From Eubacteriales bacterium mix99 (GTDB lineage: Bacteria > Bacillota > Clostridia > Caldicoprobacterales > DTU083): a stretch of DNA of 64,000 nt. Location of the stretch: positions 1,768,500 through 1,832,499 of the forward strand of contig CP121690.1 in assembly GCA_038396605.1 (NCBI GenBank), read 5' to 3'. A program made the position numbers and the translations under genes. This document shows, one piece after another, positions 1-64,000 of the stretch (position 1 is the stretch's first letter; every line of letters begins with the position of its first letter). Below the pieces are notes generated by a model. The model saw nothing but the letters and a program-made list of their open reading frames with translations, ran no database searches and had not been told where the DNA came from.

Positions 1-372
1 GACCCGGAATCCCTGCGGGCCAAACTGGAACCGATGCGAACCGGTGAAGGGGTTTATGTCACTTTCCCGGATCGGCAGAAATATGAGGGTCAGCCCTATT
101 TCGTAAGTGAATACGGCGGGATCTGGTGGAAACCCGGGGATAAGCAGGGCTGGGGTTACGGGACCCGTCCCGGGAGTGAAAAGGAGTTTCTGGAACGTTA
201 TCGGGGGTTGACGGAAGCCCTGCTGAAGCATCCCCGGATCTGTGCCTTCTGCTATACCCAACTCTACGACGTGGAGCAGGAAGTCAACGGATTGTACACC
301 TATGACCGGAAACCCAAATTCGATCCGGAAATCATAAGGGCCATAAACAGCCAAAAAGCAGCGATAGAGTAA
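1..372 (+). CDS. Glycoside hydrolase family 2 protein, C-terminal fragment
   Basis: The reading frame is open from base 1 to the TAA at 370-372, so only the last 123 residues are present. The segment contains SEYGG, the context of the catalytic nucleophile Glu in the family 2 TIM barrel (beta-galactosidases and beta-glucuronidases). It is followed by a fragment with FLERYRGLTEALL and CYTQLYDVEQEVNGLYTY, which is typical of the barrel end of GH2 enzymes that lack the long C-terminal domain of LacZ. The likely role is hydrolysis of beta-linked sugars in the cytoplasm. Substrate cannot be told from this part. The Met at 34 is internal, not the start. Confidence 0.8.
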   Translation, partial: DPESLRAKLEPMRTGEGVYVTFPDRQKYEGQPYFVSEYGGIWWKPGDKQGWGYGTRPGSEKEFLERYRGLTEALLKHPRICAFCYTQLYDVEQEVNGLYTYDRKPKFDPEIIRAINSQKAAIE

Positions 373-414
373 AGCTACGCCCTATATGCTGAAGGTGCCG
401 AAGGATCGGGGGAC

Positions 415-870
415 TCATTTTTTGGCTTCGGAGGCACTGATCTCCGGCGCTTTTTCTTCAGCACGGCATTTGGGACAGATGCCCCGGTAATAGACATTCC
501 TTTCCCGTACTTCAAAGCCATCCAGCTCACTGGCGGACAGAGCGTCGGGATTGATGTCAAATTCATAGATGCTGTTGCAGCGCTCACATTTAAAATGTCC
601 GTGATCCGTGATGTCCACATCGTATCGCAGCTCGTTGCCATCTATGGTAACGGCTCGGATTACATTGGCCCGGAGAAACAGATCGAGCGTGTTGTAAATG
701 GTGGTTTTGGACAGGGTCGGCATTTCCGCCACCAGTGCCCGGTAAATATCGTCCACAGTTGGATGGCTTGCGTTGGCTGCAAGGTATTCAAACACCTTCA
801 GCCTGGGAAAGGAAGGCTTGATATGATTCTTCAACAGGTACTTTTGAATTTCTTGCAGGGGAATCGACAT
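415..870 (-). CDS. Fur-family transcriptional repressor, PerR-like
   Basis: The protein has 151 residues when started at MSIPLQEI, where a GGAAGGAAGGG ribosome binding site sits 6-7 nt upstream; an upstream in-frame start would add 13 unlikely residues. The N-terminal winged helix includes HPTVDDIYRAL and LSKTTIYNTLDLF, as in Fur/PerR proteins. The C-terminal dimer domain has two CxxC pairs (CERC, CPKC), the structural zinc site common in PerR and Fur of Gram-positive bacteria. The expected role is metal-dependent repression of peroxide or iron genes. A Per-box-like inverted repeat lies just upstream of the start, which suggests autoregulation. PerR versus Fur or Zur cannot be settled by eye; length and the operator favour PerR. 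Confidence 0.85.
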   Translation of the reverse strand: MSIPLQEIQKYLLKNHIKPSFPRLKVFEYLAANASHPTVDDIYRALVAEMPTLSKTTIYNTLDLFLRANVIRAVTIDGNELRYDVDITDHGHFKCERCNSIYEFDINPDALSASELDGFEVRERNVYYRGICPKCRAEEKAPEISASEAKK

Positions 871-903
871 GATATACCCTTCCTTCCTATATTTCGTATG
901 ACA

Positions 904-918
904 ATACAATAATTGTAA
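904..918. promoter_or_regulatory. Per/Fur-type operator (7-1-7 inverted repeat)
   Basis: The sequence ATACAAT-A-ATTGTAA is a 7-1-7 inverted repeat and resembles the PerR box consensus TTATAAT-N-ATTATAA. It lies 34 bp upstream of the Fur-family gene start, in its promoter region, and also in front of the divergent PAP2 gene at 1051. Autoregulation by the adjacent repressor is the simplest inference. Confidence 0.6.
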
Positions 919-1050
919 TCCTTATAATTTTATTATACCTACATAGTTGCAATAATGCAAGGGGCTTTATTGGGCAAAAATGAGTGATATCGTAAGACCT
1001 ATCGTATTGTAAGAGGCATTAAGAGACATAAGGAAGGGAAGGCTGAAAAT

Positions 1051-1938
1051 ATGATCCTCCAGGTCGGAATACCATTTCAGGAGCAGATGCTTGCCATCAT
1101 CCGATGGATCCAGTCTTTTTCCAATCCATTTCTGGATGTGGCTTTCCAGTGGATTACCATGCTGGGAGAAACGATGTTCTCCCTGATTGTCGTTGCATGG
1201 ATTTTTTGGTGCGTTGACAAGGACTTCGGATACCGGATGGGATTTGCCTGTCTGACAAGCGTGATTGTCAATACGGTGATCAAGGCGGTTTGCCGAATCC
1301 CAAGGCCCATCGGCTATCCGGGGATCCGATCCCTGCGGAAGGAGACCGCCGGCGGATATTCCTTTCCCAGCGGACATACGCAGCAGATTGGGGTGTTCTG
1401 GTATTCGCTGATATTAAAATATCGGAAAAAATGGATGGCTCCTGCCGGCGGAATCCTGATATTCCTTGTGGGTCTGTCCAGACTGTATCTTGGCGTACAC
1501 ACACTTCTGGATGTCGTGGGAGGCCTTTTGACCGGACTGGCATGGGTTCTTGTTTCCAATGCGGTATTCGACTGGTCAAAGCGAAAGGAAAAACCGGTCC
1601 TGCTGGCGGTGTTTATCGTTCCCATGCTGATCGGGCTGCTCTTTCTCCGAATTCCTTCCTATTACAAGGCGGCCGGGTCGGCCTTCGGGTTTTGGCTGGG
1701 CTACCTGATGGAATTTCGGTGCATCCATTATTGTGTGGAGGCATCTTTCCCCCGGCAGATCGCGAAAATGGGGATCGGACTTGCCGGTTTGTCAGTGCTC
1801 CGATTTTTGCTGAAGGCGGTTTTGCCCGCCGGATTGCTTTGTAATTTTGTCAGCTATACCGGTATGGTCCTGTGGATGACGGCAGGAGCCCCACTTTTAT
1901 TCCGCAGTTTGTTCCGCAATCCTGCAAAGAGCCGCTGA
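1051..1938 (+). CDS. PAP2-family membrane phosphatase
   Basis: A 295-residue polytopic membrane protein. The three parts of the PAP2 phosphatase signature are visible in order: KAVCRIPRP around residue 73-81, PSGHTQ around 105-110, and SRLYLGVHTLLDVVGG around 142-157 with the catalytic histidines. Such enzymes hydrolyse lipid phosphates (phosphatidic acid, undecaprenyl pyrophosphate) at the outer face of the membrane. The C-terminal half has further hydrophobic segments beyond the minimal six-helix core. An AGGAAGGG ribosome binding site stands 12 nt before the ATG. The gene is convergent with mgtA and the two stops are only 13 bp apart. The exact substrate is unknown. Confidence 0.85.
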   Translation: MILQVGIPFQEQMLAIIRWIQSFSNPFLDVAFQWITMLGETMFSLIVVAWIFWCVDKDFGYRMGFACLTSVIVNTVIKAVCRIPRPIGYPGIRSLRKETAGGYSFPSGHTQQIGVFWYSLILKYRKKWMAPAGGILIFLVGLSRLYLGVHTLLDVVGGLLTGLAWVLVSNAVFDWSKRKEKPVLLAVFIVPMLIGLLFLRIPSYYKAAGSAFGFWLGYLMEFRCIHYCVEASFPRQIAKMGIGLAGLSVLRFLLKAVLPAGLLCNFVSYTGMVLWMTAGAPLLFRSLFRNPAKSR

Positions 1939-1951
1939 CAGCGGGAACGGT

Positions 1952-4597
1952 TTACATCCATTCCCCATAGCGGCGCACATAATATTTTTTGACAAACATC
2001 ACACTGAAGAGATATCCCACCAGGATCAGTCCCAGCCAGGGAAGAAACCTGAGCGGCAAGGGCATCATGTCCAGCCCTTTGGCAAAGTCCGTAAAACTGA
2101 TCAGCAGGGCTGTCACCGAAACAAGAAACGTGGAGAAGAAAAGGGACCGGGATGGCTTGCTCTGCAGGAAGGGAACCTTTGCCGTACGGATCATATGGAT
2201 CACCAATACCTGGGATAGTGTTCCGTAAACAAACCATCCGCACTGGAACATGGCGGGCGGTACCGGCCCGTTGGCACCGAATGCCCAACGGATTATGGCA
2301 AAACACAGAATATCAAATATGGAGCTCAGGGGGCCCATGTATGCCATAAAAGATCTGATGGATCCGGTCTCCCACTTATGCGGCTTTTGAATGTACTCCG
2401 GATCCACCGTGTCTAAGGGGATCCCCATCTGAGAAAAGTCACACAGCAGATTTTGTGTCAGGATCTGAACCGGGAGCATCGGCAGGAACGGCAGGAAAAA
2501 GCTGGCGGCCATGACTGAAATCATATTGCCGAAGTTGCCGCTGGCGGCCATTTTAATATACTTGACGATATTCCCGAAGGTACGGCGGCCTTCCTGTACT
2601 CCTTCTTCCAGCACCATGAGGTCCTTTTTCAGCAGAATAATATCGGCTGTTTCCTTGGCAATGTCCACGGCACTGTCTACGGAAATGCCCACATCCGCCT
2701 GTCGGAGCGCAAGGGAATCGTTGATGCCGTCCCCCATATATCCGACGGTATTTCCTGTATCCTGAAAAGCTTTTACCACCCGTTCCTTTTGGGAAGGAGA
2801 CAGTTTGGCAAACAGATCGCAGTCTTTTGTTGCCGCCCGCAGCTGGTTCTCGTCCATTTTCTCCACTTCCTGTCCGGTCAGCAGACGGGAGGTTTTAATG
2901 TTCACCTTGCTGCAGACTTTCCTTGCCACTCCTTCGCTGTCCCCTGTCAGGACCACCGTACGGACCCCATGATTCCAAAGTGCCTGAACAGCAGCCCCGG
3001 CACTTTCCTTCGGCGGATCAAGAAAGCCGATAAAGCCGATCAATACCAGATTCTTTTCATCTTTTACACTGAACGTACCGCTGTCCGGCACCTCATTTTT
3101 CTGTGCAACGGCAATCATCCGCAGCCCTTCCGAATTGTACCGCCTGTAGGTTTCCAGCGCGACTTGCCGCGTTTCCCTGTCCATTGGCAGCACACGCCCG
3201 TTGATCTCTACGAAAGAGGAGATTCCAATGATTTCCTCCACAGCCCCTTTGGTAATCAGCTGACGCTTTCCTTTCTGATCCTTCAATACCACACTCATTC
3301 TGCGGCGGGTAAAGTCAAAGGGGATTTCGTCCACACGCTGATAGTTTTTCAGGATTGGTTCCAGATCAGACTGCTTTGCCCGTTTGATGACGGCCAGATC
3401 AATGAGATTTTTGAGCCCGGTCTGAAAATAACTGTTCAGATAGGCATGACGCAGGACTCTTGGGTCCGCTTCCCCATGAAGATTCATATATTTTTCCACA
3501 ATGATTTTGTCCTCAGTCAGGGTACCTGTCTTATCCGTGCAGAGTATGTTCATTTCCCCGAATGTCTGTATGGCACCGAGGGTCCGTACAATGACCTTGT
3601 GCCGGGACATGGAGACTGCTCCGCTGGCCAGCGTTGAGGTCATGATCATGGGCAGCATCTCCGGGGTCAGACCGACTGCGATGCTGATAGCGAAAAGCAG
3701 AGCCTGTGCCCAGTCCCCTTTTGCCACACCATTGATCAGGAAGACAATGGGGACCATGACGAGCATCATGCGGACCAAAAGGCTGCTGACTGAAGAGACG
3801 CCCCGTTCAAAGCTGGTTTTTGCCCGGTCTCCGGAGAGGGACTTTGCCATGGATCCGACATACGTGTCGTCGCCGGTCCGCAGGGCAATCGCTGTGGCAA
3901 CGCCGCTCACCACATTGGTGCCCATGAATCCGATATGGCAGAGATCGGTCAGACCTGCATCCTCATTTTTTTCAGGAGCGCTGAATTTTTCCACAGGGTT
4001 GGATTCACCCGTCAGGGAAGCCTGGGCAACGAAGGTATCCTTGGTTGTCAGAAAGCGGACGTCTGCCGGCAGCATATTTCCGGCAGATAGCCGGATGATA
4101 TCGCCGGGCACGACTTCTGAGAAAGGAATTTCCGTCAGCTCTCCGTCCCGCCAGACATCCGCCTGATTGGAGATCATGGAAAGCAGTTCTTCTGCGGCAA
4201 TGTCCGAACGCCGGCTTTGAATAAAGGCCACCAGGCTGGACAGGCCCACCAGGCATAAAATAATCAGTACTGTAGCATAATCGGGTTTGGAAGAGGCAAC
4301 GACATCCGTAAAATAGGTGACAACGGCAATGACGAGAAGGATCATGTTGAAGGGGGTCAGAACGGCTTCCCTCAGCCGATGCATCACCGTGTTTCCCTGT
4401 CCTGCAGTGATTGTGTTTTCTCCATACTCATCAAGCCGCTCTTCAGCCTCCTGGCTTGTCAGACCGGCTTTTCCCGTAGCGAAATGGTCCAGCAGCCCTT
4501 CCTGCGAAAGGAGCGATAAGAACCGTAGTTTTGCTTCCGTATCGTGTTTGCTTTTTTGAACCTGTCTGCTTACCGATTTTTTGTTTCTGAAAGCCAT
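1952..4597 (-). CDS. mgtA: Magnesium-translocating P-type ATPase (MgtA/MgtB type)
   Basis: An 881-residue P3B-type ATPase that imports Mg2+ across the cytoplasmic membrane. The phosphorylation motif DKTGTLT, the hinge GDGINDSLALRQAD and the TGES motif of the actuator domain are all present. The segment LPVQILTQNLLCDFSQMGIPLD in the C-terminal membrane region is characteristic of MgtA rather than of Ca2+ pumps. I start at MAFRNKK because the AGGAAGGA ribosome binding site is about 9 nt upstream; an ATG three codons earlier (4606) abuts this site. The gene is expressed from a promoter about 290 bp upstream and its leader carries a small ORF and a terminator (see separate entries), which suggests control before the coding region. 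Confidence 0.93.
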   Translation of the reverse strand: MAFRNKKSVSRQVQKSKHDTEAKLRFLSLLSQEGLLDHFATGKAGLTSQEAEERLDEYGENTITAGQGNTVMHRLREAVLTPFNMILLVIAVVTYFTDVVASSKPDYATVLIILCLVGLSSLVAFIQSRRSDIAAEELLSMISNQADVWRDGELTEIPFSEVVPGDIIRLSAGNMLPADVRFLTTKDTFVAQASLTGESNPVEKFSAPEKNEDAGLTDLCHIGFMGTNVVSGVATAIALRTGDDTYVGSMAKSLSGDRAKTSFERGVSSVSSLLVRMMLVMVPIVFLINGVAKGDWAQALLFAISIAVGLTPEMLPMIMTSTLASGAVSMSRHKVIVRTLGAIQTFGEMNILCTDKTGTLTEDKIIVEKYMNLHGEADPRVLRHAYLNSYFQTGLKNLIDLAVIKRAKQSDLEPILKNYQRVDEIPFDFTRRRMSVVLKDQKGKRQLITKGAVEEIIGISSFVEINGRVLPMDRETRQVALETYRRYNSEGLRMIAVAQKNEVPDSGTFSVKDEKNLVLIGFIGFLDPPKESAGAAVQALWNHGVRTVVLTGDSEGVARKVCSKVNIKTSRLLTGQEVEKMDENQLRAATKDCDLFAKLSPSQKERVVKAFQDTGNTVGYMGDGINDSLALRQADVGISVDSAVDIAKETADIILLKKDLMVLEEGVQEGRRTFGNIVKYIKMAASGNFGNMISVMAASFFLPFLPMLPVQILTQNLLCDFSQMGIPLDTVDPEYIQKPHKWETGSIRSFMAYMGPLSSIFDILCFAIIRWAFGANGPVPPAMFQCGWFVYGTLSQVLVIHMIRTAKVPFLQSKPSRSLFFSTFLVSVTALLISFTDFAKGLDMMPLPLRFLPWLGLILVGYLFSVMFVKKYYVRRYGEWM

Positions 4598-4654
4598 TGG
4601 AATCATTCCTTCCTATTCAGTAGAATTCCCCAATGAGAGCAGAATACCGGCAAT

Positions 4655-4680
4655 AAAAAAGCCGTCCGGTCAGACGGCAT
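4655..4680 (-). terminator. Intrinsic terminator in the mgtA leader (candidate attenuator)
   Basis: On the minus strand the sequence has the stem GCCGTC/GACGGC with a 6-nt loop followed by six T. It lies after the 44-codon leader ORF and about 58 bp before the mgtA start, so it would stop transcription before mgtA unless disrupted. Its 5' arm TGCCGTC is complementary to GACGGCA at codons 2-4 of the leader ORF (4827-4833), so an alternative pairing exists. Confidence 0.75.
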
Positions 4681-4701
4681 AATAAACAGGCCCAGTGGCC
4701 A

Positions 4702-4836
4702 TCAACAAATAGATGAAGATGCAATGAACCACAGCCTGAATTTTCCACCGACGGATCGGTTTGCTGTTTCATTGAAGTTGAAAAAGATATTGCACAAATC
4801 ATGGATATTGCACAAACCGTCAGGACTGCCGTCCAT
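4702..4836 (-). CDS. 44-residue leader ORF upstream of mgtA
   Basis: An ATG at 4834-4836 is preceded by AAAGGGAG at 7-nt spacing and opens 44 codons (starting MDGSPDGLCNIHDLCN) ending at TAG/TAA-type stop at 4702, just before the terminator hairpin. No family is recognised. The position, downstream of a consensus promoter and upstream of a terminator and mgtA, is that of a leader peptide such as MgtL of enteric bacteria, though the sequence is not similar. The segment TTTGTGCAATATC occurs twice in it (near 4790 and 4808). An overlapping GTG frame (4617-4844) is less likely because the ribosome binding site touches its start codon. Confidence 0.45.
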   Translation of the reverse strand: MDGSPDGLCNIHDLCNIFFNFNETANRSVGGKFRLWFIASSSIC

Positions 4837-4885
4837 TGTTTCACTCCCTTTAATCTGAATTGAGCATGAATTGCTCTGTGCCCCC

Positions 4886-4914
4886 ATTATATAGAATATT
4901 TTGCCTGAGGTCAA
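4886..4914 (-). promoter_or_regulatory. Sigma-A promoter of the mgtA leader transcript
   Basis: On the minus strand TTGACC, a 17-bp spacer and a perfect TATAAT. It points to the leader ORF and mgtA and leaves a 5' leader of about 280 nt, unusually long for a simple promoter-gene arrangement. Confidence 0.85.
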
Positions 4915-4970
4915 GGAAATGTGATCCGGCACAAAATATGGGCCATCCGTTCCATGCCTGTCATGGAATC

Positions 4971-4999
4971 TTGTGAAGCGAATCTCTTCGTGATAAGAT
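4971..4999 (+). promoter_or_regulatory. Probable promoter of the ahcY-deaminase operon
   Basis: TTGTGA, a 17-bp spacer and TAAGAT lie 101 bp before the ahcY start on the plus strand. A 6-bp palindrome TCCATG-cctgt-CATGGA (4951-4967) sits directly upstream, between this promoter and the divergent mgtA promoter. Confidence 0.55.
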
Positions 5000-5099
5000 A
5001 AAACACAGGATACAAGTCAAAAAGCAGGCAGGTTTCCTGTAAAAGCTTAAGAGGAAAGCATTCTGAAAACAAGAGAAAATACAGGGGAGGTTATTTTAC

Positions 5100-6341
5100 A
5101 TGGGATCCATCATCAGAGACAGAAAACTGGCACCGGAAGGCAGGGCCAGAATCAACTGGGTGAGGCAGTATATGCCGCTGCTGAATGCACTGGAAAAGGA
5201 ATTTCAGGCGGAACAGCCCTTTCAGGGCAAGCGGATCACCATATCCGTACATCTGGAAGCAAAGACAGCTTATCTGGCGCTGGTACTGGCGGCAGGAGGT
5301 GCGGATGTGGCGGTGACGGGCAGCAATCCCCTGTCCACACAGGATGCTGTTGCGGCGGCGCTGGCAGAGGAAGGCCTGACGGTTTATGCCTGGCATGGCG
5401 CAACAGCTGAGGAATACGCAGACCACCTCAACCGGGCACTGGCCTTCTGTCCACACATCGTGATTGATGACGGCGGGGATCTGGTGAACCTGCTTCATTC
5501 CACCTGCAGCTCCCAAAAAAGGAATGTCATAGGCGGTTGTGAAGAGACGACCACCGGCATACTGCGCCTTCGGGCACGGGAAAAGGAGGGAAAGCTGGAT
5601 TTCCCCATGATGTCGGTAAACGACGCATACTGCAAGCATTTGTTTGACAATCGTTACGGGACCGGACAGTCCGTATGGGACGGCATCATGAGGAATACCA
5701 ACCTGATCGTGGCGGGCAAAACAGTTGTGGTGGCAGGGTACGGCTGGTGCGGCAGAGGCGTTTCCATGCGGGCCAAAGGCCTGGGTGCCAATGTGATTGT
5801 TACGGAAGTGGATCCCATTAAGGCCATTGAAGCGGTGATGGATGGCTTCCGGGTCATGCCCATGGAGAGAGCGGCTTCTGTCGGGGATATTTTCATTACG
5901 GTAACCGGCTGCAAAAAGGTGATCCGCAGGGAACATTTTGAGAAGATGAAGAATGGCGTATTGCTTGCCAATGCCGGCCATTTTGATGTGGAAGTCTGGA
6001 AGCCTGCACTGGAGGAGCTGTGTGTTTCGAAGAAGCCCATGCGGCAGAATATTATGGGCTATACGATGGAGGACGGAAGGATCCTGAATTTGCTGGCAGA
6101 GGGGAGATTGGTGAATCTTGCGTCAGGGGATGGCCATCCTGCGGAGATCATGGATATGAGCTTTGCCCTTCAGGCATTGTGTGTTCGCTATCTCCTGCAA
6201 AATCAGGGCAGCCTTTCCCATCGTGTTTATTCTGTTCCAAAGAAAATTGACGACCGGGTTGCCAAAATGAAGCTGGCAGCCATGGGGGTGGAGATCGACC
6301 ATTTGACGAAGGAACAGGAAGAATATCTTCATGCTTATTAA
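5100..6341 (+). CDS. ahcY: Adenosylhomocysteinase (SAH hydrolase)
   Basis: A 413-residue enzyme that splits S-adenosylhomocysteine into adenosine and homocysteine, removing the product inhibitor of methyltransferases. The N-terminal half has HLEAKTAYL and GSNPLSTQDAVAAAL, matching the substrate domain. The NAD-binding Rossmann motif GYGWCGRG is at about residue 214-221, and the C-terminus has NLASGDGHP. The length fits the short form without the approximately 40-residue insert of animal enzymes. The ATG is preceded by GGGGAGG. The next gene, an MTA/SAH deaminase, starts 73 bp later, so the pair forms an operon for SAM by-product recycling. Confidence 0.95.
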   Translation: MGSIIRDRKLAPEGRARINWVRQYMPLLNALEKEFQAEQPFQGKRITISVHLEAKTAYLALVLAAGGADVAVTGSNPLSTQDAVAAALAEEGLTVYAWHGATAEEYADHLNRALAFCPHIVIDDGGDLVNLLHSTCSSQKRNVIGGCEETTTGILRLRAREKEGKLDFPMMSVNDAYCKHLFDNRYGTGQSVWDGIMRNTNLIVAGKTVVVAGYGWCGRGVSMRAKGLGANVIVTEVDPIKAIEAVMDGFRVMPMERAASVGDIFITVTGCKKVIRREHFEKMKNGVLLANAGHFDVEVWKPALEELCVSKKPMRQNIMGYTMEDGRILNLLAEGRLVNLASGDGHPAEIMDMSFALQALCVRYLLQNQGSLSHRVYSVPKKIDDRVAKMKLAAMGVEIDHLTKEQEEYLHAY

Positions 6342-6414
6342 TTGCTCCGGAAAGGAACAGAAAGATTAAAGAGGAATGAAGCAGTTCAATAAGGACAGCA
6401 AACGGAGGAATCGA

Positions 6415-7803
6415 ATGAAGGATCAAACAAAGAAACGGATCGAACACGTGGATATCCTGACCATGGATAAGGAAAATTCTTATTATCCGGATGGTGTGAT
6501 TGAAATCAACGGGGATACCATTGAGTACGCCGGACCCCGGCTTTCGAATCCGGGCAGTGTGGAGCTCCGTCGGACGGATGGTCCGGAGAGTCCGGAGAGT
6601 CCGGGAAAAGGCCATGCTGCAGCTGCGGACAGCACGGAAACCGACAATGGCGATACGGAGGTATTGGATGGCAGGGGGATGCTGGCGCTTCCCGGCTTTG
6701 TGAATGCCCATTGTCACGTTTCCATGACCCTGTTCCGCGGATATGCAGACAATCTGCCCTTGTGGGAATGGCTGTCCAAAAGGATCTGGCCCCTTGAGGA
6801 TCAGCTGCGGCCGGATGATGCTTACTGGCTGTCCCTCCTGGGGGCGGCGGAGATGATATCCGCCGGTGTGACAACCTTTTCCGATATGTATCTCTTCATG
6901 TCCGAGACCGCACGTGCCGTTTCAGACTGTGGGATGCGCGCAGTACTGGGCAGAGGTCTTTCCGGGCCGGATCAGGATACGGAACGGCGGCACAGGGAAG
7001 TGGAGGATCTGTACGAGCGGCAAAAGGATGCCCGGGGGCGGATTCACATGACAATTGCGCCGCATGCGGTGTATACCTGTACCCCGGATTATCTGAAAAC
7101 CTGCCGGCAGCTGGCGGAAAAATACCACGTTGGAATTCATATTCATCTGTGCGAGACGGAAAAGGAAGTGGCGGACTGTGTCCGGAAATATGGGAAAACG
7201 CCGGTAAAGCTCCTGCGGGATGTGGGCCTCCTGGAGCTTCCGGTTACGGCAGCCCATTGCGTTCATCTGACGTATGAGGACATGGAACTGCTGGATGCGC
7301 ACCGGGTGAAAGTGGTTCATTGCCCCTCCAGCAATATGAAACTGGCAAGCGGCTTTGCGCCGGTGGATGAATTCCTAGATCGCGGGATGACCGTGGCGCT
7401 GGGGACAGACGGCGCCGCCAGCAACAACAATCTGAGCATATGGAAGGAAATGTCCCTTGCTTCCCTGATTGCCAAGGGCCGCAGCGGAGATGCAAAAGCA
7501 CTGCCGGCCCAAAAAGCCATGGAAATGGCAACCATTCAGGGGGCAAAGGCATTGATGCTGGAAAAGGAGATCGGCAGTCTGGAGCCCGGAAAGAAGGCAG
7601 ATATTCAGTTGATTGATTTCAAAAAGCCCCACTATTTTCCAAGGCAGGACCCCGTGGTTCATTTGGTATACAGCGGTGATTCTGCAGATGTGAATACCGT
7701 GATGATTAATGGGCAAATTGTAATGAAGGATGGCAATCTGGTCACCATTGATGCTGACAGGGTATACCGGGAAGTGGAAAGAATCGCCCATCGGATGCTG
7801 TAA
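6415..7803 (+). CDS. mtaD: 5-methylthioadenosine/S-adenosylhomocysteine deaminase, amidohydrolase family
   Basis: A 462-residue metal-dependent amidohydrolase. Metal ligands are visible as NAHCHVS (first His pair), HIHLCE, AAHCVHL and GTDGAASNNNLS. The order and spacing match MTA/SAH deaminases, which convert the adenosine part to inosine. I start at MKDQTKK because CGGAGG lies at good distance; an ATG at 6376 almost overlaps its own upstream purine run. Residues of about 45-75, before the first metal site, form an extra hydrophilic stretch with the tandem PESPES encoded by two TCCGGAGAG repeats, which I do not expect in the family. It follows ahcY and acts on the same metabolite. Confidence 0.9.
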   Translation: MKDQTKKRIEHVDILTMDKENSYYPDGVIEINGDTIEYAGPRLSNPGSVELRRTDGPESPESPGKGHAAAADSTETDNGDTEVLDGRGMLALPGFVNAHCHVSMTLFRGYADNLPLWEWLSKRIWPLEDQLRPDDAYWLSLLGAAEMISAGVTTFSDMYLFMSETARAVSDCGMRAVLGRGLSGPDQDTERRHREVEDLYERQKDARGRIHMTIAPHAVYTCTPDYLKTCRQLAEKYHVGIHIHLCETEKEVADCVRKYGKTPVKLLRDVGLLELPVTAAHCVHLTYEDMELLDAHRVKVVHCPSSNMKLASGFAPVDEFLDRGMTVALGTDGAASNNNLSIWKEMSLASLIAKGRSGDAKALPAQKAMEMATIQGAKALMLEKEIGSLEPGKKADIQLIDFKKPHYFPRQDPVVHLVYSGDSADVNTVMINGQIVMKDGNLVTIDADRVYREVERIAHRML

Positions 7804-7885
7804 TGCTGCGGGCTCCCCGGGTGTGATGCCTTTTCCCTTTTCTTTTTCCATGATTATGAATACGATGTCATAAGGTTTTATTGGT

Positions 7886-7891
7886 TTGACA
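7886..7891 (+). promoter_or_regulatory. Possible -35 element (TTGACA) of the small membrane protein gene
   Basis: A perfect TTGACA occurs 83 bp before the start at 7974. The -10 is unclear: TTTTAA follows at 17 bp and TATCAT occurs further down at 7926. The rest of the 170-bp gap after the deaminase gene holds no recognisable feature. Confidence 0.35.
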
Positions 7892-7973
7892 AAGATTCTG
7901 TAAAACTTTTTTAACAATTATAGGGTATCATAGTTATAGACGAAAAAGAGATCCGGAAAGGGAGGAAGCAGCG

Positions 7974-8093
7974 ATGAAAAAGTTTTTGAAGTCAGATATT
8001 GGCCGGGGGATTACCGCAGCGTTTTTGTCAGCAGGGTTTGTCGTTGTGGCCATTCTGCCATTGCTTCTGATGGAGCTCCTCCACTCACTGTAA
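7974..8093 (+). CDS. Small membrane protein, 39 residues
   Basis: ATG at 7974 with a strong GGGAGGAAG ribosome binding site. The product begins MKKFLKSDIGRG and continues with one hydrophobic helix of about 22 residues (AAFLSAGFVVVAILPLLLME). No family is recognised. It is a stand-alone gene with its own promoter region. The good ribosome binding site and clean single-helix layout argue that it is real and not a chance ORF. Confidence 0.6.
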   Translation: MKKFLKSDIGRGITAAFLSAGFVVVAILPLLLMELLHSL

Positions 8094-8191
8094 ACCTGTT
8101 TCAAATAGCAGGGCTTTGGAAGAAAGATAGGAATACATTTGATATTCCTGTAAAAAAAGCCGTATCCAATCCATGGATACGGCTTTTTGCT

Positions 8192-8689
8192 TTATCGGGC
8201 AAAAATATGGTTCCCAATCACCGTTGCGGCATCCGCGGATATCCGTTTGACCATCCATCGGGAGGTTGCTGTTCTGGGATTCATATAAAACAGACACCCT
8301 CCGGTCGGATCGTTTCCCAATATGGCATCGGAGGCAGCATGGCAGGATTCCGGATCCGGTTCCAGATGGATCTGACCGTCCTCCATACAGGTAAATGCAT
8401 GATTTTGATAAATGACCTCCTTAAGGGTATTGGGAAAGCGGGAAGATTTCATGCGGTTCAGAACAACGGCAGCCACTGCCACCTTACCGATGTAGTCTTC
8501 TCCTCTGGCTTCTCCGGAAACAACACGGGCCAGCAAAAGGATATCCTGTGCCTTTCAACCGGTTTCCCGGGATAGTTTATCAACCAATGGAGCAATTTGC
8601 GCATCTTCATTGCTTTTGTTCTGAGCCAGGCTCAGCCCGGGAAACAGTGATATCAGCAGAGCAAGGCAGAAAGACATAACGTTTTTCAC
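8192..8689 (-). pseudogene. SleB/CwlJ-type cell-wall hydrolase interrupted by an in-frame TGA
   Basis: A GTG at 8689 behind GAGGAGGG opens a frame with an N-terminal signal peptide (VMSFCLALLISLFPGLSLA) and 44 codons, then a TGA at 8555-8557, and the same frame continues to 8192. The downstream part is a complete Hydrolase_2 domain with LLARVVSGEARGE (catalytic Glu region), VAVAAVVLNRMKS and a C-terminal segment, as in spore cortex lytic or related hydrolases. No second ribosome binding site precedes the distal part. It is therefore either a recent nonsense pseudogene or a sequencing error. With the stop read through, the protein would have 165 residues. Confidence 0.75.
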
Positions 8690-8764
8690 ATTTATCCCTC
8701 CTCTGAAAATATCATTTGCAGAATGTGCGGGAATATAGCTGGAAAAATTTTAAAAACAAAATTT

Positions 8765-8788
8765 AAAAAAAGGGCTTTTTACAGCCCT
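8765..8788 (-). terminator. Intrinsic terminator after the 51-residue protein gene
   Basis: Minus strand: stem GGGCT/AGCCC with a 6-nt loop followed by seven T. It lies 16 bp after the stop of the small gene at 8804 and ahead of the broken hydrolase gene. Confidence 0.75.
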
Positions 8789-8803
8789 TGGCTTGCAGGA
8801 ATG

Positions 8804-8959
8804 CTACTCCTCTTCATAAGGGCGGAAACCACCCTTTCCTCCGAATAACAGCATAACTACAAACAATATAATAATTAATGTAAGGATACTTCCTCCACCG
8901 CCGAAGCCGCCGAGAATTCCATTTCCGTTGTCGCTGCCAAATCCTTTCACATCATCCAT
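8804..8959 (-). CDS. Small Gly-rich single-helix membrane protein, 51 residues (YjcZ-like)
   Basis: ATG at 8957-8959 with GAGGTG upstream; product begins MDDVKGFGSDNG, then a glycine-rich stretch GGFGGGGS, a helix LTLIIILFVVMLLFGG, and an acidic end PYEEE. The glycine run plus one short helix resembles the YjcZ/sporulation small-protein group of Firmicutes, but the match is only in general style. Followed by its own terminator, so it is a monocistronic gene. Function unknown. Confidence 0.6.
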   Translation of the reverse strand: MDDVKGFGSDNGNGILGGFGGGGSILTLIIILFVVMLLFGGKGGFRPYEEE

Positions 8960-9031
8960 GGACCGCACCTCATTTCCGTGATATTGATTTACGATTCCAT
9001 AGTATGTAATGCCCTTGGAAACGGTGACAAA

Positions 9032-10423
9032 TCATTTCCCGCTGCTTTTCAGATCGTCTCCTACCTGATTGATATTGCCGGCTCCCATGGTAAGGATTAG
9101 ATCGCCGGGCCGGGCATGTTTCCGGATCATATCTTCTATTTCCTGAAAATCAGGAAGATAAGTGCAGTCCTGGCCTTTTCCGGAGATTGCTTCCGCCAGC
9201 ATACGGGAACTGATCTCGCCGGTATCCTTTTCCCTTGCAGCATAGATATCAGCAAGGATCAGGGTGTCCACTCCCTGAAAGGCCTCTGTAAACTCCCGGA
9301 AGAGCTTTTTCGTTCTAGTGTAGGTATGGGGCTGAAAGATGCACCACAATCGGTTATGCGGATAGTTGCGGGCTGCCTGGATCGTTGCCTTGATTTCCGT
9401 GGGATGATGCGCATAATCGTCCACAATGGTTGCCCCGTTTCCCGTTTTTCCCTTGATTTCAAATCTTCTGTGGGCACCATGGTAAAGGGACAGGGCATTT
9501 TTGATTCGGTCCGCCGGGATGTCCATGACATCTGCTGCGGCAATGGAAGCCAGAGCGTTATAGATATTGTGCCTGCCAGGCACTTTCAATCCGAAGGTTT
9601 CGAATATCTTTCCGTTTTTTACGGCCACGAAGCGTGCACAGCCCTCCTGATCATAGGAAATCTTCTTTGCGGTCCAGTCGGCAGGATGATCGATTCCATA
9701 GGAAACGGTATGACAGTCTGCCTGATCCATCAATTGGGACACCAGGGGATCATCTCCACAGCCGATGACATAACCCGTCTTCGGGACGAGTGCGGCATAT
9801 TTGACAAAAGAATCGTAAATCTGATCGATATCCCTGAAATAATCGAGATGATCCCGGTCAATGTTCAGAATCATTGCCATATCCGGATGAAATTTCAGGA
9901 AACTGTCCACATATTCGCAGGCCTCGGTAATAAAGTATTTGCTGTGGCCGGCCCGTACATTCCCGCCTATTTCATCCAGTTCCCCTCCGACCAGGATGGT
10001 GGGATCCAGGCCGGATTGGTACATGATCATGGACAGCATGGAGGTCGTTGTTGTTTTTCCATGGGTGCCGGATACACCGATGGCAAATGGATACGTTTCC
10101 ATGATCTGCCCCAACAGGGTTGCCCGGTCCATACAGGGGATGCTCCGTTTTTTTGCTTCTTTCAGCTCCGGATTATCTTCATGGATTGCTGCAGTATATA
10201 TAATCAAATCGGCGCCTTCGATATTTTTGCGGTCATGGCCCTTGAAAACAGCAATGCCGTTGTTGGAAAGGCGCTCGGTAAGGGGAGACAGCCGAAGATC
10301 CGATCCGGACACATGGCAGCCTTTCTCATGCAGTATTTCTGCCAGTCCGCTCATGCTGATTCCGCCAATGCCGATAAAATGTATATGTTTTCCTAAAAAT
10401 TCCCTGACATGGTAATCTTCCAT
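9032..10423 (-). CDS. murC: UDP-N-acetylmuramate--L-alanine ligase
   Basis: A 463-residue cytoplasmic enzyme that adds L-alanine to UDP-MurNAc in peptidoglycan synthesis. Seen in order: the nucleotide-binding N-terminus HFIGIGGISMSGLAEI, the ATP-binding loop GVSGTHGKTTTT at about residue 108-119, the central NIDRDHLDYF, DDYAHHPTEI, and the C-terminal HTYTRTK of Mur ligases. I choose the ATG at 10423 because GAGGAG lies 8 nt upstream; the GTG at 10432 touches this site. The gene stands alone, away from the main dcw cluster, as often in Clostridia. Confidence 0.95.
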   Translation of the reverse strand: MEDYHVREFLGKHIHFIGIGGISMSGLAEILHEKGCHVSGSDLRLSPLTERLSNNGIAVFKGHDRKNIEGADLIIYTAAIHEDNPELKEAKKRSIPCMDRATLLGQIMETYPFAIGVSGTHGKTTTTSMLSMIMYQSGLDPTILVGGELDEIGGNVRAGHSKYFITEACEYVDSFLKFHPDMAMILNIDRDHLDYFRDIDQIYDSFVKYAALVPKTGYVIGCGDDPLVSQLMDQADCHTVSYGIDHPADWTAKKISYDQEGCARFVAVKNGKIFETFGLKVPGRHNIYNALASIAAADVMDIPADRIKNALSLYHGAHRRFEIKGKTGNGATIVDDYAHHPTEIKATIQAARNYPHNRLWCIFQPHTYTRTKKLFREFTEAFQGVDTLILADIYAAREKDTGEISSRMLAEAISGKGQDCTYLPDFQEIEDMIRKHARPGDLILTMGAGNINQVGDDLKSSGK

Positions 10424-10573
10424 TTCAACCACTCCTCATGTATTTCCATGCCGTTGGATGCGGTTCCCACGGCATAATAAAATGGCGATACTTCACCTAA
10501 GATTCATAATACCTATTATATCCACGAATCTCGCTTTTTATCAACGGGGGATCCAAAAAAATTTATTTTTGGG

Positions 10574-10602
10574 TTGACTTTGTGACGGGCTTCCGTTATA
10601 AT
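10574..10602 (+). promoter_or_regulatory. Promoter of tRNA-Tyr
   Basis: TTGACT, 17-bp spacer, TATAAT, 57 bp before the tRNA. Near-consensus strength fits a stable RNA gene. Confidence 0.85.
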
Positions 10603-10658
10603 TACATATTGTCACGAGGTTGGCCCTGCTGCAGGTAAGCAGGAAGGGCGGACGACAT

Positions 10659-10743
10659 GGAGGAGTTCCCGAGTGGCTAAAGGGGGCAGACTGTAAATCT
10701 GTTAGCTAAGCTTTCGGTGGTTCGAATCCACCCTCCTCCACCA
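10659..10743 (+). tRNA. tRNA-Tyr (anticodon GTA)
   Basis: Acceptor stem GGAGGAG pairs with CTCCTCC; the anticodon GTA is at 10693-10695 within CAGACTGTAAATCTG. A long variable arm (class II) and TTCGAATCC T-arm follow, and the CCA end is encoded. All arms of a bacterial tRNA-Tyr are present. Confidence 0.95.
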
Positions 10744-10886
10744 TATTGGTTATTGATATAAGTCGGTTGAATGAGCAGCCGGCTTTTTATTTTCCGTTTT
10801 CCATTTTTATTTTCTGCTTTCTGTGGAATGAAAAATTCAGACGTTTCGTACTGTGTTGGAACAGGTTTTTGGGGAGGACCAAAATC

Positions 10887-11675
10887 ATGATTGAAGTGCA
10901 GCATCTATGTAAAACATTTCGTGTTGCCAGACGTGGTGCCGGTTTCGGGCAGGCACTTCATTCACTGTTTCGTAAAGATTATGCAGAGATCAGGGCGCTG
11001 GACGACGTCTCCTTTTCCATTCAGGAAGGGGAGATGGTCGGATATATCGGGCCAAACGGCGCCGGGAAATCCTCCACAATCAAGATCCTGAGTGGAATCC
11101 TTGTTCCGGACAGCGGAAGCTGCATCATCAATGGCCGGGTTCCATGGCAGGACCGTATTTCCCATGTACGGGAGATCGGAGTGGTCTTCGGGCAGCGCAC
11201 GCAGCTGTGGTGGGATGTTCCGGTGTTGGATTCCTATGAGCTTCTGAGGGATATTTATGAAGTTCCGGAAGCCGTCTATCAGGAAAATCTGGAAGAGCTT
11301 ACGGATCTGTTGAATCTGTCGGAACTTTTGAAAACGCCTGTAAGGCAGTTGTCGCTGGGGCAGCGGATGCGGTGTGAAATTGCGGCATCCCTTCTGCATA
11401 ATCCGAAAATATTGTTTCTGGATGAGCCGACCATCGGTTTGGATGCCGTTTCGAAGCTGGCTGTCCGGAAGTTCATTCTGAAACGTAATCAGTTTCATCA
11501 TACCACTGTGATTCTGACCACACATGATATGCAGGATATCGAAGCACTGACGAAACGAATCATTCTGATTGGCAGGGGGAAGATTCTCCTGGACGGGACT
11601 CTGGAGGATATTCCGGGATCCCATGGGAATATGGAACAGGCCATGGCGGACCTTTACCGGGACTACGGGATATAA
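10887..11675 (+). CDS. ABC-2 type exporter, ATP-binding subunit
   Basis: A 262-residue ATPase. Walker A is GPNGAGKS, the signature is LSLGQRMRCE and Walker B is LFLDEPTIGLD, followed by the H-loop TTHD. The sequence with VFGQRTQLWWDVP is typical of the uncharacterised ABC-2 group (COG4586) that always pairs with two DUF990-like permeases, which are the next two genes. The ATG has a GGGGAGGA ribosome binding site; upstream in-frame codons overlap the tRNA region and are not used. Substrate is unknown; relatives are linked to export of lipids or antimicrobials. Confidence 0.88.
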   Translation: MIEVQHLCKTFRVARRGAGFGQALHSLFRKDYAEIRALDDVSFSIQEGEMVGYIGPNGAGKSSTIKILSGILVPDSGSCIINGRVPWQDRISHVREIGVVFGQRTQLWWDVPVLDSYELLRDIYEVPEAVYQENLEELTDLLNLSELLKTPVRQLSLGQRMRCEIAASLLHNPKILFLDEPTIGLDAVSKLAVRKFILKRNQFHHTTVILTTHDMQDIEALTKRIILIGRGKILLDGTLEDIPGSHGNMEQAMADLYRDYGI

Positions 11676-11688
11676 GGGAGCAGATGGG

Positions 11689-12492
11689 ATGAAAAAGTAT
11701 GTTTCTTTTTTCCGGCTCCGTTTTTCCATGGGGCTTCAATACCGGGCGGCGGCCCTTGCGGGCATTTCCACACAGGCTTTTTGGGGCGGCATGGAGATTC
11801 TGATGTTCTGCGCCTTTTACCGGGCCGATCCCTCAGCGTTTCCGATGAGCCTGGAATCCACCAGTGCATATGTATGGCTTCAGCAGGCTTTTCTGGCGCT
11901 TTTTATGGGATGGGTCATGGAAAATGAAATCTTTGAGAGCATTCAAAATGGAAATATTGCCTATGAACTGTGCAGGCCCATCGGTCTTTACCGGATGCTG
12001 TTTGTCCGATCCCTGGCATATCGCCTGTCAAGAACTGTGCTGCGATGTTTTCCGATTTTACTGATCGCCGCGTTTTTGCCTTCGCCTTACGGGATTTCCC
12101 TTCCGCCGACCCCTGCCGCCGGTATGCTGTTTTTGCCGGGGATGGCGCTCGGCCTCTTCGTTTCCGTGGCATTTACCATGCTGATTTACAGTCTGGCGTT
12201 CTTTACAATATCTCCAGCAGGAATCCGAATGGTGGCATTGTCCGCTTTGGAGATCCTGTCCGGTTCCATCCTTCCGATCCCGTTTTTCCCCAAAGGAATG
12301 CGGAGAGTCCTGGAGATTCTCCCTTTTGCAGCCATGCAGAATGTGCCCTTAAGGATCTACAGCGGGGATATTTCAGGATACGAGGCAATCCGTGCACTTT
12401 CCCTGCAGGCCTTCTGGCTTGTGGTGCTGGTTGGCACGGGAGTGATTCTGATGAACAGGGCATCCAAAAAAGTTACATTACAGGGAGGATGA
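11689..12492 (+). CDS. ABC-2 type permease, first subunit
   Basis: A 267-residue integral membrane protein with about six hydrophobic segments. It begins MKKYVSFFRLRFSMGLQYR, as in the COG4587 group, with the ABC-2 permease element ILSGSILPIPFFP near residue 185-197. It starts 13 bp after the ATPase stop with AAGGGAG upstream, and the next permease starts 4 bp after its stop, so the three genes form one operon coding for a transporter with a heterodimeric membrane part. Confidence 0.85.
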   Translation: MKKYVSFFRLRFSMGLQYRAAALAGISTQAFWGGMEILMFCAFYRADPSAFPMSLESTSAYVWLQQAFLALFMGWVMENEIFESIQNGNIAYELCRPIGLYRMLFVRSLAYRLSRTVLRCFPILLIAAFLPSPYGISLPPTPAAGMLFLPGMALGLFVSVAFTMLIYSLAFFTISPAGIRMVALSALEILSGSILPIPFFPKGMRRVLEILPFAAMQNVPLRIYSGDISGYEAIRALSLQAFWLVVLVGTGVILMNRASKKVTLQGG

Positions 12493-12496
12493 CAGG

Positions 12497-13282
12497 ATGT
12501 GCGGCTTACGTCTTTATAAAAGGTATTTTCTGATACAGGTAAAAAGTGCGATGCAGTACAAAACTTCTTTTCTTCTGACAACGATCGGACAATTTCTCAC
12601 CTCTTTCAATGTCTTTCTTGGCATCTACTTTATGTTTCAGCGGTTTCATGCGGTGGAGGGATTTACCTACAGTGAAGTCCTCCTCTGCTTTTCGATCACC
12701 CTGATGGAGTTTTCCCTGGCTGAGGCATTTTTCAGGGGATTTGATACCTTTTCCGGGATCATCGGCAACGGGGAGTTTGACCGGATCATGGTGCGGCCCA
12801 GAAATGAAATCCTGCAGGTGCTGGGCAGCAGGATCGAGCTCACCAGAGTAGGGAGATTTTTTCAGGCTGTTGTGTTATTTATATATGGAATCATGAAAAG
12901 TCATGTGTTGTGGTCGTGGGATAAGGTGCTCACCGTACTTTTTATGCTCATTGGAGGGACCGCAGTGTTTTCCGGACTGTTCCTGATTTATGCCGCGATC
13001 TGTTTCTTTACGCTAGAGGGGCTGGAATTCATGAACATACTGACCGACGGCGCCAGGGAATACGGAAAATACCCCATCAGCATCTACGGGAAACGGGTGC
13101 TGCAGTTTTGTACCTTTGTCATTCCCTATGCCTTGATACAGTATTATCCCATCTGTTACATTCTGGAGAAAAACAGTTCCTGGTGGTATCCTTTTCTCCC
13201 CCTATTGTCTGCGATGTTTCTGATTCCATGCCTGTGCCTCTGGAAGTTTGGGGTTTATCACTACAAATCAACGGGAAGCTGA
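12497..13282 (+). CDS. ABC-2 type permease, second subunit
   Basis: A 261-residue polytopic membrane protein, start MCGLRLYKRYFLIQVKSAMQYK, of the COG3694-like group that partners the preceding permease. It has FDRIMVRPRNEILQVLGSR, a segment shared by these permeases, and six predicted helices. The ATG follows GGGAGG at proper spacing. It is the last gene of the triad; the next transcript is the riboswitch-controlled metK unit, 27 bp beyond. Confidence 0.85.
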   Translation: MCGLRLYKRYFLIQVKSAMQYKTSFLLTTIGQFLTSFNVFLGIYFMFQRFHAVEGFTYSEVLLCFSITLMEFSLAEAFFRGFDTFSGIIGNGEFDRIMVRPRNEILQVLGSRIELTRVGRFFQAVVLFIYGIMKSHVLWSWDKVLTVLFMLIGGTAVFSGLFLIYAAICFFTLEGLEFMNILTDGAREYGKYPISIYGKRVLQFCTFVIPYALIQYYPICYILEKNSSWWYPFLPLLSAMFLIPCLCLWKFGVYHYKSTGS

Positions 13283-13308
13283 TGGATGGCTTTTTGATTA
13301 GATTTTAT

Positions 13309-13336
13309 TTGACAAATCCTTTTGCTGTGATAAAAT
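13309..13336 (+). promoter_or_regulatory. Promoter of the SAM riboswitch-metK transcript
   Basis: TTGACA, 16-bp spacer, TAAAAT, located 25 bp before the first helix of the riboswitch. Confidence 0.75.
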
Positions 13337-13360
13337 ACAGGCATAGCAGAATATTGATAC

Positions 13361-13466
13361 CTTATCCAGAGAGGTGGAGGGATGGGCCCGATGAAACCCG
13401 GCAACCGCTTGATTGTTCAAGCCCGGTGCCAATTCCCACAAGATATTTATATCTTGAAAGATGAGG
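13361..13466 (+). ncRNA. SAM-I (S-box) riboswitch aptamer
   Basis: The S-box core is readable: CTTATCCAGAGAGGTGGAGG at the 5' side, GGGCCCGATGAAACCCGGCAA as internal loop region, GGTGCCAATTCC, and GAAAGATGAG closing the basal helix. It precedes metK and is followed by a terminator. By family knowledge, SAM binding stabilises the aptamer and permits the terminator, so metK is expressed when SAM is low. Confidence 0.95.
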
Positions 13467-13477
13467 ACAAGACAGGA

Positions 13478-13503
13478 ACCCATCTTTCGGATGGGTTTTT
13501 TTT
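13478..13503 (+). terminator. SAM riboswitch terminator
   Basis: Stem ACCCATC/GATGGGT with a TTTCG-type loop followed by eight T, directly after the aptamer. About 210 nt of untranslated leader without a recognised feature then lead to metK. Confidence 0.9.
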
Positions 13504-13715
13504 AATGCGAACGTTCGTTCCTTTGGGGAAGGGCAGGGATAGAGGCTATCTTTATTTTTTGCACATCAACCGGGCATGTATTGCCCAAATGCTGGGAGGA
13601 GAAAGCTTGAAACAAATATCTGAACGCCCACCTAGCATTAATATAACGAAAAGAGCGGAAGCCACCGTGTTTCATAACCTCGTCGGTGCCTTTCGCAGAA
13701 AGGCGGTTTATAATT

Positions 13716-14921
13716 ATGAACAAAAAACTGTTTACTTCCGAATCCGTTACGGAAGGACATCCGGACAAGATCTGTGATCAGATTTCCGACGCGGTTCTGG
13801 ATGCCATTCTGGAACAGGACCCCAATGGAAGGGTCGCCTGTGAGACGGCAGTTACCACCGGGATGGTTCTGGTTATGGGGGAGATCTCCACGAACTGCTA
13901 TGTGGATATTCCGAAAATTGCGCGGGATACCATCCGGGAGATCGGCTATACCAGGGCAAAGTATGGATTTGATGCGGATACCTGCGCGGTCCTTACTTCC
14001 ATTCACGAGCAGTCTCCCGATATTGCGCTGGGAGTCGACAAAGCCCTGGAGGCAAAAACAGGCGGTTCGGAGGACGGGACGGAAACCGGCGCCGGGGATC
14101 AGGGCATGATGTTCGGATATGCCTGCAGGGAAACTACGGAGCTGATGCCGATGCCCATTGCCCTGGCACATAAGCTGACCAGACGGCTGGCAGACGTGCG
14201 GAAGCAGGGGAAGCTGGATTATCTGCGGCCGGACGGAAAGGCTCAGGTTACGGTGGAATACGAAGAGGATGTGCCCGTTCGGGTGGATACCGTGGTTGTT
14301 TCCACACAGCACAGTCCGAAGGTGGATCATGACACCATTGAAAAAGACATCATTGAATGGGTCATCAAGCCGGTTCTTCCTGCGGAGCTTCTGGACGAAA
14401 ACACCAAATATCTGGTCAATCCCACCGGACGTTTTGCCGTGGGTGGTCCCCAGGGGGACTCCGGTCTGACCGGCAGGAAGATCATTGTGGATACTTACGG
14501 CGGCTATGCACGGCATGGTGGCGGCGCTTTTTCCGGAAAGGATCCGACCAAGGTGGATCGTTCCGCATCCTATGCGGCGCGTTACCTTGCCAAGAACATC
14601 GTGGCGGCGGATATCGCGGATCAGTGCGAGATTGAGCTGGCCTATGCCATCGGGGTTGCGAAGCCGGTTTCCGTTACGGTAAACACCTTCGGGACACACC
14701 GCATACCGGAGGAGCAGATTGTGGAACTGATCCATAAGAACTTTGATCTGCGTCCGGCTTCCATTATCAAAAGTCTGGACCTGAGAAGACCGATCTACCG
14801 GCAGATAGCGGCTTACGGACATTTTGGGCGCCCGGATCTGGATCTTCCGTGGGAGAAAACGGATCTGGCGGATACGCTTCGCAAACAGGCATTTGAAAGA
14901 CAACAGGCCTTCGTAAAATAG
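13716..14921 (+). CDS. metK: S-adenosylmethionine synthetase
   Basis: A 401-residue cytoplasmic enzyme that makes SAM from methionine and ATP. The start [22 protein letters not shown] contains the ATP-binding [17 protein letters not shown] (methionine/metal region) and [18 protein letters not shown] (phosphate loop) are present. Length is normal. AAAGGCGG stands upstream of the ATG. It is controlled by the SAM-I riboswitch at 13361. Together with ahcY and the deaminase at 5-8 kb, the window holds both ends of the methyl cycle. Confidence 0.97.
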
Positions 14922-14937
14922 GCAAAGTCACCGGGAT

Positions 14938-14997
14938 CCTCCTGTCTGCATACCATATATTATCCAATGGAAAGGTAGTATGCGGTAAGACAGGAGG
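14938..14997 (+). terminator. Long hairpin after metK that also covers the next ribosome binding site
   Basis: CCTCCTGTCT (14938-14947) pairs with AGACAGGAGG (14988-14997), with a second inner helix GCATAC/GTATGC. It is followed by GTCTTTTA. The 3' arm contains the AGGAGG used to start the gene at 15005, so the hairpin can act as metK terminator and hide that ribosome binding site. Confidence 0.6.
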
Positions 14998-15004
14998 GTC
15001 TTTT

Positions 15005-15361
15005 ATGTATATAGAACCGTACATAGTGATTCCATTATGGATCTTCGCCATATTTGGATTCCTGTATTTTCTGTTTCGGATTTTTGTCAGTCTGGATGGA
15101 ATCCGGAATAAGAAAAACAAAGTCTATACCCTGGTGATTTCTGCAAAAAATCAGGAAGAAGTCATTGAGGGAATGGTACGTGGTTTACTTCTGAACGCCG
15201 GACTGGATTCCACGGAGGAGAAGCTGCTGCAGATTGTATTGATTGACCTTGGATCCGGTGACAGGACGCCAAAGATCATGGAAAGCCTGTGTCGGGATTA
15301 TTCCGTGGTCAAACTGATCAAGCCGGAGGATTTACCCGGGTATCTTCGAAGTTTGCTCTAA
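15005..15361 (+). CDS. Small membrane-anchored protein with glycosyltransferase-2-like core
   Basis: 118 residues. One N-terminal helix (IPLWIFAIFGFLYFLFRIFV) is followed by a cytoplasmic part with YTLVISAKNQEEVIEGMVRGLL and QIVLIDLGSGDRTPKIMESL. This resembles the first half of a GT-A fold (beta-strand, then a D-x-S-x-D-x-T pattern), but the protein stops after about 80 residues and lacks the acceptor half. It may be a degenerate or regulatory relative. ATG at 15005 behind AGGAGGG, which lies within the hairpin described at 14938. Function not known. Confidence 0.65.
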   Translation: MYIEPYIVIPLWIFAIFGFLYFLFRIFVSLDGIRNKKNKVYTLVISAKNQEEVIEGMVRGLLLNAGLDSTEEKLLQIVLIDLGSGDRTPKIMESLCRDYSVVKLIKPEDLPGYLRSLL

Positions 15362-15471
15362 AAGCTTGTAATTTCCTTACTTTTCCGGTACCATATTCAC
15401 TGGGAAGACAATAGGGGAATCTCCGGTCATGGGCTATCGGGTTTTCCCAACGGCAAATCAAGGTGAAAAGA

Positions 15472-17706
15472 ATGGAACAGGTAATCGGTATTATAGAAGA
15501 TATTGTCTTCCGCAATGAAGACAACGGTTTTTCCGTCGTGGAGTTGCGGGAAGAGAGCACCAATCTGGAAGTCACTGCAGTTGGAAATTTTCCCTTTATC
15601 AATCCGGGGGAACGGGTCCGGCTGGAGGGGGAATGGACGACTCATCCGGAGTACGGACGGCAGCTGAAGATGGAAACCTACAGCAGTGTGGCGCCTTCCA
15701 ATCTTGTGGGCATGGAAAATTACCTGGCTTCCGGACTGATCAAGGGAGTCGGGCCTTCCACCGCCCGGAAGCTGGTGGAGACTTTCGGGCTGGATGTACT
15801 GGATATCATTCAGTTCAATCCCGGACGACTGAAAGAGGTGGAGGGCATTGGCAGCACCAGGGCGGAAATGATTGCTTCTTCTTTTTCGGAGCAGAAGGAA
15901 ATCCGTGAAGTGATGATTTTTCTGCAGTCCTATGGGATTACCACGACCTATGCCATGAAGATCTACAAGGCATACGGCGCCAGAACCATGAATCTGGTGC
16001 AGGAGAATCCCTATCGTCTGGCGGAGGATGTGACGGGGATCGGCTTTAAGACAGCGGACCGGATTGCTGTGAGCATGGGGATCGATATGCATTCTCCCTA
16101 CCGTGTTACGGCCGGGACAAAATATGTCCTGTCCCGGGCCGCTTCCAACGGGCATACCTATCTTCCAAAGACGGAGCTGATGGAAAAAGCCTGTCGGCTT
16201 CTGTCCGTGGAGGAGACTCTTGTAGACAATGCCCTGACATCCCTGGCCTTGTCCCAAGGGATTGTAATGGAAGAAAGGGAGGACCATACTGCCGTTTACC
16301 TTTCCGCTTTCTTTCAGGCGGAAGCCGGAACGGCCAAAATGCTTCGGGATTTGTCCTCGGAGGAGATCTCCGACCCGGTTCGGGGCATGGAGGAAAAGAT
16401 CCGCCGTTTTGAAAAAAAGCACGATATCCGCCTGGCCGGCCGGCAGAAGGAAGCGGTTGTCCAGGCGATGCAAAACGGAGTGGTGGTCATAACCGGCGGG
16501 CCCGGTACCGGAAAAACCACCACCATCAACTGCATCATTGAACTTCTGAGGCAGGAGGGCCTTTCGGTGGAACTGGCTGCTCCCACCGGCCGGGCGGCAA
16601 AGAGAATGACGGAAGCAACCGGTCGGGAGGCCAGGACCCTGCACCGGCTATTGGAATACGGTTCCCGGGATAAGGAAGGGGATCGCTTTCAGCGGAATGA
16701 GGACAACCCTCTGAAAACCGATGCAGTGATTATTGATGAGATGTCCATGGTGGATATCCTGTTGTTTTATCATTTTCTGAAAGCCCTTCGTTCGGGGACC
16801 CGCCTGGTCCTGGTCGGCGATGTGGACCAGCTCCCTTCGGTGGGACCCGGCAACGTTCTGAAGGATATCATCCAGAGCAGAATCGTCTGTGTCGTCCAGC
16901 TGACCGAGATCTTTCGCCAGGCGCGGGAAAGCATGATCGTTCTGAATGCTCATCGGATCAATCACGGAGAACTGCCGATTCTCAATGTAAAAAACAAGGA
17001 CTTCTTTCTGGACCGCAGGGAGAAGGCGGAAGATGTCCTGAAGACCCTGATCGACTTGCTGACCCGCAGACTGCCCGGGTATGGGGATTATGATCCGCTG
17101 AAGGATATCCAGATCCTGGCGCCCATGCGGAAGGGAATGGTCGGTGTGAATCATCTCAATACAGAGCTGCAGAGCGTACTGAATCCTCCTGCATCCTTCA
17201 GGAAAGAGAAACGCTACCGGGAAACGATATTCCGTCAGGGAGACAAGGTTATGCAGATCAGAAACAATTATCAGCTTTCCTGGTCCAAACCGGCGGCGGT
17301 GGGGAAAGAAGACACTGCGGAAGGGGAGGGCGTGTTCAACGGCGATATGGGCTTTGTTCAGGATATTGACGGGGAGGAACAGACACTGACCGTGCTCTTT
17401 GATGATGAAAAGACCGTGGTGTATGACTTTTCCCAGATGGATGAGCTGGAGCTGGCCTATGCCATTACCATTCACAAGAGTCAGGGAAGTGAATTTCCCA
17501 TTATTGTGATTCCCCTTGTATCCGGCCCGCCCATGCTGATGACCCGCAACCTTCTTTACACCGGAGTGACGCGGGCCAGAAAGATGGTTGTGCTGGTTGG
17601 AAAGGAAAAAATCATCGGGCAGATGGTGGCAAACAATCACATTGCCAGGAGGTACTCCGGTCTGGCGGAACGTCTGAAGGTGGCATACGGGATGACGACC
17701 TTTTGA
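15472..17706 (+). CDS. recD2: RecD2-type ATP-dependent DNA helicase
   Basis: A 744-residue SF1B 5'-3' helicase. The N-terminal OB/HhH region (IIEDIVFRNEDNGFSVVEL and helix-hairpin-helix segments GLIKGVGPSTARKLV, VEGIGSTRAEMI) identifies RecD2 rather than RecD of RecBCD. Walker A is TGGPGTGKTTT at about residue 345, Walker B is IIDEMSMVD, and the C-terminal ITIHKSQGSEF is helicase motif VI-like. RecD2 acts in mismatch-related repair and replication-fork stability in Gram-positive bacteria. I start at MEQVIG (AAGGTG 8 nt upstream) rather than at the GTG three codons before. Confidence 0.93.
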   Translation: MEQVIGIIEDIVFRNEDNGFSVVELREESTNLEVTAVGNFPFINPGERVRLEGEWTTHPEYGRQLKMETYSSVAPSNLVGMENYLASGLIKGVGPSTARKLVETFGLDVLDIIQFNPGRLKEVEGIGSTRAEMIASSFSEQKEIREVMIFLQSYGITTTYAMKIYKAYGARTMNLVQENPYRLAEDVTGIGFKTADRIAVSMGIDMHSPYRVTAGTKYVLSRAASNGHTYLPKTELMEKACRLLSVEETLVDNALTSLALSQGIVMEEREDHTAVYLSAFFQAEAGTAKMLRDLSSEEISDPVRGMEEKIRRFEKKHDIRLAGRQKEAVVQAMQNGVVVITGGPGTGKTTTINCIIELLRQEGLSVELAAPTGRAAKRMTEATGREARTLHRLLEYGSRDKEGDRFQRNEDNPLKTDAVIIDEMSMVDILLFYHFLKALRSGTRLVLVGDVDQLPSVGPGNVLKDIIQSRIVCVVQLTEIFRQARESMIVLNAHRINHGELPILNVKNKDFFLDRREKAEDVLKTLIDLLTRRLPGYGDYDPLKDIQILAPMRKGMVGVNHLNTELQSVLNPPASFRKEKRYRETIFRQGDKVMQIRNNYQLSWSKPAAVGKEDTAEGEGVFNGDMGFVQDIDGEEQTLTVLFDDEKTVVYDFSQMDELELAYAITIHKSQGSEFPIIVIPLVSGPPMLMTRNLLYTGVTRARKMVVLVGKEKIIGQMVANNHIARRYSGLAERLKVAYGMTTF

Positions 17707-17779
17707 TGATGGTATTTTAAGTCGTATTTTTATTTCACGAAAAGGGAGGGGAAAGGCATCTGCCCTGCTTGTAAAGCGG

Positions 17780-18535
17780 ATGCGGAAGCGCATGAACTGG
17801 AGGCCGCTGCTGGATGCTGTGCTGGATATGATTTATCCCCGCATGGACTGCGTTCTTTGCGGGCAGCCTCTGGAAAAGGATGCCGTTCAGGGGATCTGCA
17901 GCAATTGTCTGGAGTTTTTGCCCTTTATCCGGGAGCCGAGGTGTTCGGTCTGTGGAAAACCCCTGGAGGAAACGGAAGGGACGAAGGTGACGGAGCAAAG
18001 GTATTGTCCGGACTGCCGGAGGTATTCTCATGATTTTGATCAGGCCCTGTCGGTATTTGAATTTTCCCTGTCAGTAAGGGAACTGATTCATCGATATAAA
18101 TATGGAAAAGAGTTCAGTCTGAGCCGGACTTTTGGTTTCTTTCTGTCGGAGTTGCTGCGGGAGTCCGGCTGGCAGGCCGATGGGATTGTTCCGGTACCGC
18201 TGCACAAAAACAGGCTGCGGTCCCGGGGCTTCAACCAGTCGGTCCTGCTGGGAGACTCCATTTCCGGACATCTTGGCATTCCCTGTATGGACCAGGTGCT
18301 GATCCGCAATATCGATACGAAAACCCAGACCGGATTCAACCGGCGGCAAAGGGCGGAAAATCTGAAAAACGCCTTTATCGTGAAGGACCCGGTACCCATC
18401 CGGGGCAAAAGCATCCTGCTGATCGACGACGTGTACACTACGGGAGCTACGGCAGACAGCTGCAGCCGTGTACTGCGGCGGGCCGGAGCCAAAGGAATTT
18501 ATCTGCTCACCATTGCCACGGGACGAAATGTATGA
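17780..18535 (+). CDS. comFC: ComF-family phosphoribosyltransferase-like protein
   Basis: 251 residues. The N-terminus has a zinc-binding region with CVLCGQPL, CSNCLEF, CSVCGKPL and CPDCRR. The C-terminal phosphoribosyltransferase fold carries ILLIDDVYTTGATADSCSRVL, the PRPP-binding signature. ComFC takes part in DNA uptake in competent bacteria and also occurs in non-competent ones. The ribosome binding site is not clear near ATG 17780 (GGGAGGGG is 28 nt upstream), so the true start could be a non-standard codon slightly earlier. The usual neighbours hpf-secA-prfB follow at a distance. Confidence 0.88.
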   Translation: MRKRMNWRPLLDAVLDMIYPRMDCVLCGQPLEKDAVQGICSNCLEFLPFIREPRCSVCGKPLEETEGTKVTEQRYCPDCRRYSHDFDQALSVFEFSLSVRELIHRYKYGKEFSLSRTFGFFLSELLRESGWQADGIVPVPLHKNRLRSRGFNQSVLLGDSISGHLGIPCMDQVLIRNIDTKTQTGFNRRQRAENLKNAFIVKDPVPIRGKSILLIDDVYTTGATADSCSRVLRRAGAKGIYLLTIATGRNV

Positions 18536-18632
18536 AAACAGCGGCATTGCCATTGCTGTCAGGCAGTTTTACTCAACCGTTGGTATATATAAATTAAAAT
18601 GCATTTTAATTTTGTAATTTGTGCTATAACTA

Positions 18633-18661
18633 TTGCTATCTGGCAATTATAGGGTTATAAT
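18633..18661 (+). promoter_or_regulatory. Promoter of the candidate structured RNA
   Basis: TTGCTA, 17-bp spacer, perfect TATAAT; the predicted start is near 18668, four bases before the closing helix of the RNA. Confidence 0.7.
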
Positions 18662-18667
18662 GAAAGC

Positions 18668-19018
18668 AGAGTTCTTTTCTTAGGTCTGTGGTTGAAAATC
18701 GATGCCAGTCGCAGGCGAAACGATCCACGTAAGTCGGAAAAATTCCGATGATCATGGTGCGGCTTAGAGGCAAGTCCGGCCTATAGTTTTGTTGACAGAT
18801 ATTCACGGTGGTTTCCAGTTTTCGAACATTGATTTCCTGTCCTCATGGTTTATTCTTACGACTCATGGAGCAGACGCAGGTTCCGAATTTGGCACTGTCC
18901 TGAAAGTTCTTCTCTTCAAAAATATAGTGAGAAGCAGTAGTGGGAGGGGTTATTCCCTGAGCGAGACTTCCTGACGGCGGGTGTGGGGGCAAAGACCAGG
19001 TCAGCTAAGATAAGAGCA
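18668..19018 (+). ncRNA. Candidate large structured RNA between comFC and the hpf-secA region (raiA-motif-like position)
   Basis: The 500-bp gap has no convincing ORF. A 5' segment UUCUUUUCUUAG (18672-18683) pairs with CUAAGAUAAGAG (19005-19016), 11 of 12 positions, which would close an RNA of about 345 nt right after a strong promoter. Inside lie hairpins TCGGAA-AAA-TTCCGA (18734-18748), CTTCTC/GAGAAG (18909-18934), AGGC/GCCT (18770-18785) and GGGA/TCCC near 18941. In Clostridia the comFC to hpf interval is where the raiA RNA motif is known; I could not match its consensus from memory, so the class name is a guess. It may also act as a 5' leader of the zinc-ribbon gene. Confidence 0.55.
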
Positions 19019-19052
19019 GTCATATCTTATATAAAGCGAGGGGATTCAATCC

Positions 19053-19331
19053 ATGTTCGAAGACAAAACGTTAGTCTGCAAGGAATGCGGCCAGGAGTTT
19101 GTATTCACTGCCGGTGAGCAGGAATTCTATGCAGAAAAGGGTTTCCAGAATGAGCCGGCCCGCTGCAAGAGTTGCCGTGATGAACGCAAGAACAAAAGGT
19201 CCAATGGCGGCAACCGACAGATGTACGATGCGATTTGCGCAGAGTGCGGAGCTCCGACTCAGGTACCCTTTGAACCCAGAAATGACAGACCAATATACTG
19301 CAATGCTTGTTATCAAGCCAGGAGAAGGTAA
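19053..19331 (+). CDS. Zinc-ribbon protein, 92 residues
   Basis: Begins MFEDKTLVCKECGQEF and has three CxxC pairs plus single ones: CKECG, CKSCRD, CAECGA, CNACYQ, forming two zinc ribbons of the zf-trcl/CxxC type. Such proteins are common in Clostridia, abundant and of unknown role, perhaps binding nucleic acid. GAGGGGAT stands before the ATG. A strong terminator follows, so the gene is monocistronic or cotranscribed with the RNA upstream. Confidence 0.8.
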   Translation: MFEDKTLVCKECGQEFVFTAGEQEFYAEKGFQNEPARCKSCRDERKNKRSNGGNRQMYDAICAECGAPTQVPFEPRNDRPIYCNACYQARRR

Positions 19332-19382
19332 TCCCCGAGCCAAGGGATCCTTATGTCAACATGGAAGAGGATTGGTCAAATC

Positions 19383-19412
19383 GCCCCGGACGTTTGTTCC
19401 GGGGCTTTTTTA
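19383..19412 (+). terminator. Intrinsic terminator after the zinc-ribbon gene
   Basis: GCCCCGGA, 7-nt loop, TCCGGGGC followed by seven T; 52 bp after the stop codon. Confidence 0.92.
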
Positions 19413-19565
19413 TTTGTCTGTTCATTGCAGAGCTTTGGGAATCGTTTGACATTTGCATTTTTTATGCCATTTTAATTTGTCGGATTCTATAAATATCCAG
19501 AGTCGCCATCGAATCCAGAGAGATATTTTGTTGTCAGAATATCTGTTCCTATAGGGATTTTCCAG

Positions 19566-19649
19566 TTATCCACACATAAAAGGCCATCACGGCAGGTTAT
19601 ACACAACTTTATCCACATTGTCCACAGCATGACTGTCCACATCTCCACA
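19566..19649 (+). repeat. Cluster of DnaA boxes
   Basis: Two perfect DnaA boxes TTATCCACA (19566-19574, 19609-19617) and near matches TTATACACA (19597-19605), TTGTCCACA (19618-19626), CTGTCCACA (19633-19641) and a weaker one ending at 19649 stand in the same orientation within 84 bp. A very AT-rich stretch follows at 19685-19752. The genes on both sides read in the same direction and dnaA/dnaN/rnpA are absent, so this looks more like a DnaA-binding cluster for titration or regulation than the chromosomal origin. Confidence 0.75.
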
Positions 19650-19723
19650 TCCGTGAAAGAATTCCATCATGGTGACAGGGCCAATGAAAAAAATTGCAAG
19701 AAAAATTTATTTATATTTATGCA

Positions 19724-19752
19724 TTGAAATATTATAAATATTAGTTTATAAT
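19724..19752 (+). promoter_or_regulatory. Promoter of the amino-acid ABC importer operon
   Basis: TTGAAA, 17-bp spacer, TATAAT, 57 bp before the start of the binding-protein gene and 75 bp after the last DnaA box. Confidence 0.75.
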
Positions 19753-19808
19753 AGACCTGACATTCGGAGGCGGCAAAAAGAAGTTGTAGGGGGAAGGGAG
19801 AAAGCGAT

Positions 19809-20585
19809 ATGAAAAAATCAAAATGGATGGTTGTCCTGGTTCTGATGTCGGCGATGGCATTTTCGCTGATCGGCTGCGGCAGCAGCACAACGGAGGATAC
19901 CATGGAGAAGATCAAAAAGAAGGGTGAGATTGTCCTGGGCACCAATGCGGCCTTTCCGCCCTTTGAGATGAGAAAGGGAGACGAGGTCATCGGTGTGGAT
20001 GCGGAAATCGCAAAGAAGATTGCGGATAAGCTGGGCGTGAAGCTGAAAGTGGAGGACATGGACTTTGACGGACTGATCAACGCCCTGAACGCAAAGCAGG
20101 TTGATTTTATCGCTGCCGGTCTTACTGTACGGCCGGATCGGGAGGAGCAGGTTCTTTTTACGGATAAATACTTCAAGGCGGTACAGAAGATCATTGTCCG
20201 GGAAGGCGACACGGAGATCAAGGGGGCGAAGGATCTGAAAGGCAAGGCCATTGGTGTACAGAAAGGCACGACCGGGGCAATTGTGGCGGAAGAGGATTAT
20301 ACGAAAAACGTTGTCCGGTTTGATAACGGCCCGGAAGCAGCCATTGATCTGAAGAACGGTCGGCTGGATGCGGTGCTGATTGACAATCTGCCTGCCCGGA
20401 TGATCGCCGAACAGAATCCCGGATTGGTTGTCCTGGACGAAAAGGCAGCAGACGACGAAGAGTATGCCATGGCGGTCCGCAAGAGCGATAAGGACCTTCA
20501 AAAGGTGATAAACGAGGTACTCAGTGAGCTGCAGTCCAGCAGCAGGATTGATGAATGGGTCGAGGAATATTCCTTCCTTCAATAG
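19809..20585 (+). CDS. Polar amino-acid ABC transporter, substrate-binding lipoprotein
   Basis: 258 residues with a type II signal peptide (VVLVLMSAMAFSLIGC, Cys at about residue 23) and a family 3 solute-binding domain: GTNAAFPPFEM, VIGVDAEIAKKIADKLG, DFDGLINALNAKQVDFIAAGLTV. It binds a polar amino acid outside the cell and delivers it to the permease encoded next. The exact ligand (Gln, Cys, Arg, His) cannot be told. First gene of a three-gene operon with its own promoter. Confidence 0.92.
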   Translation: MKKSKWMVVLVLMSAMAFSLIGCGSSTTEDTMEKIKKKGEIVLGTNAAFPPFEMRKGDEVIGVDAEIAKKIADKLGVKLKVEDMDFDGLINALNAKQVDFIAAGLTVRPDREEQVLFTDKYFKAVQKIIVREGDTEIKGAKDLKGKAIGVQKGTTGAIVAEEDYTKNVVRFDNGPEAAIDLKNGRLDAVLIDNLPARMIAEQNPGLVVLDEKAADDEEYAMAVRKSDKDLQKVINEVLSELQSSSRIDEWVEEYSFLQ

Positions 20586-20610
20586 ATAGGGAAGAACCGG
20601 GAAAGGAAAG

Positions 20611-21315
20611 ATGGTGAAGGGAATGAAGTATGCGGGAAACATCGTTTCCATGCTGTCCGATGAGATTTATGCCAACCTGATCCGGGAGAATCGCTATATG
20701 CTGTTTGTCAAAGGTCTGGGCATATCCGTGCAGCTGACATTGTATGCCGCAGTGATCGGCAGTGTCATCGGGCTGCTGATCGCACTGACCAGGCTGACCA
20801 ACAACAGGGTACTGAATGGGGTTGCAGAAAAGTACGTTGATATCATCCGGGGAACGCCGGTTGTGGTGCAGCTGCTGATCATCTATTTTGCTGTATTTGC
20901 CGCCACCGGTCTGCCGAAGGTCACCGTGGCTTCCATTGCATTCGGCATTAACAGCGGTGCCTATGTGGCGGAATTGATCCGTGCCGGGATACAGGCTGTG
21001 GACAGGGGCCAGATGGAGGCTGCCCGTTCCATCGGGCTGTCCTACTATCAGGGGATGCGTTATATTGTGATTCCCCAGGCGATCAAAAACATTCTGCCCG
21101 GTATGGGCAATGAGGTCATTGCCTTGTGGAAGGAAACAGCTATTGCCGGTTTCATTGGCTTGGATGATCTGATGCGCGGCGCGGAGATTGTCCGCAGCCG
21201 TACTTTTTCAAACTATACGCCTTATCTGGTCATCGCGGTGATCTATTTGTATATTACCGTATGCATGACCATGGTCCTGAACAAAGCGGAAAGGAGTATG
21301 AGGAAAAGTGATTAA
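20611..21315 (+). CDS. Polar amino-acid ABC transporter, permease
   Basis: 234 residues, His/Glu/Gln-type permease with about five helices. The EAA loop is [29 protein letters not shown], and [20 protein letters not shown] is the family's typical second-half motif. It starts 25 bp after the binding protein and its end overlaps the ATPase gene by 8 bp, so translation is coupled. It forms a homodimeric channel in the cytoplasmic membrane. Confidence 0.93.
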
Positions 21316-22030
21316 GGTCGTGGATCTTTATAAATCCTTCGGGAACCTTTCCGTACTGAAGGGCATTACCAATGAAGTCCGCAGGGGAGAAGTCGTTTGC
21401 ATCATCGGGCCCAGCGGTTCCGGGAAAAGCACGTTTTTAAGGTGCCTGAACATGCTGGAGGAACCCACTTCCGGAGAGGTTTTCATTGACGGCGTTTCTC
21501 TTACGGAGCAAAAGAAGGACATCAATAAGCTGCGGCAAAAGGTGGGAATGGTATTTCAGCAGTTTAATCTGTTTCCCCATATGACGGTATTGAATAACAT
21601 TACCATCGGGCCGGTCCGGGCAAAGGGAATGGACCGCGGGCAGGCAAAAGGCAGAGCGGTGGAACTTCTGCACAAGGTGGGACTGTCGGATAAAGTGGGT
21701 GCCTATCCCAATCAGCTTTCCGGCGGACAGAAGCAGCGGGTTGCCATTGCCAGGGCGCTGGCTATGGATCCTGAGGTCATGCTGTTTGATGAACCGACTT
21801 CTGCCCTGGATCCGGAGATGGTGGGCGAAGTACTGGCCGTGATGAAAAAGCTGGTACTGGAAGGGATGACCATGGTTGTGGTAACCCATGAAATGGCCTT
21901 TGCACGGGAAGTGGGAGACCGGATCCTGTTTATGGACGAAGGGATTATCGCAGAGGAAAATACTCCCGATGCCCTTTTCAATCATCCTGTAAATGACCGC
22001 ACCAGATCTTTTCTGAGCAAGGTGCTGTAG
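21308..22030 (+). CDS. Polar amino-acid ABC transporter, ATP-binding protein
   Basis: 240 residues, GTG start overlapping the permease end. Walker [16 protein letters not shown], signature [15 protein letters not shown], Walker [18 protein letters not shown]-loop [11 protein letters not shown]: the GlnQ/HisP type. It powers import of the amino acid bound by the lipoprotein. A small membrane protein gene follows after 10 bp and may be cotranscribed. Confidence 0.95.
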
Positions 22031-22040
22031 GAGGCGGATT

Positions 22041-22628
22041 ATGAAAGCAGCTCGAATTGTTTATACTGTGATCGGAATTCTGATCTTTTTGCCATGGCTG
22101 TCCTATCTTCTGAAAACTTTTCTCCGTCTCAGGAAAGGCAGCAAAAGGCCGACGGTCTGCCGGATTTTGTCCATCGTGGTCATAACGGTACTACTTTTTG
22201 GGGCAGTATATGGCCATTACCGTTTTACTGTCGGACATCAGGCTCCCCTGGTGGCGGAACAGGCAGGGCAGCTGTGGAACCGTTGTTTGGAAGGGAATCT
22301 GGAGCTTTCTGCCTATTCGAAAAAAATGAGAGAAAAAGGCCTGAGCGCTCCCCGCATGAAAGCCCTGTCCGAAGACAATCTGAAGTCGGCTGACTTTCCG
22401 GGAAAGCATTCGGATCTGTCCCTCAGTGAGAAGACACATCCCACGGAGGATGGAGGGCTGTTTGTGTATTTGATGCATACGGATGGTTCGAAAACCCTTT
22501 ATACCCGCATGAAGCTGAAGCGATCCGATTATCGGTGGCAAGTAGCGGAACAGAAGATTCTGTCACAGAAGGAATTTGATTCGTTGAATGAAAAGACAAA
22601 GATAAGATTCTATGCCGTATCGTCATGA
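22041..22628 (+). CDS. Membrane protein with extracytoplasmic domain, unknown function
   Basis: 195 residues. Two hydrophobic helices at the N-terminus (residues of about 5-26 and 42-60) separated by a basic loop, then a soluble part of about 130 residues that would be outside the cell. Motifs are not recognised. AGGAGG precedes the ATG, and the gene follows the importer ATPase by 10 bp, so it probably belongs to that transcript; a role in amino-acid uptake is not shown. Confidence 0.6.
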   Translation: MKAARIVYTVIGILIFLPWLSYLLKTFLRLRKGSKRPTVCRILSIVVITVLLFGAVYGHYRFTVGHQAPLVAEQAGQLWNRCLEGNLELSAYSKKMREKGLSAPRMKALSEDNLKSADFPGKHSDLSLSEKTHPTEDGGLFVYLMHTDGSKTLYTRMKLKRSDYRWQVAEQKILSQKEFDSLNEKTKIRFYAVSS

Positions 22629-22653
22629 TGAAAACCGCAGTGCTGTACAGGCA

Positions 22654-22827
22654 TTATGACCTGGTTCCCTTTTCGGAGAGATCAATATAGGCAGAAATGA
22701 GACCATCCAACTCGTTGCTCATTCTGAGGATTTCGTCGGAACTCAGGTCTTCCATATGGAGCGAAATCAGCTGATTCAGTTCCTGACGTTTTTGCTGGAT
22801 CCGGGTCTCCAGTTCCTTCAATTCCAA
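22654..22827 (-). CDS. Spo0E-like aspartyl-phosphate phosphatase
   Basis: With the TTG start at 22827 behind AAAGGAGGAGA the product has 57 residues, the normal size for the family. Two helices are predicted with the motif SNELDGLISAY, corresponding to the SQELD signature of Spo0E, which dephosphorylates Spo0A~P and delays sporulation. Longer versions that begin further upstream ignore the ribosome binding site. It stands alone, convergent with the upstream membrane protein gene. It supports a spore-forming host. Confidence 0.85.
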   Translation of the reverse strand: MELKELETRIQQKRQELNQLISLHMEDLSSDEILRMSNELDGLISAYIDLSEKGTRS

Positions 22828-23092
22828 TCTATCTCCTCCTTTCTGCCTATAGTCTGACATATTTTCATATCGATGTGTCGTTTTCCGCAAAACTAGTGAG
22901 AACCTGACAAAAGAACAGCAGAATCGACAGGATATGTCAATGCTGCAATGGCATATCCCATAGAAATGTTTGGGAAAGTGCAGATGGGGTAAAAATAAAA
23001 TGACGGAAGAATGCCGGCTTTCTCCTGTGAAACAGGAATTTTTCCGTTGACGTCGAATAGATACCTACAATGGATGAAAGGAGCTGACCAGC

Positions 23093-23635
23093 ATGAAGAT
23101 CATTATAAGTGGGAAAAATCTTGAGATCACGGACGCACTGAGGAATCAGATCAACAAAAAGGTCAGGAAACTGGAACGCTATTTTGAACCGGAAACGGAA
23201 GTGCAGGTCACTTTGTCGGTTGAAAAAAGCCGGCATATTGTTGAGGTTACCATTCCGTACAAGGGAATGCTGTTCCGTGCAGAGGAATCCACTGATGATA
23301 TGTACGCATCCATCGATAAGGTTCTGGACAAACTGGAACATCAGATTCACCGTTACCGGACGAAATTGGAGCGGAGTTTCCGCAAGGGGGCTTTTAAGGA
23401 CCAAAAGCCACTGTTCAGTGATGAACCCCTGTTTGAAGATGGCGCCAGGGAGCTCAGGGTTGTCCGCACCAAGCGTTTTGCCGTCAAGCCCATGTCGGTT
23501 GAGGAAGCCCTCATGCAGATGGACTTGCTGGGACATAGCTTTTTTGTGTTTACCAATGCGGAAAGCGGAGAAACCAATGTGGTATACAAAAGGCGGGACG
23601 GCAGATACGGGCTGATTGAACCGGAATTTGACTGA
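23093..23635 (+). CDS. hpf: Ribosome hibernation promoting factor, long form
   Basis: 180 residues. The N-terminal S30AE domain (IISGKNLEITDALRNQINKKVRKLERYF) binds the small ribosomal subunit. The C-terminal domain (VRTKRFAVKPMSVEEALMQMDLLGHSFFVF) drives 100S dimer formation, as in the long Hpf of Gram-positive bacteria. Located in the conserved order hpf-secA-prfB. GAAAGGAG stands before the ATG. About 265 bp upstream, up to spo0E, show no clear ORF or site. Confidence 0.95.
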   Translation: MKIIISGKNLEITDALRNQINKKVRKLERYFEPETEVQVTLSVEKSRHIVEVTIPYKGMLFRAEESTDDMYASIDKVLDKLEHQIHRYRTKLERSFRKGAFKDQKPLFSDEPLFEDGARELRVVRTKRFAVKPMSVEEALMQMDLLGHSFFVFTNAESGETNVVYKRRDGRYGLIEPEFD

Positions 23636-23758
23636 CTGCAGCGGTTTCTTTGCCTCTTTGGCTTTCAGGATTTTTGAACTTTTTTGCGAATCCTTGTATC
23701 CTTCCCGTTTCCATGTTAAAATAAAAAGAATGAGAGCGGAAGCAGAGGTGGAGAAACA

Positions 23759-26449
23759 GTGGCGAATCTGTTCAAAAGACTGCTGGGAAACAGCAATGAC
23801 CGTGAAATAAAGCGATTGATGAAGATCGTTGATAAAATAGAATCTCTTGAGCCTTCCATGAAGGCACTGAGCGATCAGCAGCTGCAGGGCAAGACAATGG
23901 AGTTCAAAAATCGATATGGCGCCGGGGAATCCCTGGACGGCCTGCTTCCCGAAGCTTATGCCGTGGTGAGGGAGGCTGCTGTCCGGGTCATCAGCCAGCG
24001 CCATTTCAATGTACAGATGCTCGGTGGGATTGTCCTGCATCAGGGGCGTATTGCCGAGATGAAGACCGGGGAAGGGAAGACCCTGGCTTCAACCCTGCCT
24101 GCTTATCTGAACGCCCTGACCGGCAAAGGGGTCCATATTGTTACGGTCAACGATTATCTGGCGCGCAGGGATAGTGAATGGATGGGCAAGATCCATCGGT
24201 TCCTCGGCCTTTCCGTTGGGCTGATAGTTCACGATATGGAGCCGGCGGAGCGGCGGCGGAGCTATGGGGCAGATATTACCTATGGTACCAACAATGAGTT
24301 CGGATTTGATTATCTGAGAGACAATATGGTCATTTACAGGGAGGATATGGTTCAGAGGGAACTGAATTTCGCCATTGTGGACGAAGTGGATTCCATTTTG
24401 ATTGATGAGGCACGTACTCCATTGATTATTTCCGGGGCCGGCGACAAATCCACGGATATGTATTTCCGCGTGGACCGCTTTATTGTACACCTGAAACCGG
24501 ATCAGGACTATGAGAAGGATGAAAAGGACAATACCGTCAATCTGACCGACGGAGGTTTGAAGAAGGCGGAGCAATATTTTTCCGTGGAGAACCTGGCGGA
24601 TCCGGAGAATATCGAATTGTCCCACCATATCAATCAGGCACTGCGGGCTCATGTCCTGATGAAGCGGGACCGGGATTATGTGGTGAAAGATGACCAGATC
24701 ATCATTGTGGATGAATTTACCGGCCGTCTCATGATGGGGAGACGTTACAGTGACGGTCTGCATCAGGCCATTGAGGCAAAGGAAAACGTAAGGGTTCAGC
24801 GGGAAAGCAAAACGCTCGCCACCATTACGTTCCAGAATTATTTTCGGATGTATCATAAATTGTCCGGTATGACCGGTACGGCAAAGACGGAGGAGAATGA
24901 GTTTCAATCCATTTATGGGCTGGATGTTGTTGTCATTCCCACCAACATGCCCATGATCCGTAAGGATTTAAACGATGTGGTATATCTTACGGAAAAAGGG
25001 AAGTTCAATGCGGTGGTGGAGGAGATCGCCCGGCGGCATGCAACCGGACAACCTCTGCTGGTGGGGACCATTTCCATTGAGACCTCTGAAATGCTGAGCG
25101 ATATGCTGAAACGCCGGGAGATTCCCCATCAGGTATTGAATGCGAAGTTCCATGAAAAGGAAGCCGAGATCATTGCCCAGGCCGGAAAGTATAATGCCGT
25201 TACCATCGCCACCAATATGGCAGGACGCGGCACTGATATTATTCTGGGAGGCAATCCTGAGCTGCTGGCCAGGAGGGAAATGCGGCAGCAGGGCTATTCC
25301 GATGAAATGCTCAACGAGGTGACCGGTTTCAATGAGACAACCGACGAAGAACTGCTGGAGGCGCGAAAGGTTTACGCCGACCTCTATCAGAAATATGACA
25401 GACAGGCAAGGCAGGAACGGGAACAGGTCGTAAAGCTGGGCGGTCTGCATATTATTGGTACGGAGCGGCATGAAAGCCGGCGCATCGACAATCAGCTCCG
25501 GGGCCGTTCCGGCCGTCAGGGAGACCCGGGATCCTCCCGTTTTTACATTTCGCTGGAGGATGACCTGATGCGGCTGTTTGGATCGGATCGGATCAAGGGC
25601 ATTGTTTCTTCCCTGGGAATGGAGGAGGATCAGCCCATTGAGCACAAGCTGCTTTCCGGACAGATCGAGCAGGCGCAGAAACGGGTGGAAGGCAATAACT
25701 TTGATATCCGCAGAAATGTACTCCAGTATGACGATGTCATGAACACACAGCGTGAAATTATTTATAAACAGCGGCGCAGTGTGCTGGAAGGGGAGAATCT
25801 GCGGGACAGCATTATGGATATGGTATCGACCCTGATTGATTCCGCCGTTGAGACCTATGCCGGGGATGCGAGCCATCCGGGGGATTGGAACTGGAAGGGC
25901 CTGCTGACCTATCTCGGAAAGATCTGCATTCCGCCAGGCACCTTCAATACGGATGACGAACAGATCTATGATCTGACCCGTCCGACTGCGAAGGAAGAGC
26001 TGATGAAAATCGCAGAAAAGGTCTACCGCAGGCAGGAAGAAGTCAACGGGAACGAGCGGATGCGGGAAGTGGAAAGGGTGATTACCCTCAGGGTGGTGGA
26101 TCAGAAGTGGATGGACCACATTGATGCCATGGACCAGCTGCGGCAGGGGATTGGGCTGCGGGCATACGGACAGCGGGATCCTGTGCAGGAGTATAAATTA
26201 GAGGGCTATGAGATGTTTGAGGAAATGGTCAAAAACATCCAGGAAGAAGTCGTAACCCTTTTGTTTCATGTCCGGGTGCAAAGCAATGTTCCAAAACGGG
26301 AAAAGGTGGCCGAGCCCATTTCCGCCACTCACGGCGAGGACGGGCCGAAAAAGCCGGCAGTCAACCGGAACAGGAAGATCGGGCGTAATGATCCCTGTCC
26401 CTGTGGAAGCGGGAAGAAATATAAGAATTGCTGCGGTGCCAATCTGTAG
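23759..26449 (+). CDS. secA: Preprotein translocase ATPase SecA
   Basis: 896 residues, GTG start at 23759. The motor domain has MKTGEGKTL (Walker A), [20 protein letters not shown] (Walker B), the preprotein cross-linking domain, and the second nucleotide domain with [17 protein letters not shown] and [17 protein letters not shown]. The C-terminal linker ends with the SecB/membrane-binding zinc motif [13 protein letters not shown]. It drives export of unfolded proteins through SecYEG. Purine-rich AGGTGGAG precedes the start. prfB follows after 77 bp. Confidence 0.97.
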
Positions 26450-26526
26450 CAAACAAGGATTGCGTTTTAAGGATTGGCCGGATTGGGAAATCCCGGCCGT
26501 ATGAAAATTTGGAAAGGTGTGAAGAT

Positions 26527-27628
26527 ATGATAGAGCTGGAGGAAGCAAAGCAAAATCTGCAGTCTGTCCGGAAGACTCTTTTAAAGGTAGGTGATTCACT
26601 TTGACATCCCTGGATGTCAGCAGAGAATAGAGGAATTGGAAGAACAGATGAACGTTCCGGATTTCTGGAATGATCTGGGACGCTCGCAGAAGGTGAATCA
26701 GGAAACCAGGTCCCTGAAAAGGAAACTGGAGTCCTATAACCGGACCAAAAGCAGGCTTGAAGATACGGAAGTCCTGATTGACCTGGGGCAGGAGATGGAG
26801 GATTCCTCTGTTGTAGAGGAAGTACAGGGCAATGTGGAGCAATTGGAGAAGGACGTGGAAAAGATGCGTTTAAACGCCCTGCTCAAAGGACCTTATGATG
26901 CCAGCAATGCCATCGTATCCCTCCATGCCGGTGCCGGCGGAACGGAAGCCATGGACTGGACATCCATGCTTCTCCGAATGTACACCCGATGGTGCGAGAG
27001 CAAAGAATATGAGGTCAAAACCCTGGATTTTCTGCCCGGGGAGGAAGCAGGTGTCAAAAGTGTGACCCTTCACGTGATCGGAGAAAATGCCTATGGCTAT
27101 CTGAAAGCGGAAAAAGGGGTCCATCGGCTGGTCCGGATCTCTCCATTTGATTCCTCCGGCCGGCGGCACACCTCCTTTGCGTCGTTGGACGTCATGCCGG
27201 AGCTGGAGGATGACAATACGATCGAGATCCGACCGGAAGATCTGAGAGTGGATACCTACCGTTCCAGCGGCGCCGGCGGGCAGCACGTCAACAAAACCTC
27301 CTCCGCCATCCGGATTACCCATTTGCCTACCGGCATTGTGGTAACCTGTCAGAATGAGCGGTCCCAGATTCAGAACAGGGAAACCGCCATGAAAATGCTG
27401 CGGGGCAAATTGCTGACGCTGAAGGAGCAGGAAAACCAGGAGAAGAAGGATGAAATAGAAGGGGAACTGAAGAAAATAGAGTGGGGAAGCCAGATTCGTT
27501 CCTATGTTTTTCATCCGTACAATATGGTCAAGGATCATCGGACGAACGTGGAGACCGGTAATATCCAGGCAGTGATGGACGGGGATCTGGATATGTTCAT
27601 CAACGCTTATCTGCAGATGTCGCAGTAA
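26527..27628 (+). CDS. prfB: Peptide chain release factor 2, with programmed +1 frameshift
   Basis: ATG at 26527 opens 25 codons ([14 protein letters not shown]...) ending in CTT TGA C; after a +1 shift at CTT (26599-26601) the frame runs from 26603 to the stop at 27628, giving 366 residues. The anticodon-like tripeptide region, [13 protein letters not shown] and the catalytic [19 protein letters not shown] (GGQ) are present. RF2 reads UGA and UAA. The frameshift is the known autoregulatory device: low RF2 lets ribosomes pause at the UGA and shift. Adjacent to secA, the usual order. Confidence 0.96.
26585..26605 (+). promoter_or_regulatory. prfB recoding site
   Basis: Internal Shine-Dalgarno-like AGGTAGGTG upstream of the slippery CTT-TGA-C; the UGA stop is at 26602-26604. 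The same architecture is known from most bacterial prfB genes. Confidence 0.92.
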
Positions 27629-27673
27629 GAAGCAGACAGCATGTTATTTTTTTCACAGTTTTGTCGGACAGAC

Positions 27674-27702
27674 TTGTCAACCGGGGAAAAGTGTTATAGA
27701 AT
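27674..27702 (+). promoter_or_regulatory. Promoter of gap
   Basis: TTGTCA, 17-bp spacer and TAGAAT, 40 bp before the gap start codon. An alternative -10, TATAGA, has a 15-bp spacer. Confidence 0.5.
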
Positions 27703-27711
27703 AAGAACTGA

Positions 27712-28752
<1,041 letters not shown>

Positions 28753-28760
28753 GTTCACCA

Positions 28761-28789
28761 AAGGCCGGGAGGAAACTTCCGGCCTTTTA
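28761..28789 (+). terminator. Terminator of gap
   Basis: AAGGCCGG, an AGGAAACT-type loop, CCGGCCTTTT; 9 bp after the stop. Confidence 0.85.
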
Positions 28790-28847
28790 AATGTTGATGT
28801 CCGGGCAGCCGGCGGTGCCTGTCAGGATGAGAAGGATAATTTTGGGG

Positions 28848-28876
28848 TAGACTTTTGAGATTTTCTGCGGTATAAT
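28848..28876 (+). promoter_or_regulatory. Promoter of the interrupted host tRNA-Ala
   Basis: TAGACT, 17-bp spacer, perfect TATAAT, 23 bp before the tRNA 5' end. It now transcribes the broken host tRNA and then the island-borne tRNA-Ala. Confidence 0.8.
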
Positions 28877-28899
28877 ATGAAAGTCACAAAGATTGTTAC

Positions 28900-28950
28900 G
28901 GGCCTGTAGCTCAGTTGGCAGAGCGTTCGGTTCGCATCCGAGAGGTCGAG
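28900..28950 (+). pseudogene. 5' part of host tRNA-Ala(CGC), interrupted by the island
   Basis: GGGCCTG acceptor arm, D-arm (GCTC/GAGC), anticodon stem TTCGG/CCGAG with loop TTCGCAT (anticodon CGC) and variable loop AGGTC are normal. After the GAG at 28950 the T-arm and 3' acceptor strand are missing. The missing part, GAGAG-TTCGAAT-CTCTT and CAGGTCC-A-CCA, is found at 54206-54233 and pairs with this acceptor arm including the G3-U70 pair of Ala tRNAs. Confidence 0.85.
28943..28950 (+). repeat. attL core of the island
   Basis: AGGTCGAG shares 7 of 8 bases with AGGTAGAG at the right end. Inside the island the arm TAAAACCACA (28960-28969) is the exact inverted copy of TGTGGTTTTA inside the right end; centring these arms puts the crossover at the GT of AGGT. 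A crossover within GAG would instead restore the usual C at tRNA position 48, so the exact base is open. Confidence 0.65.
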
Positions 28951-29022
28951 GATTGTTCGTAAAACCACATCGGGCTCAGCGCCATCAAAACAGCAACCTG
29001 TCTTATTATTAAAATTTCATAC

Positions 29023-29098
<76 letters not shown>

Positions 29099-29100
29099 CA

Positions 29101-29132
29101 AAAATCCTGCCTCGTAATGAGACAGGATTTTT
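29101..29132 (+). terminator. Terminator after the island tRNA-Ala
   Basis: AAAATCCTG-C-CTC/GAG-A-CAGGATTTT hairpin ending in a T run, 3 bp after the tRNA. The following 196 bp up to the HTH gene are AT-rich and hold the unmapped promoter of the defence operon; I see no clear consensus there. Confidence 0.85.
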
Positions 29133-29328
29133 CTATACCATTTCGATTAACACGTGACCCAACAAAACGCATGACTCTTGAAACGCAGAGTATGTGCGGT
29201 AGTCAGAGCACTTTTTGTTATGACAAAAGCATTTAGAAAAGATGAAATATTTTCCACAGAGGCTTGCTTCTGTTCAGATAAAAGAATATACTGTAATATA
29301 TAAAATTATAGTTCTTGAGGTGTTGAAT

Positions 29329-29508
29329 ATGGATTTTTTGACGACGAAGCAAGCTGCAAAATTGTGGGGGATCTCTCCCCGGCGTGTAGCATTGCTTTGC
29401 TCACAGGGACGTATTACCGGTGTCATGAAGGCCGGTAAGACTTGGCTACTGCCCCCTGATGCTCAGAAGCCTGCCGACCCGCGCTTTGAAAGTAGAGAAG
29501 ATAAATAG
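29329..29508 (+). CDS. Small helix-turn-helix DNA-binding protein (excisionase/MerR-like)
   Basis: 59 residues from the ATG at 29329 behind GAGGTG. FLTTKQAAKLWGISPRRVALLCSQGRITGVMKAGKTWLLP is the winged-helix pattern of HTH_17/excisionase proteins. It starts the defence operon, 49 bp before the methyltransferase start, and may regulate it; similar small proteins precede methylase and restriction genes in other Firmicutes. An excisionase role is also possible but less likely at this position, as serine integrases use unrelated factors. Confidence 0.75.
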   Translation: MDFLTTKQAAKLWGISPRRVALLCSQGRITGVMKAGKTWLLPPDAQKPADPRFESREDK

Positions 29509-29557
29509 GAAAAAACGAGCACTCAGAAATAATAACACAGAACAACGAGGAATCTAT

Positions 29558-30844
29558 ATGCCTTTGAATAACATACAGTCAAATTACAATTTCATTGATC
29601 TTTTCGCAGGCGCAGGAGGTCTGTCTGAAGGCTTTTTGCAGGCAGGGTTTAACCCTGTTGCCCATGTTGAAATGAATGAGTTTGCCGCAAAGACGCTCGA
29701 AACAAGAAGCGCTTACTACTATTTAAAAAGCACTAATAACCTTGGTTTATATAAGAAATACTTAAGCGGCAAAATCACACGCGATGAATTTGTGAAGCAG
29801 ATTCCTGCTTCTATCACAAAGACCGTAATCAATGAAACCATGTCCGATGATACTTTACCCGCTGTCTTCAAAACCATTGACGGAATAATGAAGATCAGGG
29901 GCATTTCAAAGGTTGATGTCATCGTTGGTGGTCCTCCATGCCAGGCATACTCTCTTGTTGGCAGAGCACAGAGCAGCCACATGGAAGTTCCTATGGCTGA
30001 GGATCCGCGCAATTATCTGTACAAACTTTATGCAAGATTCCTGAAGCGCTATCAGCCACGCATGTTTGTGTTTGAAAATGTCATCGGTATTGAATCGGCA
30101 AACGGCGGTACTACATGGAAGAACATCCAGAAGTATCTGAAGCGCGTCGGATACGAAATAGAATGCCATGAGCAAAATGCGCAGACCTTCGGTGTCCTTC
30201 AGAACAGACGCCGCATAATTATCGTCGGATGGCTGAAAAAAAGCGGATTGAAATATCCGGATTTCCTGAAAATCAAATCTGATGCCGTTGTCAATGACCT
30301 TTTCACCGATTTGCCAAAGCTGCATCCGGGCGAGAGTTCTGACAAATATGCCCGGACAAAGACAAGCCGTTATGTCCTCGAGTCAGGCATCAGAACTGCA
30401 GATGATATTCTGACGCTCCACATCTGCCGCCCCAACAAGGAGCGCGATATAGAAATTTATCGGAGAGCCGTTGAATTATGGAATGACGGTCACAAACGTC
30501 TGAATTACAATGATCTTCCGGAAGAACTGAAGACTCATAAGAACAGGCATTCCTTCACAGACAGGTTCAAAGTGGTTGAAGGTGATGAGAAGTGCTGCCA
30601 TACGATACTTGCACACTTGTCAAAGGATGGGCATTACTTTATTCATCCGGATATTGAACAACACCGCTCCATCACGGTGAGAGAAGCCGCAAGAATACAG
30701 TCTTTCCCCGACAGTTACTTTTTTGAGGGGCCCAGAACATCGCAGTTTATTCAGATTGGCAACGCTGTCCCTCCGCTGATGGCGAAGGGAATCGCCATGG
30801 GCATTTTTGAGCAGTTGCACAAAGGTGATTGCAATGGAAGGTAA
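29558..30844 (+). CDS. drmMII: C5-cytosine DNA methyltransferase (DrmMII-like)
   Basis: 428 residues from MPLNNIQ. Motif I FIDLFAGAGGLSEGF (SAM binding), motif IV GGPPCQAYSLVG with the catalytic Cys, motif VI ENVIG and motif X QIGNAVPPLMAKGIA are all seen; the target recognition part lies between about residue 210 and 340. It methylates cytosine C5 at an unknown site. In class 2 DISARM this type (DrmMII) marks self DNA. The end overlaps the SNF2 helicase start by 11 bp. A Vsr endonuclease gene at the end of the operon fits a C5 methylase. The gene symbol is assigned by context. Confidence 0.88.
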   Translation: MPLNNIQSNYNFIDLFAGAGGLSEGFLQAGFNPVAHVEMNEFAAKTLETRSAYYYLKSTNNLGLYKKYLSGKITRDEFVKQIPASITKTVINETMSDDTLPAVFKTIDGIMKIRGISKVDVIVGGPPCQAYSLVGRAQSSHMEVPMAEDPRNYLYKLYARFLKRYQPRMFVFENVIGIESANGGTTWKNIQKYLKRVGYEIECHEQNAQTFGVLQNRRRIIIVGWLKKSGLKYPDFLKIKSDAVVNDLFTDLPKLHPGESSDKYARTKTSRYVLESGIRTADDILTLHICRPNKERDIEIYRRAVELWNDGHKRLNYNDLPEELKTHKNRHSFTDRFKVVEGDEKCCHTILAHLSKDGHYFIHPDIEQHRSITVREAARIQSFPDSYFFEGPRTSQFIQIGNAVPPLMAKGIAMGIFEQLHKGDCNGR

Positions 30845-33452
30845 CCTGCTCCTCGAGCAATTCAGCAGATATAAAAAAATAGAGCTTGAGGACTCACCGT
30901 TTCATTTCCTGCTTGATGCCAACATAGAACGGAACCCTCATCAGGTCAATGCTTTCTGTGCAGCTATCCAAGCTCTGAAAACTGGAGGAATTGTCCTTGC
31001 GGACGAAGTAGGACTTGGCAAAACAATCGAAGCCGGTCTTGTGCTGAAATATGTGCTTGATTCAGGAGCAAAACGTGTTTTGATCGCTCTTCCCGCTTCC
31101 CTCCGGAAACAGTGGGAACTTGAGCTTGAAGAGAAATTCGGACTGGAATCAACGATTCTCGACAGAATCATCGTCGAAAAGGATTTCTCCGGCTGGCGCG
31201 ACAGATTCAATGACAGGGAAAAGGCGCGGATCATTCTGACATCGTATGACTATGCTTCCAAGCTGATGAAGAGATTTCCGGATGTGAAGTGGGACTTCAT
31301 AATCATTGATGAGGCTCACAATCTCAGGAATGTATTTCACGGGACAAAGCGGACAAAGAACCTGTACGACCTTTCCAAGGGTATTCCAAAGATTCTGCTG
31401 ACTGCAACGCCTTTGCAGAATTCGCTGACAGATCTTCACGGACTGATTTCTTTTATAGACCCCAGAATTTTCGGCAGTGAAAAGCTGTTTAACAAGCGCT
31501 ATGTCGAAGGACAGAATTACGCGGATTTAAAGCGGGAATTATCCCCGGTGCTTTATCGCACACTTCGCAAAGATGTGGCGAAGTACATGAATTTCAAGAA
31601 AAGGACCTGTAAAACAGTTGATTTTACGCTTTCCCAAGATGAAATGGAGTTGTATCAGAGAGTCAATGACTTTTTGAAACGGGATATCCTGTATTCCATT
31701 CCCACATCAAACCGGGGGCTTATCATTCTTGTTATCCGCAAACTCCTCGCCTCCTCCAGTTTCGCTCTGATAGAGACATTTGAAGTTTTGAAGAAGAGGC
31801 TTCAGAAGCTCTGTGAGGGAAGCAAGTCAGCAAACGCCCAGGAAGGCTTTGATTTGTTCTGGAGCTTTGTTGAGGATGAAATTGACGAGTCAGGTTTTGA
31901 AGAAACCGAGGATGAAGATACGGTTGTTCAGAAGCAGCTGATACAGGCGGAACTCAATGAAGTGAACCTGATCATCGGTGTTGCAAAGCGCATTAAGACG
32001 AATGCCAAGATCGAGGCACTGAAAACTGCAATACATATAGCCTTCGATCACCAGCAGGAACAGGGTATTCCGCAAAAGGTTGTTATTTTCACCGAATCCA
32101 AGCGTACCCAGAAATACATTGCCGCAGAGCTTCGGAAAACAGGATATGAAGATGAGGACGTTCTTCTCTTCAACGGGGATTTTGACGATACCATGACAAA
32201 GGAAATATACAGGACATGGCAGGTCAAGAACTTCGGAAAGACCAATTACGGCCGGAGTGTTGAGTACAAACACGCAATCGTGGATTACTTCCAGTACAAC
32301 GCCAAGATTCTGATATGCACTGACGCAGGTTCCGAAGGCCTGAACCTGCAGTTCTGCAACACGGTGATAAACTACGACCTGCCGTGGAACCCGCAGAAAA
32401 TCGAGCAGAGAATCGGCCGCTGCCACCGTTACGGACAGCAACATGATGTAGTGGCCATAAACCTGCTGAATACGCAGAATGCCGCTGACCAGCGGGTTTA
32501 CGACATACTGTCAAAGAAGTTTGAACTGTTCGAGGGCGTGTTCGGAGCCTCGGACATAGCTCTCGGAGTTTTGGAATCAGGGACAAACTTCGAAAAAATG
32601 GTGCTGCAGATTTACCAGACCTGCGATACCACTGCGGAATTCAAGAAAGCATTTGACAAACTGGACCGGAAGCTCGACGCCAGGATGGACAAAAAAGCCA
32701 GGGAACTGCGCTCTCTGTTTCTTACCGAGAGCAGCGGAGCCAAGGAACAGGCACTGGATAAAACAAAGGCTGATATAGCCCGGTATCTGCAGGAAGTTGA
32801 ATTTTGGAACGGCTTTGACGAGCCGGAATTGGACGGGAAGCAATACTACTGGAAAATCGACAACTGGGGCAATGATGTCATGGGTTCGCATGGTGTTTTG
32901 TTTATAGGAGCATTCTGCAACGGAGCAAAACTCCTGTTTCCTGTGCTGCTACTCTGCGACGAACATGGGGACTATGTCGATTTCACTGAGAATGAAATGG
33001 TTCAGGCGTTAGGGGGCGCAAATGATTCCGATATCCGTTATTTCACTCCCTCTGATGAGGAAGTTTGCCGATATCAGAAGATATATGACCAGCTTACTGA
33101 AGAAATGACCACCCGGTACCGCCGGAGCGTGGAGCCGCAGATGGCCTATAATAAACGCAAGGTGGAAAACTGGGTTGAAATCCAGACGGAACAGCTGAAT
33201 ATCCAGATTGAGGATATGTCGGCTGAAATTGATGAACTGATGACCCGGGCTGCAGAGGCTGCGGATTTCCTTGAAAAAGTGGATATCCGGAAAGAAGCGG
33301 ATGAAAAGCGGAAACACCTGCAGAAATTCCAGCAGACATTTCACAAGAAGGTCTCTGCCATTCAGGAAGATGGACGGCGGGAAATCGAAACATTTAACAA
33401 GCAGTTCGATATTAACCCAATACTGCTGGTTAATATTGTCCTGAAATTTTAG
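30834..33452 (+). CDS. drmD: SNF2-family helicase (DrmD-like)
   Basis: 872 residues starting MEGNLLLEQF (AAAGGTG upstream). Motif I LADEVGLGKTIEAGL, motif II IIIDEAHNLRN, motif III LLTATPLQNSLTDL, and in the second RecA lobe TDAGSEGLNLQFCNTVINYD and RIGRCHRYGQ identify a RapA/HepA-type SNF2 ATPase. The C-terminal region of about residue 760-850 is predicted coiled coil. In class 1 DISARM DrmD is such an SNF2 protein and precedes the adenine methyltransferase, exactly as here. Its role in defence is not known in detail. Helicase-Mod-Res trios exist outside DISARM, which is the alternative reading. Confidence 0.85.
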   Translation: MEGNLLLEQFSRYKKIELEDSPFHFLLDANIERNPHQVNAFCAAIQALKTGGIVLADEVGLGKTIEAGLVLKYVLDSGAKRVLIALPASLRKQWELELEEKFGLESTILDRIIVEKDFSGWRDRFNDREKARIILTSYDYASKLMKRFPDVKWDFIIIDEAHNLRNVFHGTKRTKNLYDLSKGIPKILLTATPLQNSLTDLHGLISFIDPRIFGSEKLFNKRYVEGQNYADLKRELSPVLYRTLRKDVAKYMNFKKRTCKTVDFTLSQDEMELYQRVNDFLKRDILYSIPTSNRGLIILVIRKLLASSSFALIETFEVLKKRLQKLCEGSKSANAQEGFDLFWSFVEDEIDESGFEETEDEDTVVQKQLIQAELNEVNLIIGVAKRIKTNAKIEALKTAIHIAFDHQQEQGIPQKVVIFTESKRTQKYIAAELRKTGYEDEDVLLFNGDFDDTMTKEIYRTWQVKNFGKTNYGRSVEYKHAIVDYFQYNAKILICTDAGSEGLNLQFCNTVINYDLPWNPQKIEQRIGRCHRYGQQHDVVAINLLNTQNAADQRVYDILSKKFELFEGVFGASDIALGVLESGTNFEKMVLQIYQTCDTTAEFKKAFDKLDRKLDARMDKKARELRSLFLTESSGAKEQALDKTKADIARYLQEVEFWNGFDEPELDGKQYYWKIDNWGNDVMGSHGVLFIGAFCNGAKLLFPVLLLCDEHGDYVDFTENEMVQALGGANDSDIRYFTPSDEEVCRYQKIYDQLTEEMTTRYRRSVEPQMAYNKRKVENWVEIQTEQLNIQIEDMSAEIDELMTRAAEAADFLEKVDIRKEADEKRKHLQKFQQTFHKKVSAIQEDGRREIETFNKQFDINPILLVNIVLKF

Positions 33453-33464
33453 GAGAGACGCAAT

Positions 33465-35078
33465 ATGAAGAAAACAGGAAAATTAGAGCTGACCTGGGTT
33501 GGCAAGTATGATGAAAAAATAATCGAACCGAGAATTCTGCTGGAGGACAAGAGCAAATCATACGGCGATCCGGCAAGCGAGAACATGCTGATTCACGGGG
33601 ACAACTTGATTGCCCTGAAAGCTTTGCAGCAGGACTTTGCAGGAAAGGTCAAATGTATATACATAGATCCTCCATATAACACAGGTAGCGCATTTGAATA
33701 TTATGACGACGATGTAGAACATAGCATTTGGCTATCGTTAATGAAGAGCCGACTTGAACTCTTATGGAATTTACTATCAGACGATGGCTTTTTATGCTGC
33801 CAAATTGATGACTCTGAAAGTCATTATTTGAAAGTCGTTCTCGATGAAATATTTGGACGATCAAATTATTTAACTACATTATATATCCGGGTTCGATACC
33901 CTGATAAAACATTAAAGTCAGATATGGACTTTCATAAAGAGATTGAACAGATTTTTGTTTATAGGAAAAGACCAGAAGCTGTTCCTAACTTTGATTATGA
34001 TGAGGTCGGTTTTGAGAAATTTATATACCAAATTCATGAAAGCGGATGTGGTCAAGAAACCACTATTGGAGGAAAGAAAGTTCGGATTTTCACTAAAGAC
34101 GAGTATACTATCGAGGCCAAGGAAGAAGGAGACGAATACGGGTTAAAAGAAATATGGGCAACAGGAACAATTCTCGATGGCAACTCTTCTGGGCGCTTTT
34201 TTAGAGATTATTTATCTGGAAGATATAAAGAAGATGGCTATGGCGTAATGTATAAAGTTTATGGTATTGGAGATGACAGATATGATTATAGATATTTCAC
34301 TGGTCCCAAACGTCAAGGTGCAACAAAAGGTAAGTATTACCAAGGCGTCCCTGTAGACAAATTGGAATCTGACGCTGTTAAACGTAAGAATCCAATAAAT
34401 GGGTTTTATGACCTTGCAGGAAATTTCGGGAACTGTAGACAAGAAGGCGGAGTTGAATTTCGAGGAGGCAAGAAACCGGAAGAATTACTTGAAATGATAA
34501 TTCGTTTCTTTTCCAACAAAGGTGATTGGGTATTGGATTCTTTTCTCGGAAGTGGCTCCACCATAGCTACAGCACACAAAATGCAAAGAAAATGGATAGG
34601 GATAGAGTTTGGAGAACACGCTTATACACTTTGCAAAGTGCGTATGGATAATGTCATAAATGGCGATAAGACAGGTATCTCTAAAGACGTCCACTGGCAA
34701 GGTGGCGGTGGTTACCATTTCTACGAACTTGCCGATAGCTTGCTCGTGAAAAACGACAAGCTTCCGGTTTACCAGATAAACCCGTCCTACACCTTTGAAA
34801 TGCTCTGCGAGGCTATCTGCAAGATTGAGGGATTTAAATACAAGCCGGAGGATGTCTTCCACGGACACTCTTCCGAGAAGCGGTTTATCCACATAACCAG
34901 GGAATTCGTGAATGCCGGATATGTCAAATCGCTGTCAGCCAGACTTGCCGACGGGCAGTCCCTTCTGATATACGGCACGAAGATTCAGTCGGACATGATT
35001 CTGCCCGATAACATTGAGGTAAAGAAAATACCGAAAGACCTTCTGGAAAAGTGCGATTTTGAAAGCGAGGCAGAATAA
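33465..35078 (+). CDS. Type III-like adenine-N6 DNA methyltransferase (Mod; DrmMI-like position)
   Basis: 537 residues. The beta-class order is visible: catalytic IDPPYNTG at about residue 65-72, central target recognition region, then SAM-binding DSFLGSGSTIATAH at about residue 355-370. AGGAGAG precedes the ATG. The middle of the gene, about 33660-34690, is clearly more AT-rich than both ends (hand count of 34201-34260: 17 of 60 G+C; 33541-33600: 33 of 60), a sign that the recognition domain was exchanged. Its stop abuts the start of the Res gene. It takes the place of DrmMI in class 1 DISARM order but also forms a type III pair with Res. Confidence 0.9.
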   Translation: MKKTGKLELTWVGKYDEKIIEPRILLEDKSKSYGDPASENMLIHGDNLIALKALQQDFAGKVKCIYIDPPYNTGSAFEYYDDDVEHSIWLSLMKSRLELLWNLLSDDGFLCCQIDDSESHYLKVVLDEIFGRSNYLTTLYIRVRYPDKTLKSDMDFHKEIEQIFVYRKRPEAVPNFDYDEVGFEKFIYQIHESGCGQETTIGGKKVRIFTKDEYTIEAKEEGDEYGLKEIWATGTILDGNSSGRFFRDYLSGRYKEDGYGVMYKVYGIGDDRYDYRYFTGPKRQGATKGKYYQGVPVDKLESDAVKRKNPINGFYDLAGNFGNCRQEGGVEFRGGKKPEELLEMIIRFFSNKGDWVLDSFLGSGSTIATAHKMQRKWIGIEFGEHAYTLCKVRMDNVINGDKTGISKDVHWQGGGGYHFYELADSLLVKNDKLPVYQINPSYTFEMLCEAICKIEGFKYKPEDVFHGHSSEKRFIHITREFVNAGYVKSLSARLADGQSLLIYGTKIQSDMILPDNIEVKKIPKDLLEKCDFESEAE

Positions 35079-37721
35079 ATGTCAGACATAGTGAAAAAAA
35101 TCAAGTATGCGATGAGTCTGAGGACTCCACAGGAGGAAGCGCTCTCCTACCTCGACGCCATCAGCTCTCATTGTGATTACAAGAAAGCCAATAAGGAAAC
35201 CGTTGAGAAAGCCGCAACTGAATACTGTGAAAAACAGCGCAGGATTCAATCGGAATTTAACTTTCCTTCTTTCTGCTATGCAATGGCCACCGGCATAGGG
35301 AAAACACGTCTTATGGGAGCGTGCATCTATTACCTGTACAAAACAAAGGGATATAAGCATTTCTTCATCCTCGCCCCCGGCAGTACGATTTATGACAAGT
35401 TCCGCAAGGAATCCAATCCGAATCATCCGAAGTATATCTTCAAGGGGCTTGAATCGGAAATGGGAAAGCCGAAAGTTTATGACGGCGAGAATTACGATAC
35501 ATATCCCGTGAAATTTGAGCAGATGACGCTGAGTATAGAAAAGGCCTCCGAGATACAACTCTTCATTTTTAATATCGGAAAGATATTCAACAGTAAGACG
35601 GATGTGCAGTTCAATTTCCACAAGTTTAAGGAAACGCTCGGCGCTTCCTTTGCGGATGTGCTGGCGCAGTTTGATGACCTTGTGATATGCATGGACGAGG
35701 CTCACCGCTACTATGCTCCCGCTTCCATGAAAGCCATCAATTATCTGAAGCCTGTTCTCGGACTTGAATTCACCGCCACGCCAAAGTCAACATCCAATGT
35801 CATATACGCTTATGATCTTGCAAGAGGCGCTGTCGAAGGATACCTCAAGATTCCTGTCGTTATGGGCCGCTCAAACATGGCGGGTTACAGCCAGAATGAT
35901 ATTGAGGAAATGAAGATCCGTGATGGTCTTACCCTTCATGAACACCGCAAGACCGTTTTGAAACAATATTGCAGCGACAACGGACTGGATTATGTGAAAC
36001 CTATTGTACTGATTGCCTGTAAGGACACCGACCATGCCAAGAAAATCCGTGCCCTCATAGACAGTGACGATTTCCAGAATGGTAAATACAAGGGTAAGGT
36101 AATAGAAATTCACTCCAAGCAGACCGGTGAGGAGTCAGATGAAAACATCCGTCTTCTGCTCTCCATAGAAAGCAACGCTAACCCGGTGGAGATTGTTCTG
36201 CACGTATATAAGTTGAAGGAAGGCTGGGATGTCAACAATCTGTTCACCATTATCCCGCTGAATGCCGCAAAGAGTGATATTCTGGCTATGCAGACAATAG
36301 GCCGCGGTCTGAGACTTCCGTTCGGCGAACAAACAGGCAATGAAGACCTCGACACGCTCGATATTGTGGCGCATGACCACTACAGGGAACTTGTTGATGA
36401 AATCAAAAGCAGTGATATCTTCCGTTACCGTGACCTTGATAAGACAGCTGTCGAGCCGATAGAGTCAGTGGATGTTTCCAGTTCCGTTGACGACGGACAG
36501 CTTACTCTGTTTGACGTTGCCATGACCGCGTCCGGCGTAAAGACTTTTGCTGAAGTGAGCACTACAAAGACGCAGCTTGAAATCTATCAGGAATACGTCA
36601 AAACATTCATGGCTTCCCAGCGCAAAACAAAGCCGGAAAACGATAATCAGATGTCGATATCCGACTTCATTCCCGGCGTGGAACCAGATAATACGCCAAC
36701 AGAAGATACTGCCCTTTCACAGCCGCAGACTTCCCTGAAATCAGGTAAGCAGCCTTTGAGCAAAGAGGAATTTGTGAAGGCTGTGAAAGAATATTCCGCC
36801 AAGGCAATCTCTGTCCCCAAGATTCTCGTGCAAACGACCTCGGAGGTGAAATTCAACCGTTTTGAAGTTAAACGCACAATACCTGATTTTGAAGTGGCAA
36901 TGGCAAAAATCGAGCGTTTCGACGCCGTCAACCAGCAGCTTCTGACAGCTGTCGACGCCCAGATACTTGAGGTCAACGATTCGCTGAACACGCTCGCCTG
37001 TATGCTGCTGGATTTAATCAGCGAACTGTCTTATGACGACGCTGACTTCGTTATTGATGTAGTGGAACAATATCTCAGCCAGATTCCGGGTGACGAGGAG
37101 GACAAACGCAGAATCGTCCGCCGCTATGCCACTCTGATTGTCTCTGACATCCGCCAGCAGATTTATGAGCATATGGACAAAACGACGCAGGATATCCACA
37201 TTATTCAGAAGGATCTGATTCTGTTCCGCAAATTTGTGAAGAATGTCAAAGAGGATGGCAAAGTAAGATTCGACAAGCCGTTCTCCGACAAGAGCAATAT
37301 CAAACAATATCTGTTTACAGGCTATAAGAAGTCCTATTATCCTTCGAACGCCTTTGACAGTGACACGGAAAGGTTGTTCTCCATCATTCTGGAGGAAGAC
37401 CCGGATGTCATACGCTGGATAAAACCTCCGCTGAACCAGCTCGGTCTGTTCTGGAAGGCAGGTCAGCAGTATAACCCGGATTTTCTGGTGGAAACTTTCT
37501 CCGGTAAATTCATGGTCGAGGTCAAGGCCTTAAACGAGGTGAATTCAGAAGAGGTTATCTCAAAAGCCAGGGAAGGAACCAAATGGTGCCGGTTTGCATC
37601 AACAGCCGACCCGGACCATAAAAAATGGGAGTACAAGCTTATATCGGATGATAATATACATCCCGGGAACACCTGCAAGTATACGCTTGGCACCGCCCAC
37701 GCAGTGAAGGAGGAATCATAA
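35079..37721 (+). CDS. Type III restriction Res-like helicase-endonuclease
   Basis: 880 residues. SF2 motifs: FCYAMATGIGKTRLMGA (I), VICMDEAHRYY (II), GLEFTATPKS (III), and TIGRGLRLPFG (VI). The C-terminus has the PD-(D/E)xK pattern NPDFLVETFSGKFMVEVKAL, the nuclease of Res subunits. A linker of about residue 470-570 is rich in Ser, Thr and Pro. Start codon follows the Mod stop without a gap, and the last base is shared with the start of drmA, so it is embedded in the operon. It probably cuts unmodified DNA together with the Mod protein. Not a standard DISARM component. Confidence 0.88.
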   Translation: MSDIVKKIKYAMSLRTPQEEALSYLDAISSHCDYKKANKETVEKAATEYCEKQRRIQSEFNFPSFCYAMATGIGKTRLMGACIYYLYKTKGYKHFFILAPGSTIYDKFRKESNPNHPKYIFKGLESEMGKPKVYDGENYDTYPVKFEQMTLSIEKASEIQLFIFNIGKIFNSKTDVQFNFHKFKETLGASFADVLAQFDDLVICMDEAHRYYAPASMKAINYLKPVLGLEFTATPKSTSNVIYAYDLARGAVEGYLKIPVVMGRSNMAGYSQNDIEEMKIRDGLTLHEHRKTVLKQYCSDNGLDYVKPIVLIACKDTDHAKKIRALIDSDDFQNGKYKGKVIEIHSKQTGEESDENIRLLLSIESNANPVEIVLHVYKLKEGWDVNNLFTIIPLNAAKSDILAMQTIGRGLRLPFGEQTGNEDLDTLDIVAHDHYRELVDEIKSSDIFRYRDLDKTAVEPIESVDVSSSVDDGQLTLFDVAMTASGVKTFAEVSTTKTQLEIYQEYVKTFMASQRKTKPENDNQMSISDFIPGVEPDNTPTEDTALSQPQTSLKSGKQPLSKEEFVKAVKEYSAKAISVPKILVQTTSEVKFNRFEVKRTIPDFEVAMAKIERFDAVNQQLLTAVDAQILEVNDSLNTLACMLLDLISELSYDDADFVIDVVEQYLSQIPGDEEDKRRIVRRYATLIVSDIRQQIYEHMDKTTQDIHIIQKDLILFRKFVKNVKEDGKVRFDKPFSDKSNIKQYLFTGYKKSYYPSNAFDSDTERLFSIILEEDPDVIRWIKPPLNQLGLFWKAGQQYNPDFLVETFSGKFMVEVKALNEVNSEEVISKAREGTKWCRFASTADPDHKKWEYKLISDDNIHPGNTCKYTLGTAHAVKEES

Positions 37722-40700
37722 TGGCTGACAGATTCAAATATTCAGAAGTCAGACAGAAAATCATAGATGCCATAAGAACCGATCTCATCGGACCCAAGTC
37801 TGAAAATGAGGTTCTGGATGAGAACCCAAGGTATGCATATCTTGTCGGCATGCTTGATTCACAGAATAAAGATAATAATTCATCCAGTGCTGGCGAACAG
37901 GAAGTCGATACAGATATCGCCTACGAGGATGGTGAGGATTTTACTGCCGGTGAAGACGATGATAATGAACCGGTTTCCACAACTCATTTCCAGCTACCCT
38001 CATCAATCGGAATCAGTTTCTATATACAGAGCGATACAAAAAGCATTAATCTGGATATAAACTGGGGAGACTATGCAAAGTCATCCGAAAAGTACACTGG
38101 TAAGGACGGGAAAGAACACAGCCGTGCAGTTTACACCCGGCATCCAATGAATGAAACATTGCGAATCAATTTCCGAGAATTTACGCGTACGAAGGATTAC
38201 CAACTTGTCTGCGATTCGAATGTTCATGTCCATGCTTCCCGCATTTCTCTGAAAGGCGGCTATTCTCTCGTAACGGCTTATGTCATTAACAAGAGAAGCA
38301 ATCCGGCAAACAGTGCGGAAGCAATCATGTTCCAAGTGGGAATCAAGGCGTATTCGGAAGACGGTTCAGCTGCTTTTATTGCAGAACATATCTGCAGAAA
38401 AATACTTGCTGCAGATGAGTTTTATTTCGAACAGCGTCCAATTATGGGATGCGGACGCGGATGTGCGGTGGTATGGGAAGACCCTGTTGACGGTAGAACC
38501 ACTTATGTGAAATCCGACTTTATACCTGAATACGAATTTCCCGGAGTCAGCGCCGCACTTGATGGTTTTGACAAATTTTACTTTTCCACCTGCCTGATGT
38601 CTGTGAAATCAAAAAAGGCCCAAACCATTGGGAAACTCAACACACTCGCAGACTCTTATGAGCACTGGATAAATAAGGAATTAGCCGGGAACGCAAAAAT
38701 GGATGATACCGGTTTCAGCGATAAAATCGGCAACAAGGTTATATCCAGGTGCAGGGACGCATTGAGGCGAATTCGTGAAGGAATACATATCATTGAATCG
38801 GACGATACCTCGTTCGAAGCCTTCTGCTTCATGAACCGTGTTATATTTCTTCAGAACAGCATCAAGAATTACTCCAAGAAGCACGGTGCAGGTATTGAAT
38901 GCAATTTTCAGGACTTTATCGATCCAAGGAAACCTGAGAACAATTTCGGATGGCGTCCGTTCCAGATTGCTTTTATTCTTATGAACCTTGCAGGCATCGT
39001 TGATCCCAGACACCACGACCGTGAAGTTGTGGATCTCCTCTATTTTCCAACAGGCGGCGGCAAAACGGAAGCCTATCTCGGTCTCATGGCGTTTGTCATC
39101 GCAAACAGACGGCTCCGTGCCGGCGAAGGCGATAAATATAACCTCGACGGAGGCGTGACCATTATTCTGAGGTACACGCTCCGTCTGCTGACCACACAGC
39201 AGAGAGATCGTATTACAAAGATGGTGCTTGCCGCAGAAATGATACGCCGCCAGGCATATCCGATGTACGGCAGGGAACCTATCAGTATCGGCTTCTGGGT
39301 CGGAGATGGAGTTACTCCGAATAAATTTGATGAATTCAATGAAAAGCCGGATAACCCTTACGCAGCAAGAAGCGCAAGGAATCACGTGTACAAGCAGCTT
39401 CTCACCTGCCCGTTCTGCGGAAATCCTCTCAAGGAAGACAACTTTTACATTGATCCGGACAGAAAGTCCATTGATATTTATTGTTCTGACCGGGACTGCA
39501 AATTTTACAAGTACAGAAATGACCGGATTCCGATTCCTGTGTATCTGGTGGATGAAGAAATATATTCCAAATGTCCAACCATCATTTTGTCTACTGTGGA
39601 TAAATTTGCAAGACTGCCATGGGATGTCAGCACAAACGCCCTGTTTGGCCGCATTGACCGCAAATGCAGCCGCGACGGATATGTGGCTTACGGTGCAGCG
39701 CACAGTAAGCACAACAGGACGGCATCAACACTGACGAATGTACGGCCGTTCCTTCCGCCGGAACTTATTATTCAGGACGAGCTCCATCTTATCACCGGCC
39801 CTCTTGGAACGGTGTACGGTGCATATGAGACCATTATCGAAGATATGTGCACGCATGACGGGATAAAGCCGAAGTACGTGGTTTCGACAGCCACAATTAA
39901 AAATGCAGAGGCACAGACAAAGTGTCTTTATGCCAGGAGGAATACCACCCAGTTCCCGCCTAACGGATTTGAGATCGGTGACAGCTTCTTTATTAAGGAG
40001 ATACCCGTTAAAGATGATCCTTTCAGAAAATATGTGGGTGTCTGCGCTCCCGGTCAGTCAGTGAAAACAGCATTGTTAAGGGTATACGCAATTATCCTTC
40101 AGGCAGCATACACGTTCTCCCTGCAGGAAAAATATAAAGATGTGATTGACCCCTATTATTCCCTTGTCGGGTATTTCAACAGTATCCGTGAGCTTGGCGG
40201 TGCCGTGAGGCTTCTCCAGGACGATATTCCGAAGAGAATATACAGGATCAAGAACAAATATCATTTGGACAAGCAGCGTTATCTCAACCGCAACGTGGAA
40301 ATAACATCACGCATGTCATCGTATAAAATCCCGGAGAAGCTCAATCAGCTTGAGACTACATACGAGTCAAGGGATTGTCTTGATACTGCCGTCGCCACAA
40401 ACATGATTGCTGTCGGTATGGATGTTGATCGTCTGGGACTTATGGTCGTTACCGGTCAGCCTAAGCAGAATTCAGAATACATCCAGGCGACAAGCCGTAT
40501 CGGTCGTGCTTTTCCCGGATTGGTGGTCACCCTGTACAACGCATACCGGCCGCGTGATTTGTCACATTACGAGAATTTTACAGGTTATCATTCCCAGATT
40601 TACAGATTCGTGGAGGGCACAACTGCGACTCCTTTCTCTGCCAGAGCAAGGGATCGTGTCATGCATGCCCTAGTAATCTCTGCAATACGGCTTAGCTATC

Positions 40701-41032
40701 CTGAAATGGCAGACAATGCTGATGCGGCTGATATTGGATCGTTATCTGATGAACAGCTTGACTCGGTGAAAAAGCTGATCATCGACAGGCTGAATATCAT
40801 TAAGCCGTCTGCCAAGGCAGATGCCGAAGAGGAAATAGACCGGTTTATCGACTGGTGGAAACTGCAGGCTGCACAGACAAAGCCGCTTCGTTACTATGTC
40901 GTGAAGACTGACAGGTACAGCAGGTTGATGAATCCCTATGAACTTCCGAGCAATGATAACGAGAAAGCTACTTTGCGTTCCATGCGTGAAGTTGAGAGTT
41001 CTGCAAATATGTTTTATTACACGGAGGAATGA
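37721..41032 (+). CDS. drmA: DISARM helicase DrmA
   Basis: 1103 residues. The N-terminal third has no known motif and includes an acidic stretch near residue 45-87. The helicase core shows LLYFPTGGGKTEAYLGL (Walker A), IIQDELHLITGPLG (Walker B variant), VVSTATIKNA, and ATNMIAVGMDVDRLGLMVV with QATSRIGRAFPG (motif VI). A zinc ribbon (CPFCG and CSDRDC) is inserted near residue 563-600. This layout and the DUF1998 gene directly after it define DrmA. In known DISARM, DrmA with DrmB binds and loads on foreign DNA. It overlaps the Res gene by 1 bp. Confidence 0.9.
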   Translation: MADRFKYSEVRQKIIDAIRTDLIGPKSENEVLDENPRYAYLVGMLDSQNKDNNSSSAGEQEVDTDIAYEDGEDFTAGEDDDNEPVSTTHFQLPSSIGISFYIQSDTKSINLDINWGDYAKSSEKYTGKDGKEHSRAVYTRHPMNETLRINFREFTRTKDYQLVCDSNVHVHASRISLKGGYSLVTAYVINKRSNPANSAEAIMFQVGIKAYSEDGSAAFIAEHICRKILAADEFYFEQRPIMGCGRGCAVVWEDPVDGRTTYVKSDFIPEYEFPGVSAALDGFDKFYFSTCLMSVKSKKAQTIGKLNTLADSYEHWINKELAGNAKMDDTGFSDKIGNKVISRCRDALRRIREGIHIIESDDTSFEAFCFMNRVIFLQNSIKNYSKKHGAGIECNFQDFIDPRKPENNFGWRPFQIAFILMNLAGIVDPRHHDREVVDLLYFPTGGGKTEAYLGLMAFVIANRRLRAGEGDKYNLDGGVTIILRYTLRLLTTQQRDRITKMVLAAEMIRRQAYPMYGREPISIGFWVGDGVTPNKFDEFNEKPDNPYAARSARNHVYKQLLTCPFCGNPLKEDNFYIDPDRKSIDIYCSDRDCKFYKYRNDRIPIPVYLVDEEIYSKCPTIILSTVDKFARLPWDVSTNALFGRIDRKCSRDGYVAYGAAHSKHNRTASTLTNVRPFLPPELIIQDELHLITGPLGTVYGAYETIIEDMCTHDGIKPKYVVSTATIKNAEAQTKCLYARRNTTQFPPNGFEIGDSFFIKEIPVKDDPFRKYVGVCAPGQSVKTALLRVYAIILQAAYTFSLQEKYKDVIDPYYSLVGYFNSIRELGGAVRLLQDDIPKRIYRIKNKYHLDKQRYLNRNVEITSRMSSYKIPEKLNQLETTYESRDCLDTAVATNMIAVGMDVDRLGLMVVTGQPKQNSEYIQATSRIGRAFPGLVVTLYNAYRPRDLSHYENFTGYHSQIYRFVEGTTATPFSARARDRVMHALVISAIRLSYPEMADNADAADIGSLSDEQLDSVKKLIIDRLNIIKPSAKADAEEEIDRFIDWWKLQAAQTKPLRYYVVKTDRYSRLMNPYELPSNDNEKATLRSMREVESSANMFYYTEE

Positions 41033-41033
41033 A

Positions 41034-42785
41034 ATGACTGGATTTGATAATAACAAACTCGGCGAATTACGCCCGAATCAGATAATTACCACCTTCGGTC
41101 CTGGCTCGGTCGTGGATGCCGTCAAGGACTCGGTAACCATACTGGATATATCCTACTGGAAACAAAAAGGAAAAAAGATTATTGACGGCAGGCTTGCTTC
41201 CTACCTTGGGGTAGACTGCTTCTATATGCCACGTACAAGTTTCTCAGGTGATATACCTGTCGTGACATTCCCATACTGGCATGTTTGTTCCAATTTAAGA
41301 TGCGGCAAACTATTTGACGCAAGAAAAAATTTTGACCTTGACAAGTATTTAAAATACGGTGTCACGTGCCCTGAATGCCACCGCCCCGCATATCCATCCC
41401 GTTTCATTATCATATGTGAAAATGGGCACATGTCTGACTTTCCTTGGAAGTGGTGGGTTCACAGAGGCGATACCGACTGCAACGGTACATTAAAGATGTA
41501 TTCGACAGGAAACACATCCACACTCGCTGATATGTGGGTCGAATGTTCATGCGGTGCAAAGCGAAGCATGAGCGGAGCAACACAGAGAGAGAATTTTGAT
41601 GGCTTGACATGCCCCGGACATCATCCGTTCAGACCGAATGTGAAGAATCAGAGATGCGACAAGCCGATTATCCCGTCTCAGAGAGGTGCGTCGAATGTTT
41701 ACTTCGCTGTGAGCAGAAGTGCCATATCGATTCCTCCGTGGATTAATCCGCTTTATAACATGATTGATGAGCATCTAAGGGATATTGAGCTCGCAAAACA
41801 ACTCATGGGGGACGACGGTGTTACAAAGATATACGAGATGTATTTTGCCGCTTACACACGTGACGAATTCGACGAGGCTCTCGCCCGCCGCTTAAGCAAT
41901 ATAAAGGAGTTCACCGAAATCAAGCAGATGGAATACAACGCCATTACGCATCATAATGATCCGGCATATGAATCGAACAAGAAGCATTTCAAAGCTGAGG
42001 AAGACCCTCTGCCCGGATATTTGCAGAAATACTTCAGCAGGATTGTGCGCATCACCCGGCTTCGTGAAGTCAGGGTGCTACTCGGATTTACAAGAGTGGA
42101 CGCTCCAGATCCAGATGCCGATGAACAGGCAAATATCGTATATCTCAGCAAAGGAAGAACAGAACGCTGGCTTCCAGCTGCCGAAGTCAATGGTGAGGGA
42201 ATCTTTATAGAGTTTAATAAGGATACCCTTGTCCAGTGGCTGAATTCAGATAAGGTAAAAGCACTCTCTCAGAAATATTCCGATTCATACAAAGAATTCT
42301 GCGAATCCAAGGGATGGACGGTTACCGTACTTAGAAATGCAGTGTATGTGCTGATGCATACATTTGCTCACCTTATGATAAAGCAGATGTCCATGTCTTC
42401 AGGGTACTCCTCATCGGCGATCAGAGAAAGAATCTATTTCGGAGATAAAATGTCCGGCGTTCTCTTGTATACCGGGAGTTCTGATAAGGAAGGCTCATTA
42501 GGCGGTTTGGTTGAACTTGGAAACATCGACCAGATGACCAGCCTGATGAGAGGTGCGTTCCAAGAAGCACTTGTATGCACTAACGACCCGGAGTGTATGA
42601 ACAATCTTCCTGCAGGAAAAGACTCCAATGGTGCAGCGTGCCATTCCTGTTGCATGATTTCCGAAACTGCCTGTGAGAACGGGAACAGAATGCTTGACCG
42701 TGGTTTTGTCGTTCCTATCCCCGGTCGTGAAGAATGCGCATACTTTAAGGAATTGGTGAATGAACTATGTCAAGTGGAAATATAA
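41034..42785 (+). CDS. drmB: DISARM protein DrmB (DUF1998)
   Basis: 583 residues, starting MTGFDNNKLGELRPNQ one base after the drmA stop with ACGGAGGAA upstream. Cysteine pairs CGKLF/CPECHRP and CENGH, CSCGAK and the C-terminal cluster GAACHSCCMISETACE form zinc sites; the region HTFAHLMIKQMSMSSGYSSSAIRERIY is characteristic of DUF1998. DrmB acts as a complex with DrmA in DISARM. The end overlaps the drmC start by 19 bp. Found in all DISARM classes, so it is with drmA a core marker. Confidence 0.9.
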   Translation: MTGFDNNKLGELRPNQIITTFGPGSVVDAVKDSVTILDISYWKQKGKKIIDGRLASYLGVDCFYMPRTSFSGDIPVVTFPYWHVCSNLRCGKLFDARKNFDLDKYLKYGVTCPECHRPAYPSRFIIICENGHMSDFPWKWWVHRGDTDCNGTLKMYSTGNTSTLADMWVECSCGAKRSMSGATQRENFDGLTCPGHHPFRPNVKNQRCDKPIIPSQRGASNVYFAVSRSAISIPPWINPLYNMIDEHLRDIELAKQLMGDDGVTKIYEMYFAAYTRDEFDEALARRLSNIKEFTEIKQMEYNAITHHNDPAYESNKKHFKAEEDPLPGYLQKYFSRIVRITRLREVRVLLGFTRVDAPDPDADEQANIVYLSKGRTERWLPAAEVNGEGIFIEFNKDTLVQWLNSDKVKALSQKYSDSYKEFCESKGWTVTVLRNAVYVLMHTFAHLMIKQMSMSSGYSSSAIRERIYFGDKMSGVLLYTGSSDKEGSLGGLVELGNIDQMTSLMRGAFQEALVCTNDPECMNNLPAGKDSNGAACHSCCMISETACENGNRMLDRGFVVPIPGREECAYFKELVNELCQVEI

Positions 42786-43426
42786 GCAGGGAAATACTGC
42801 TGAACACTATAAAGGGTGATGCCAATAACGGAACTTCAAATTCAATCACACTTTTGAAGAGAAGTTTTCCCGCATTGACAAATGAACAATGCAGTGATAT
42901 CGCCGGACTCATAGCAAGTGCCATGAATACAAATGATACCGACAAAGTATCGCTTGTGGTTACCGCTCCACCGTCATTTGCAATAAAAGCGAGAACTACT
43001 ATGAATGTCGTTCAGTCGATGATAAACAGTGCCAACAGGAATATCCTGATTACAGGATATTCCATGTCATCGTACTTTTCCGACATTGTTGATACAATAA
43101 TTCAGAAAAGCCAAAGCGGTGTTTTTATAAAGTTTTATGTAAACGATATAGAGAACCAGATAGGGTTTGACAAGATATTACGATATAAAGGTCATTTTCT
43201 GAAAATATACAACTATCGTCAGTCCGAGGATCCCATGGCTGCCCTTCATGCCAAGGTGATATCCGTGGATCAGGAAAAAGCACTGATCACATCAGCAAAT
43301 TTATCCTACCACGGTCAACAGGGGAATATAGAACTTGGTACTTTAGTCGAATCGAAAAACATAACGAAACAGATAGATGATGTTTTCACGAAGCTTATTT
43401 TTGCGAAAGTGTTTAATGAGGTTTAA
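42767..43426 (+). CDS. drmC: DISARM phospholipase D-like protein DrmC
   Basis: 219 residues. The single HKD motif HAKVISVDQEKALITSANLS, near residue 163-182, is that of PLD-superfamily nucleases and phosphodiesterases. In DISARM DrmC is accessory and may be a nuclease. It overlaps drmB by 19 bp, so translation is coupled. The downstream Vsr gene starts 71 bp later and is the last of the operon. Confidence 0.9.
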   Translation: MSSGNISREILLNTIKGDANNGTSNSITLLKRSFPALTNEQCSDIAGLIASAMNTNDTDKVSLVVTAPPSFAIKARTTMNVVQSMINSANRNILITGYSMSSYFSDIVDTIIQKSQSGVFIKFYVNDIENQIGFDKILRYKGHFLKIYNYRQSEDPMAALHAKVISVDQEKALITSANLSYHGQQGNIELGTLVESKNITKQIDDVFTKLIFAKVFNEV

Positions 43427-43497
43427 CTGGTATATGTCAGCGATTCCTGTTTGCAATCGCTGAACAGCCATGCAAAAATTTTGAAGCGGGTGATCAT

Positions 43498-43929
43498 ATG
43501 CCGGATGTCATGACAAAAAAGCAACGAAGTTATAATATGTCACGTATCAGAGGTAAGAATACCAAGCCGGAGGAACTTATCAGGAAATATCTGTTTGCAC
43601 AGGGATATAGATATAGAAAAAATGACAAGCGCTATCCCGGCAAGCCGGATATCGTACTGCCGAAATACCATACCATTGTCTTAGTACACGGATGTTTCTG
43701 GCATCAGCACCCCGGATGCAAGGCTGCCCGGATTCCCGAAACAAACAGGGGGTTCTGGGCTGATAAGTTTGAAAAAAATGTCAGGCGTGACAAGGCTGAA
43801 AAACAGCAGCTTGAAGATATGGGCTGGCACGTAATTGTGGTATGGGAGTGTGAACTTTCAAACAAGGAGAAACGAGAGGAACGGCTTGCTGCTCTTGTGG
43901 AAGAAATCGAAGAATGTCACAGATTTTGA
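43498..43929 (+). CDS. vsr: Very-short-patch mismatch endonuclease (Vsr)
   Basis: 143 residues. MTKKQRSYNMSRIRGKNTKPEE, RYRKNDKRYPGKPDIVLPKYHTIVLVHGCFWHQHPGCK and WHVIVVWECEL are the family core with the catalytic Asp of PDIV and the zinc-site HxH/C residues. It nicks at T:G mismatches that arise when 5-methylcytosine is deaminated, and so normally accompanies a C5 methyltransferase, here the gene at 29558 at the other end of the operon. It is not a standard DISARM gene. Confidence 0.92.
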   Translation: MPDVMTKKQRSYNMSRIRGKNTKPEELIRKYLFAQGYRYRKNDKRYPGKPDIVLPKYHTIVLVHGCFWHQHPGCKAARIPETNRGFWADKFEKNVRRDKAEKQQLEDMGWHVIVVWECELSNKEKREERLAALVEEIEECHRF

Positions 43930-43976
43930 ATTATCTAAACCCTGCCGTTCTGGCAGAAGACGGACTGGGTTGCCTT

Positions 43977-44029
43977 TTAACGATTATCCGAAATAGCAAC
44001 CATTAACGATTACCTCTTACAATCGTTAA
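43977..44029. repeat. TTAACGATT repeats after vsr
   Basis: TTAACGATTA occurs at 43977-43986 and 44003-44012, and inverted as AATCGTTAA at 44021-44029. Could be a protein-binding site or a remnant; no gene seen in 43930-44199. Confidence 0.5.
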
Positions 44030-44071
44030 CAGGCGTTCAACGCCGGCAAAGCAAGCCGGGTTGAGCGCCTG
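44030..44071. terminator. Strong hairpin at the end of the defence operon
   Basis: CAGGCGTTCAAC-GC-CGGC pairs with GCCGG-GTTGAGCGCCTG around an AAAGCAA loop. No long T run follows, so Rho-independent termination is uncertain; it may be a bidirectional barrier between the vsr gene and the convergent XRE gene. Confidence 0.5.
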
Positions 44072-44199
44072 TTCTGTATTGCGGAAGAAAAACGGATTAT
44101 AAAAAATGCTATGCACAGCCGATTGATGACTCGCGTACAACTTTGGCCGGTATCCTCCTGTTCTCAAATCAATTCGGAATAGCGTCATACGCCTTGCAT

Positions 44200-44451
44200 T
44201 TACTTGAACAGAAGTAATTGGCTCGGATCAACATCCAGAGCCTTCGCAATCTTGTAGATAGCAATGATGGACATGCCATAGGAAGATGTACTTTCAATAT
44301 GACTGATCGTGGTATAGCTTAAATCAGCTTTTTCAGCAAGTTCATTTTGGCTGAGGCCCCGCTGCTTTCTGAAAAATTGAATTTTGAAACCGATATTTTT
44401 AAGAAATTGCTTTTCTTCCTCTGTGTATGATTTGCTGTTAATTGGGGGCAC
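44200..44451 (-). CDS. XRE-family transcriptional regulator
   Basis: 83 residues from the GTG at 44451 behind GGAGGG at 6 nt; a longer ATG version (44514) reads through this site. The helix-turn-helix is IQFFRKQRGLSQNELAEKADLSYTTISHIESTSSYGM, followed by a short dimerisation helix (ALDVDPSQLLLF). It is divergent from the GGDEF gene and the intergenic promoter has a matching inverted repeat, so it probably represses itself or the neighbour. Confidence 0.85.
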   Translation of the reverse strand: MPPINSKSYTEEEKQFLKNIGFKIQFFRKQRGLSQNELAEKADLSYTTISHIESTSSYGMSIIAIYKIAKALDVDPSQLLLFK

Positions 44452-44504
44452 AGCAATCCCTCCAATCAGATAAAATCTTCTCTTATATTTTATCCAATAG
44501 AGAG

Positions 44505-44550
44505 TTGCAATCATACGCAGTATAGAGGTATAATATTGTAGTAATACTGC
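44505..44550 (+). promoter_or_regulatory. GGDEF-gene promoter with overlapping operator
   Basis: TTGCAA (44505-44510), 18-bp spacer, TATAAT (44529-44534). An inverted repeat GCAGTAT (44517-44523) / ATACTGC (44544-44550) flanks the -10, the likely binding site of the divergent XRE protein. Confidence 0.6.
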
Positions 44551-44587
44551 AAGTTACGACAAATAATAATGAAAACAGGAGTACATC

Positions 44588-45592
44588 ATGGCAGATCGTG
44601 AAATCCGGACAGAGCAGCAAGTGAAAGACAAGATAAAGGCTTTCAATAAGCAGAGGGCCGGATTGCTCTTTGCTTTTATCATATTTATTGGCATATTGAT
44701 TTTTTCCCCAGCGGCTGAGGCGGAAGCGCTGCCTGTCTGCCTGACCGTGTTCTGCTCCGCCATTTTTTTACTATGCGGCGCGGCTTTCGTGATCTCATTC
44801 CGGGACTTGTTATTATTGCTCATCGTGACAACAGGCATCCCGGCGGTCTTGCTTGGCTTGGGCCAAATACGCTTTGAACTGTTTTTAATTCTTCTGCTGA
44901 CCAATGTCGGGACAGTTTTCACCGCCAGCATAACCGGTAAGGCCGTCACCCGTTCCTTTACGAACGAAATTGAGGAGATAAACCGTCTGAAAACGGAGGC
45001 AACAACGGATGCCTTAACGCACCTGCTAAACCGCAACGGTTTGGAGCAGGCGGCAGGAACCGCCTGGGCTCTTTGCAAGCGGGATAAGAAGAAAGTTGGC
45101 GTCATCCTTGCGGATATTGATTATTTCAAAAGCTACAATGACACCTTTGGGCACCCGGAGGGTGACAACATCTTAAGGCAGGTGGCGGACAGCGTAAAAA
45201 GCTGCTTCAGGAGGGAAACGGACATTATAAGCAGAATCGGCGGAGATGAGTTCTTAATTTTCCTTTCGGAAGTAAACGATGATCGTATTTTGGAAATGGC
45301 ACAATCCCTTTCCTCATCCATTATCAATTTGAAAGTCACAACAGCCTCGGAAAACAATCCAGGCGATTTTTTATCTGTCAGCATAGGCGTTGCAACGAAT
45401 ACACCACAACCGGACGATTTGCTGGTCGATCTTTATAAAGCCGTGGATAAAGCGCTGTACCGTGCCAAGAGAGCCGGAAGAAACTGCATTTCTTTTCACG
45501 ATAAACTGATACAAATCGGGGTGCCTGTGGAGACGTCATTTTCTGTAGGCGTATTATCGGCAAGCACGACCAGCGGGGATGCTGAAAACTGA
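44588..45592 (+). CDS. Membrane diguanylate cyclase (GGDEF domain)
   Basis: 334 residues. Four hydrophobic segments fill the first 115 residues (LLFAFIIFIGILIFS, LPVCLTVFCSAIFLLCGAAFVI and two more). The GGDEF domain follows: ADIDYFKSYNDTFGHPEGDNIL with the metal Asp, and the active site RIGGDEFLIFLSEV, where GGDEF is intact. It would make cyclic di-GMP from GTP. No EAL domain or I-site RxxD is obvious right before the active site. It is island cargo with its own promoter. Confidence 0.9.
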   Translation: MADREIRTEQQVKDKIKAFNKQRAGLLFAFIIFIGILIFSPAAEAEALPVCLTVFCSAIFLLCGAAFVISFRDLLLLLIVTTGIPAVLLGLGQIRFELFLILLLTNVGTVFTASITGKAVTRSFTNEIEEINRLKTEATTDALTHLLNRNGLEQAAGTAWALCKRDKKKVGVILADIDYFKSYNDTFGHPEGDNILRQVADSVKSCFRRETDIISRIGGDEFLIFLSEVNDDRILEMAQSLSSSIINLKVTTASENNPGDFLSVSIGVATNTPQPDDLLVDLYKAVDKALYRAKRAGRNCISFHDKLIQIGVPVETSFSVGVLSASTTSGDAEN

Positions 45593-45678
45593 TAGGCTGC
45601 CGGAGCCGCGGCCTTCATTACGCGCAAAGATGTCTGATAAAACGGCTATGCCAAATAAATTATAGTGAGGTTGGAAGC

Positions 45679-45939
45679 GTGGGTAAGAAAAAGAGCGGAA
45701 GCAAAACAGCAAAGCGGATCGTAGCGGAAAACGCCATCAGGAAAATCGCCGAGCGTGACGGTGTTTCAACGGAATATGTAAGAAAGCAGATGCAAATTGC
45801 CATGCTGAATGGCTTATGCAGCACCGATCCGAAGGTCAAGGCGTTTTGGGACGCTGTCCCATGCGAAAAAGATATACCCACGCCTGAAGAACTGATTCTA
45901 TATATTTCCGAGATGGTAAGACGCAAGAAAATAATCTGA
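45679..45939 (+). CDS. Small Spo0A C-terminal-domain-like protein
   Basis: 86 residues, start GTG/ATG at 45679. TAKRIVAENAIRKIAERDGVSTEYVRKQMQIAM and DPKVKAFWDAVPCEKDIPTPEELILYISEMV resemble the DNA-binding Spo0A_C fold that occurs as small stand-alone proteins in mobile elements of Clostridia. It lacks the receiver domain. Function unknown; it could influence sporulation genes of the host. Confidence 0.55.
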   Translation: MGKKKSGSKTAKRIVAENAIRKIAERDGVSTEYVRKQMQIAMLNGLCSTDPKVKAFWDAVPCEKDIPTPEELILYISEMVRRKKII

Positions 45940-45942
45940 TTT

Positions 45943-45991
45943 GACCTGCTCGTATGCCTGACAATCCACCCAGCTTTTTTCCTCTGCCTTA
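45943..45991 (-). pseudogene. Remnant of the gene fragment seen at 50.3 kb
   Basis: The minus strand reads KAEEKSWVDCQAYEQVK, nearly the same as KAEKKSWADRQAYEQAK at 50,317-50,366. Both sit at the ends of cargo modules, so they are copies of the same backbone gene left after recombination. Confidence 0.6.
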
Positions 45992-46074
45992 TGAGAGCGA
46001 CTATATAAGAGAAAAGAGCAGTTACCATATCACATAGGACTTAAGTGGCAAATAGGGCCTGATTTCTCAAGCGG

Positions 46075-47742
46075 TTACAACTGGCCGCCGATCCGGATTA
46101 TCCGCTGACCGTTGACATGCTCCTGCAGACGGTGGGAAATGGAGAGCACTGTCCGGCCCTCGGCGGCGCGCTCCAGCGCATCCAGCACGCGCTGTTCCGT
46201 ATCGCTGTCGAGATTTGCTGTGATCTCATCCAGCAGCAGAATCTCCGGCGAGGCCGCAATGGCCCGCGCGATAGAGAGAAGCTGGAACTGCCCCTGCGAA
46301 AAGGCAGCTTCCGAAGCGGGCGTATCGTATCCGTCCGGGAGGGCAAGGATACTTTCATGCAGTCCCACCAGTTTGGCCGCATTTTCAACCTGCTTTCGAG
46401 CAACGGCTGGGTCAAACAGCGAAATCTGCTCCGCAACCGTGCCCTCTACCAGATGGAAGGACTGCTCCACATAGCCGATTAGACGACGCTTTTTTTCGTC
46501 CGGAATGCCGGAAGCCCCCGATCCTTTAATAAGCACCCGCCCTTCAAGCGGCCGGTACAGCCCCAGCAGCAGACGGAAGACGGTGCTCTTGCCCGCGCCT
46601 GTCCTGCCGACAAACGTAACCGCTTCTCCTTTGCTTACTGTGAAGCTCAGATTTTGCAGCACATCGCTGTCCTCGCCATACCCGAAACGAACATGGTCGA
46701 AGCGGACGATGGGGACCGCGTCTGAGCTTTTTCCTGCGTTGGAATCGTCCGGCATCTCCCGCTCCGGCTCGGCCAGAAACTCGTCGATCCGTTTCACTCC
46801 GGCCACGGCGGACTGGATGTTCTGAATTTCCATGCCGAGGCTTTCGAGCGGTGCAAACACCTGGCCTACATAGGCAATCACAGCTACCGCCGTGCCCACG
46901 CTGATGCCGAAGAACTCTCGGATTCCCCCTCCCATAGAGGCGCAAACCATCATTACGGCAATGACGCAGGAGCTGACAAAAATGACGATAGGCGAATAGA
47001 TGGAATCATAGAGATTGGATTTGTCCGTTGCGCGGTAGCTCTCGCCGATGTAATCGTCGTAGCGCTGTTCCATGTACTTTTCCCGAAGCAGCACATGGAT
47101 CATACGGATATTGCGAATTGTCTCGGGCACATGATTGTTCACCTTGCTCACAGCTACACGGTTTTCAAGCTGTGCTTTCAGCATCCGCTTCTGGAACAGG
47201 CGCGTCATGGCAAAGAGCAATGGCGTAACCAGCAGCATCAGAAAGCCAAGCCCCATGCTCTTATAAAAAATCACGATCAGAATGCTGACCACCTTACACC
47301 CGTCGGCAAACATACTGACAATCCCGTCCGTAAAGAGAGAGTCCACCGTGTCCACGTCGTTCACGAAGCGGGAGGCAATTTTACCGGCTTCGTGGGAGGT
47401 GAAATAGGCCGCAGGCAAACGGCGGAGTTTGGCGCAGAGCGCGCTGCGCAGGCCGTGGGTGACTTTCTGACCGAATACGGTGATCATCACGTTCTGCCCG
47501 GATTCCAGCAAGCCGGACAGGGCGATCAGTCCCAGATAGGAAAACGCCAGACTCAGAGCAACTCCACGACCTGCCGTAAGGTTGTTGACCACCCGCTCAA
47601 GGACAAGCGGCGGGAACAGGGCCGTTACCACGGCCAGCACGATGACGAGTACGGTCAAAATACTCGTCATCGTGCTGGCGGCAATGACCCGACGCAGCAC
47701 CGTACCGAGGCATTTTTCATGCTTCATGTCCGCCACCCCCAT
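46075..47742 (-). CDS. ABC exporter half-transporter, second subunit
   Basis: 555 residues. Six-helix type I exporter membrane domain followed by an ATPase with FVGRTGAGKSTVFRLLLG (Walker A), FSQGQFQLLSIARAI (signature variant) and ILLLDEITANLDS (Walker B; Glu to Thr change is not at the catalytic Glu, which is present in DEITAN). It forms a heterodimer with the product of the next gene, whose end it overlaps by 26 bp. ATG 47742 or the later MKHEKCL at 47727 (GGGGTGG upstream) may be the true start. Likely drug or peptide export. Confidence 0.88.
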   Translation of the reverse strand: MGVADMKHEKCLGTVLRRVIAASTMTSILTVLVIVLAVVTALFPPLVLERVVNNLTAGRGVALSLAFSYLGLIALSGLLESGQNVMITVFGQKVTHGLRSALCAKLRRLPAAYFTSHEAGKIASRFVNDVDTVDSLFTDGIVSMFADGCKVVSILIVIFYKSMGLGFLMLLVTPLLFAMTRLFQKRMLKAQLENRVAVSKVNNHVPETIRNIRMIHVLLREKYMEQRYDDYIGESYRATDKSNLYDSIYSPIVIFVSSCVIAVMMVCASMGGGIREFFGISVGTAVAVIAYVGQVFAPLESLGMEIQNIQSAVAGVKRIDEFLAEPEREMPDDSNAGKSSDAVPIVRFDHVRFGYGEDSDVLQNLSFTVSKGEAVTFVGRTGAGKSTVFRLLLGLYRPLEGRVLIKGSGASGIPDEKKRRLIGYVEQSFHLVEGTVAEQISLFDPAVARKQVENAAKLVGLHESILALPDGYDTPASEAAFSQGQFQLLSIARAIAASPEILLLDEITANLDSDTEQRVLDALERAAEGRTVLSISHRLQEHVNGQRIIRIGGQL

Positions 47743-49477
47743 TCACCTGTTCCGAATAAAGCTTTGCATAATCGGAATTCTCCCGCAGGAGTTTCTCATG
47801 GGTGGAGAAAACGCCCCTGCCGCAGCGCAAAAACAGCACCCGGTCAAATGTGGGGAATTGATACAGTCGGTGGGAGAACAGAATCACAATTTTATCCTCC
47901 GCCAAAGTCCTCAGATTTTTCAGTATGGTTAGCTCCGTGCCTCGATCCACAGCGGAGAATGGATCGTCCAATACAAGAATGCTCCGGGCATTGTACAGCG
48001 TCCGAGCCAGCGCCGCGCGGGCCTGCTGCCCACCGGACAGACGCACGCCGCCGCTGCCCACCGGCGTGTCGGCACCCTGCGGCATCTGCCGCACCTCTTC
48101 ATCCAAGCACACCGTCCGCAAAAACGGTTCAATTTCTCCCGGCTCTCCCAACTGGATATTCTCCGCCAGCGTGTCGCTGATCAGTTCCGGCTCGTGCCCC
48201 ATATAGGAGATCAGACGGCTGCGCTCGCAGGGACTCAGATCCCTGAGCTCCCGCCCGGCCACGCGGATGCTGCCGCAGTAAGGGGCTTCACCGATAAATG
48301 CCTTTCCCAGCGTGGATTTTCCGCAGGCCACAGGCCCCGTTACTCCAATGATCTGTCCCGGGCGGGCAGAAAAGGAAATGTCCCTCAGTACGGTTTCTCC
48401 ATCCGGCCAGCCCACGGATACGCCGGAAAGCGTCAACGCTGCGGACTTTGCGGTATCCGGCTGGGATACGGCGTCCGGCCCTATGTACGCTTTCATCAGC
48501 GGCTTGATGCGTGCCCAGGACACCTGGGCCTTCTGGACGGCATTGAAAAGCTTGGCCGCATGAGAGGATTTGAGAGCCATTTTTGTGAAGCAGGAGAGAA
48601 AGGTGGTGAAAGCGGCGATGTCCCAGCTTTTCCACCCCGTGCCCAGCACGTTCCGCGCGCCCAGATACAAAATCAGCACAGCGCCGCACATGGATATGAT
48701 GTTGTAGAGCGGCTGCATTGTGTTTTCCCAGAGATTGGCCGCAACAGCGCGTTTTTCGTAATCGCCCAACCGCGCCTCGTAAGCGGCGTCCCGGTTCTGC
48801 TCACAGCCGTAGACCCTATAGGTCACGGCGTTGGAGACGCGATCCATCGTGGCCCCGTTTAAGCGGCCGGCACTTTTCTTGTAGGAGGCGCTGCTTTGAG
48901 CAACCCGTCCCTTCAGGTACCCGGCGATGAGGTAGGCGAAGGGCGTAAACGCGCAAGAGAGCAGTGCCAGACGCCAATCGTAAGAAAACAGCATGACAGT
49001 ATACGCCACAAGTACCACGCCGGTGTCAAAGACCTCGGTTGTGAATTTTCGCATTCCCTCCACGCATGCGTCCACGTCTGCCACAGCTTTCGTCATGACA
49101 GAACCAAGTTCTTCTTTTTCCAGTTCCTCCCGGCTCATGTGAACAAGACTGTTGTAAAGCATATGGCGCATATTGCGGCTCGTGTCGTTGGCGAACCGGC
49201 GCACACCGAAGCGTTTGACCGCCCGCATGGCTTGCACGAACAGGATCACGGAGACATACAACGCCGCCAGTGATACCATGGCGGACACAGTCCTGTAACC
49301 CTTCATGATATCAAAGAGGCACTGCGCAAGCTGTCCCTCGAAATATGGCCCTGCCACCATTCCCACGTTATAGAGAATGCCAGAGACCGTAACAAGTGCA
49401 AGCGGCCTTGCTTCTAATCGGAAGTAGGACCAGACGCGGTCCGGCTGCGGGACCTTTTCAATCCGCTGATGGCTCAT
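47717..49477 (-). CDS. ABC exporter half-transporter, first subunit
   Basis: 586 residues. Membrane domain with six helices, ATPase with VTGPVACGKSTLGKAF (Walker A), SGGVRLSGGQQARAALARTL (signature) and ILVLDDPFSAVDRGTEL (Walker B, with Asp instead of the catalytic Glu). Degenerate catalytic Glu in one half is typical of heterodimeric exporters such as BmrCD. Start overlaps the end of the MarR gene by 20 bp; all three form one operon. Confidence 0.88.
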   Translation of the reverse strand: MSHQRIEKVPQPDRVWSYFRLEARPLALVTVSGILYNVGMVAGPYFEGQLAQCLFDIMKGYRTVSAMVSLAALYVSVILFVQAMRAVKRFGVRRFANDTSRNMRHMLYNSLVHMSREELEKEELGSVMTKAVADVDACVEGMRKFTTEVFDTGVVLVAYTVMLFSYDWRLALLSCAFTPFAYLIAGYLKGRVAQSSASYKKSAGRLNGATMDRVSNAVTYRVYGCEQNRDAAYEARLGDYEKRAVAANLWENTMQPLYNIISMCGAVLILYLGARNVLGTGWKSWDIAAFTTFLSCFTKMALKSSHAAKLFNAVQKAQVSWARIKPLMKAYIGPDAVSQPDTAKSAALTLSGVSVGWPDGETVLRDISFSARPGQIIGVTGPVACGKSTLGKAFIGEAPYCGSIRVAGRELRDLSPCERSRLISYMGHEPELISDTLAENIQLGEPGEIEPFLRTVCLDEEVRQMPQGADTPVGSGGVRLSGGQQARAALARTLYNARSILVLDDPFSAVDRGTELTILKNLRTLAEDKIVILFSHRLYQFPTFDRVLFLRCGRGVFSTHEKLLRENSDYAKLYSEQVNGGGGHEA

Positions 49478-49946
49478 TTTTGCCCGTCCCCTCCAAAAAC
49501 CGCCGGGTCAGGTTTGGAAAGCCCGCCTTGCTCTCGGCCTTGGAACGGGCGTAGAGCATATTCAGAATACGGCAGAATTCCTCGTTGTCCTCCGGGGTGA
49601 GAGCTTCTTCCAGCCATTCGTAATACAGCGCCTCCACGGAGGCTTTGGAGCTTTTCAGGCTGTCCGCCTTTTCCGTCGCGTATAGAAGCTGACTGCGCCC
49701 ATCCTCCGGGTTGGGCTTGCGGATGAGATATCCCTTCGTCTCCAGGCTCGCCGCGCGGCGCGCGGCCGCACCCTTGTCCAGTGTGAGAAGCTCCCGCAGC
49801 GCCGCCTGAGTGATGCCGGGGTTTTTCCGCACCGCATGGATAAAATCATATTCCGCCGTGCCGACGCCGTCTGTTTTCAGCATTCGCACGGTAAATTTAC
49901 TTACCTCGCGCGCAATTTTTGTTATTTGCCGCCTTGTACTGTCCAT
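49458..49946 (-). CDS. MarR-family transcriptional regulator
   Basis: 162 residues. Winged helix with NPGITQAALRELLTLDKGAAARRAASLETKGYLIRKPNPEDGRSQLLYATEKA, the MarR core including the D-x-R-S-x wing. It probably senses a compound exported by the following ABC genes and represses the operon through the long palindrome at 49965-50012, 19 bp upstream of its ATG. Confidence 0.9.
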   Translation of the reverse strand: MDSTRRQITKIAREVSKFTVRMLKTDGVGTAEYDFIHAVRKNPGITQAALRELLTLDKGAAARRAASLETKGYLIRKPNPEDGRSQLLYATEKADSLKSSKASVEALYYEWLEEALTPEDNEEFCRILNMLYARSKAESKAGFPNLTRRFLEGTGKNEPSAD

Positions 49947-49964
49947 CCTTCACACTTCCCGCCT

Positions 49965-50012
49965 AATAATAGATGTAGTATCAACTAAATATATGATACT
50001 ACATCTATTATT
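49965..50012. promoter_or_regulatory. Perfect 19-bp inverted repeat, MarR operator
   Basis: AATAATAGATGTAGTATCA (49965-49983) and its exact reverse complement (49994-50012) are separated by 10 bp. It covers the region where the operon promoter must lie. Confidence 0.85.
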
Positions 50013-50071
50013 TCATGTCAATGAATTACTACAATAAAGATAGAGTCGCGAAACGCCCAGAAATGAGATAG

Positions 50072-50185
50072 AGGCGAAAGAAATTAAAAAATAAGGTTAG
50101 CGGCGAGAATATAGTCATTTATGCCAAGTATATGTACGAAGGCGGAAACAAGATCGACATTATGAGCTATGCAGAAGCAAAATGA
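50072..50185 (+). pseudogene. C-terminal remnant of an element gene
   Basis: An open frame without start codon ends in the coding-like sequence ENIVIYAKYMYEGGNKID and IMSYAEAK, then TGA at 50183-50185. Upstream it meets a stop at 50069. Not recognised; likely the tail of a deleted conjugation gene. Confidence 0.35.
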
Positions 50186-50270
50186 GGAGTTGGTCATTGC
50201 CGCTCCCTCTCTTGCACTTCAAGATTCTTCCATACAGCTGTCATTATCAATATGAATCTGCTTTGCGTAG

Positions 50271-50546
50271 CTAAGTTGACCATCCAGCCAAGACAAATAA
50301 ATCCGCTTTGGCCTGCTCGTATGCCTGGCGATCTGCCCAGCTTTTCTTCTCCGCCTTATTCAGCGCCTCCCAAGCGGAGCGGAACTGCTCCTGATGGGTA
50401 TAGTTCTCCTCATAAAACTGCCGCAGCATCTCGCGCGGCTTCACCATGGCTCCGCCGTCCAGGCAATACTGGCGGCGGAGCTCTTTTTGCTTTTTATCCT
50501 TGGAGGTGAGATTGGCGACGATATCAAAGGTATTTGGTGTGCCGAG
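50271..50546 (-). pseudogene. Fragment of a conjugative-element protein
   Basis: The minus strand codes for MRLGTPNTFDIVANLTSKDKK and further YTHQEQFRSAWEALNKAEKKSWADRQAYEQAKADLF, ending at 50271. The charged helical composition and the second copy at 45943 indicate real coding origin. I do not recognise the family. Its upstream part meets the sigma-factor fragment of the opposite strand, so the junction is a rearrangement. Confidence 0.45.
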
Positions 50547-50589
50547 CCTCATCGGGACGCTGCTGACAAGCATCTATTATGTTATGATT

Positions 50590-50823
50590 TTATATCTCAA
50601 CGACAATCAGATCACGCAAAGGGAGATAACCGCTGTGATGATCGAACGGATGATGGCTTGTATTCGAACACTTCCATTGGAAGAGCGGAGTTTGATTCGT
50701 GAACTGTTTTTCCATAACAAAGGCGAACGCCAGTTGTCGGCGGAAACAGGGATTCCGCCGATGACGTTTCACTACCGGAAAAGCAAAATCCTGAAGAAAT
50801 TATGCAAGCTCTTGGAAAAGTAA
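50590..50823 (+). pseudogene. Truncated sigma-70-like protein, region 4
   Basis: The frame codes for YLNDNQITQREITAVMIERM, RTLPLEERSLIRELFF and the helix-turn-helix GERQLSAETGIPPMTFHYRKSKILKKL, as in the small sigma-like regulators of Tn916/Tn1549-type elements. Region 2 is missing: the sequence upstream (50446-50589) is the antisense of another gene fragment, so the N-terminus is lost. Confidence 0.6.
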
Positions 50824-51347
50824 TAACGCCGGAGAGATAGCCGGGGTATGGCAATTGCCTCGGTTGTCCTTTTTGCACCAACTTGGTGCAAGTTTTCGCC
50901 CAGCGAAAGAAAAACAATAAGGAAATGCACCAACATGGCTCACTTTAAAACTCAAAGTATACCATGATGTCATAACTTTTTGCTTAGCCAAACGTATACC
51001 ATCATGGCTAACATTTCCGTTGCCTATTGTCATCACCAGCCTATAAAAATTTCTACCATGGACATTTTTAACAATTATCTACCCAACTGTTTGTACGCCT
51101 ATCTGAAATTTCTTGGTTTTCACAAAAAAACCGCTCAACACTTAATCCCGACGGGTAAAAGAGTAGAGAGACTTTCTCCAGTTTAAGAGCGATGAGTTCA
51201 AATCAAAACAAAATTAGTGAGCCAGATGGTTATAAAATGTGCGGTTCCGCTGCCTACACAGTGGAGAGCCTTTAAGACATGCCTGCTGGCAAAACGGTTT
51301 TGCTGTCGCTATCCGTACAAGCAGATTAGGAAGGATGTGTATTTTCA
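50824..51347. other. Non-coding stretch with palindrome and short repeats
   Basis: No convincing gene. It holds the palindrome at 50874-50890 and two copies of GTATACCAT-A/C-ATG (near 50957 and 50996) that look like a repeated binding site. The rest is AT-rich and probably decayed backbone. Confidence 0.5.
50874..50890. repeat. 17-bp perfect palindrome
   Basis: TGCACCAA-C-TTGGTGCA, 50 bp after the sigma-like fragment; a likely protein-binding site or hairpin. Confidence 0.6.
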
Positions 51348-51671
51348 ATGAAGCGTAGAAATTTCTTTATGGTGGACAACGATGTGTTCCGGTACAAGCT
51401 GCCGCCCATCGCTTTTTATGTCTATTGCTACCTGCTCCGCTGTAACAGCCGGGAACGGGGGTGCTATCCCAGCAAGCGTACCATTGCGGAAGCCTGCGGC
51501 ATCGCGGTCAGTTCGGCGAGCAAAGCGTTGAAGTTGCTCGAAGCTCGCGGACTAATCAGAGTACAGCATAATTTTAATGGCGGCAGGCAGATCAACAATA
51601 CTTATGTGTTCCAGGCAGCCAGTTGCCTGGCGGACAGTCCCTCGGGTCATGGTGGACCATCCCCTGTCTGA
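51348..51671 (+). CDS. Helix-turn-helix protein of replication-initiator/HTH_36 type
   Basis: 107 residues, RBS AGGAAGG at a somewhat long distance from ATG 51348. FMVDNDVFRYKLPPIAFYVYCYLLRCNSRERGCYPSKRTIAEACGIAVSSASKALKLLEARGLIRVQ is the winged-helix found in replication or regulation proteins of integrative elements. The protein ends soon after the domain and may be a shortened form. It is one of the few intact backbone genes. Confidence 0.65.
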   Translation: MKRRNFFMVDNDVFRYKLPPIAFYVYCYLLRCNSRERGCYPSKRTIAEACGIAVSSASKALKLLEARGLIRVQHNFNGGRQINNTYVFQAASCLADSPSGHGGPSPV

Positions 51672-51935
51672 CAGACGGATAGGAAACAATAAGAAGAATG
51701 CTAACTGCCCAGTATAACAAGCTTTAACATCAGAAAGAAAAAAAGAGAATCCTCCGTTGTTGCTGCCTGTGTGCGGCTGTGTTGCGTTATTCATACAAGG
51801 GCGGCATTTGCTTCTCGTCGAGAGAGGAAACGCCTCGCGTTGGGGCAGATGAAAGCCCAAAATTCTCTCAGGTGTCTTTATTGCACGAGAAAACGAGCGC
51901 TTTTATTTTCTCTGATGATACTGAAGGTGAACCAT

Positions 51936-52138
51936 GGGGTTGAAAATGATGCTGGTTAAAGGAGCGGGGTCGTAAGCGCCCCTCGCTCCGGCTTACATCG
52001 CCCCGCAATGCGGGTCGAAGGGCTTTTCTCAGCGGGGTCGGAAAATGCCCCTTGGGGTTGGCTTCGGGGTTGCAGAACCGACGGACGCCGAAATTTCCGC
52101 ATGAATTCGGAAAATCCTGTGGGGTTGCGAGCGGGGTC
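51936..52138 (+). repeat. GGGGT(C/T)G repeat region
   Basis: Seven copies of GGGGT followed by C or T occur at 51936, 51966, 52034, 52054, 52066, 52121 and 52133, with the longer partial repeat CGGAAAAT(G/C)CC near 52039 and 52108. GC content is higher than in the surroundings. No ORF with good features covers it. The spacing is irregular, so it is neither CRISPR nor a simple tandem repeat. Confidence 0.55.
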
Positions 52139-52221
52139 AGGGCCCGTTTGCGGCGAAATCACGGCAGATGAGACATATATTGGAAGTTTGCCATGACGAG
52201 ACGATAAGGAGGAAGAAGCCA

Positions 52222-52440
52222 ATGGATAAAAATCAATTTTTAGAAGCGCTGGATAGGGTCGACGGCGTGATTTTACCTGTGGAAAAAACCGCGCATACCG
52301 TAGAAATCAATAAAGTGAATTTCTGCGTAATCAGCCACTTCTGCGGCTGGGAAACCATCGTCCCGAAACTGGGCGAGCTGATGATCGAAGATCTGGAACA
52401 GACGGACGAACCCGAGAATAAAAATACGGATTTGACCTGA
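52222..52440 (+). CDS. Small conserved-looking element protein, 72 residues
   Basis: ATG at 52222 behind AAGGAGGAAG. Product begins MDKNQFLEALDRVDGVILP, is acidic at the end and has no hydrophobic helix. Family not recognised, though similar short proteins often stand just before the serine recombinase of Clostridia elements. May help excision (a recombination directionality factor), but this is only position-based. Confidence 0.55.
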   Translation: MDKNQFLEALDRVDGVILPVEKTAHTVEINKVNFCVISHFCGWETIVPKLGELMIEDLEQTDEPENKNTDLT

Positions 52441-52455
52441 TATTTCAATAGCTTT

Positions 52456-52516
52456 GGGGCCGCGAGTGTGGTATGTTGGACATACAGACAGGTTGCTGTT
52501 GCGAACAGGCGGCCCC
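52456..52516. repeat. Inverted repeat before the recombinase gene
   Basis: GGGGCCGC (52456-52463) and GCGGCCCC (52509-52516) enclose 45 bp; 38 bp before the recombinase start. Candidate operator or RNA hairpin controlling integrase expression. Confidence 0.5.
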
Positions 52517-52554
52517 GACACATGGGGCAATATTGAGTCCGGGAAAGGAGCGTT

Positions 52555-54177
52555 ATGCAGGCAACAGTCAACGCCGGCGTTTATTGCCGGCTTTCCGTAG
52601 ATGACCCCGATACAGACGAAAGCGAAAGCATCCAAACCCAGAAAGCAATGCTGACGGACTACTGCCATCAGCACGGATTTCATATCGTGGATTACTTTAT
52701 TGACGACGGAGTGAGCGGAACTTCATTCGACCGCCCGGATTTCCGGCGAATGCTGGATGCCATCGAATCCGGAACCATCAATACCGTGATCTGCAAGGAT
52801 CTGAGCCGTTTCGGCCGAAACTATTATGAGTCCGGAATGTACCTGGATAATTACTTTATCCGTAAAAACATCCGGTTCATCGCGCCTGGCAACTCGGTGG
52901 ACAGCGCCAACGGAGCTTACAATCTGAGCGTTCCAATTTTGAACATGATGAACGACTTCTACGCCCGTGATATTTCCACCAAAACCAGGGACGCGAAAAA
53001 AGCCCGCGCCAAACAGGGGATGTACCTTGCCGCCAAAGCTCCTTACGGGTACGTCAAAGATCCCGCCGACCGGCATCACCTGATTGTAGACGAGGATGCG
53101 GCGGCGATCGTCCAGCGCATTTTTGACATGGCGGCCCACGGGGCGGGCTATAACAAGATTGCCCGAACGCTCCACGTCGAGGGCATCCCTAATCCGCTGA
53201 CCTACTTCAACCAGAAAAACCCGGACTATTATCACAGCGACTACTGGAAACAGGGTACGCAGTGGCATGTGACGTCCATCCAGTCCATCCTGAACAATCC
53301 CGTCTATCTGGGCTGCGTCGCCCACAACCGGGTGGGCAGCAAGGTCATGAACGGGAAAACGGAGAAAAAAGCCAGGGAGGATTGGATTGTGGTGGAACAT
53401 ACGCATGAGCCGCTGGTCAGCGCGGAGCAATGGGAAATTGTTCATAAACAGATGGAATCCAGACGCAGAGCGCAAAAGGATGGAGAGCCGCAGATGTTCG
53501 CGGGACTCCTCCACTGCTCAGACTGTGGCAGCGCCCTTTCCTTCTCGGCCGTTCATCGCAAGACAAAGCCGGACGGCGGACAGTACAAATGCTGGTATTA
53601 CATGCGCCACGGCAAGGAATACTGTTCCAGCCACTACATCACCCTGGATCAGCTCAGTACCGTTGTTCTGGACGATATCCGCAGGCAGGCCCGGTATGCG
53701 TATTTTTACCATGGGCAGTATCTGAAAACGCTCAAGGAGGCCAAAGCCGAGCAGAGCGTCAAGCAGCTTCAGAGCCGGAAAAAAGAGGCTGAGAAATGTA
53801 AAAAGCGCCTTGCGGCGCTGGACGGCATCCTCAAGAAGCTGCTGGAACAGAACGCGGCGGGAGCCATCACAAACGAGCGCTTCGCCGCCCTGTCAGCCGA
53901 TTACGAGCAGGAACACAAAGCACTGGAGGAAACGGTCGCGGACTATGAAAAAGCCGCACAGAGCGCCCGTGAAGGCGAGGAACAGGCGGAGCAGTTCGTG
54001 AAACTGATTCAAGAATACACAAATCTGACTGCACTGGACGCCCGGATTCTTAATAAGCTGATCGACAAAATCGTCGTTCATCAGCGGGAGAAGGACGCAG
54101 AGGGCAATATCACCCAACTGGTGGAAATTTATTATAAATTTGTAGGAATGACCGTACTTAATTTTAAGGAACAATAA
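52555..54177 (+). CDS. Large serine recombinase (integrase) of the island
   Basis: 540 residues. Resolvase domain with the nucleophile Ser in GVYCRLSVDD and ICKDLSRFGRNYYESG; recombinase domain with KAPYGYVKDPADRHHLIVDEDAAAIVQRIF; zinc ribbon LLHCSDCGSALSF with a later C-x-x-x (EYCSSHYI); a coiled coil at about residue 400-490. This is the TnpX/TndX type used for site-specific integration and excision. It ends 24 bp before the right junction, and both junctions lie in a tRNA-Ala, so it is the obvious agent of the insertion. GGAAAGGAG precedes the ATG. Confidence 0.93.
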   Translation: MQATVNAGVYCRLSVDDPDTDESESIQTQKAMLTDYCHQHGFHIVDYFIDDGVSGTSFDRPDFRRMLDAIESGTINTVICKDLSRFGRNYYESGMYLDNYFIRKNIRFIAPGNSVDSANGAYNLSVPILNMMNDFYARDISTKTRDAKKARAKQGMYLAAKAPYGYVKDPADRHHLIVDEDAAAIVQRIFDMAAHGAGYNKIARTLHVEGIPNPLTYFNQKNPDYYHSDYWKQGTQWHVTSIQSILNNPVYLGCVAHNRVGSKVMNGKTEKKAREDWIVVEHTHEPLVSAEQWEIVHKQMESRRRAQKDGEPQMFAGLLHCSDCGSALSFSAVHRKTKPDGGQYKCWYYMRHGKEYCSSHYITLDQLSTVVLDDIRRQARYAYFYHGQYLKTLKEAKAEQSVKQLQSRKKEAEKCKKRLAALDGILKKLLEQNAAGAITNERFAALSADYEQEHKALEETVADYEKAAQSAREGEEQAEQFVKLIQEYTNLTALDARILNKLIDKIVVHQREKDAEGNITQLVEIYYKFVGMTVLNFKEQ

Positions 54178-54200
54178 TCTGTGGTTTTATTAACATACCA

Positions 54201-54233
54201 AGGTAGAGAGTTCGAATCTCTTCAGGTCCACCA
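54201..54233 (+). pseudogene. 3' part of host tRNA-Ala (attR)
   Basis: GAGAG-TTCGAAT-CTCTT T-arm, CAGGTCC acceptor strand, A and CCA, which complement the 5' part at 28900. The attR core AGGTAGAG is at 54201-54208, and the arm TGTGGTTTTA (54180-54189) lies inside the island. Confidence 0.85.
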
Positions 54234-54237
54234 AAAA

Positions 54238-54269
54238 GTCAGGAATCATCCGATTTCCTGGCTTTTTTT
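54238..54269 (+). terminator. Terminator of the former host tRNA-Ala
   Basis: GTCAGGAA, 9-nt loop, TTCCTGGC followed by seven T, directly after the tRNA 3' end; now separated from its promoter by the island. Confidence 0.88.
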
Positions 54270-54316
54270 ATTGAAAAAATCTGTACGGAAATAAAAAGAT
54301 GAAGGATGGTGTGGAA

Positions 54317-55090
54317 ATGAACATGTTTGATCTGACGGGGCAGGTAGCCGTCGTTACCGGGGCATCCAGCGGACTGGGGGCCGATGCAGCCAGGGCCTAT
54401 GCGGCTCAGGGCGCACAGGTGGCTCTTTTGGCCAGGAGAAAGGAAAAGCTGGAATCCGTCGTGGCAGAAATTGAGGCAGCCGGCGGCACGGCGATTGCCG
54501 TGCCATGTGATGTTTCCAACGAGGAAAATGTTAAAAATGCAGTGAAAACGGTACTGGATCATTTCGGCAAGATCGATATTCTGCTGAACGATGCCGGAAT
54601 TGCCGTGGGCGGATCGGTGGAAGACCTTCCGGCCGAGCAGTGGGATCGTGTGATGAGCATCAACGCAAAGGGTCCCTATCTGATGAGTAAATATGTGATA
54701 CCCGGCATGAAGGAAAGAAAATATGGCAAAGTCGTCAATGTCGCCTCTGTGAATGCAATCCTGGGGGACAAGCCGGCTCCACTGGTCCGACATTCCTATA
54801 ATGCATCAAAGGGCTCCGTGATGGGACTGACGATTGGCATGGCAGCATCCCTGATGCAGTACGGCATTACGGTAAACGCAGTGTGCCCGGGACTGTTTGA
54901 ATCGGAGATGACAGAGAATACCCTGTTCAAAGCGAAAGACTTTATGAAAATGTATAATTCCCTTTGCCCTGCTTCCAGGCCGGGACGAAAAGGGGAACTG
55001 TCCGGGACGATTCTGTTCCTGTCTTCAGAGGCATCCAGCTATGTTACCGGGCAGGCCATTGTCGTGGACGGAGGCTTTTCGATTACATGA
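54317..55090 (+). CDS. Short-chain dehydrogenase/reductase
   Basis: 257 residues from MNMFDLTGQ (AAGGATGG upstream; the ATG at 54299 has no good site). Rossmann motif TGASSGLGADAARAYAAQGA, NDAG, and the catalytic Ser-Tyr-Lys as NVASVNAILG and YNASKGSV. It reduces or oxidises an alcohol or carbonyl with NAD(P). The class matches gluconate 5-dehydrogenase or FabG relatives; substrate unknown. Stands alone. Confidence 0.88.
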   Translation: MNMFDLTGQVAVVTGASSGLGADAARAYAAQGAQVALLARRKEKLESVVAEIEAAGGTAIAVPCDVSNEENVKNAVKTVLDHFGKIDILLNDAGIAVGGSVEDLPAEQWDRVMSINAKGPYLMSKYVIPGMKERKYGKVVNVASVNAILGDKPAPLVRHSYNASKGSVMGLTIGMAASLMQYGITVNAVCPGLFESEMTENTLFKAKDFMKMYNSLCPASRPGRKGELSGTILFLSSEASSYVTGQAIVVDGGFSIT

Positions 55091-55184
55091 TGGGCGGTTG
55101 CTGCTGAGGCTTGCAGCTTATTGAATGGTTCAATTGTTGCAGGCATGCTGACAGTACTGCTGCAAGTTGCAGTGTAAGAATCAA

Positions 55185-55228
55185 AAATGGGCAGGAAACA
55201 GATGATTTTATCTGTCGCCTGCCCATTT
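55185..55228. terminator. Bidirectional terminator between SDR and ABC genes
   Basis: AAATGGGCAGG ... CCTGCCCATTT with an inner ACAGAT/ATCTGT helix. The genes converge here, so it can serve both strands. Confidence 0.85.
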
Positions 55229-55255
55229 GAGGTGTTGGTTTCTTTCTGAATTTGT

Positions 55256-58200
55256 TTATTCGGTGCGCAGTGCAACCACCGGATCCTTCTTCGCAGCGCT
55301 ACGGGAGGGGATCAGGCCGGAGAACAGCGTCAGCACCACACTGATGGCGATGAGAATCAGAGCCGCCTGCCATGGCAGGAATGCATTGAGCTCCATGATG
55401 CCGGTTACCTTGTGCAAAATCATATTGATGGGGATACAAAGCGCATAGGTCACCAGGATTCCCAGAACTCCTGAGGAAAATCCGATGATCATGGTTTCCG
55501 CATTGAACAGGCTGGACACGTTCCGCTTCGATGCGCCAATGGCACGGAGGATGCCGATTTCCTTGGTCCGTTCCTGAACGGAAATCAGTGTAATGACGCC
55601 GATCATGATAGAGGAAACAATCAGGGAAATGGCAACGAAAGCAATCAGGACATACGAAATGGTATTGATGATGGTGTTTATGGAAGACATCATCAAGCCG
55701 ACAATATCCGTATAAGTGATCTGCTTCATCTCATCCACGGATTTATTGTATGCCTTGATTGCGTCCGCGATGGTATCCTTCGCTTCAAAGGTGGAGGCAT
55801 ACAGGTTGATGGAGGACGGGGTGTCCAGGTTCACGTATCCGAGATTCTTCAGATTATCGTCCAGTGTGGAATCCGAGAATTCTGCAGGCAGAAACTTATC
55901 ATAATAGGCAGCGGTCTGAGCCGGTGTATAGGAAGGCAGTGCAGCATCCAGAGCGGCGGCAAGCTGCTCCGGTGTCATGGCTGCCAGCTTCTGCTCCGCC
56001 CCTTTGGCATATTGCCCGGAAATCTGTTTTTCCATAGCTTCCCTGAAATATTTGTTCAGCGTTTCATCGTCCAGGGAGTGGATGTAATCCTGTGCTTTTT
56101 CCTGGTTCATGCCTGCTTGTTGAGAATACGCATCCGTCATGGTCTTTTCCAGGTCTTCCCGTGTTTTGCCCTGCATGTATTTCTCCATCTGCGACTGCAG
56201 ATATTCATCCGTCGGGGTACTCATGATATTGGTATAGAGCTTTGCTTTTTCCGCTATGGGCAAAGATCCGGCGTATTCCCGGAACCTGGCATCCTTCTCC
56301 CCGCTTGTGAGCTCCGTATCCTCGGCCTTGAAAGGAAGACCGGTGAATATATCTTTTGCTTTGTCTGACAGCTGGGTTTTTACGGCGTCCGTGGCATTGG
56401 AGTGCTCAATGACATATTTCGTCAGCTTATCCGTATAACCAATGGACCCTGTCAGCATGGAAGCCAGAGCATCCTTATCCGGACGGATAATACCGCAGAC
56501 TTTCAGATCGATACCGTTGTCATACAGATAGTTCATACCGGTATCGGTGTCCGAAAGGTCCTTGTACAGGCCGGTTGCATCATCATAACCATACCGGTCG
56601 GCGTTCAGTACCACCCTGAAATCCATATCGCAGATTTCCCTGTATGTCCATTTTTTGCTCTCGGATTTCACTTTTTCTCCGTTCATGGCAGCTTTCATAA
56701 TCTTCGTCATGTTTTCGGTGGATTCCAGGCCAAGGGCATACAGTGTCAGGTCGTCCAATTCGTTATTCTTGTCCAGGACAAGCACAATTTCGTTATAGTG
56801 CTTCGGCCAGGAACCGTAGACCAGATCATACTGGCTTTCCAAAAGACCGCTGGTCAGTTTGCCGTTTTCACCGGGAAGCATTTCCTCCCACATGTTCAGT
56901 CTGTTGCCGGGCATGGCACCCATCTGAGCCATGGGAATGTTATCCCTGTTCTCTGTCATGGAAGACATATCGATGTTCATGTTTTCTTCCACCAGATTAT
57001 TCAGCAGCTCGGTCGGATCGGAACGGAGAATGGTGCCGTCCGATTCTTTCGTATACGTCAGGAAATCCATATCGTATGTGTACTTGATTCCGCTGACCGC
57101 ATCATGAAGGCCGGATGTACCTGCTGCATCGCTTTTTTCCTTTTCCAGCCAGGATCGAAAGGACTTCAGGTCATTTTCCCTTGTCTCCATGTCGCTGAGG
57201 GAATTGACCAGATCATATGTGATGGGATTTGGATAGACCGCATCCAGTTTATGATTGGGCTTTTTGTCTTTTGCCTTGATGACCGTATCCATCAGGGATC
57301 CCAAATCCGCCACAGAGGATTCAATGGTCAGCGGATAGGAGGATAGAGTGTTCTCCTGTACATAATCAATGTAAGCAGTAAATCCCTGGGATAAGGCCAG
57401 GATCAATGCGATGCCGATAATGCCGATACTGCCGGCAAATGAAGTCAGGATCGTCCGGCCCTTTTTTGTCATCAGATTTTTCAGGGATAGGGAAAAAGAA
57501 GTCCCCAGGGACATGGAAGTTTTCTTTTTTCTCTTCTTTGCTGTTTTTTCGTTCTTTTTTTGGTCTTTTGCCTGTGCAAAATGATATTCGTCATCCGTAA
57601 ACGGGACATTGTCGTCGGTGATCTGACCGTCCAGCATCCGGATGATACGAGAGGCATACCGGTCAGCAAGGCTTGCATTGTGCGTAACCATGATAACCAG
57701 CCGGTCCTCCGATATATCCTTCAATACATCCATCACCTGGACACTGGTGGTGGTATCGAGAGCGCCGGTGGGCTCATCTGCAAGGATAATATCCGGGTTG
57801 TTGACCAGGGCGCGGGCAATGGCCACACGCTGCATCTGTCCTCCGGACAGCTCATTGGGCCTTTTGTTCAATTGATCGCCCAGGCCGACATCATTGAGAA
57901 CCTTTGTGGCGCGGTCCCTTCGCTCTTCCCTGGACACCCCGGACAGCGTCAGTGCCAGTTCCACATTCTGCAGGACCGTTTGATGCGGGATCAGATTATA
58001 GTTCTGGAATACAAAACCGATGGATTCATTTCGATAGGAGTCCCACTCCCGGTCGGTAAAGTCCCGGGTGGATTTTCCGTTGATGATCAGATCGCCCTCG
58101 GTATATTGATCGAGGCCACCAATAATATTCAGCATGGTTGTTTTTCCGCAGCCGGATGGTCCGAGAATACAAACAAATTCATTTTCGCGGAATTTTGACG

Positions 58201-58273
58201 AGATTCCTTTCAGCGCATGTACTGCGTCGTCTCCGGCCGGGTAATCTTTTTTGATGTTCTTGAGTTCCAACAT
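55256..58273 (-). CDS. MacB-like ABC transporter, ATPase fused to FtsX-type permease
   Basis: 1005 residues. The ATPase (about 1-230) has [32 protein letters not shown] and [14 protein letters not shown] Lys-rich linker (about 235-250) leads to the first transmembrane helix ([17 protein letters not shown]), a long extracellular domain of about 500 residues and three C-terminal helices (FtsX domain, [20 protein letters not shown]). Such proteins act in export of peptides or in antibiotic and envelope stress response, not in simple transport through the membrane core. Family members in Clostridia are common but poorly studied. Confidence 0.9.
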
Positions 58274-58455
58274 AAGGTAGATTTCGCTCCTTTTGTTTTT
58301 TTTGCATCGGAAAAGTCGCTGCCTTCTCTACATCTCCCCTATGTATGAACGCAGCGTATCACAATATTAGCAGGATACGCTTTAAAAATCAGCGGCAAAG
58401 CCAGCTGACGAAACGCCTTCCCGGACATAAAGCCATTGTAGGTTATTATACTCAA

Positions 58456-58569
58456 AATTCCGCATTTAATCAATACGCAACCTTCCTGAGCCACGAAACC
58501 TGCGGAATTAGGGCTGCGAGCCTGCCTGTATGGGACACCCCCTGCATTTTAAGAAAAATTTGCGTATTG
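58456..58569. repeat. Two interleaved inverted repeats in the intergenic region
   Basis: AATTCCGCA (58456-58464) pairs with TGCGGAATT (58501-58509), and CAATACGCAA (58471-58480) pairs with TTGCGTATTG (58560-58569). The order A-B-A'-B' would make a pseudoknot in RNA. The whole gap 58274-58689 has no other gene. Confidence 0.5.
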
Positions 58570-58689
58570 GGCATAGTGGGATGGTACACGTAAAGACTAA
58601 AAAGCAAGGAGAGATTTCAGGAATCTCTGGCGATATTTCAGGTTTTCAGTTATAATAAAGGGAAACCGGAACAGGAGGAAAGGGAAGTA

Positions 58690-59439
58690 TTGGATACGTT
58701 GGACAAAATAAAATACAGAAATCACAGAAAGGCTGTCCGAATAGTTTCGGTTGTAGCGGTGATTGCTTTTTTTGTGGTATCTACCATACTACTGTGGAAG
58801 CCGATTACCAGCACCTTTTCCGATCCAAGGCAGTTTCGCAGCTGGGTCGACCGGCATGGTGTGCTGGGAAGACTGGTCTTTGTCGGCATGGTGATTTTGC
58901 AGGTGCTGTTTGCCCTGATTCCGGGGGAACCGCTGGAAGTTGGCGCAGGTTATGCTTTCGGTATTCTGGAAGGCACGTTGTTGTGCCTGGTGGGCATGGC
59001 ACTGGGTTCGATCATGATCTTTCTGTTTACGAGGCGATTCGGATTGAAAATGGCAGAAACCATCGTCGGGAAAGAAAGAATAGATTCCATGTGGTTTATG
59101 AAGTCCAGCAATCACCTGAATCTTCTGGTTTTTTTCCTGTTTTTTATTCCGGGCACGCCAAAAGATGTGATTACATACTTTGTTGGATTGACTCCCATCA
59201 AGCTGACAACCTTTCTTGGTCTCTCCTCTGTTGCCCGGATTCCTTCCATTGTTACCTCCACCATTACAGGCAATGCATTGGGAGTAAAAAACTACAGGAT
59301 AGCATTGATTGTTTATGCGATTACCGGAGCCATCAGTCTGATCGGAGTCTGCGTCTGCAAAAAGCTTTCCGGGAATCGACAAAAGGAAGTACAGGAGGAG
59401 ACGGCTGAGATGGTTCAGGACAGGAAGTCGGAATCATAA
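58690..59439 (+). CDS. TVP38/TMEM64-family membrane protein
   Basis: 249 residues, TTG start behind AGGAGGAAAGGG. Six hydrophobic segments; FALIPGEPLEVGAGYAFG, GSIMIFLFTRRFG and FIPGTPKDVITYFVGLTP are the core of the SNARE-associated (DedA-like) family, thought to act in lipid scrambling or transport. A putative membrane protein gene of the YtvI type follows 48 bp later. A TATAAT at about 58652 is probably the -10 of this gene. Confidence 0.88.
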   Translation: MDTLDKIKYRNHRKAVRIVSVVAVIAFFVVSTILLWKPITSTFSDPRQFRSWVDRHGVLGRLVFVGMVILQVLFALIPGEPLEVGAGYAFGILEGTLLCLVGMALGSIMIFLFTRRFGLKMAETIVGKERIDSMWFMKSSNHLNLLVFFLFFIPGTPKDVITYFVGLTPIKLTTFLGLSSVARIPSIVTSTITGNALGVKNYRIALIVYAITGAISLIGVCVCKKLSGNRQKEVQEETAEMVQDRKSES

Positions 59440-59487
59440 GAGTGAAGAATTTATCGCTGAAAGCAAAAGCGGGAAAGAGGGTAAGGT

Positions 59488-60561
59488 TTGGATATCGGGC
59501 AAAAAAAGACATTTATCATTAATGCGTTTTTTATCGCTATTATTGTTATACTGGGTTATTTGACCATCAAGTATTTATTGGCCTGGCTGATGCCATTTGT
59601 TATTGCGTTTCTTATAGCGACGATTCTGCAAAAGCCTGTCAGCTGGATCAGCAGGAAGATACGGGTGAAGAAAAGTATTGTGGCGGTTTTCGTCACTCTG
59701 CTGACTGTGCTGGTCTTTATGATGCTGATCTGGATTTTGGCCTATAACGGGATCAACAGCATTGTTGATTTTTTCAAAAGCCTTCCTGTATGGTTTCAGG
59801 AGAAAGCACCTTCTGTAGTCCGGGCACTGGAAGACCAGCTTAAGGGGTTGTTGGAAGGATTGCCTTCCGAATGGGAAGGACAGATCAATACGGGATTGAA
59901 TAACGTACTTCATACCATAGAGAGCAGCCTGACCAGTTTTTCCGGGAAAGCGGTGCGATGGGTCGCCGGCATGGCCACCAAGCTGCCCGGGATCCTGATG
60001 AGTACGATCATCAGCATTGTGGCATTGTTTTTTATCAGTGTGGGATATGACACTATCAAAAACTCTTTCAAGCATCATATTCCGCTTAAATACCGGAAGC
60101 TGGTGTCCAATGTATGGAATACCAGCGGGCGGACATTGGCCAAAATGCTGCAGGGATATGTTCTGATCCTGCTGATTACGTTTGTGGAGCTTTCCGTTGG
60201 ATTCTCCCTGCTGTGGGTGGACTATCCCATTCTCATTGCCGCTGTCACTGCGTTGTTGGATATTTTGCCGGTGCTTGGTACTGGGACGATCCTGATTCCA
60301 TGGGCCCTGATTTCCATTTTGCTGGGAGAGATTCCGAAAGGAATCGGTCTGCTGGTTCTATATGCCATCATTACCGTGGTACGCAATATCATAGAGCCCC
60401 GGATCATTGGAGCACGGATCGGCCTTCATCCTCTGGTAACCCTGGTCGCCATGTACCTGGGACTGCATTTGTTTGGAGTAGTGGGTATGCTGCTGCTTCC
60501 CCTGATTGTGATCCTGATGAAAGGCATCCGTTCCTCCGGGGTGTTGGAAGTATGGAAATAA
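59488..60561 (+). CDS. ytvI: AI-2E family transporter, sporulation protein YtvI-like
   Basis: 357 residues, TTG start. Seven to eight hydrophobic segments; FVIAFLIATILQKPVSWISRK, LITFVELSVGFSLLWVDYPILIAAVTALLDILPVLGTGTILIPW and IIEPRIIGARIGLHPLVTLVAMYLGL are the UPF0118 core. The first and last parts fit YtvI, which is expressed in the mother cell. A terminator follows. It is a transporter-like protein of unknown substrate. Confidence 0.82.
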   Translation: MDIGQKKTFIINAFFIAIIVILGYLTIKYLLAWLMPFVIAFLIATILQKPVSWISRKIRVKKSIVAVFVTLLTVLVFMMLIWILAYNGINSIVDFFKSLPVWFQEKAPSVVRALEDQLKGLLEGLPSEWEGQINTGLNNVLHTIESSLTSFSGKAVRWVAGMATKLPGILMSTIISIVALFFISVGYDTIKNSFKHHIPLKYRKLVSNVWNTSGRTLAKMLQGYVLILLITFVELSVGFSLLWVDYPILIAAVTALLDILPVLGTGTILIPWALISILLGEIPKGIGLLVLYAIITVVRNIIEPRIIGARIGLHPLVTLVAMYLGLHLFGVVGMLLLPLIVILMKGIRSSGVLEVWK

Positions 60562-60751
60562 GACCGTGTTGGGCGTTTCCGGTGTGATGGAAAGTTATAG
60601 CGTGGATGTTGCCGGATCCGTGGGACACAAGGACTCTACCTTTCTCACCAACGGTTTGCCTGCGACAATGCATTCTTCCGATCCCATACTTCCAGAAAGT
60701 GATCCGGATTTCCCGGGGCGCCGGTGAGGCCAGCCGGGAGGATAGCCGCAT

Positions 60752-60775
60752 AGCCGGTTTCGGCTTTTATTTTAT
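60752..60775 (+). terminator. Terminator after ytvI
   Basis: AGCCG, GTTT loop, CGGCT, TTTATTTTAT. It overlaps the 3' end of the convergent lipid kinase gene. Confidence 0.7.
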
Positions 60776-61717
60776 GGCGGAATCCTGTTGGGAAGAAGGA
60801 TCGTCTGCAGCCAATACCAGAACACGGTGAAGGCTTTTTACCTGAATGGCTGGGCCCTCGCAGGCATATTCGCCGTCCAGGGACCATTCCATGGGCTTTT
60901 CTGTTTCAATGACAAATTCCCCGGAGTGGAAAAATTCAATTCCCTTATAGGAATAATCCTGATTGGCCAATGCGTGCAGCAGAGGGGGCCATTCCAGGAC
61001 ATTCTCCGGCATACGGCACAGCAGCACTTCAAAGATCCCGTCGTCCATGGCAACGGAATCGGTTGGCAGGGACATAAAGCCAGCCATGGACAGGGTATTG
61101 CAAACCGCGCCGAAGCAATAATCCCCTTCATGAACCTCCTTGCCCGATGTAAGCTGGATATGCAGGGGCTTGATGTTGGATACATCTCGAATGCCGCTGA
61201 GGACATACGCTGCATATCCAAGTATGTTTTTCATCTCCTGGGGGGTGGAATAAGAGGCCCGGGTAAAGGCGCCAAAAGCTGCCACATAAACGAAATACCG
61301 ATCATTCATTTTTCCCACATCCATTGGGCGTCCGGTTGCTTCCAGAATTTCCCTCACGGCCAGGGATACATTATGGGAAAGTTTGTGACTTCGTGCAAAA
61401 TCGTTGGTGCTTCCAGTGGGGATGTACCCGACAGGGACTTTGCAGTTTGCATGTATCACGCCTGTAGCTACTTCATTGAGGGTCCCGTCTCCGCCCAGGC
61501 AAACGATCCGGTCAAATCTGTTGGCATATTCCGCCACAATCCGTGTGGCATCTCCTTTTCCGTTAGTCATAAAGGAAGTAACCTGGCAGCCTTCCCTTTC
61601 AAAGGCGTGGGTCAGATCCGGCAGCTGCCGGATAGCTTGTCCGCGGCCGGCAACCGGATTAAGGATCAACATAATGTTCCGGGACTTCAAAGAAGGCGTA
61701 TTATCGTTTGTTGTCAT
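60767..61717 (-). CDS. YegS/BmrU-family lipid kinase (diacylglycerol kinase-like)
   Basis: 316 residues. ILNPVAGRGQA, CLGGDGTLNEVATGV and GYIPTGSTNDFARSH are the catalytic motifs of the DAGK-like fold; the beta-rich C-terminal half includes FGAFTRASY and MDDGIFEVLL. It phosphorylates diacylglycerol or a related lipid at the inner membrane face, returning it to phospholipid synthesis. Upstream neighbours are unrelated. Start MTTNDNT is chosen; GGAGAA stands upstream. Confidence 0.88.
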   Translation of the reverse strand: MTTNDNTPSLKSRNIMLILNPVAGRGQAIRQLPDLTHAFEREGCQVTSFMTNGKGDATRIVAEYANRFDRIVCLGGDGTLNEVATGVIHANCKVPVGYIPTGSTNDFARSHKLSHNVSLAVREILEATGRPMDVGKMNDRYFVYVAAFGAFTRASYSTPQEMKNILGYAAYVLSGIRDVSNIKPLHIQLTSGKEVHEGDYCFGAVCNTLSMAGFMSLPTDSVAMDDGIFEVLLCRMPENVLEWPPLLHALANQDYSYKGIEFFHSGEFVIETEKPMEWSLDGEYACEGPAIQVKSLHRVLVLAADDPSSQQDSAIK

Positions 61718-61840
61718 GTTTCACTGTTCTCCTTGGTAATCGTTAAATGTTATAATTTCTTTCGCATTCCATTATAACACCGGTTAAATATAAAATAAAC
61801 TTATTTGATGAAGTAAGACATTATACTTACGGTAATAGCT

Positions 61841-63250
61841 TTAGACATTTGATTCAGAAGCGTGCTCCGGATCAGCCTTTTCACAAGATTCATTGGCCGG
61901 AAGGTGCTTCAGACGATATAAATTTGTATTTTTGCCGAAACGTGCGATCAGTCTCAAACCGAAGACACCAACTTTCATCACCAGGGAAAGTGCAATTCGC
62001 CTTAATCCATAATTGGCACCAAAAATCTTCCATATCTGAAAAGAGGACGAAAATGTATAAAATTTCTTTACCGCCTGAAGAAATATTTCCTGCAGTTCCC
62101 ATGGTGTCATTGTTTTTGGAACGAATGTAACATTCATCATATCGTACAGGGACCAATCCTCTGTGAGTATCCTGTTTTCCTTTTTATATTGCTGGTACAC
62201 GACCGTTCCCGGAAACGGCGTCATAATGGCAGGCTGCAGCTGATAGGCATTGACCTTTTTGGAGAATTCAACACTGTGAAGCATGTCCTCTTTCTGATCC
62301 GTGTCAATTCCCAGCACAACGCTCGAAATCAGGCGGATTTTATGTCTTGTGAGTGCTTCGGCACATCGCTCAATGTCGGAAATTTTCTGATGCTTGTTGA
62401 TCTCGTCCAGCGATTTCTGGTTCAGGGATTCAATCCCGACAAGCACACGGCTCAGATGTGCCTGCTGCAGCAAGGTAAGGAGTTCTTCGTCATCCGCCAT
62501 ATCGGTTCGCCCGAAGAAAAACGTTTCCTTGAATATCAGGCCTTCCTGGATCATTCGCCGGCAAATCTCCCTGGCCCGCTCTTTATTCGCAGTGAAGTTA
62601 TCATCCTCGAAATTCATGTATTTGAACCCAAGGCTCTTGTAGTATCGAAGTTCTCCGATCACATTGTCCACACTGCGTTCCCTGTAAGGGTGAAACATAC
62701 GGGAAGTCGTGCAGAACGGGCAGCAAAACGGGCAGCCGCGTGTGGATACGACATTTGCACAATCGCAGCGGGTTTTCAAAATGGAGTAATCGGGGAATGG
62801 TGCATCATCCAGGTTCTTCAGGCATTGGGCATAGACGATTTTTTCCGAACGGCGTCCCTCCACTACATCGAGAATTGCCGTTTCCCCTTCTCCCACAATA
62901 ACCTGATCTGCGTGCCGTGCCGCTTCCTCCGGAAGTGTGCTGGCATGCATTCCCCCGATCAGGATGCGTGCTTTGGATTTCTGATGAAGCATATCAGCAA
63001 TTTCATAAGCTCTCGGAGCATTTGAGGTCATCGTATAGAGGCAGAACACATCCGCGTCCAGCAGTTTCGAATAATCAATATCGGAATAAAGTTCTTCATA
63101 TACTGCAACATCATGTCCTGCATTTTTCAGAATATGACCAAGGATTAAGGGCCCTGTTACGGCATTGGGATGACCATACATCAGATTTCCAATCCGATAA
63201 AGCTTCATTCGGCGCACATCGCTGGCAGGCGTAATAAAAATGATTTTCAA
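61841..63250 (-). CDS. B12-binding-domain radical SAM protein
   Basis: 469 residues. The N-terminal Rossmann-like B12-binding domain (about 1-130) has no clear DxHxxG. The radical SAM motif C-PFC-C-PF-C (CxxxCxxC) lies at about residue 175-182 and is followed by SVDNVIGELRYYKSLGFKYMNFEDDNF and ALTRHKIRLISSVVLGID. Members of this class modify methyl groups, lipids or natural products; the closest described group is the BchE/hopanoid-type methylase family. Substrate unknown. The gene stands alone. Confidence 0.85.
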   Translation of the reverse strand: MKIIFITPASDVRRMKLYRIGNLMYGHPNAVTGPLILGHILKNAGHDVAVYEELYSDIDYSKLLDADVFCLYTMTSNAPRAYEIADMLHQKSKARILIGGMHASTLPEEAARHADQVIVGEGETAILDVVEGRRSEKIVYAQCLKNLDDAPFPDYSILKTRCDCANVVSTRGCPFCCPFCTTSRMFHPYRERSVDNVIGELRYYKSLGFKYMNFEDDNFTANKERAREICRRMIQEGLIFKETFFFGRTDMADDEELLTLLQQAHLSRVLVGIESLNQKSLDEINKHQKISDIERCAEALTRHKIRLISSVVLGIDTDQKEDMLHSVEFSKKVNAYQLQPAIMTPFPGTVVYQQYKKENRILTEDWSLYDMMNVTFVPKTMTPWELQEIFLQAVKKFYTFSSSFQIWKIFGANYGLRRIALSLVMKVGVFGLRLIARFGKNTNLYRLKHLPANESCEKADPEHASESNV

Positions 63251-63728
63251 TGCTTGTCCCCTCCTATTATAATAATTTTCATTTAGGAGATTTTTCGAAA
63301 AACACTATAAAGGTTATTATAACGCTTATGGAGAAAAGTTGCAACCAGTTGCAGTATTTTCCTGCTTTTTATGTATGTATCAGGACCCATTGGCATTTCC
63401 TGCATATGTATAATTCTCAAAGCAGAAGGCTGCATGTTTTTCTCGGTGTATCCCGCCGGGCCACCCTGGAGGGGCCAAGCCGTAGAGCTCCGCTTTGCCC
63501 GAAAAAAGACTGCGGGCGAAGAGTCTGGCGGATGTGGAGCCTAAAAACGGCCTGCTGAAGGACAAGTGGTTGCGCTTTGTGATAATGATGAAGAATGGGA
63601 ACTTTCGTAGTTGGCTGATATACAAATTTTTTTTGCGCTGATTTTCACTGATAACAGGCTAATTTTTGCGTTGTACGGAACGAATTAAACATGTTAAAAT
63701 AGGGATGGATCAGGAAGGGAAGGAGTCT
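63251..63728. other. Intergenic region without recognised gene
   Basis: About 480 bp. A GC-rich block at 63447-63556 between AT-rich flanks contains only weak, overlapping ORFs on both strands; I do not support any. It could be a decayed gene. A promoter for yaaA (TTGTAC, 18-bp spacer, TAAAAT near 63669-63700) is possible. Confidence 0.5.
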
Positions 63729-64000
63729 GTGCGAATTATCATCTCTCCTGCAAAGAAAATGAATACGGAAACAGACAGCTTGCCCTGGGAGAGTTTGCCG
63801 CAGTTTTCAGACGAGGCAGAAAGGCTGCTGCGTTGCCTGCAGAGTATGAGTTATGCGGAGCTGAAGGCATTATGGCAATGCAACGATTCCATTGCCAACC
63901 TTAATTACGGGCGTGTACAGACGATGGATCTGAGACGTAACCTGACCCCGGCTATTTTATCCTATGAAGGCATTCAGTTTCAATATATGGCTCCCGGTGT
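63729..64000 (+). CDS. yaaA: Peroxide stress protein YaaA (DUF328), N-terminal part
   Basis: GTG start behind GGGAAGGAG; product begins MRIIISPAKKMN, the family's invariant start, and runs to the end of the window (90 residues). It continues LQSMSYAELKALWQCNDSIANLNYGRVQ. YaaA helps to limit free iron and DNA damage under peroxide stress in other bacteria. The C-terminal part is outside the window. Confidence 0.92.
   Translation, partial: MRIIISPAKKMNTETDSLPWESLPQFSDEAERLLRCLQSMSYAELKALWQCNDSIANLNYGRVQTMDLRRNLTPAILSYEGIQFQYMAPG

Follow-up and report, generated by a model that had tools for sequence, protein, structure and literature searches.

raiA RNA, also known as ModT, is widespread, and its biochemical mechanism has not yet been worked out. 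For another large conserved RNA, OLE RNA, a protein partner has been described, namely OapA. In C. difficile, ModT is very abundant and stable, is transcribed from a housekeeping promoter, acts in trans as growth comes to an end and has two termination sites near its 3′ end (excerpts of PMC11706538). According to the same excerpts, which cite Soares et al., comFC lies upstream of raiA RNA in 74% of cases and the raiA gene follows in 66%; in C. difficile the downstream neighbour is a PTS antiterminator gene instead. Genes for periplasmic binding proteins are another frequent downstream neighbour (excerpts of PMC11477304). Structurally, two pseudoknots have been described, pk-1 with seven consecutive pairs and pk-2 with two (excerpts of PMC11751092).

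Here we analysed a 64,000-nt stretch of the Eubacteriales bacterium mix99 genome (the window). Its raiA RNA resembles the described raiA / ModT RNAs (RF03072) in extending over model positions 1–209, in its core letters, closing helix and pk-1, in the comF-like gene upstream, in the promoter-like site and in being the one match of its genome. It differs from the usual raiA / ModT RNA in three respects: a 135-nt insert sits in the variable hairpin, a zf_Tbcl gene follows 39 nt behind the RNA with no intervening terminator-like site, and hpf is 4.1 kb away, behind an amino-acid importer.

Identity and fold of the RNA

An Infernal search against all Rfam families, a check that an earlier reading of the sequence alone had proposed with the raiA model (RF03072) in mind, matched RF03072 at 18675–19013 (+) with 162.6 bits (gathering score 101.3, exceeded by 61 bits) and an E-value of 7e-41. 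The match covers model positions 1–209 of 209, is not truncated and is the single RF03072 match in the whole 3.13-Mb genome. The features of the RNA are, in window positions:

18671–19017, + strand: raiA (ModT) RNA including the full closing helix (RF03072 match and covariation)
18671–18683, + strand: 5′ arm of the closing helix P1 (12 of 13 pairs with 19005–19017; own versus swapped arms)
19005–19017, + strand: 3′ arm of P1 (12 of 13 pairs with 18671–18683; own versus swapped arms)
18707–18713, + strand: 5′ half of pk-1, AGUCGCA in the P3 loop (7 of 7 pairs with 18758–18764, one of them G-U)
18758–18764, + strand: 3′ half of pk-1, UGCGGCU in the pk-loop (pairs with 18707–18713)
18788–18922, + strand: 135-nt insert, located in the variable hairpin that follows the pk-loop (RF03072 alignment; long in family f1, shorter in family f3)

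Judged by the model match and the covariation of its helices, the structured RNA is an intact, full-length raiA (ModT) RNA. That is, the window adds an ordinary member to a known family, an RNA kind already described. The sequence-only reading had held that the element might be raiA RNA, which proved correct, or otherwise a new class, which the full-length match together with the covariation excludes. We regard an RNA class unrelated to raiA as vanishingly improbable: all that speaks for such a class is that the minimum-energy fold of the single sequence is not the Rfam structure, and it is contradicted by the full-length match 61 bits over the gathering score, the conserved core letters and the pairing of the pseudoknot. 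It was rejected on the RF03072 match and the paired 33-sequence alignment described below.

Folding energy, tried as evidence for a structured RNA, gave no support and was discarded: the minimum free energy of −104.3 kcal/mol is not above chance (z = +0.57), with an equal or better fold in 73 of 100 shuffles. The RNA is more than chance because of the family match (E 7e-41) and the covariation, not because of folding energy.

P1 reaches beyond both ends of the Rfam match, out to 18671 and 19017, and contains a single U-U mismatch at 18677/19011; the long closing helix with 11 of 12 pairs that had been spotted in the letters is essentially this helix. Its covariation, also suggested for analysis at that stage, was assessed by pairing each 5′ arm with its own 3′ arm and with every other 3′ arm. 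Across 75 distinct arm pairs, own-arm duplexes reached a mean of −12.5 kcal/mol versus −5.4 kcal/mol for swapped ones, and none of 2,000 permutations was as good. A closing helix without covariation, which the sequence-only reading had named among its grounds for refutation, is not what the comparison shows. As for the internal pairing, direct projection of the Rfam alignment gives 52 standard pairs of 57. After the four outer closing pairs had been added and one hairpin re-registered by hand, 58 of 61 structure pairs were standard.

We then aligned 33 raiA RNAs, chosen from 76 distinct ones located by motif. In this alignment 89.6% of the cells pair versus 74.1 ± 0.6% in shuffles, a count from which four poorly supported pairs had been removed (85.3% with them). 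Two-sided changes numbered 328 versus 107 ± 10 in shuffles (0 of 500 as good) and affected 36 of the 57 pairs (25.6 ± 1.7 in shuffles); with a structure taken over from Rfam and rows that are related to one another, these shuffle figures are not strict probabilities. Sliding the structure along the alignment lowered the paired cells to 31–44%. In helix 1, two-sided change was seen in 12 of 16 pairs, with 80.3% of the cells paired. In the window, pk-1 was placed by its letters onto the published description (excerpts of PMC11751092); its alignment columns, 38–44 with 95–101, were paired in 97% of the cells of the 33 sequences. For pk-2, the pairs U18755-A18991 and G18756-C18990 are possible as traced by eye, two pairs being beyond statistics.

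Outside families f1 and f3, the raiA RNAs among the 76 measure 204–248 nt, arms included, and the RNA in the window is long for its family because of the 135-nt insert. Folded separately, the region 18795–18925 gave no signal (z +0.70), and the insert varies in length and sequence; it was therefore rejected as a separate conserved element. No gene is apparent inside the RNA, in agreement with the sequence-only reading: only two open reading frames of at least 50 aa overlap it, one of 56 aa (−) and one of 61 aa (+).

Gene neighbourhood and the distance to hpf

In the window the gene order is metK behind a SAM riboswitch, recD2, comF-like, raiA RNA, zf_Tbcl, importer, a gene for a 195-aa protein, a Spo0E-like gene in the opposite orientation, hpf, secA and prfB, where metK, secA and prfB are tentative names, taken in part from the earlier reading. 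The 195-aa protein between importer and hpf matched no family. The neighbours that bear on the raiA comparison are:

17780–18535, + strand: comF-like gene, the usual upstream neighbour of raiA RNA (DZR_2 51.8 bits, over cut-off; TIGR00201 comF E 2e-34, 119 bits, under its cut-off of 233.55)
19809–22030, + strand: ABC importer of the polar amino-acid type, with binding protein, permease and ATPase, between zf_Tbcl and hpf (family scans; same order in relatives)
23093–23635, + strand: hpf, long form, the 'raiA' gene (PF02482, PF16321 and TIGR00741, over cut-off)

Two further elements were recorded along this stretch. The SAM riboswitch (RF00162, 94.2 bits) lies at 13359–13467, upstream of the metK-like reading frame, and the Spo0E-like gene (PF09388) at 22654–22890 (−), between importer and hpf.

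The start of hpf lies 4.08 kb beyond the end of the Rfam match, on the same strand, and hpf is not the next gene downstream. The sequence-only reading had concluded that the RNA, if it was raiA, would not be the hpf 5′ leader; this holds here, but it is no novelty, as such cases are already in print. Where the available stretch was long enough, importer, 195-aa protein and hpf also followed in two relatives (L139 and L140). In a genome of another family (G235) the order is comF, RNA, zf_Tbcl, hpf and secA, and the importer is absent; it is thus the importer that separates hpf from the RNA in the window. Counting only genomes with hpf among the matches listed on the same contig, 32 of 40 raiA genomes had it on the strand of the RNA and no more than 1.5 kb downstream (from a total of 53, 8 had no hpf among the matches listed and 5 had it on another contig). 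Distance from hpf is therefore a minority state of raiA RNA, but not a rare one. comFC upstream and hpf as the next gene downstream are both usual, and neither is required.

The importer itself fits the periplasmic-binding-protein neighbours described in the excerpts of PMC11477304, since a binding-protein-dependent importer also lies downstream of the RNA in the window. Unlike in those cases, the first gene here is zf_Tbcl and not a binding protein.

The interval between zf_Tbcl and importer holds some observations of its own. At 19566–19617 we noted three DnaA-box-like sites in one orientation (TTATCCACA, TTATACACA, TTATCCACA). The exact TTATNCACA occurs five times in the window versus 1.8 expected, and 8 of 100 shuffles reach five. 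Looser sites, three to five per interval and mostly in gene orientation, were present in 11 of 12 hand-picked loci (11 loci of the order including the window, and one of a neighbour family; L130 had none), and the genome contains four overlapping or close-pair matches. In one genome (G059, L131:3928–4082), a TwoAYGGAY RNA (RF01731, 51.9 bits versus a gathering score of 43) lies between zf_Tbcl and importer.

The zinc-finger gene and the presumed transcription of the RNA

Three features frame the presumed transcription unit:

18633–18661, + strand: promoter-like site of the sigma-70/sigma-A type, TTGCTA-17-TATAAT (10 of 12 consensus matches)
19053–19331, + strand: zf_Tbcl + zf_Tbcl_2 gene for a 92-aa CxxC-x17-CxxC protein (PF13451 89 bits, PF23477 74 bits, TIGR04272 70.7 bits, all over cut-offs)
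19383–19405, + strand: terminator-like site after the zf_Tbcl gene (stem of 8 pairs, then T6; the only one in 18500–19500)

The promoter-like site ends 13 nt 5′ of the Rfam match, and a consensus-like promoter right before the helix had indeed been pointed out earlier. The surrounding kilobase contains three such sites versus 1.4 ± 1.2 in shuffles, so that the site alone is weak evidence; a TATAAT-like box stands at the matching place in most of 12 aligned loci. For terminator-like sites, the one found in 18500–19500 compares with 1.1 ± 1.1 in shuffles, a count not above chance, and the same scan found none in the 39-nt gap between RNA and zf_Tbcl start.

Observed here are the family match, the intact and conserved fold, the single match, the promoter-like and terminator-like sequences and the synteny; expression, read-through, processing and function we infer as follows. 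The raiA RNA would be made from its own housekeeping-type promoter and would fold into the conserved core with its pseudoknot. Since no terminator-like site follows the RNA, transcription most likely continues through zf_Tbcl until it reaches the terminator-like site at 19383. Judged by this arrangement, the zf_Tbcl gene is probably co-transcribed with the RNA. The mature RNA would be cut out of, or trimmed back from, the raiA–zf_Tbcl transcript. Acting in trans, it would influence how cells pass from growth into stationary phase and sporulation, as published for C. difficile and C. acetobutylicum. We consider this reading likely, that is, an ordinary, trans-acting raiA RNA with its own promoter, read-through into zf_Tbcl and subsequent processing. 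The two termination sites near the RNA 3′ end in C. difficile, unlike the situation here, count against it, as do a folding energy no better than in shuffles and numbers of promoter-like and terminator-like sites that do not clearly exceed those in shuffles. In addition, about 100 nt separate RNA and gene in family f20, with T-rich stretches seen by eye in some of its genomes; read-through therefore need not be general.

The zf_Tbcl gene encodes a two-domain treble-clef protein and starts 39 nt after the Rfam match. The sequence-only reading had listed it, as a zinc-ribbon gene, among the elements separating the RNA from hpf. More to the point, it immediately follows the RNA, a place kept in 5 of 15 raiA-bearing families of a class sample. 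Among 30 genomes of the order, zf_Tbcl was directly downstream in all 18 raiA-positive ones (17 over cut-off; the 18th match is a fragment at a contig end). Seen from the gene, 51 of the 80 nearest zf_Tbcl loci in public genomes carried a raiA RNA immediately before the gene, and in all 51 the two shared a strand. These 80 are the best of 591 confirmed relatives and not a random sample, and at least 16 of the 51 linked raiA sequences were in the search model; 47 of them were found independently by motif. The motif AGGTCAG ends 39–54 nt before the zf_Tbcl start codon in 44 of the 47 motif-positive loci, and 48 nt before it in the window.

The tight link would also suit a cis-acting leader that controls how zf_Tbcl is translated or transcribed, perhaps under feedback from the zinc-finger protein; in Rfam, RF03072 bears the type label riboswitch / cis-regulatory leader. 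The near-constant spacing of AGGTCAG, the shared strand, the lack of a terminator-like site between RNA and gene in the window and the strong conservation of the ribosome-binding stretch (12 aligned loci, four families) all speak for such a leader. We nevertheless consider it unlikely, given that zf_Tbcl_2 is not adjacent in 34 of 53 raiA genomes, 30 of which have no match at all, and that the trans complementation published for two other species argues against a riboswitch (excerpts of PMC11706538). Moreover, inspection by eye revealed no pairing with the ribosome-binding site. As to that site, the stretch AAAG[C/T]GAGGGGATT...ATCC before the ATG (19032–19052) shows more conservation in the 12 aligned loci of four families than a Shine-Dalgarno sequence alone would call for, and a small hairpin between its GGAT and ATCC is conceivable.

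A ribonucleoprotein in which zf_Tbcl binds the raiA RNA, with the gene order coupling the synthesis of both, would be compatible with the preferred reading of a trans-acting, processed RNA. The linkage given above argues for it (5 of 15 raiA-bearing families, 18 of 18 raiA-positive genomes of the order, 51 of the best 80 of 591 loci), as does in-cell DMS probing of ModT, which suggests a bound protein (excerpts of PMC11706538). In this respect the pair would resemble OLE RNA and OapA, which the same excerpts mention, in combining a large conserved RNA with a protein partner. OapA, however, is a described partner of OLE, whereas zf_Tbcl is not obligate and would be a candidate partner only. In a class sample of 243 genomes at least 90% complete, searched with stricter filters, 53 had raiA RNA and 190 did not. 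A zf_Tbcl_2 domain lay 195–299 nt behind the raiA RNA on the same strand in 19 of the 53, spread over 5 of 15 raiA-bearing families. At genome level there was no co-occurrence in this sample, with zf_Tbcl_2 in 23 of 53 raiA-positive versus 74 of 190 raiA-negative genomes, and four f22 genomes carry both RNA and zf_Tbcl_2 unlinked. These numbers, with the 30 of 53 raiA genomes that had no zf_Tbcl_2 match, count against an obligate partnership, which we dropped, and we give binding of zf_Tbcl to the RNA only a small probability. A link between raiA RNA and a zinc-finger gene was not found in the literature searched; the main synteny study (Soares et al.) lay outside that search and may well report it.

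The place of the RNA in sister families

RF03072 was detected in none of the 7 genomes of family f2 (Caldicoprobacteraceae, which by taxonomy includes Caldicoprobacter) and in none of the 4 genomes of family f4 of the same order. zf_Tbcl is present in 5 of 7 f2 and 3 of 4 f4 genomes, and there the gene is still preceded by about 230–380 nt of noncoding sequence with a promoter-like site. No comF match was obtained in the sister-family loci L128–L130.

In f4, the noncoding stretch is related to raiA by sequence: compared with f3 raiA, genome G029 scored 216 (shuffles 89 ± 14, 0 of 300 as good), and G028 scored 196 against raiA (shuffles 108 ± 18, 0 of 300). In the remaining f4-to-raiA comparisons, 0 to 3 of 300 shuffles were as good. 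The invariant raiA core is largely gone. By these alignments, the f4 stretch (L152, L154 and L174) is a decayed or remodelled raiA RNA before zf_Tbcl, sequence-related and without an RF03072 match.

In f2, none of 8 comparisons of the corresponding stretch with f4, f3 and the window was significant, as between 35 and 221 of 300 shuffles scored equally well. It could not be assigned to raiA by model either: RF03072 was absent from all 7 genomes and gave no match up to E 5 in L128 and L129, and a raiA model built from the clade had no match over the f2 RNA, the matches listed being short hairpins. In five loci (L177–L181; genomes G006, G007, G008, G003 and G002), a promoter-led RNA of about 370 nt precedes zf_Tbcl; the two loci scanned against Rfam gave no match for it. 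Its consensus energy was −86.4 versus −35.9 ± 4.5 in column shuffles (0 of 150), and compensated pairs numbered 20 versus 11.3 ± 3.1 (0 of 150), figures that come from five sequences of two genera, with the structure taken from the same alignment and dinucleotides lost on column shuffling. Further pair types were not above shuffles (335 of 500). As far as this consensus fold indicates, f2 thus has a different, strongly structured RNA of about 370 nt at the place of the raiA RNA, which may be raiA RNA remodelled, or a replacement. A model of the f2 RNA, run on 30 genomes of the order, recovered its five source genomes and, in G029, one weak match of 27.3 bits that covers 75 nt immediately ahead of the zf_Tbcl domain. 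In the class sample it matched 4 of 243 genomes, three of its five sources and G029. A wide distribution of the f2 RNA was rejected, the model finding nothing convincing beyond f2.

A broader scenario would join these observations. In part of the Clostridia, raiA RNA and zf_Tbcl might constitute a transcription unit of ancient origin, with the protein binding or maturing the RNA; in Caldicoprobacteraceae, the RNA half would have been remodelled beyond recognition or replaced by the RNA of about 370 nt, and the gene would mark hidden raiA-like RNAs. We regard this scenario as doubtful. What the comparison does offer is a concrete lead, namely a small zinc-finger gene that several families keep at a nearly constant distance behind raiA RNA, together with sister lineages where zf_Tbcl stays while the RNA has apparently decayed or been exchanged. 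With this linkage, and with sister lineages that keep the gene, the question of a protein partner for raiA RNA becomes directly testable.
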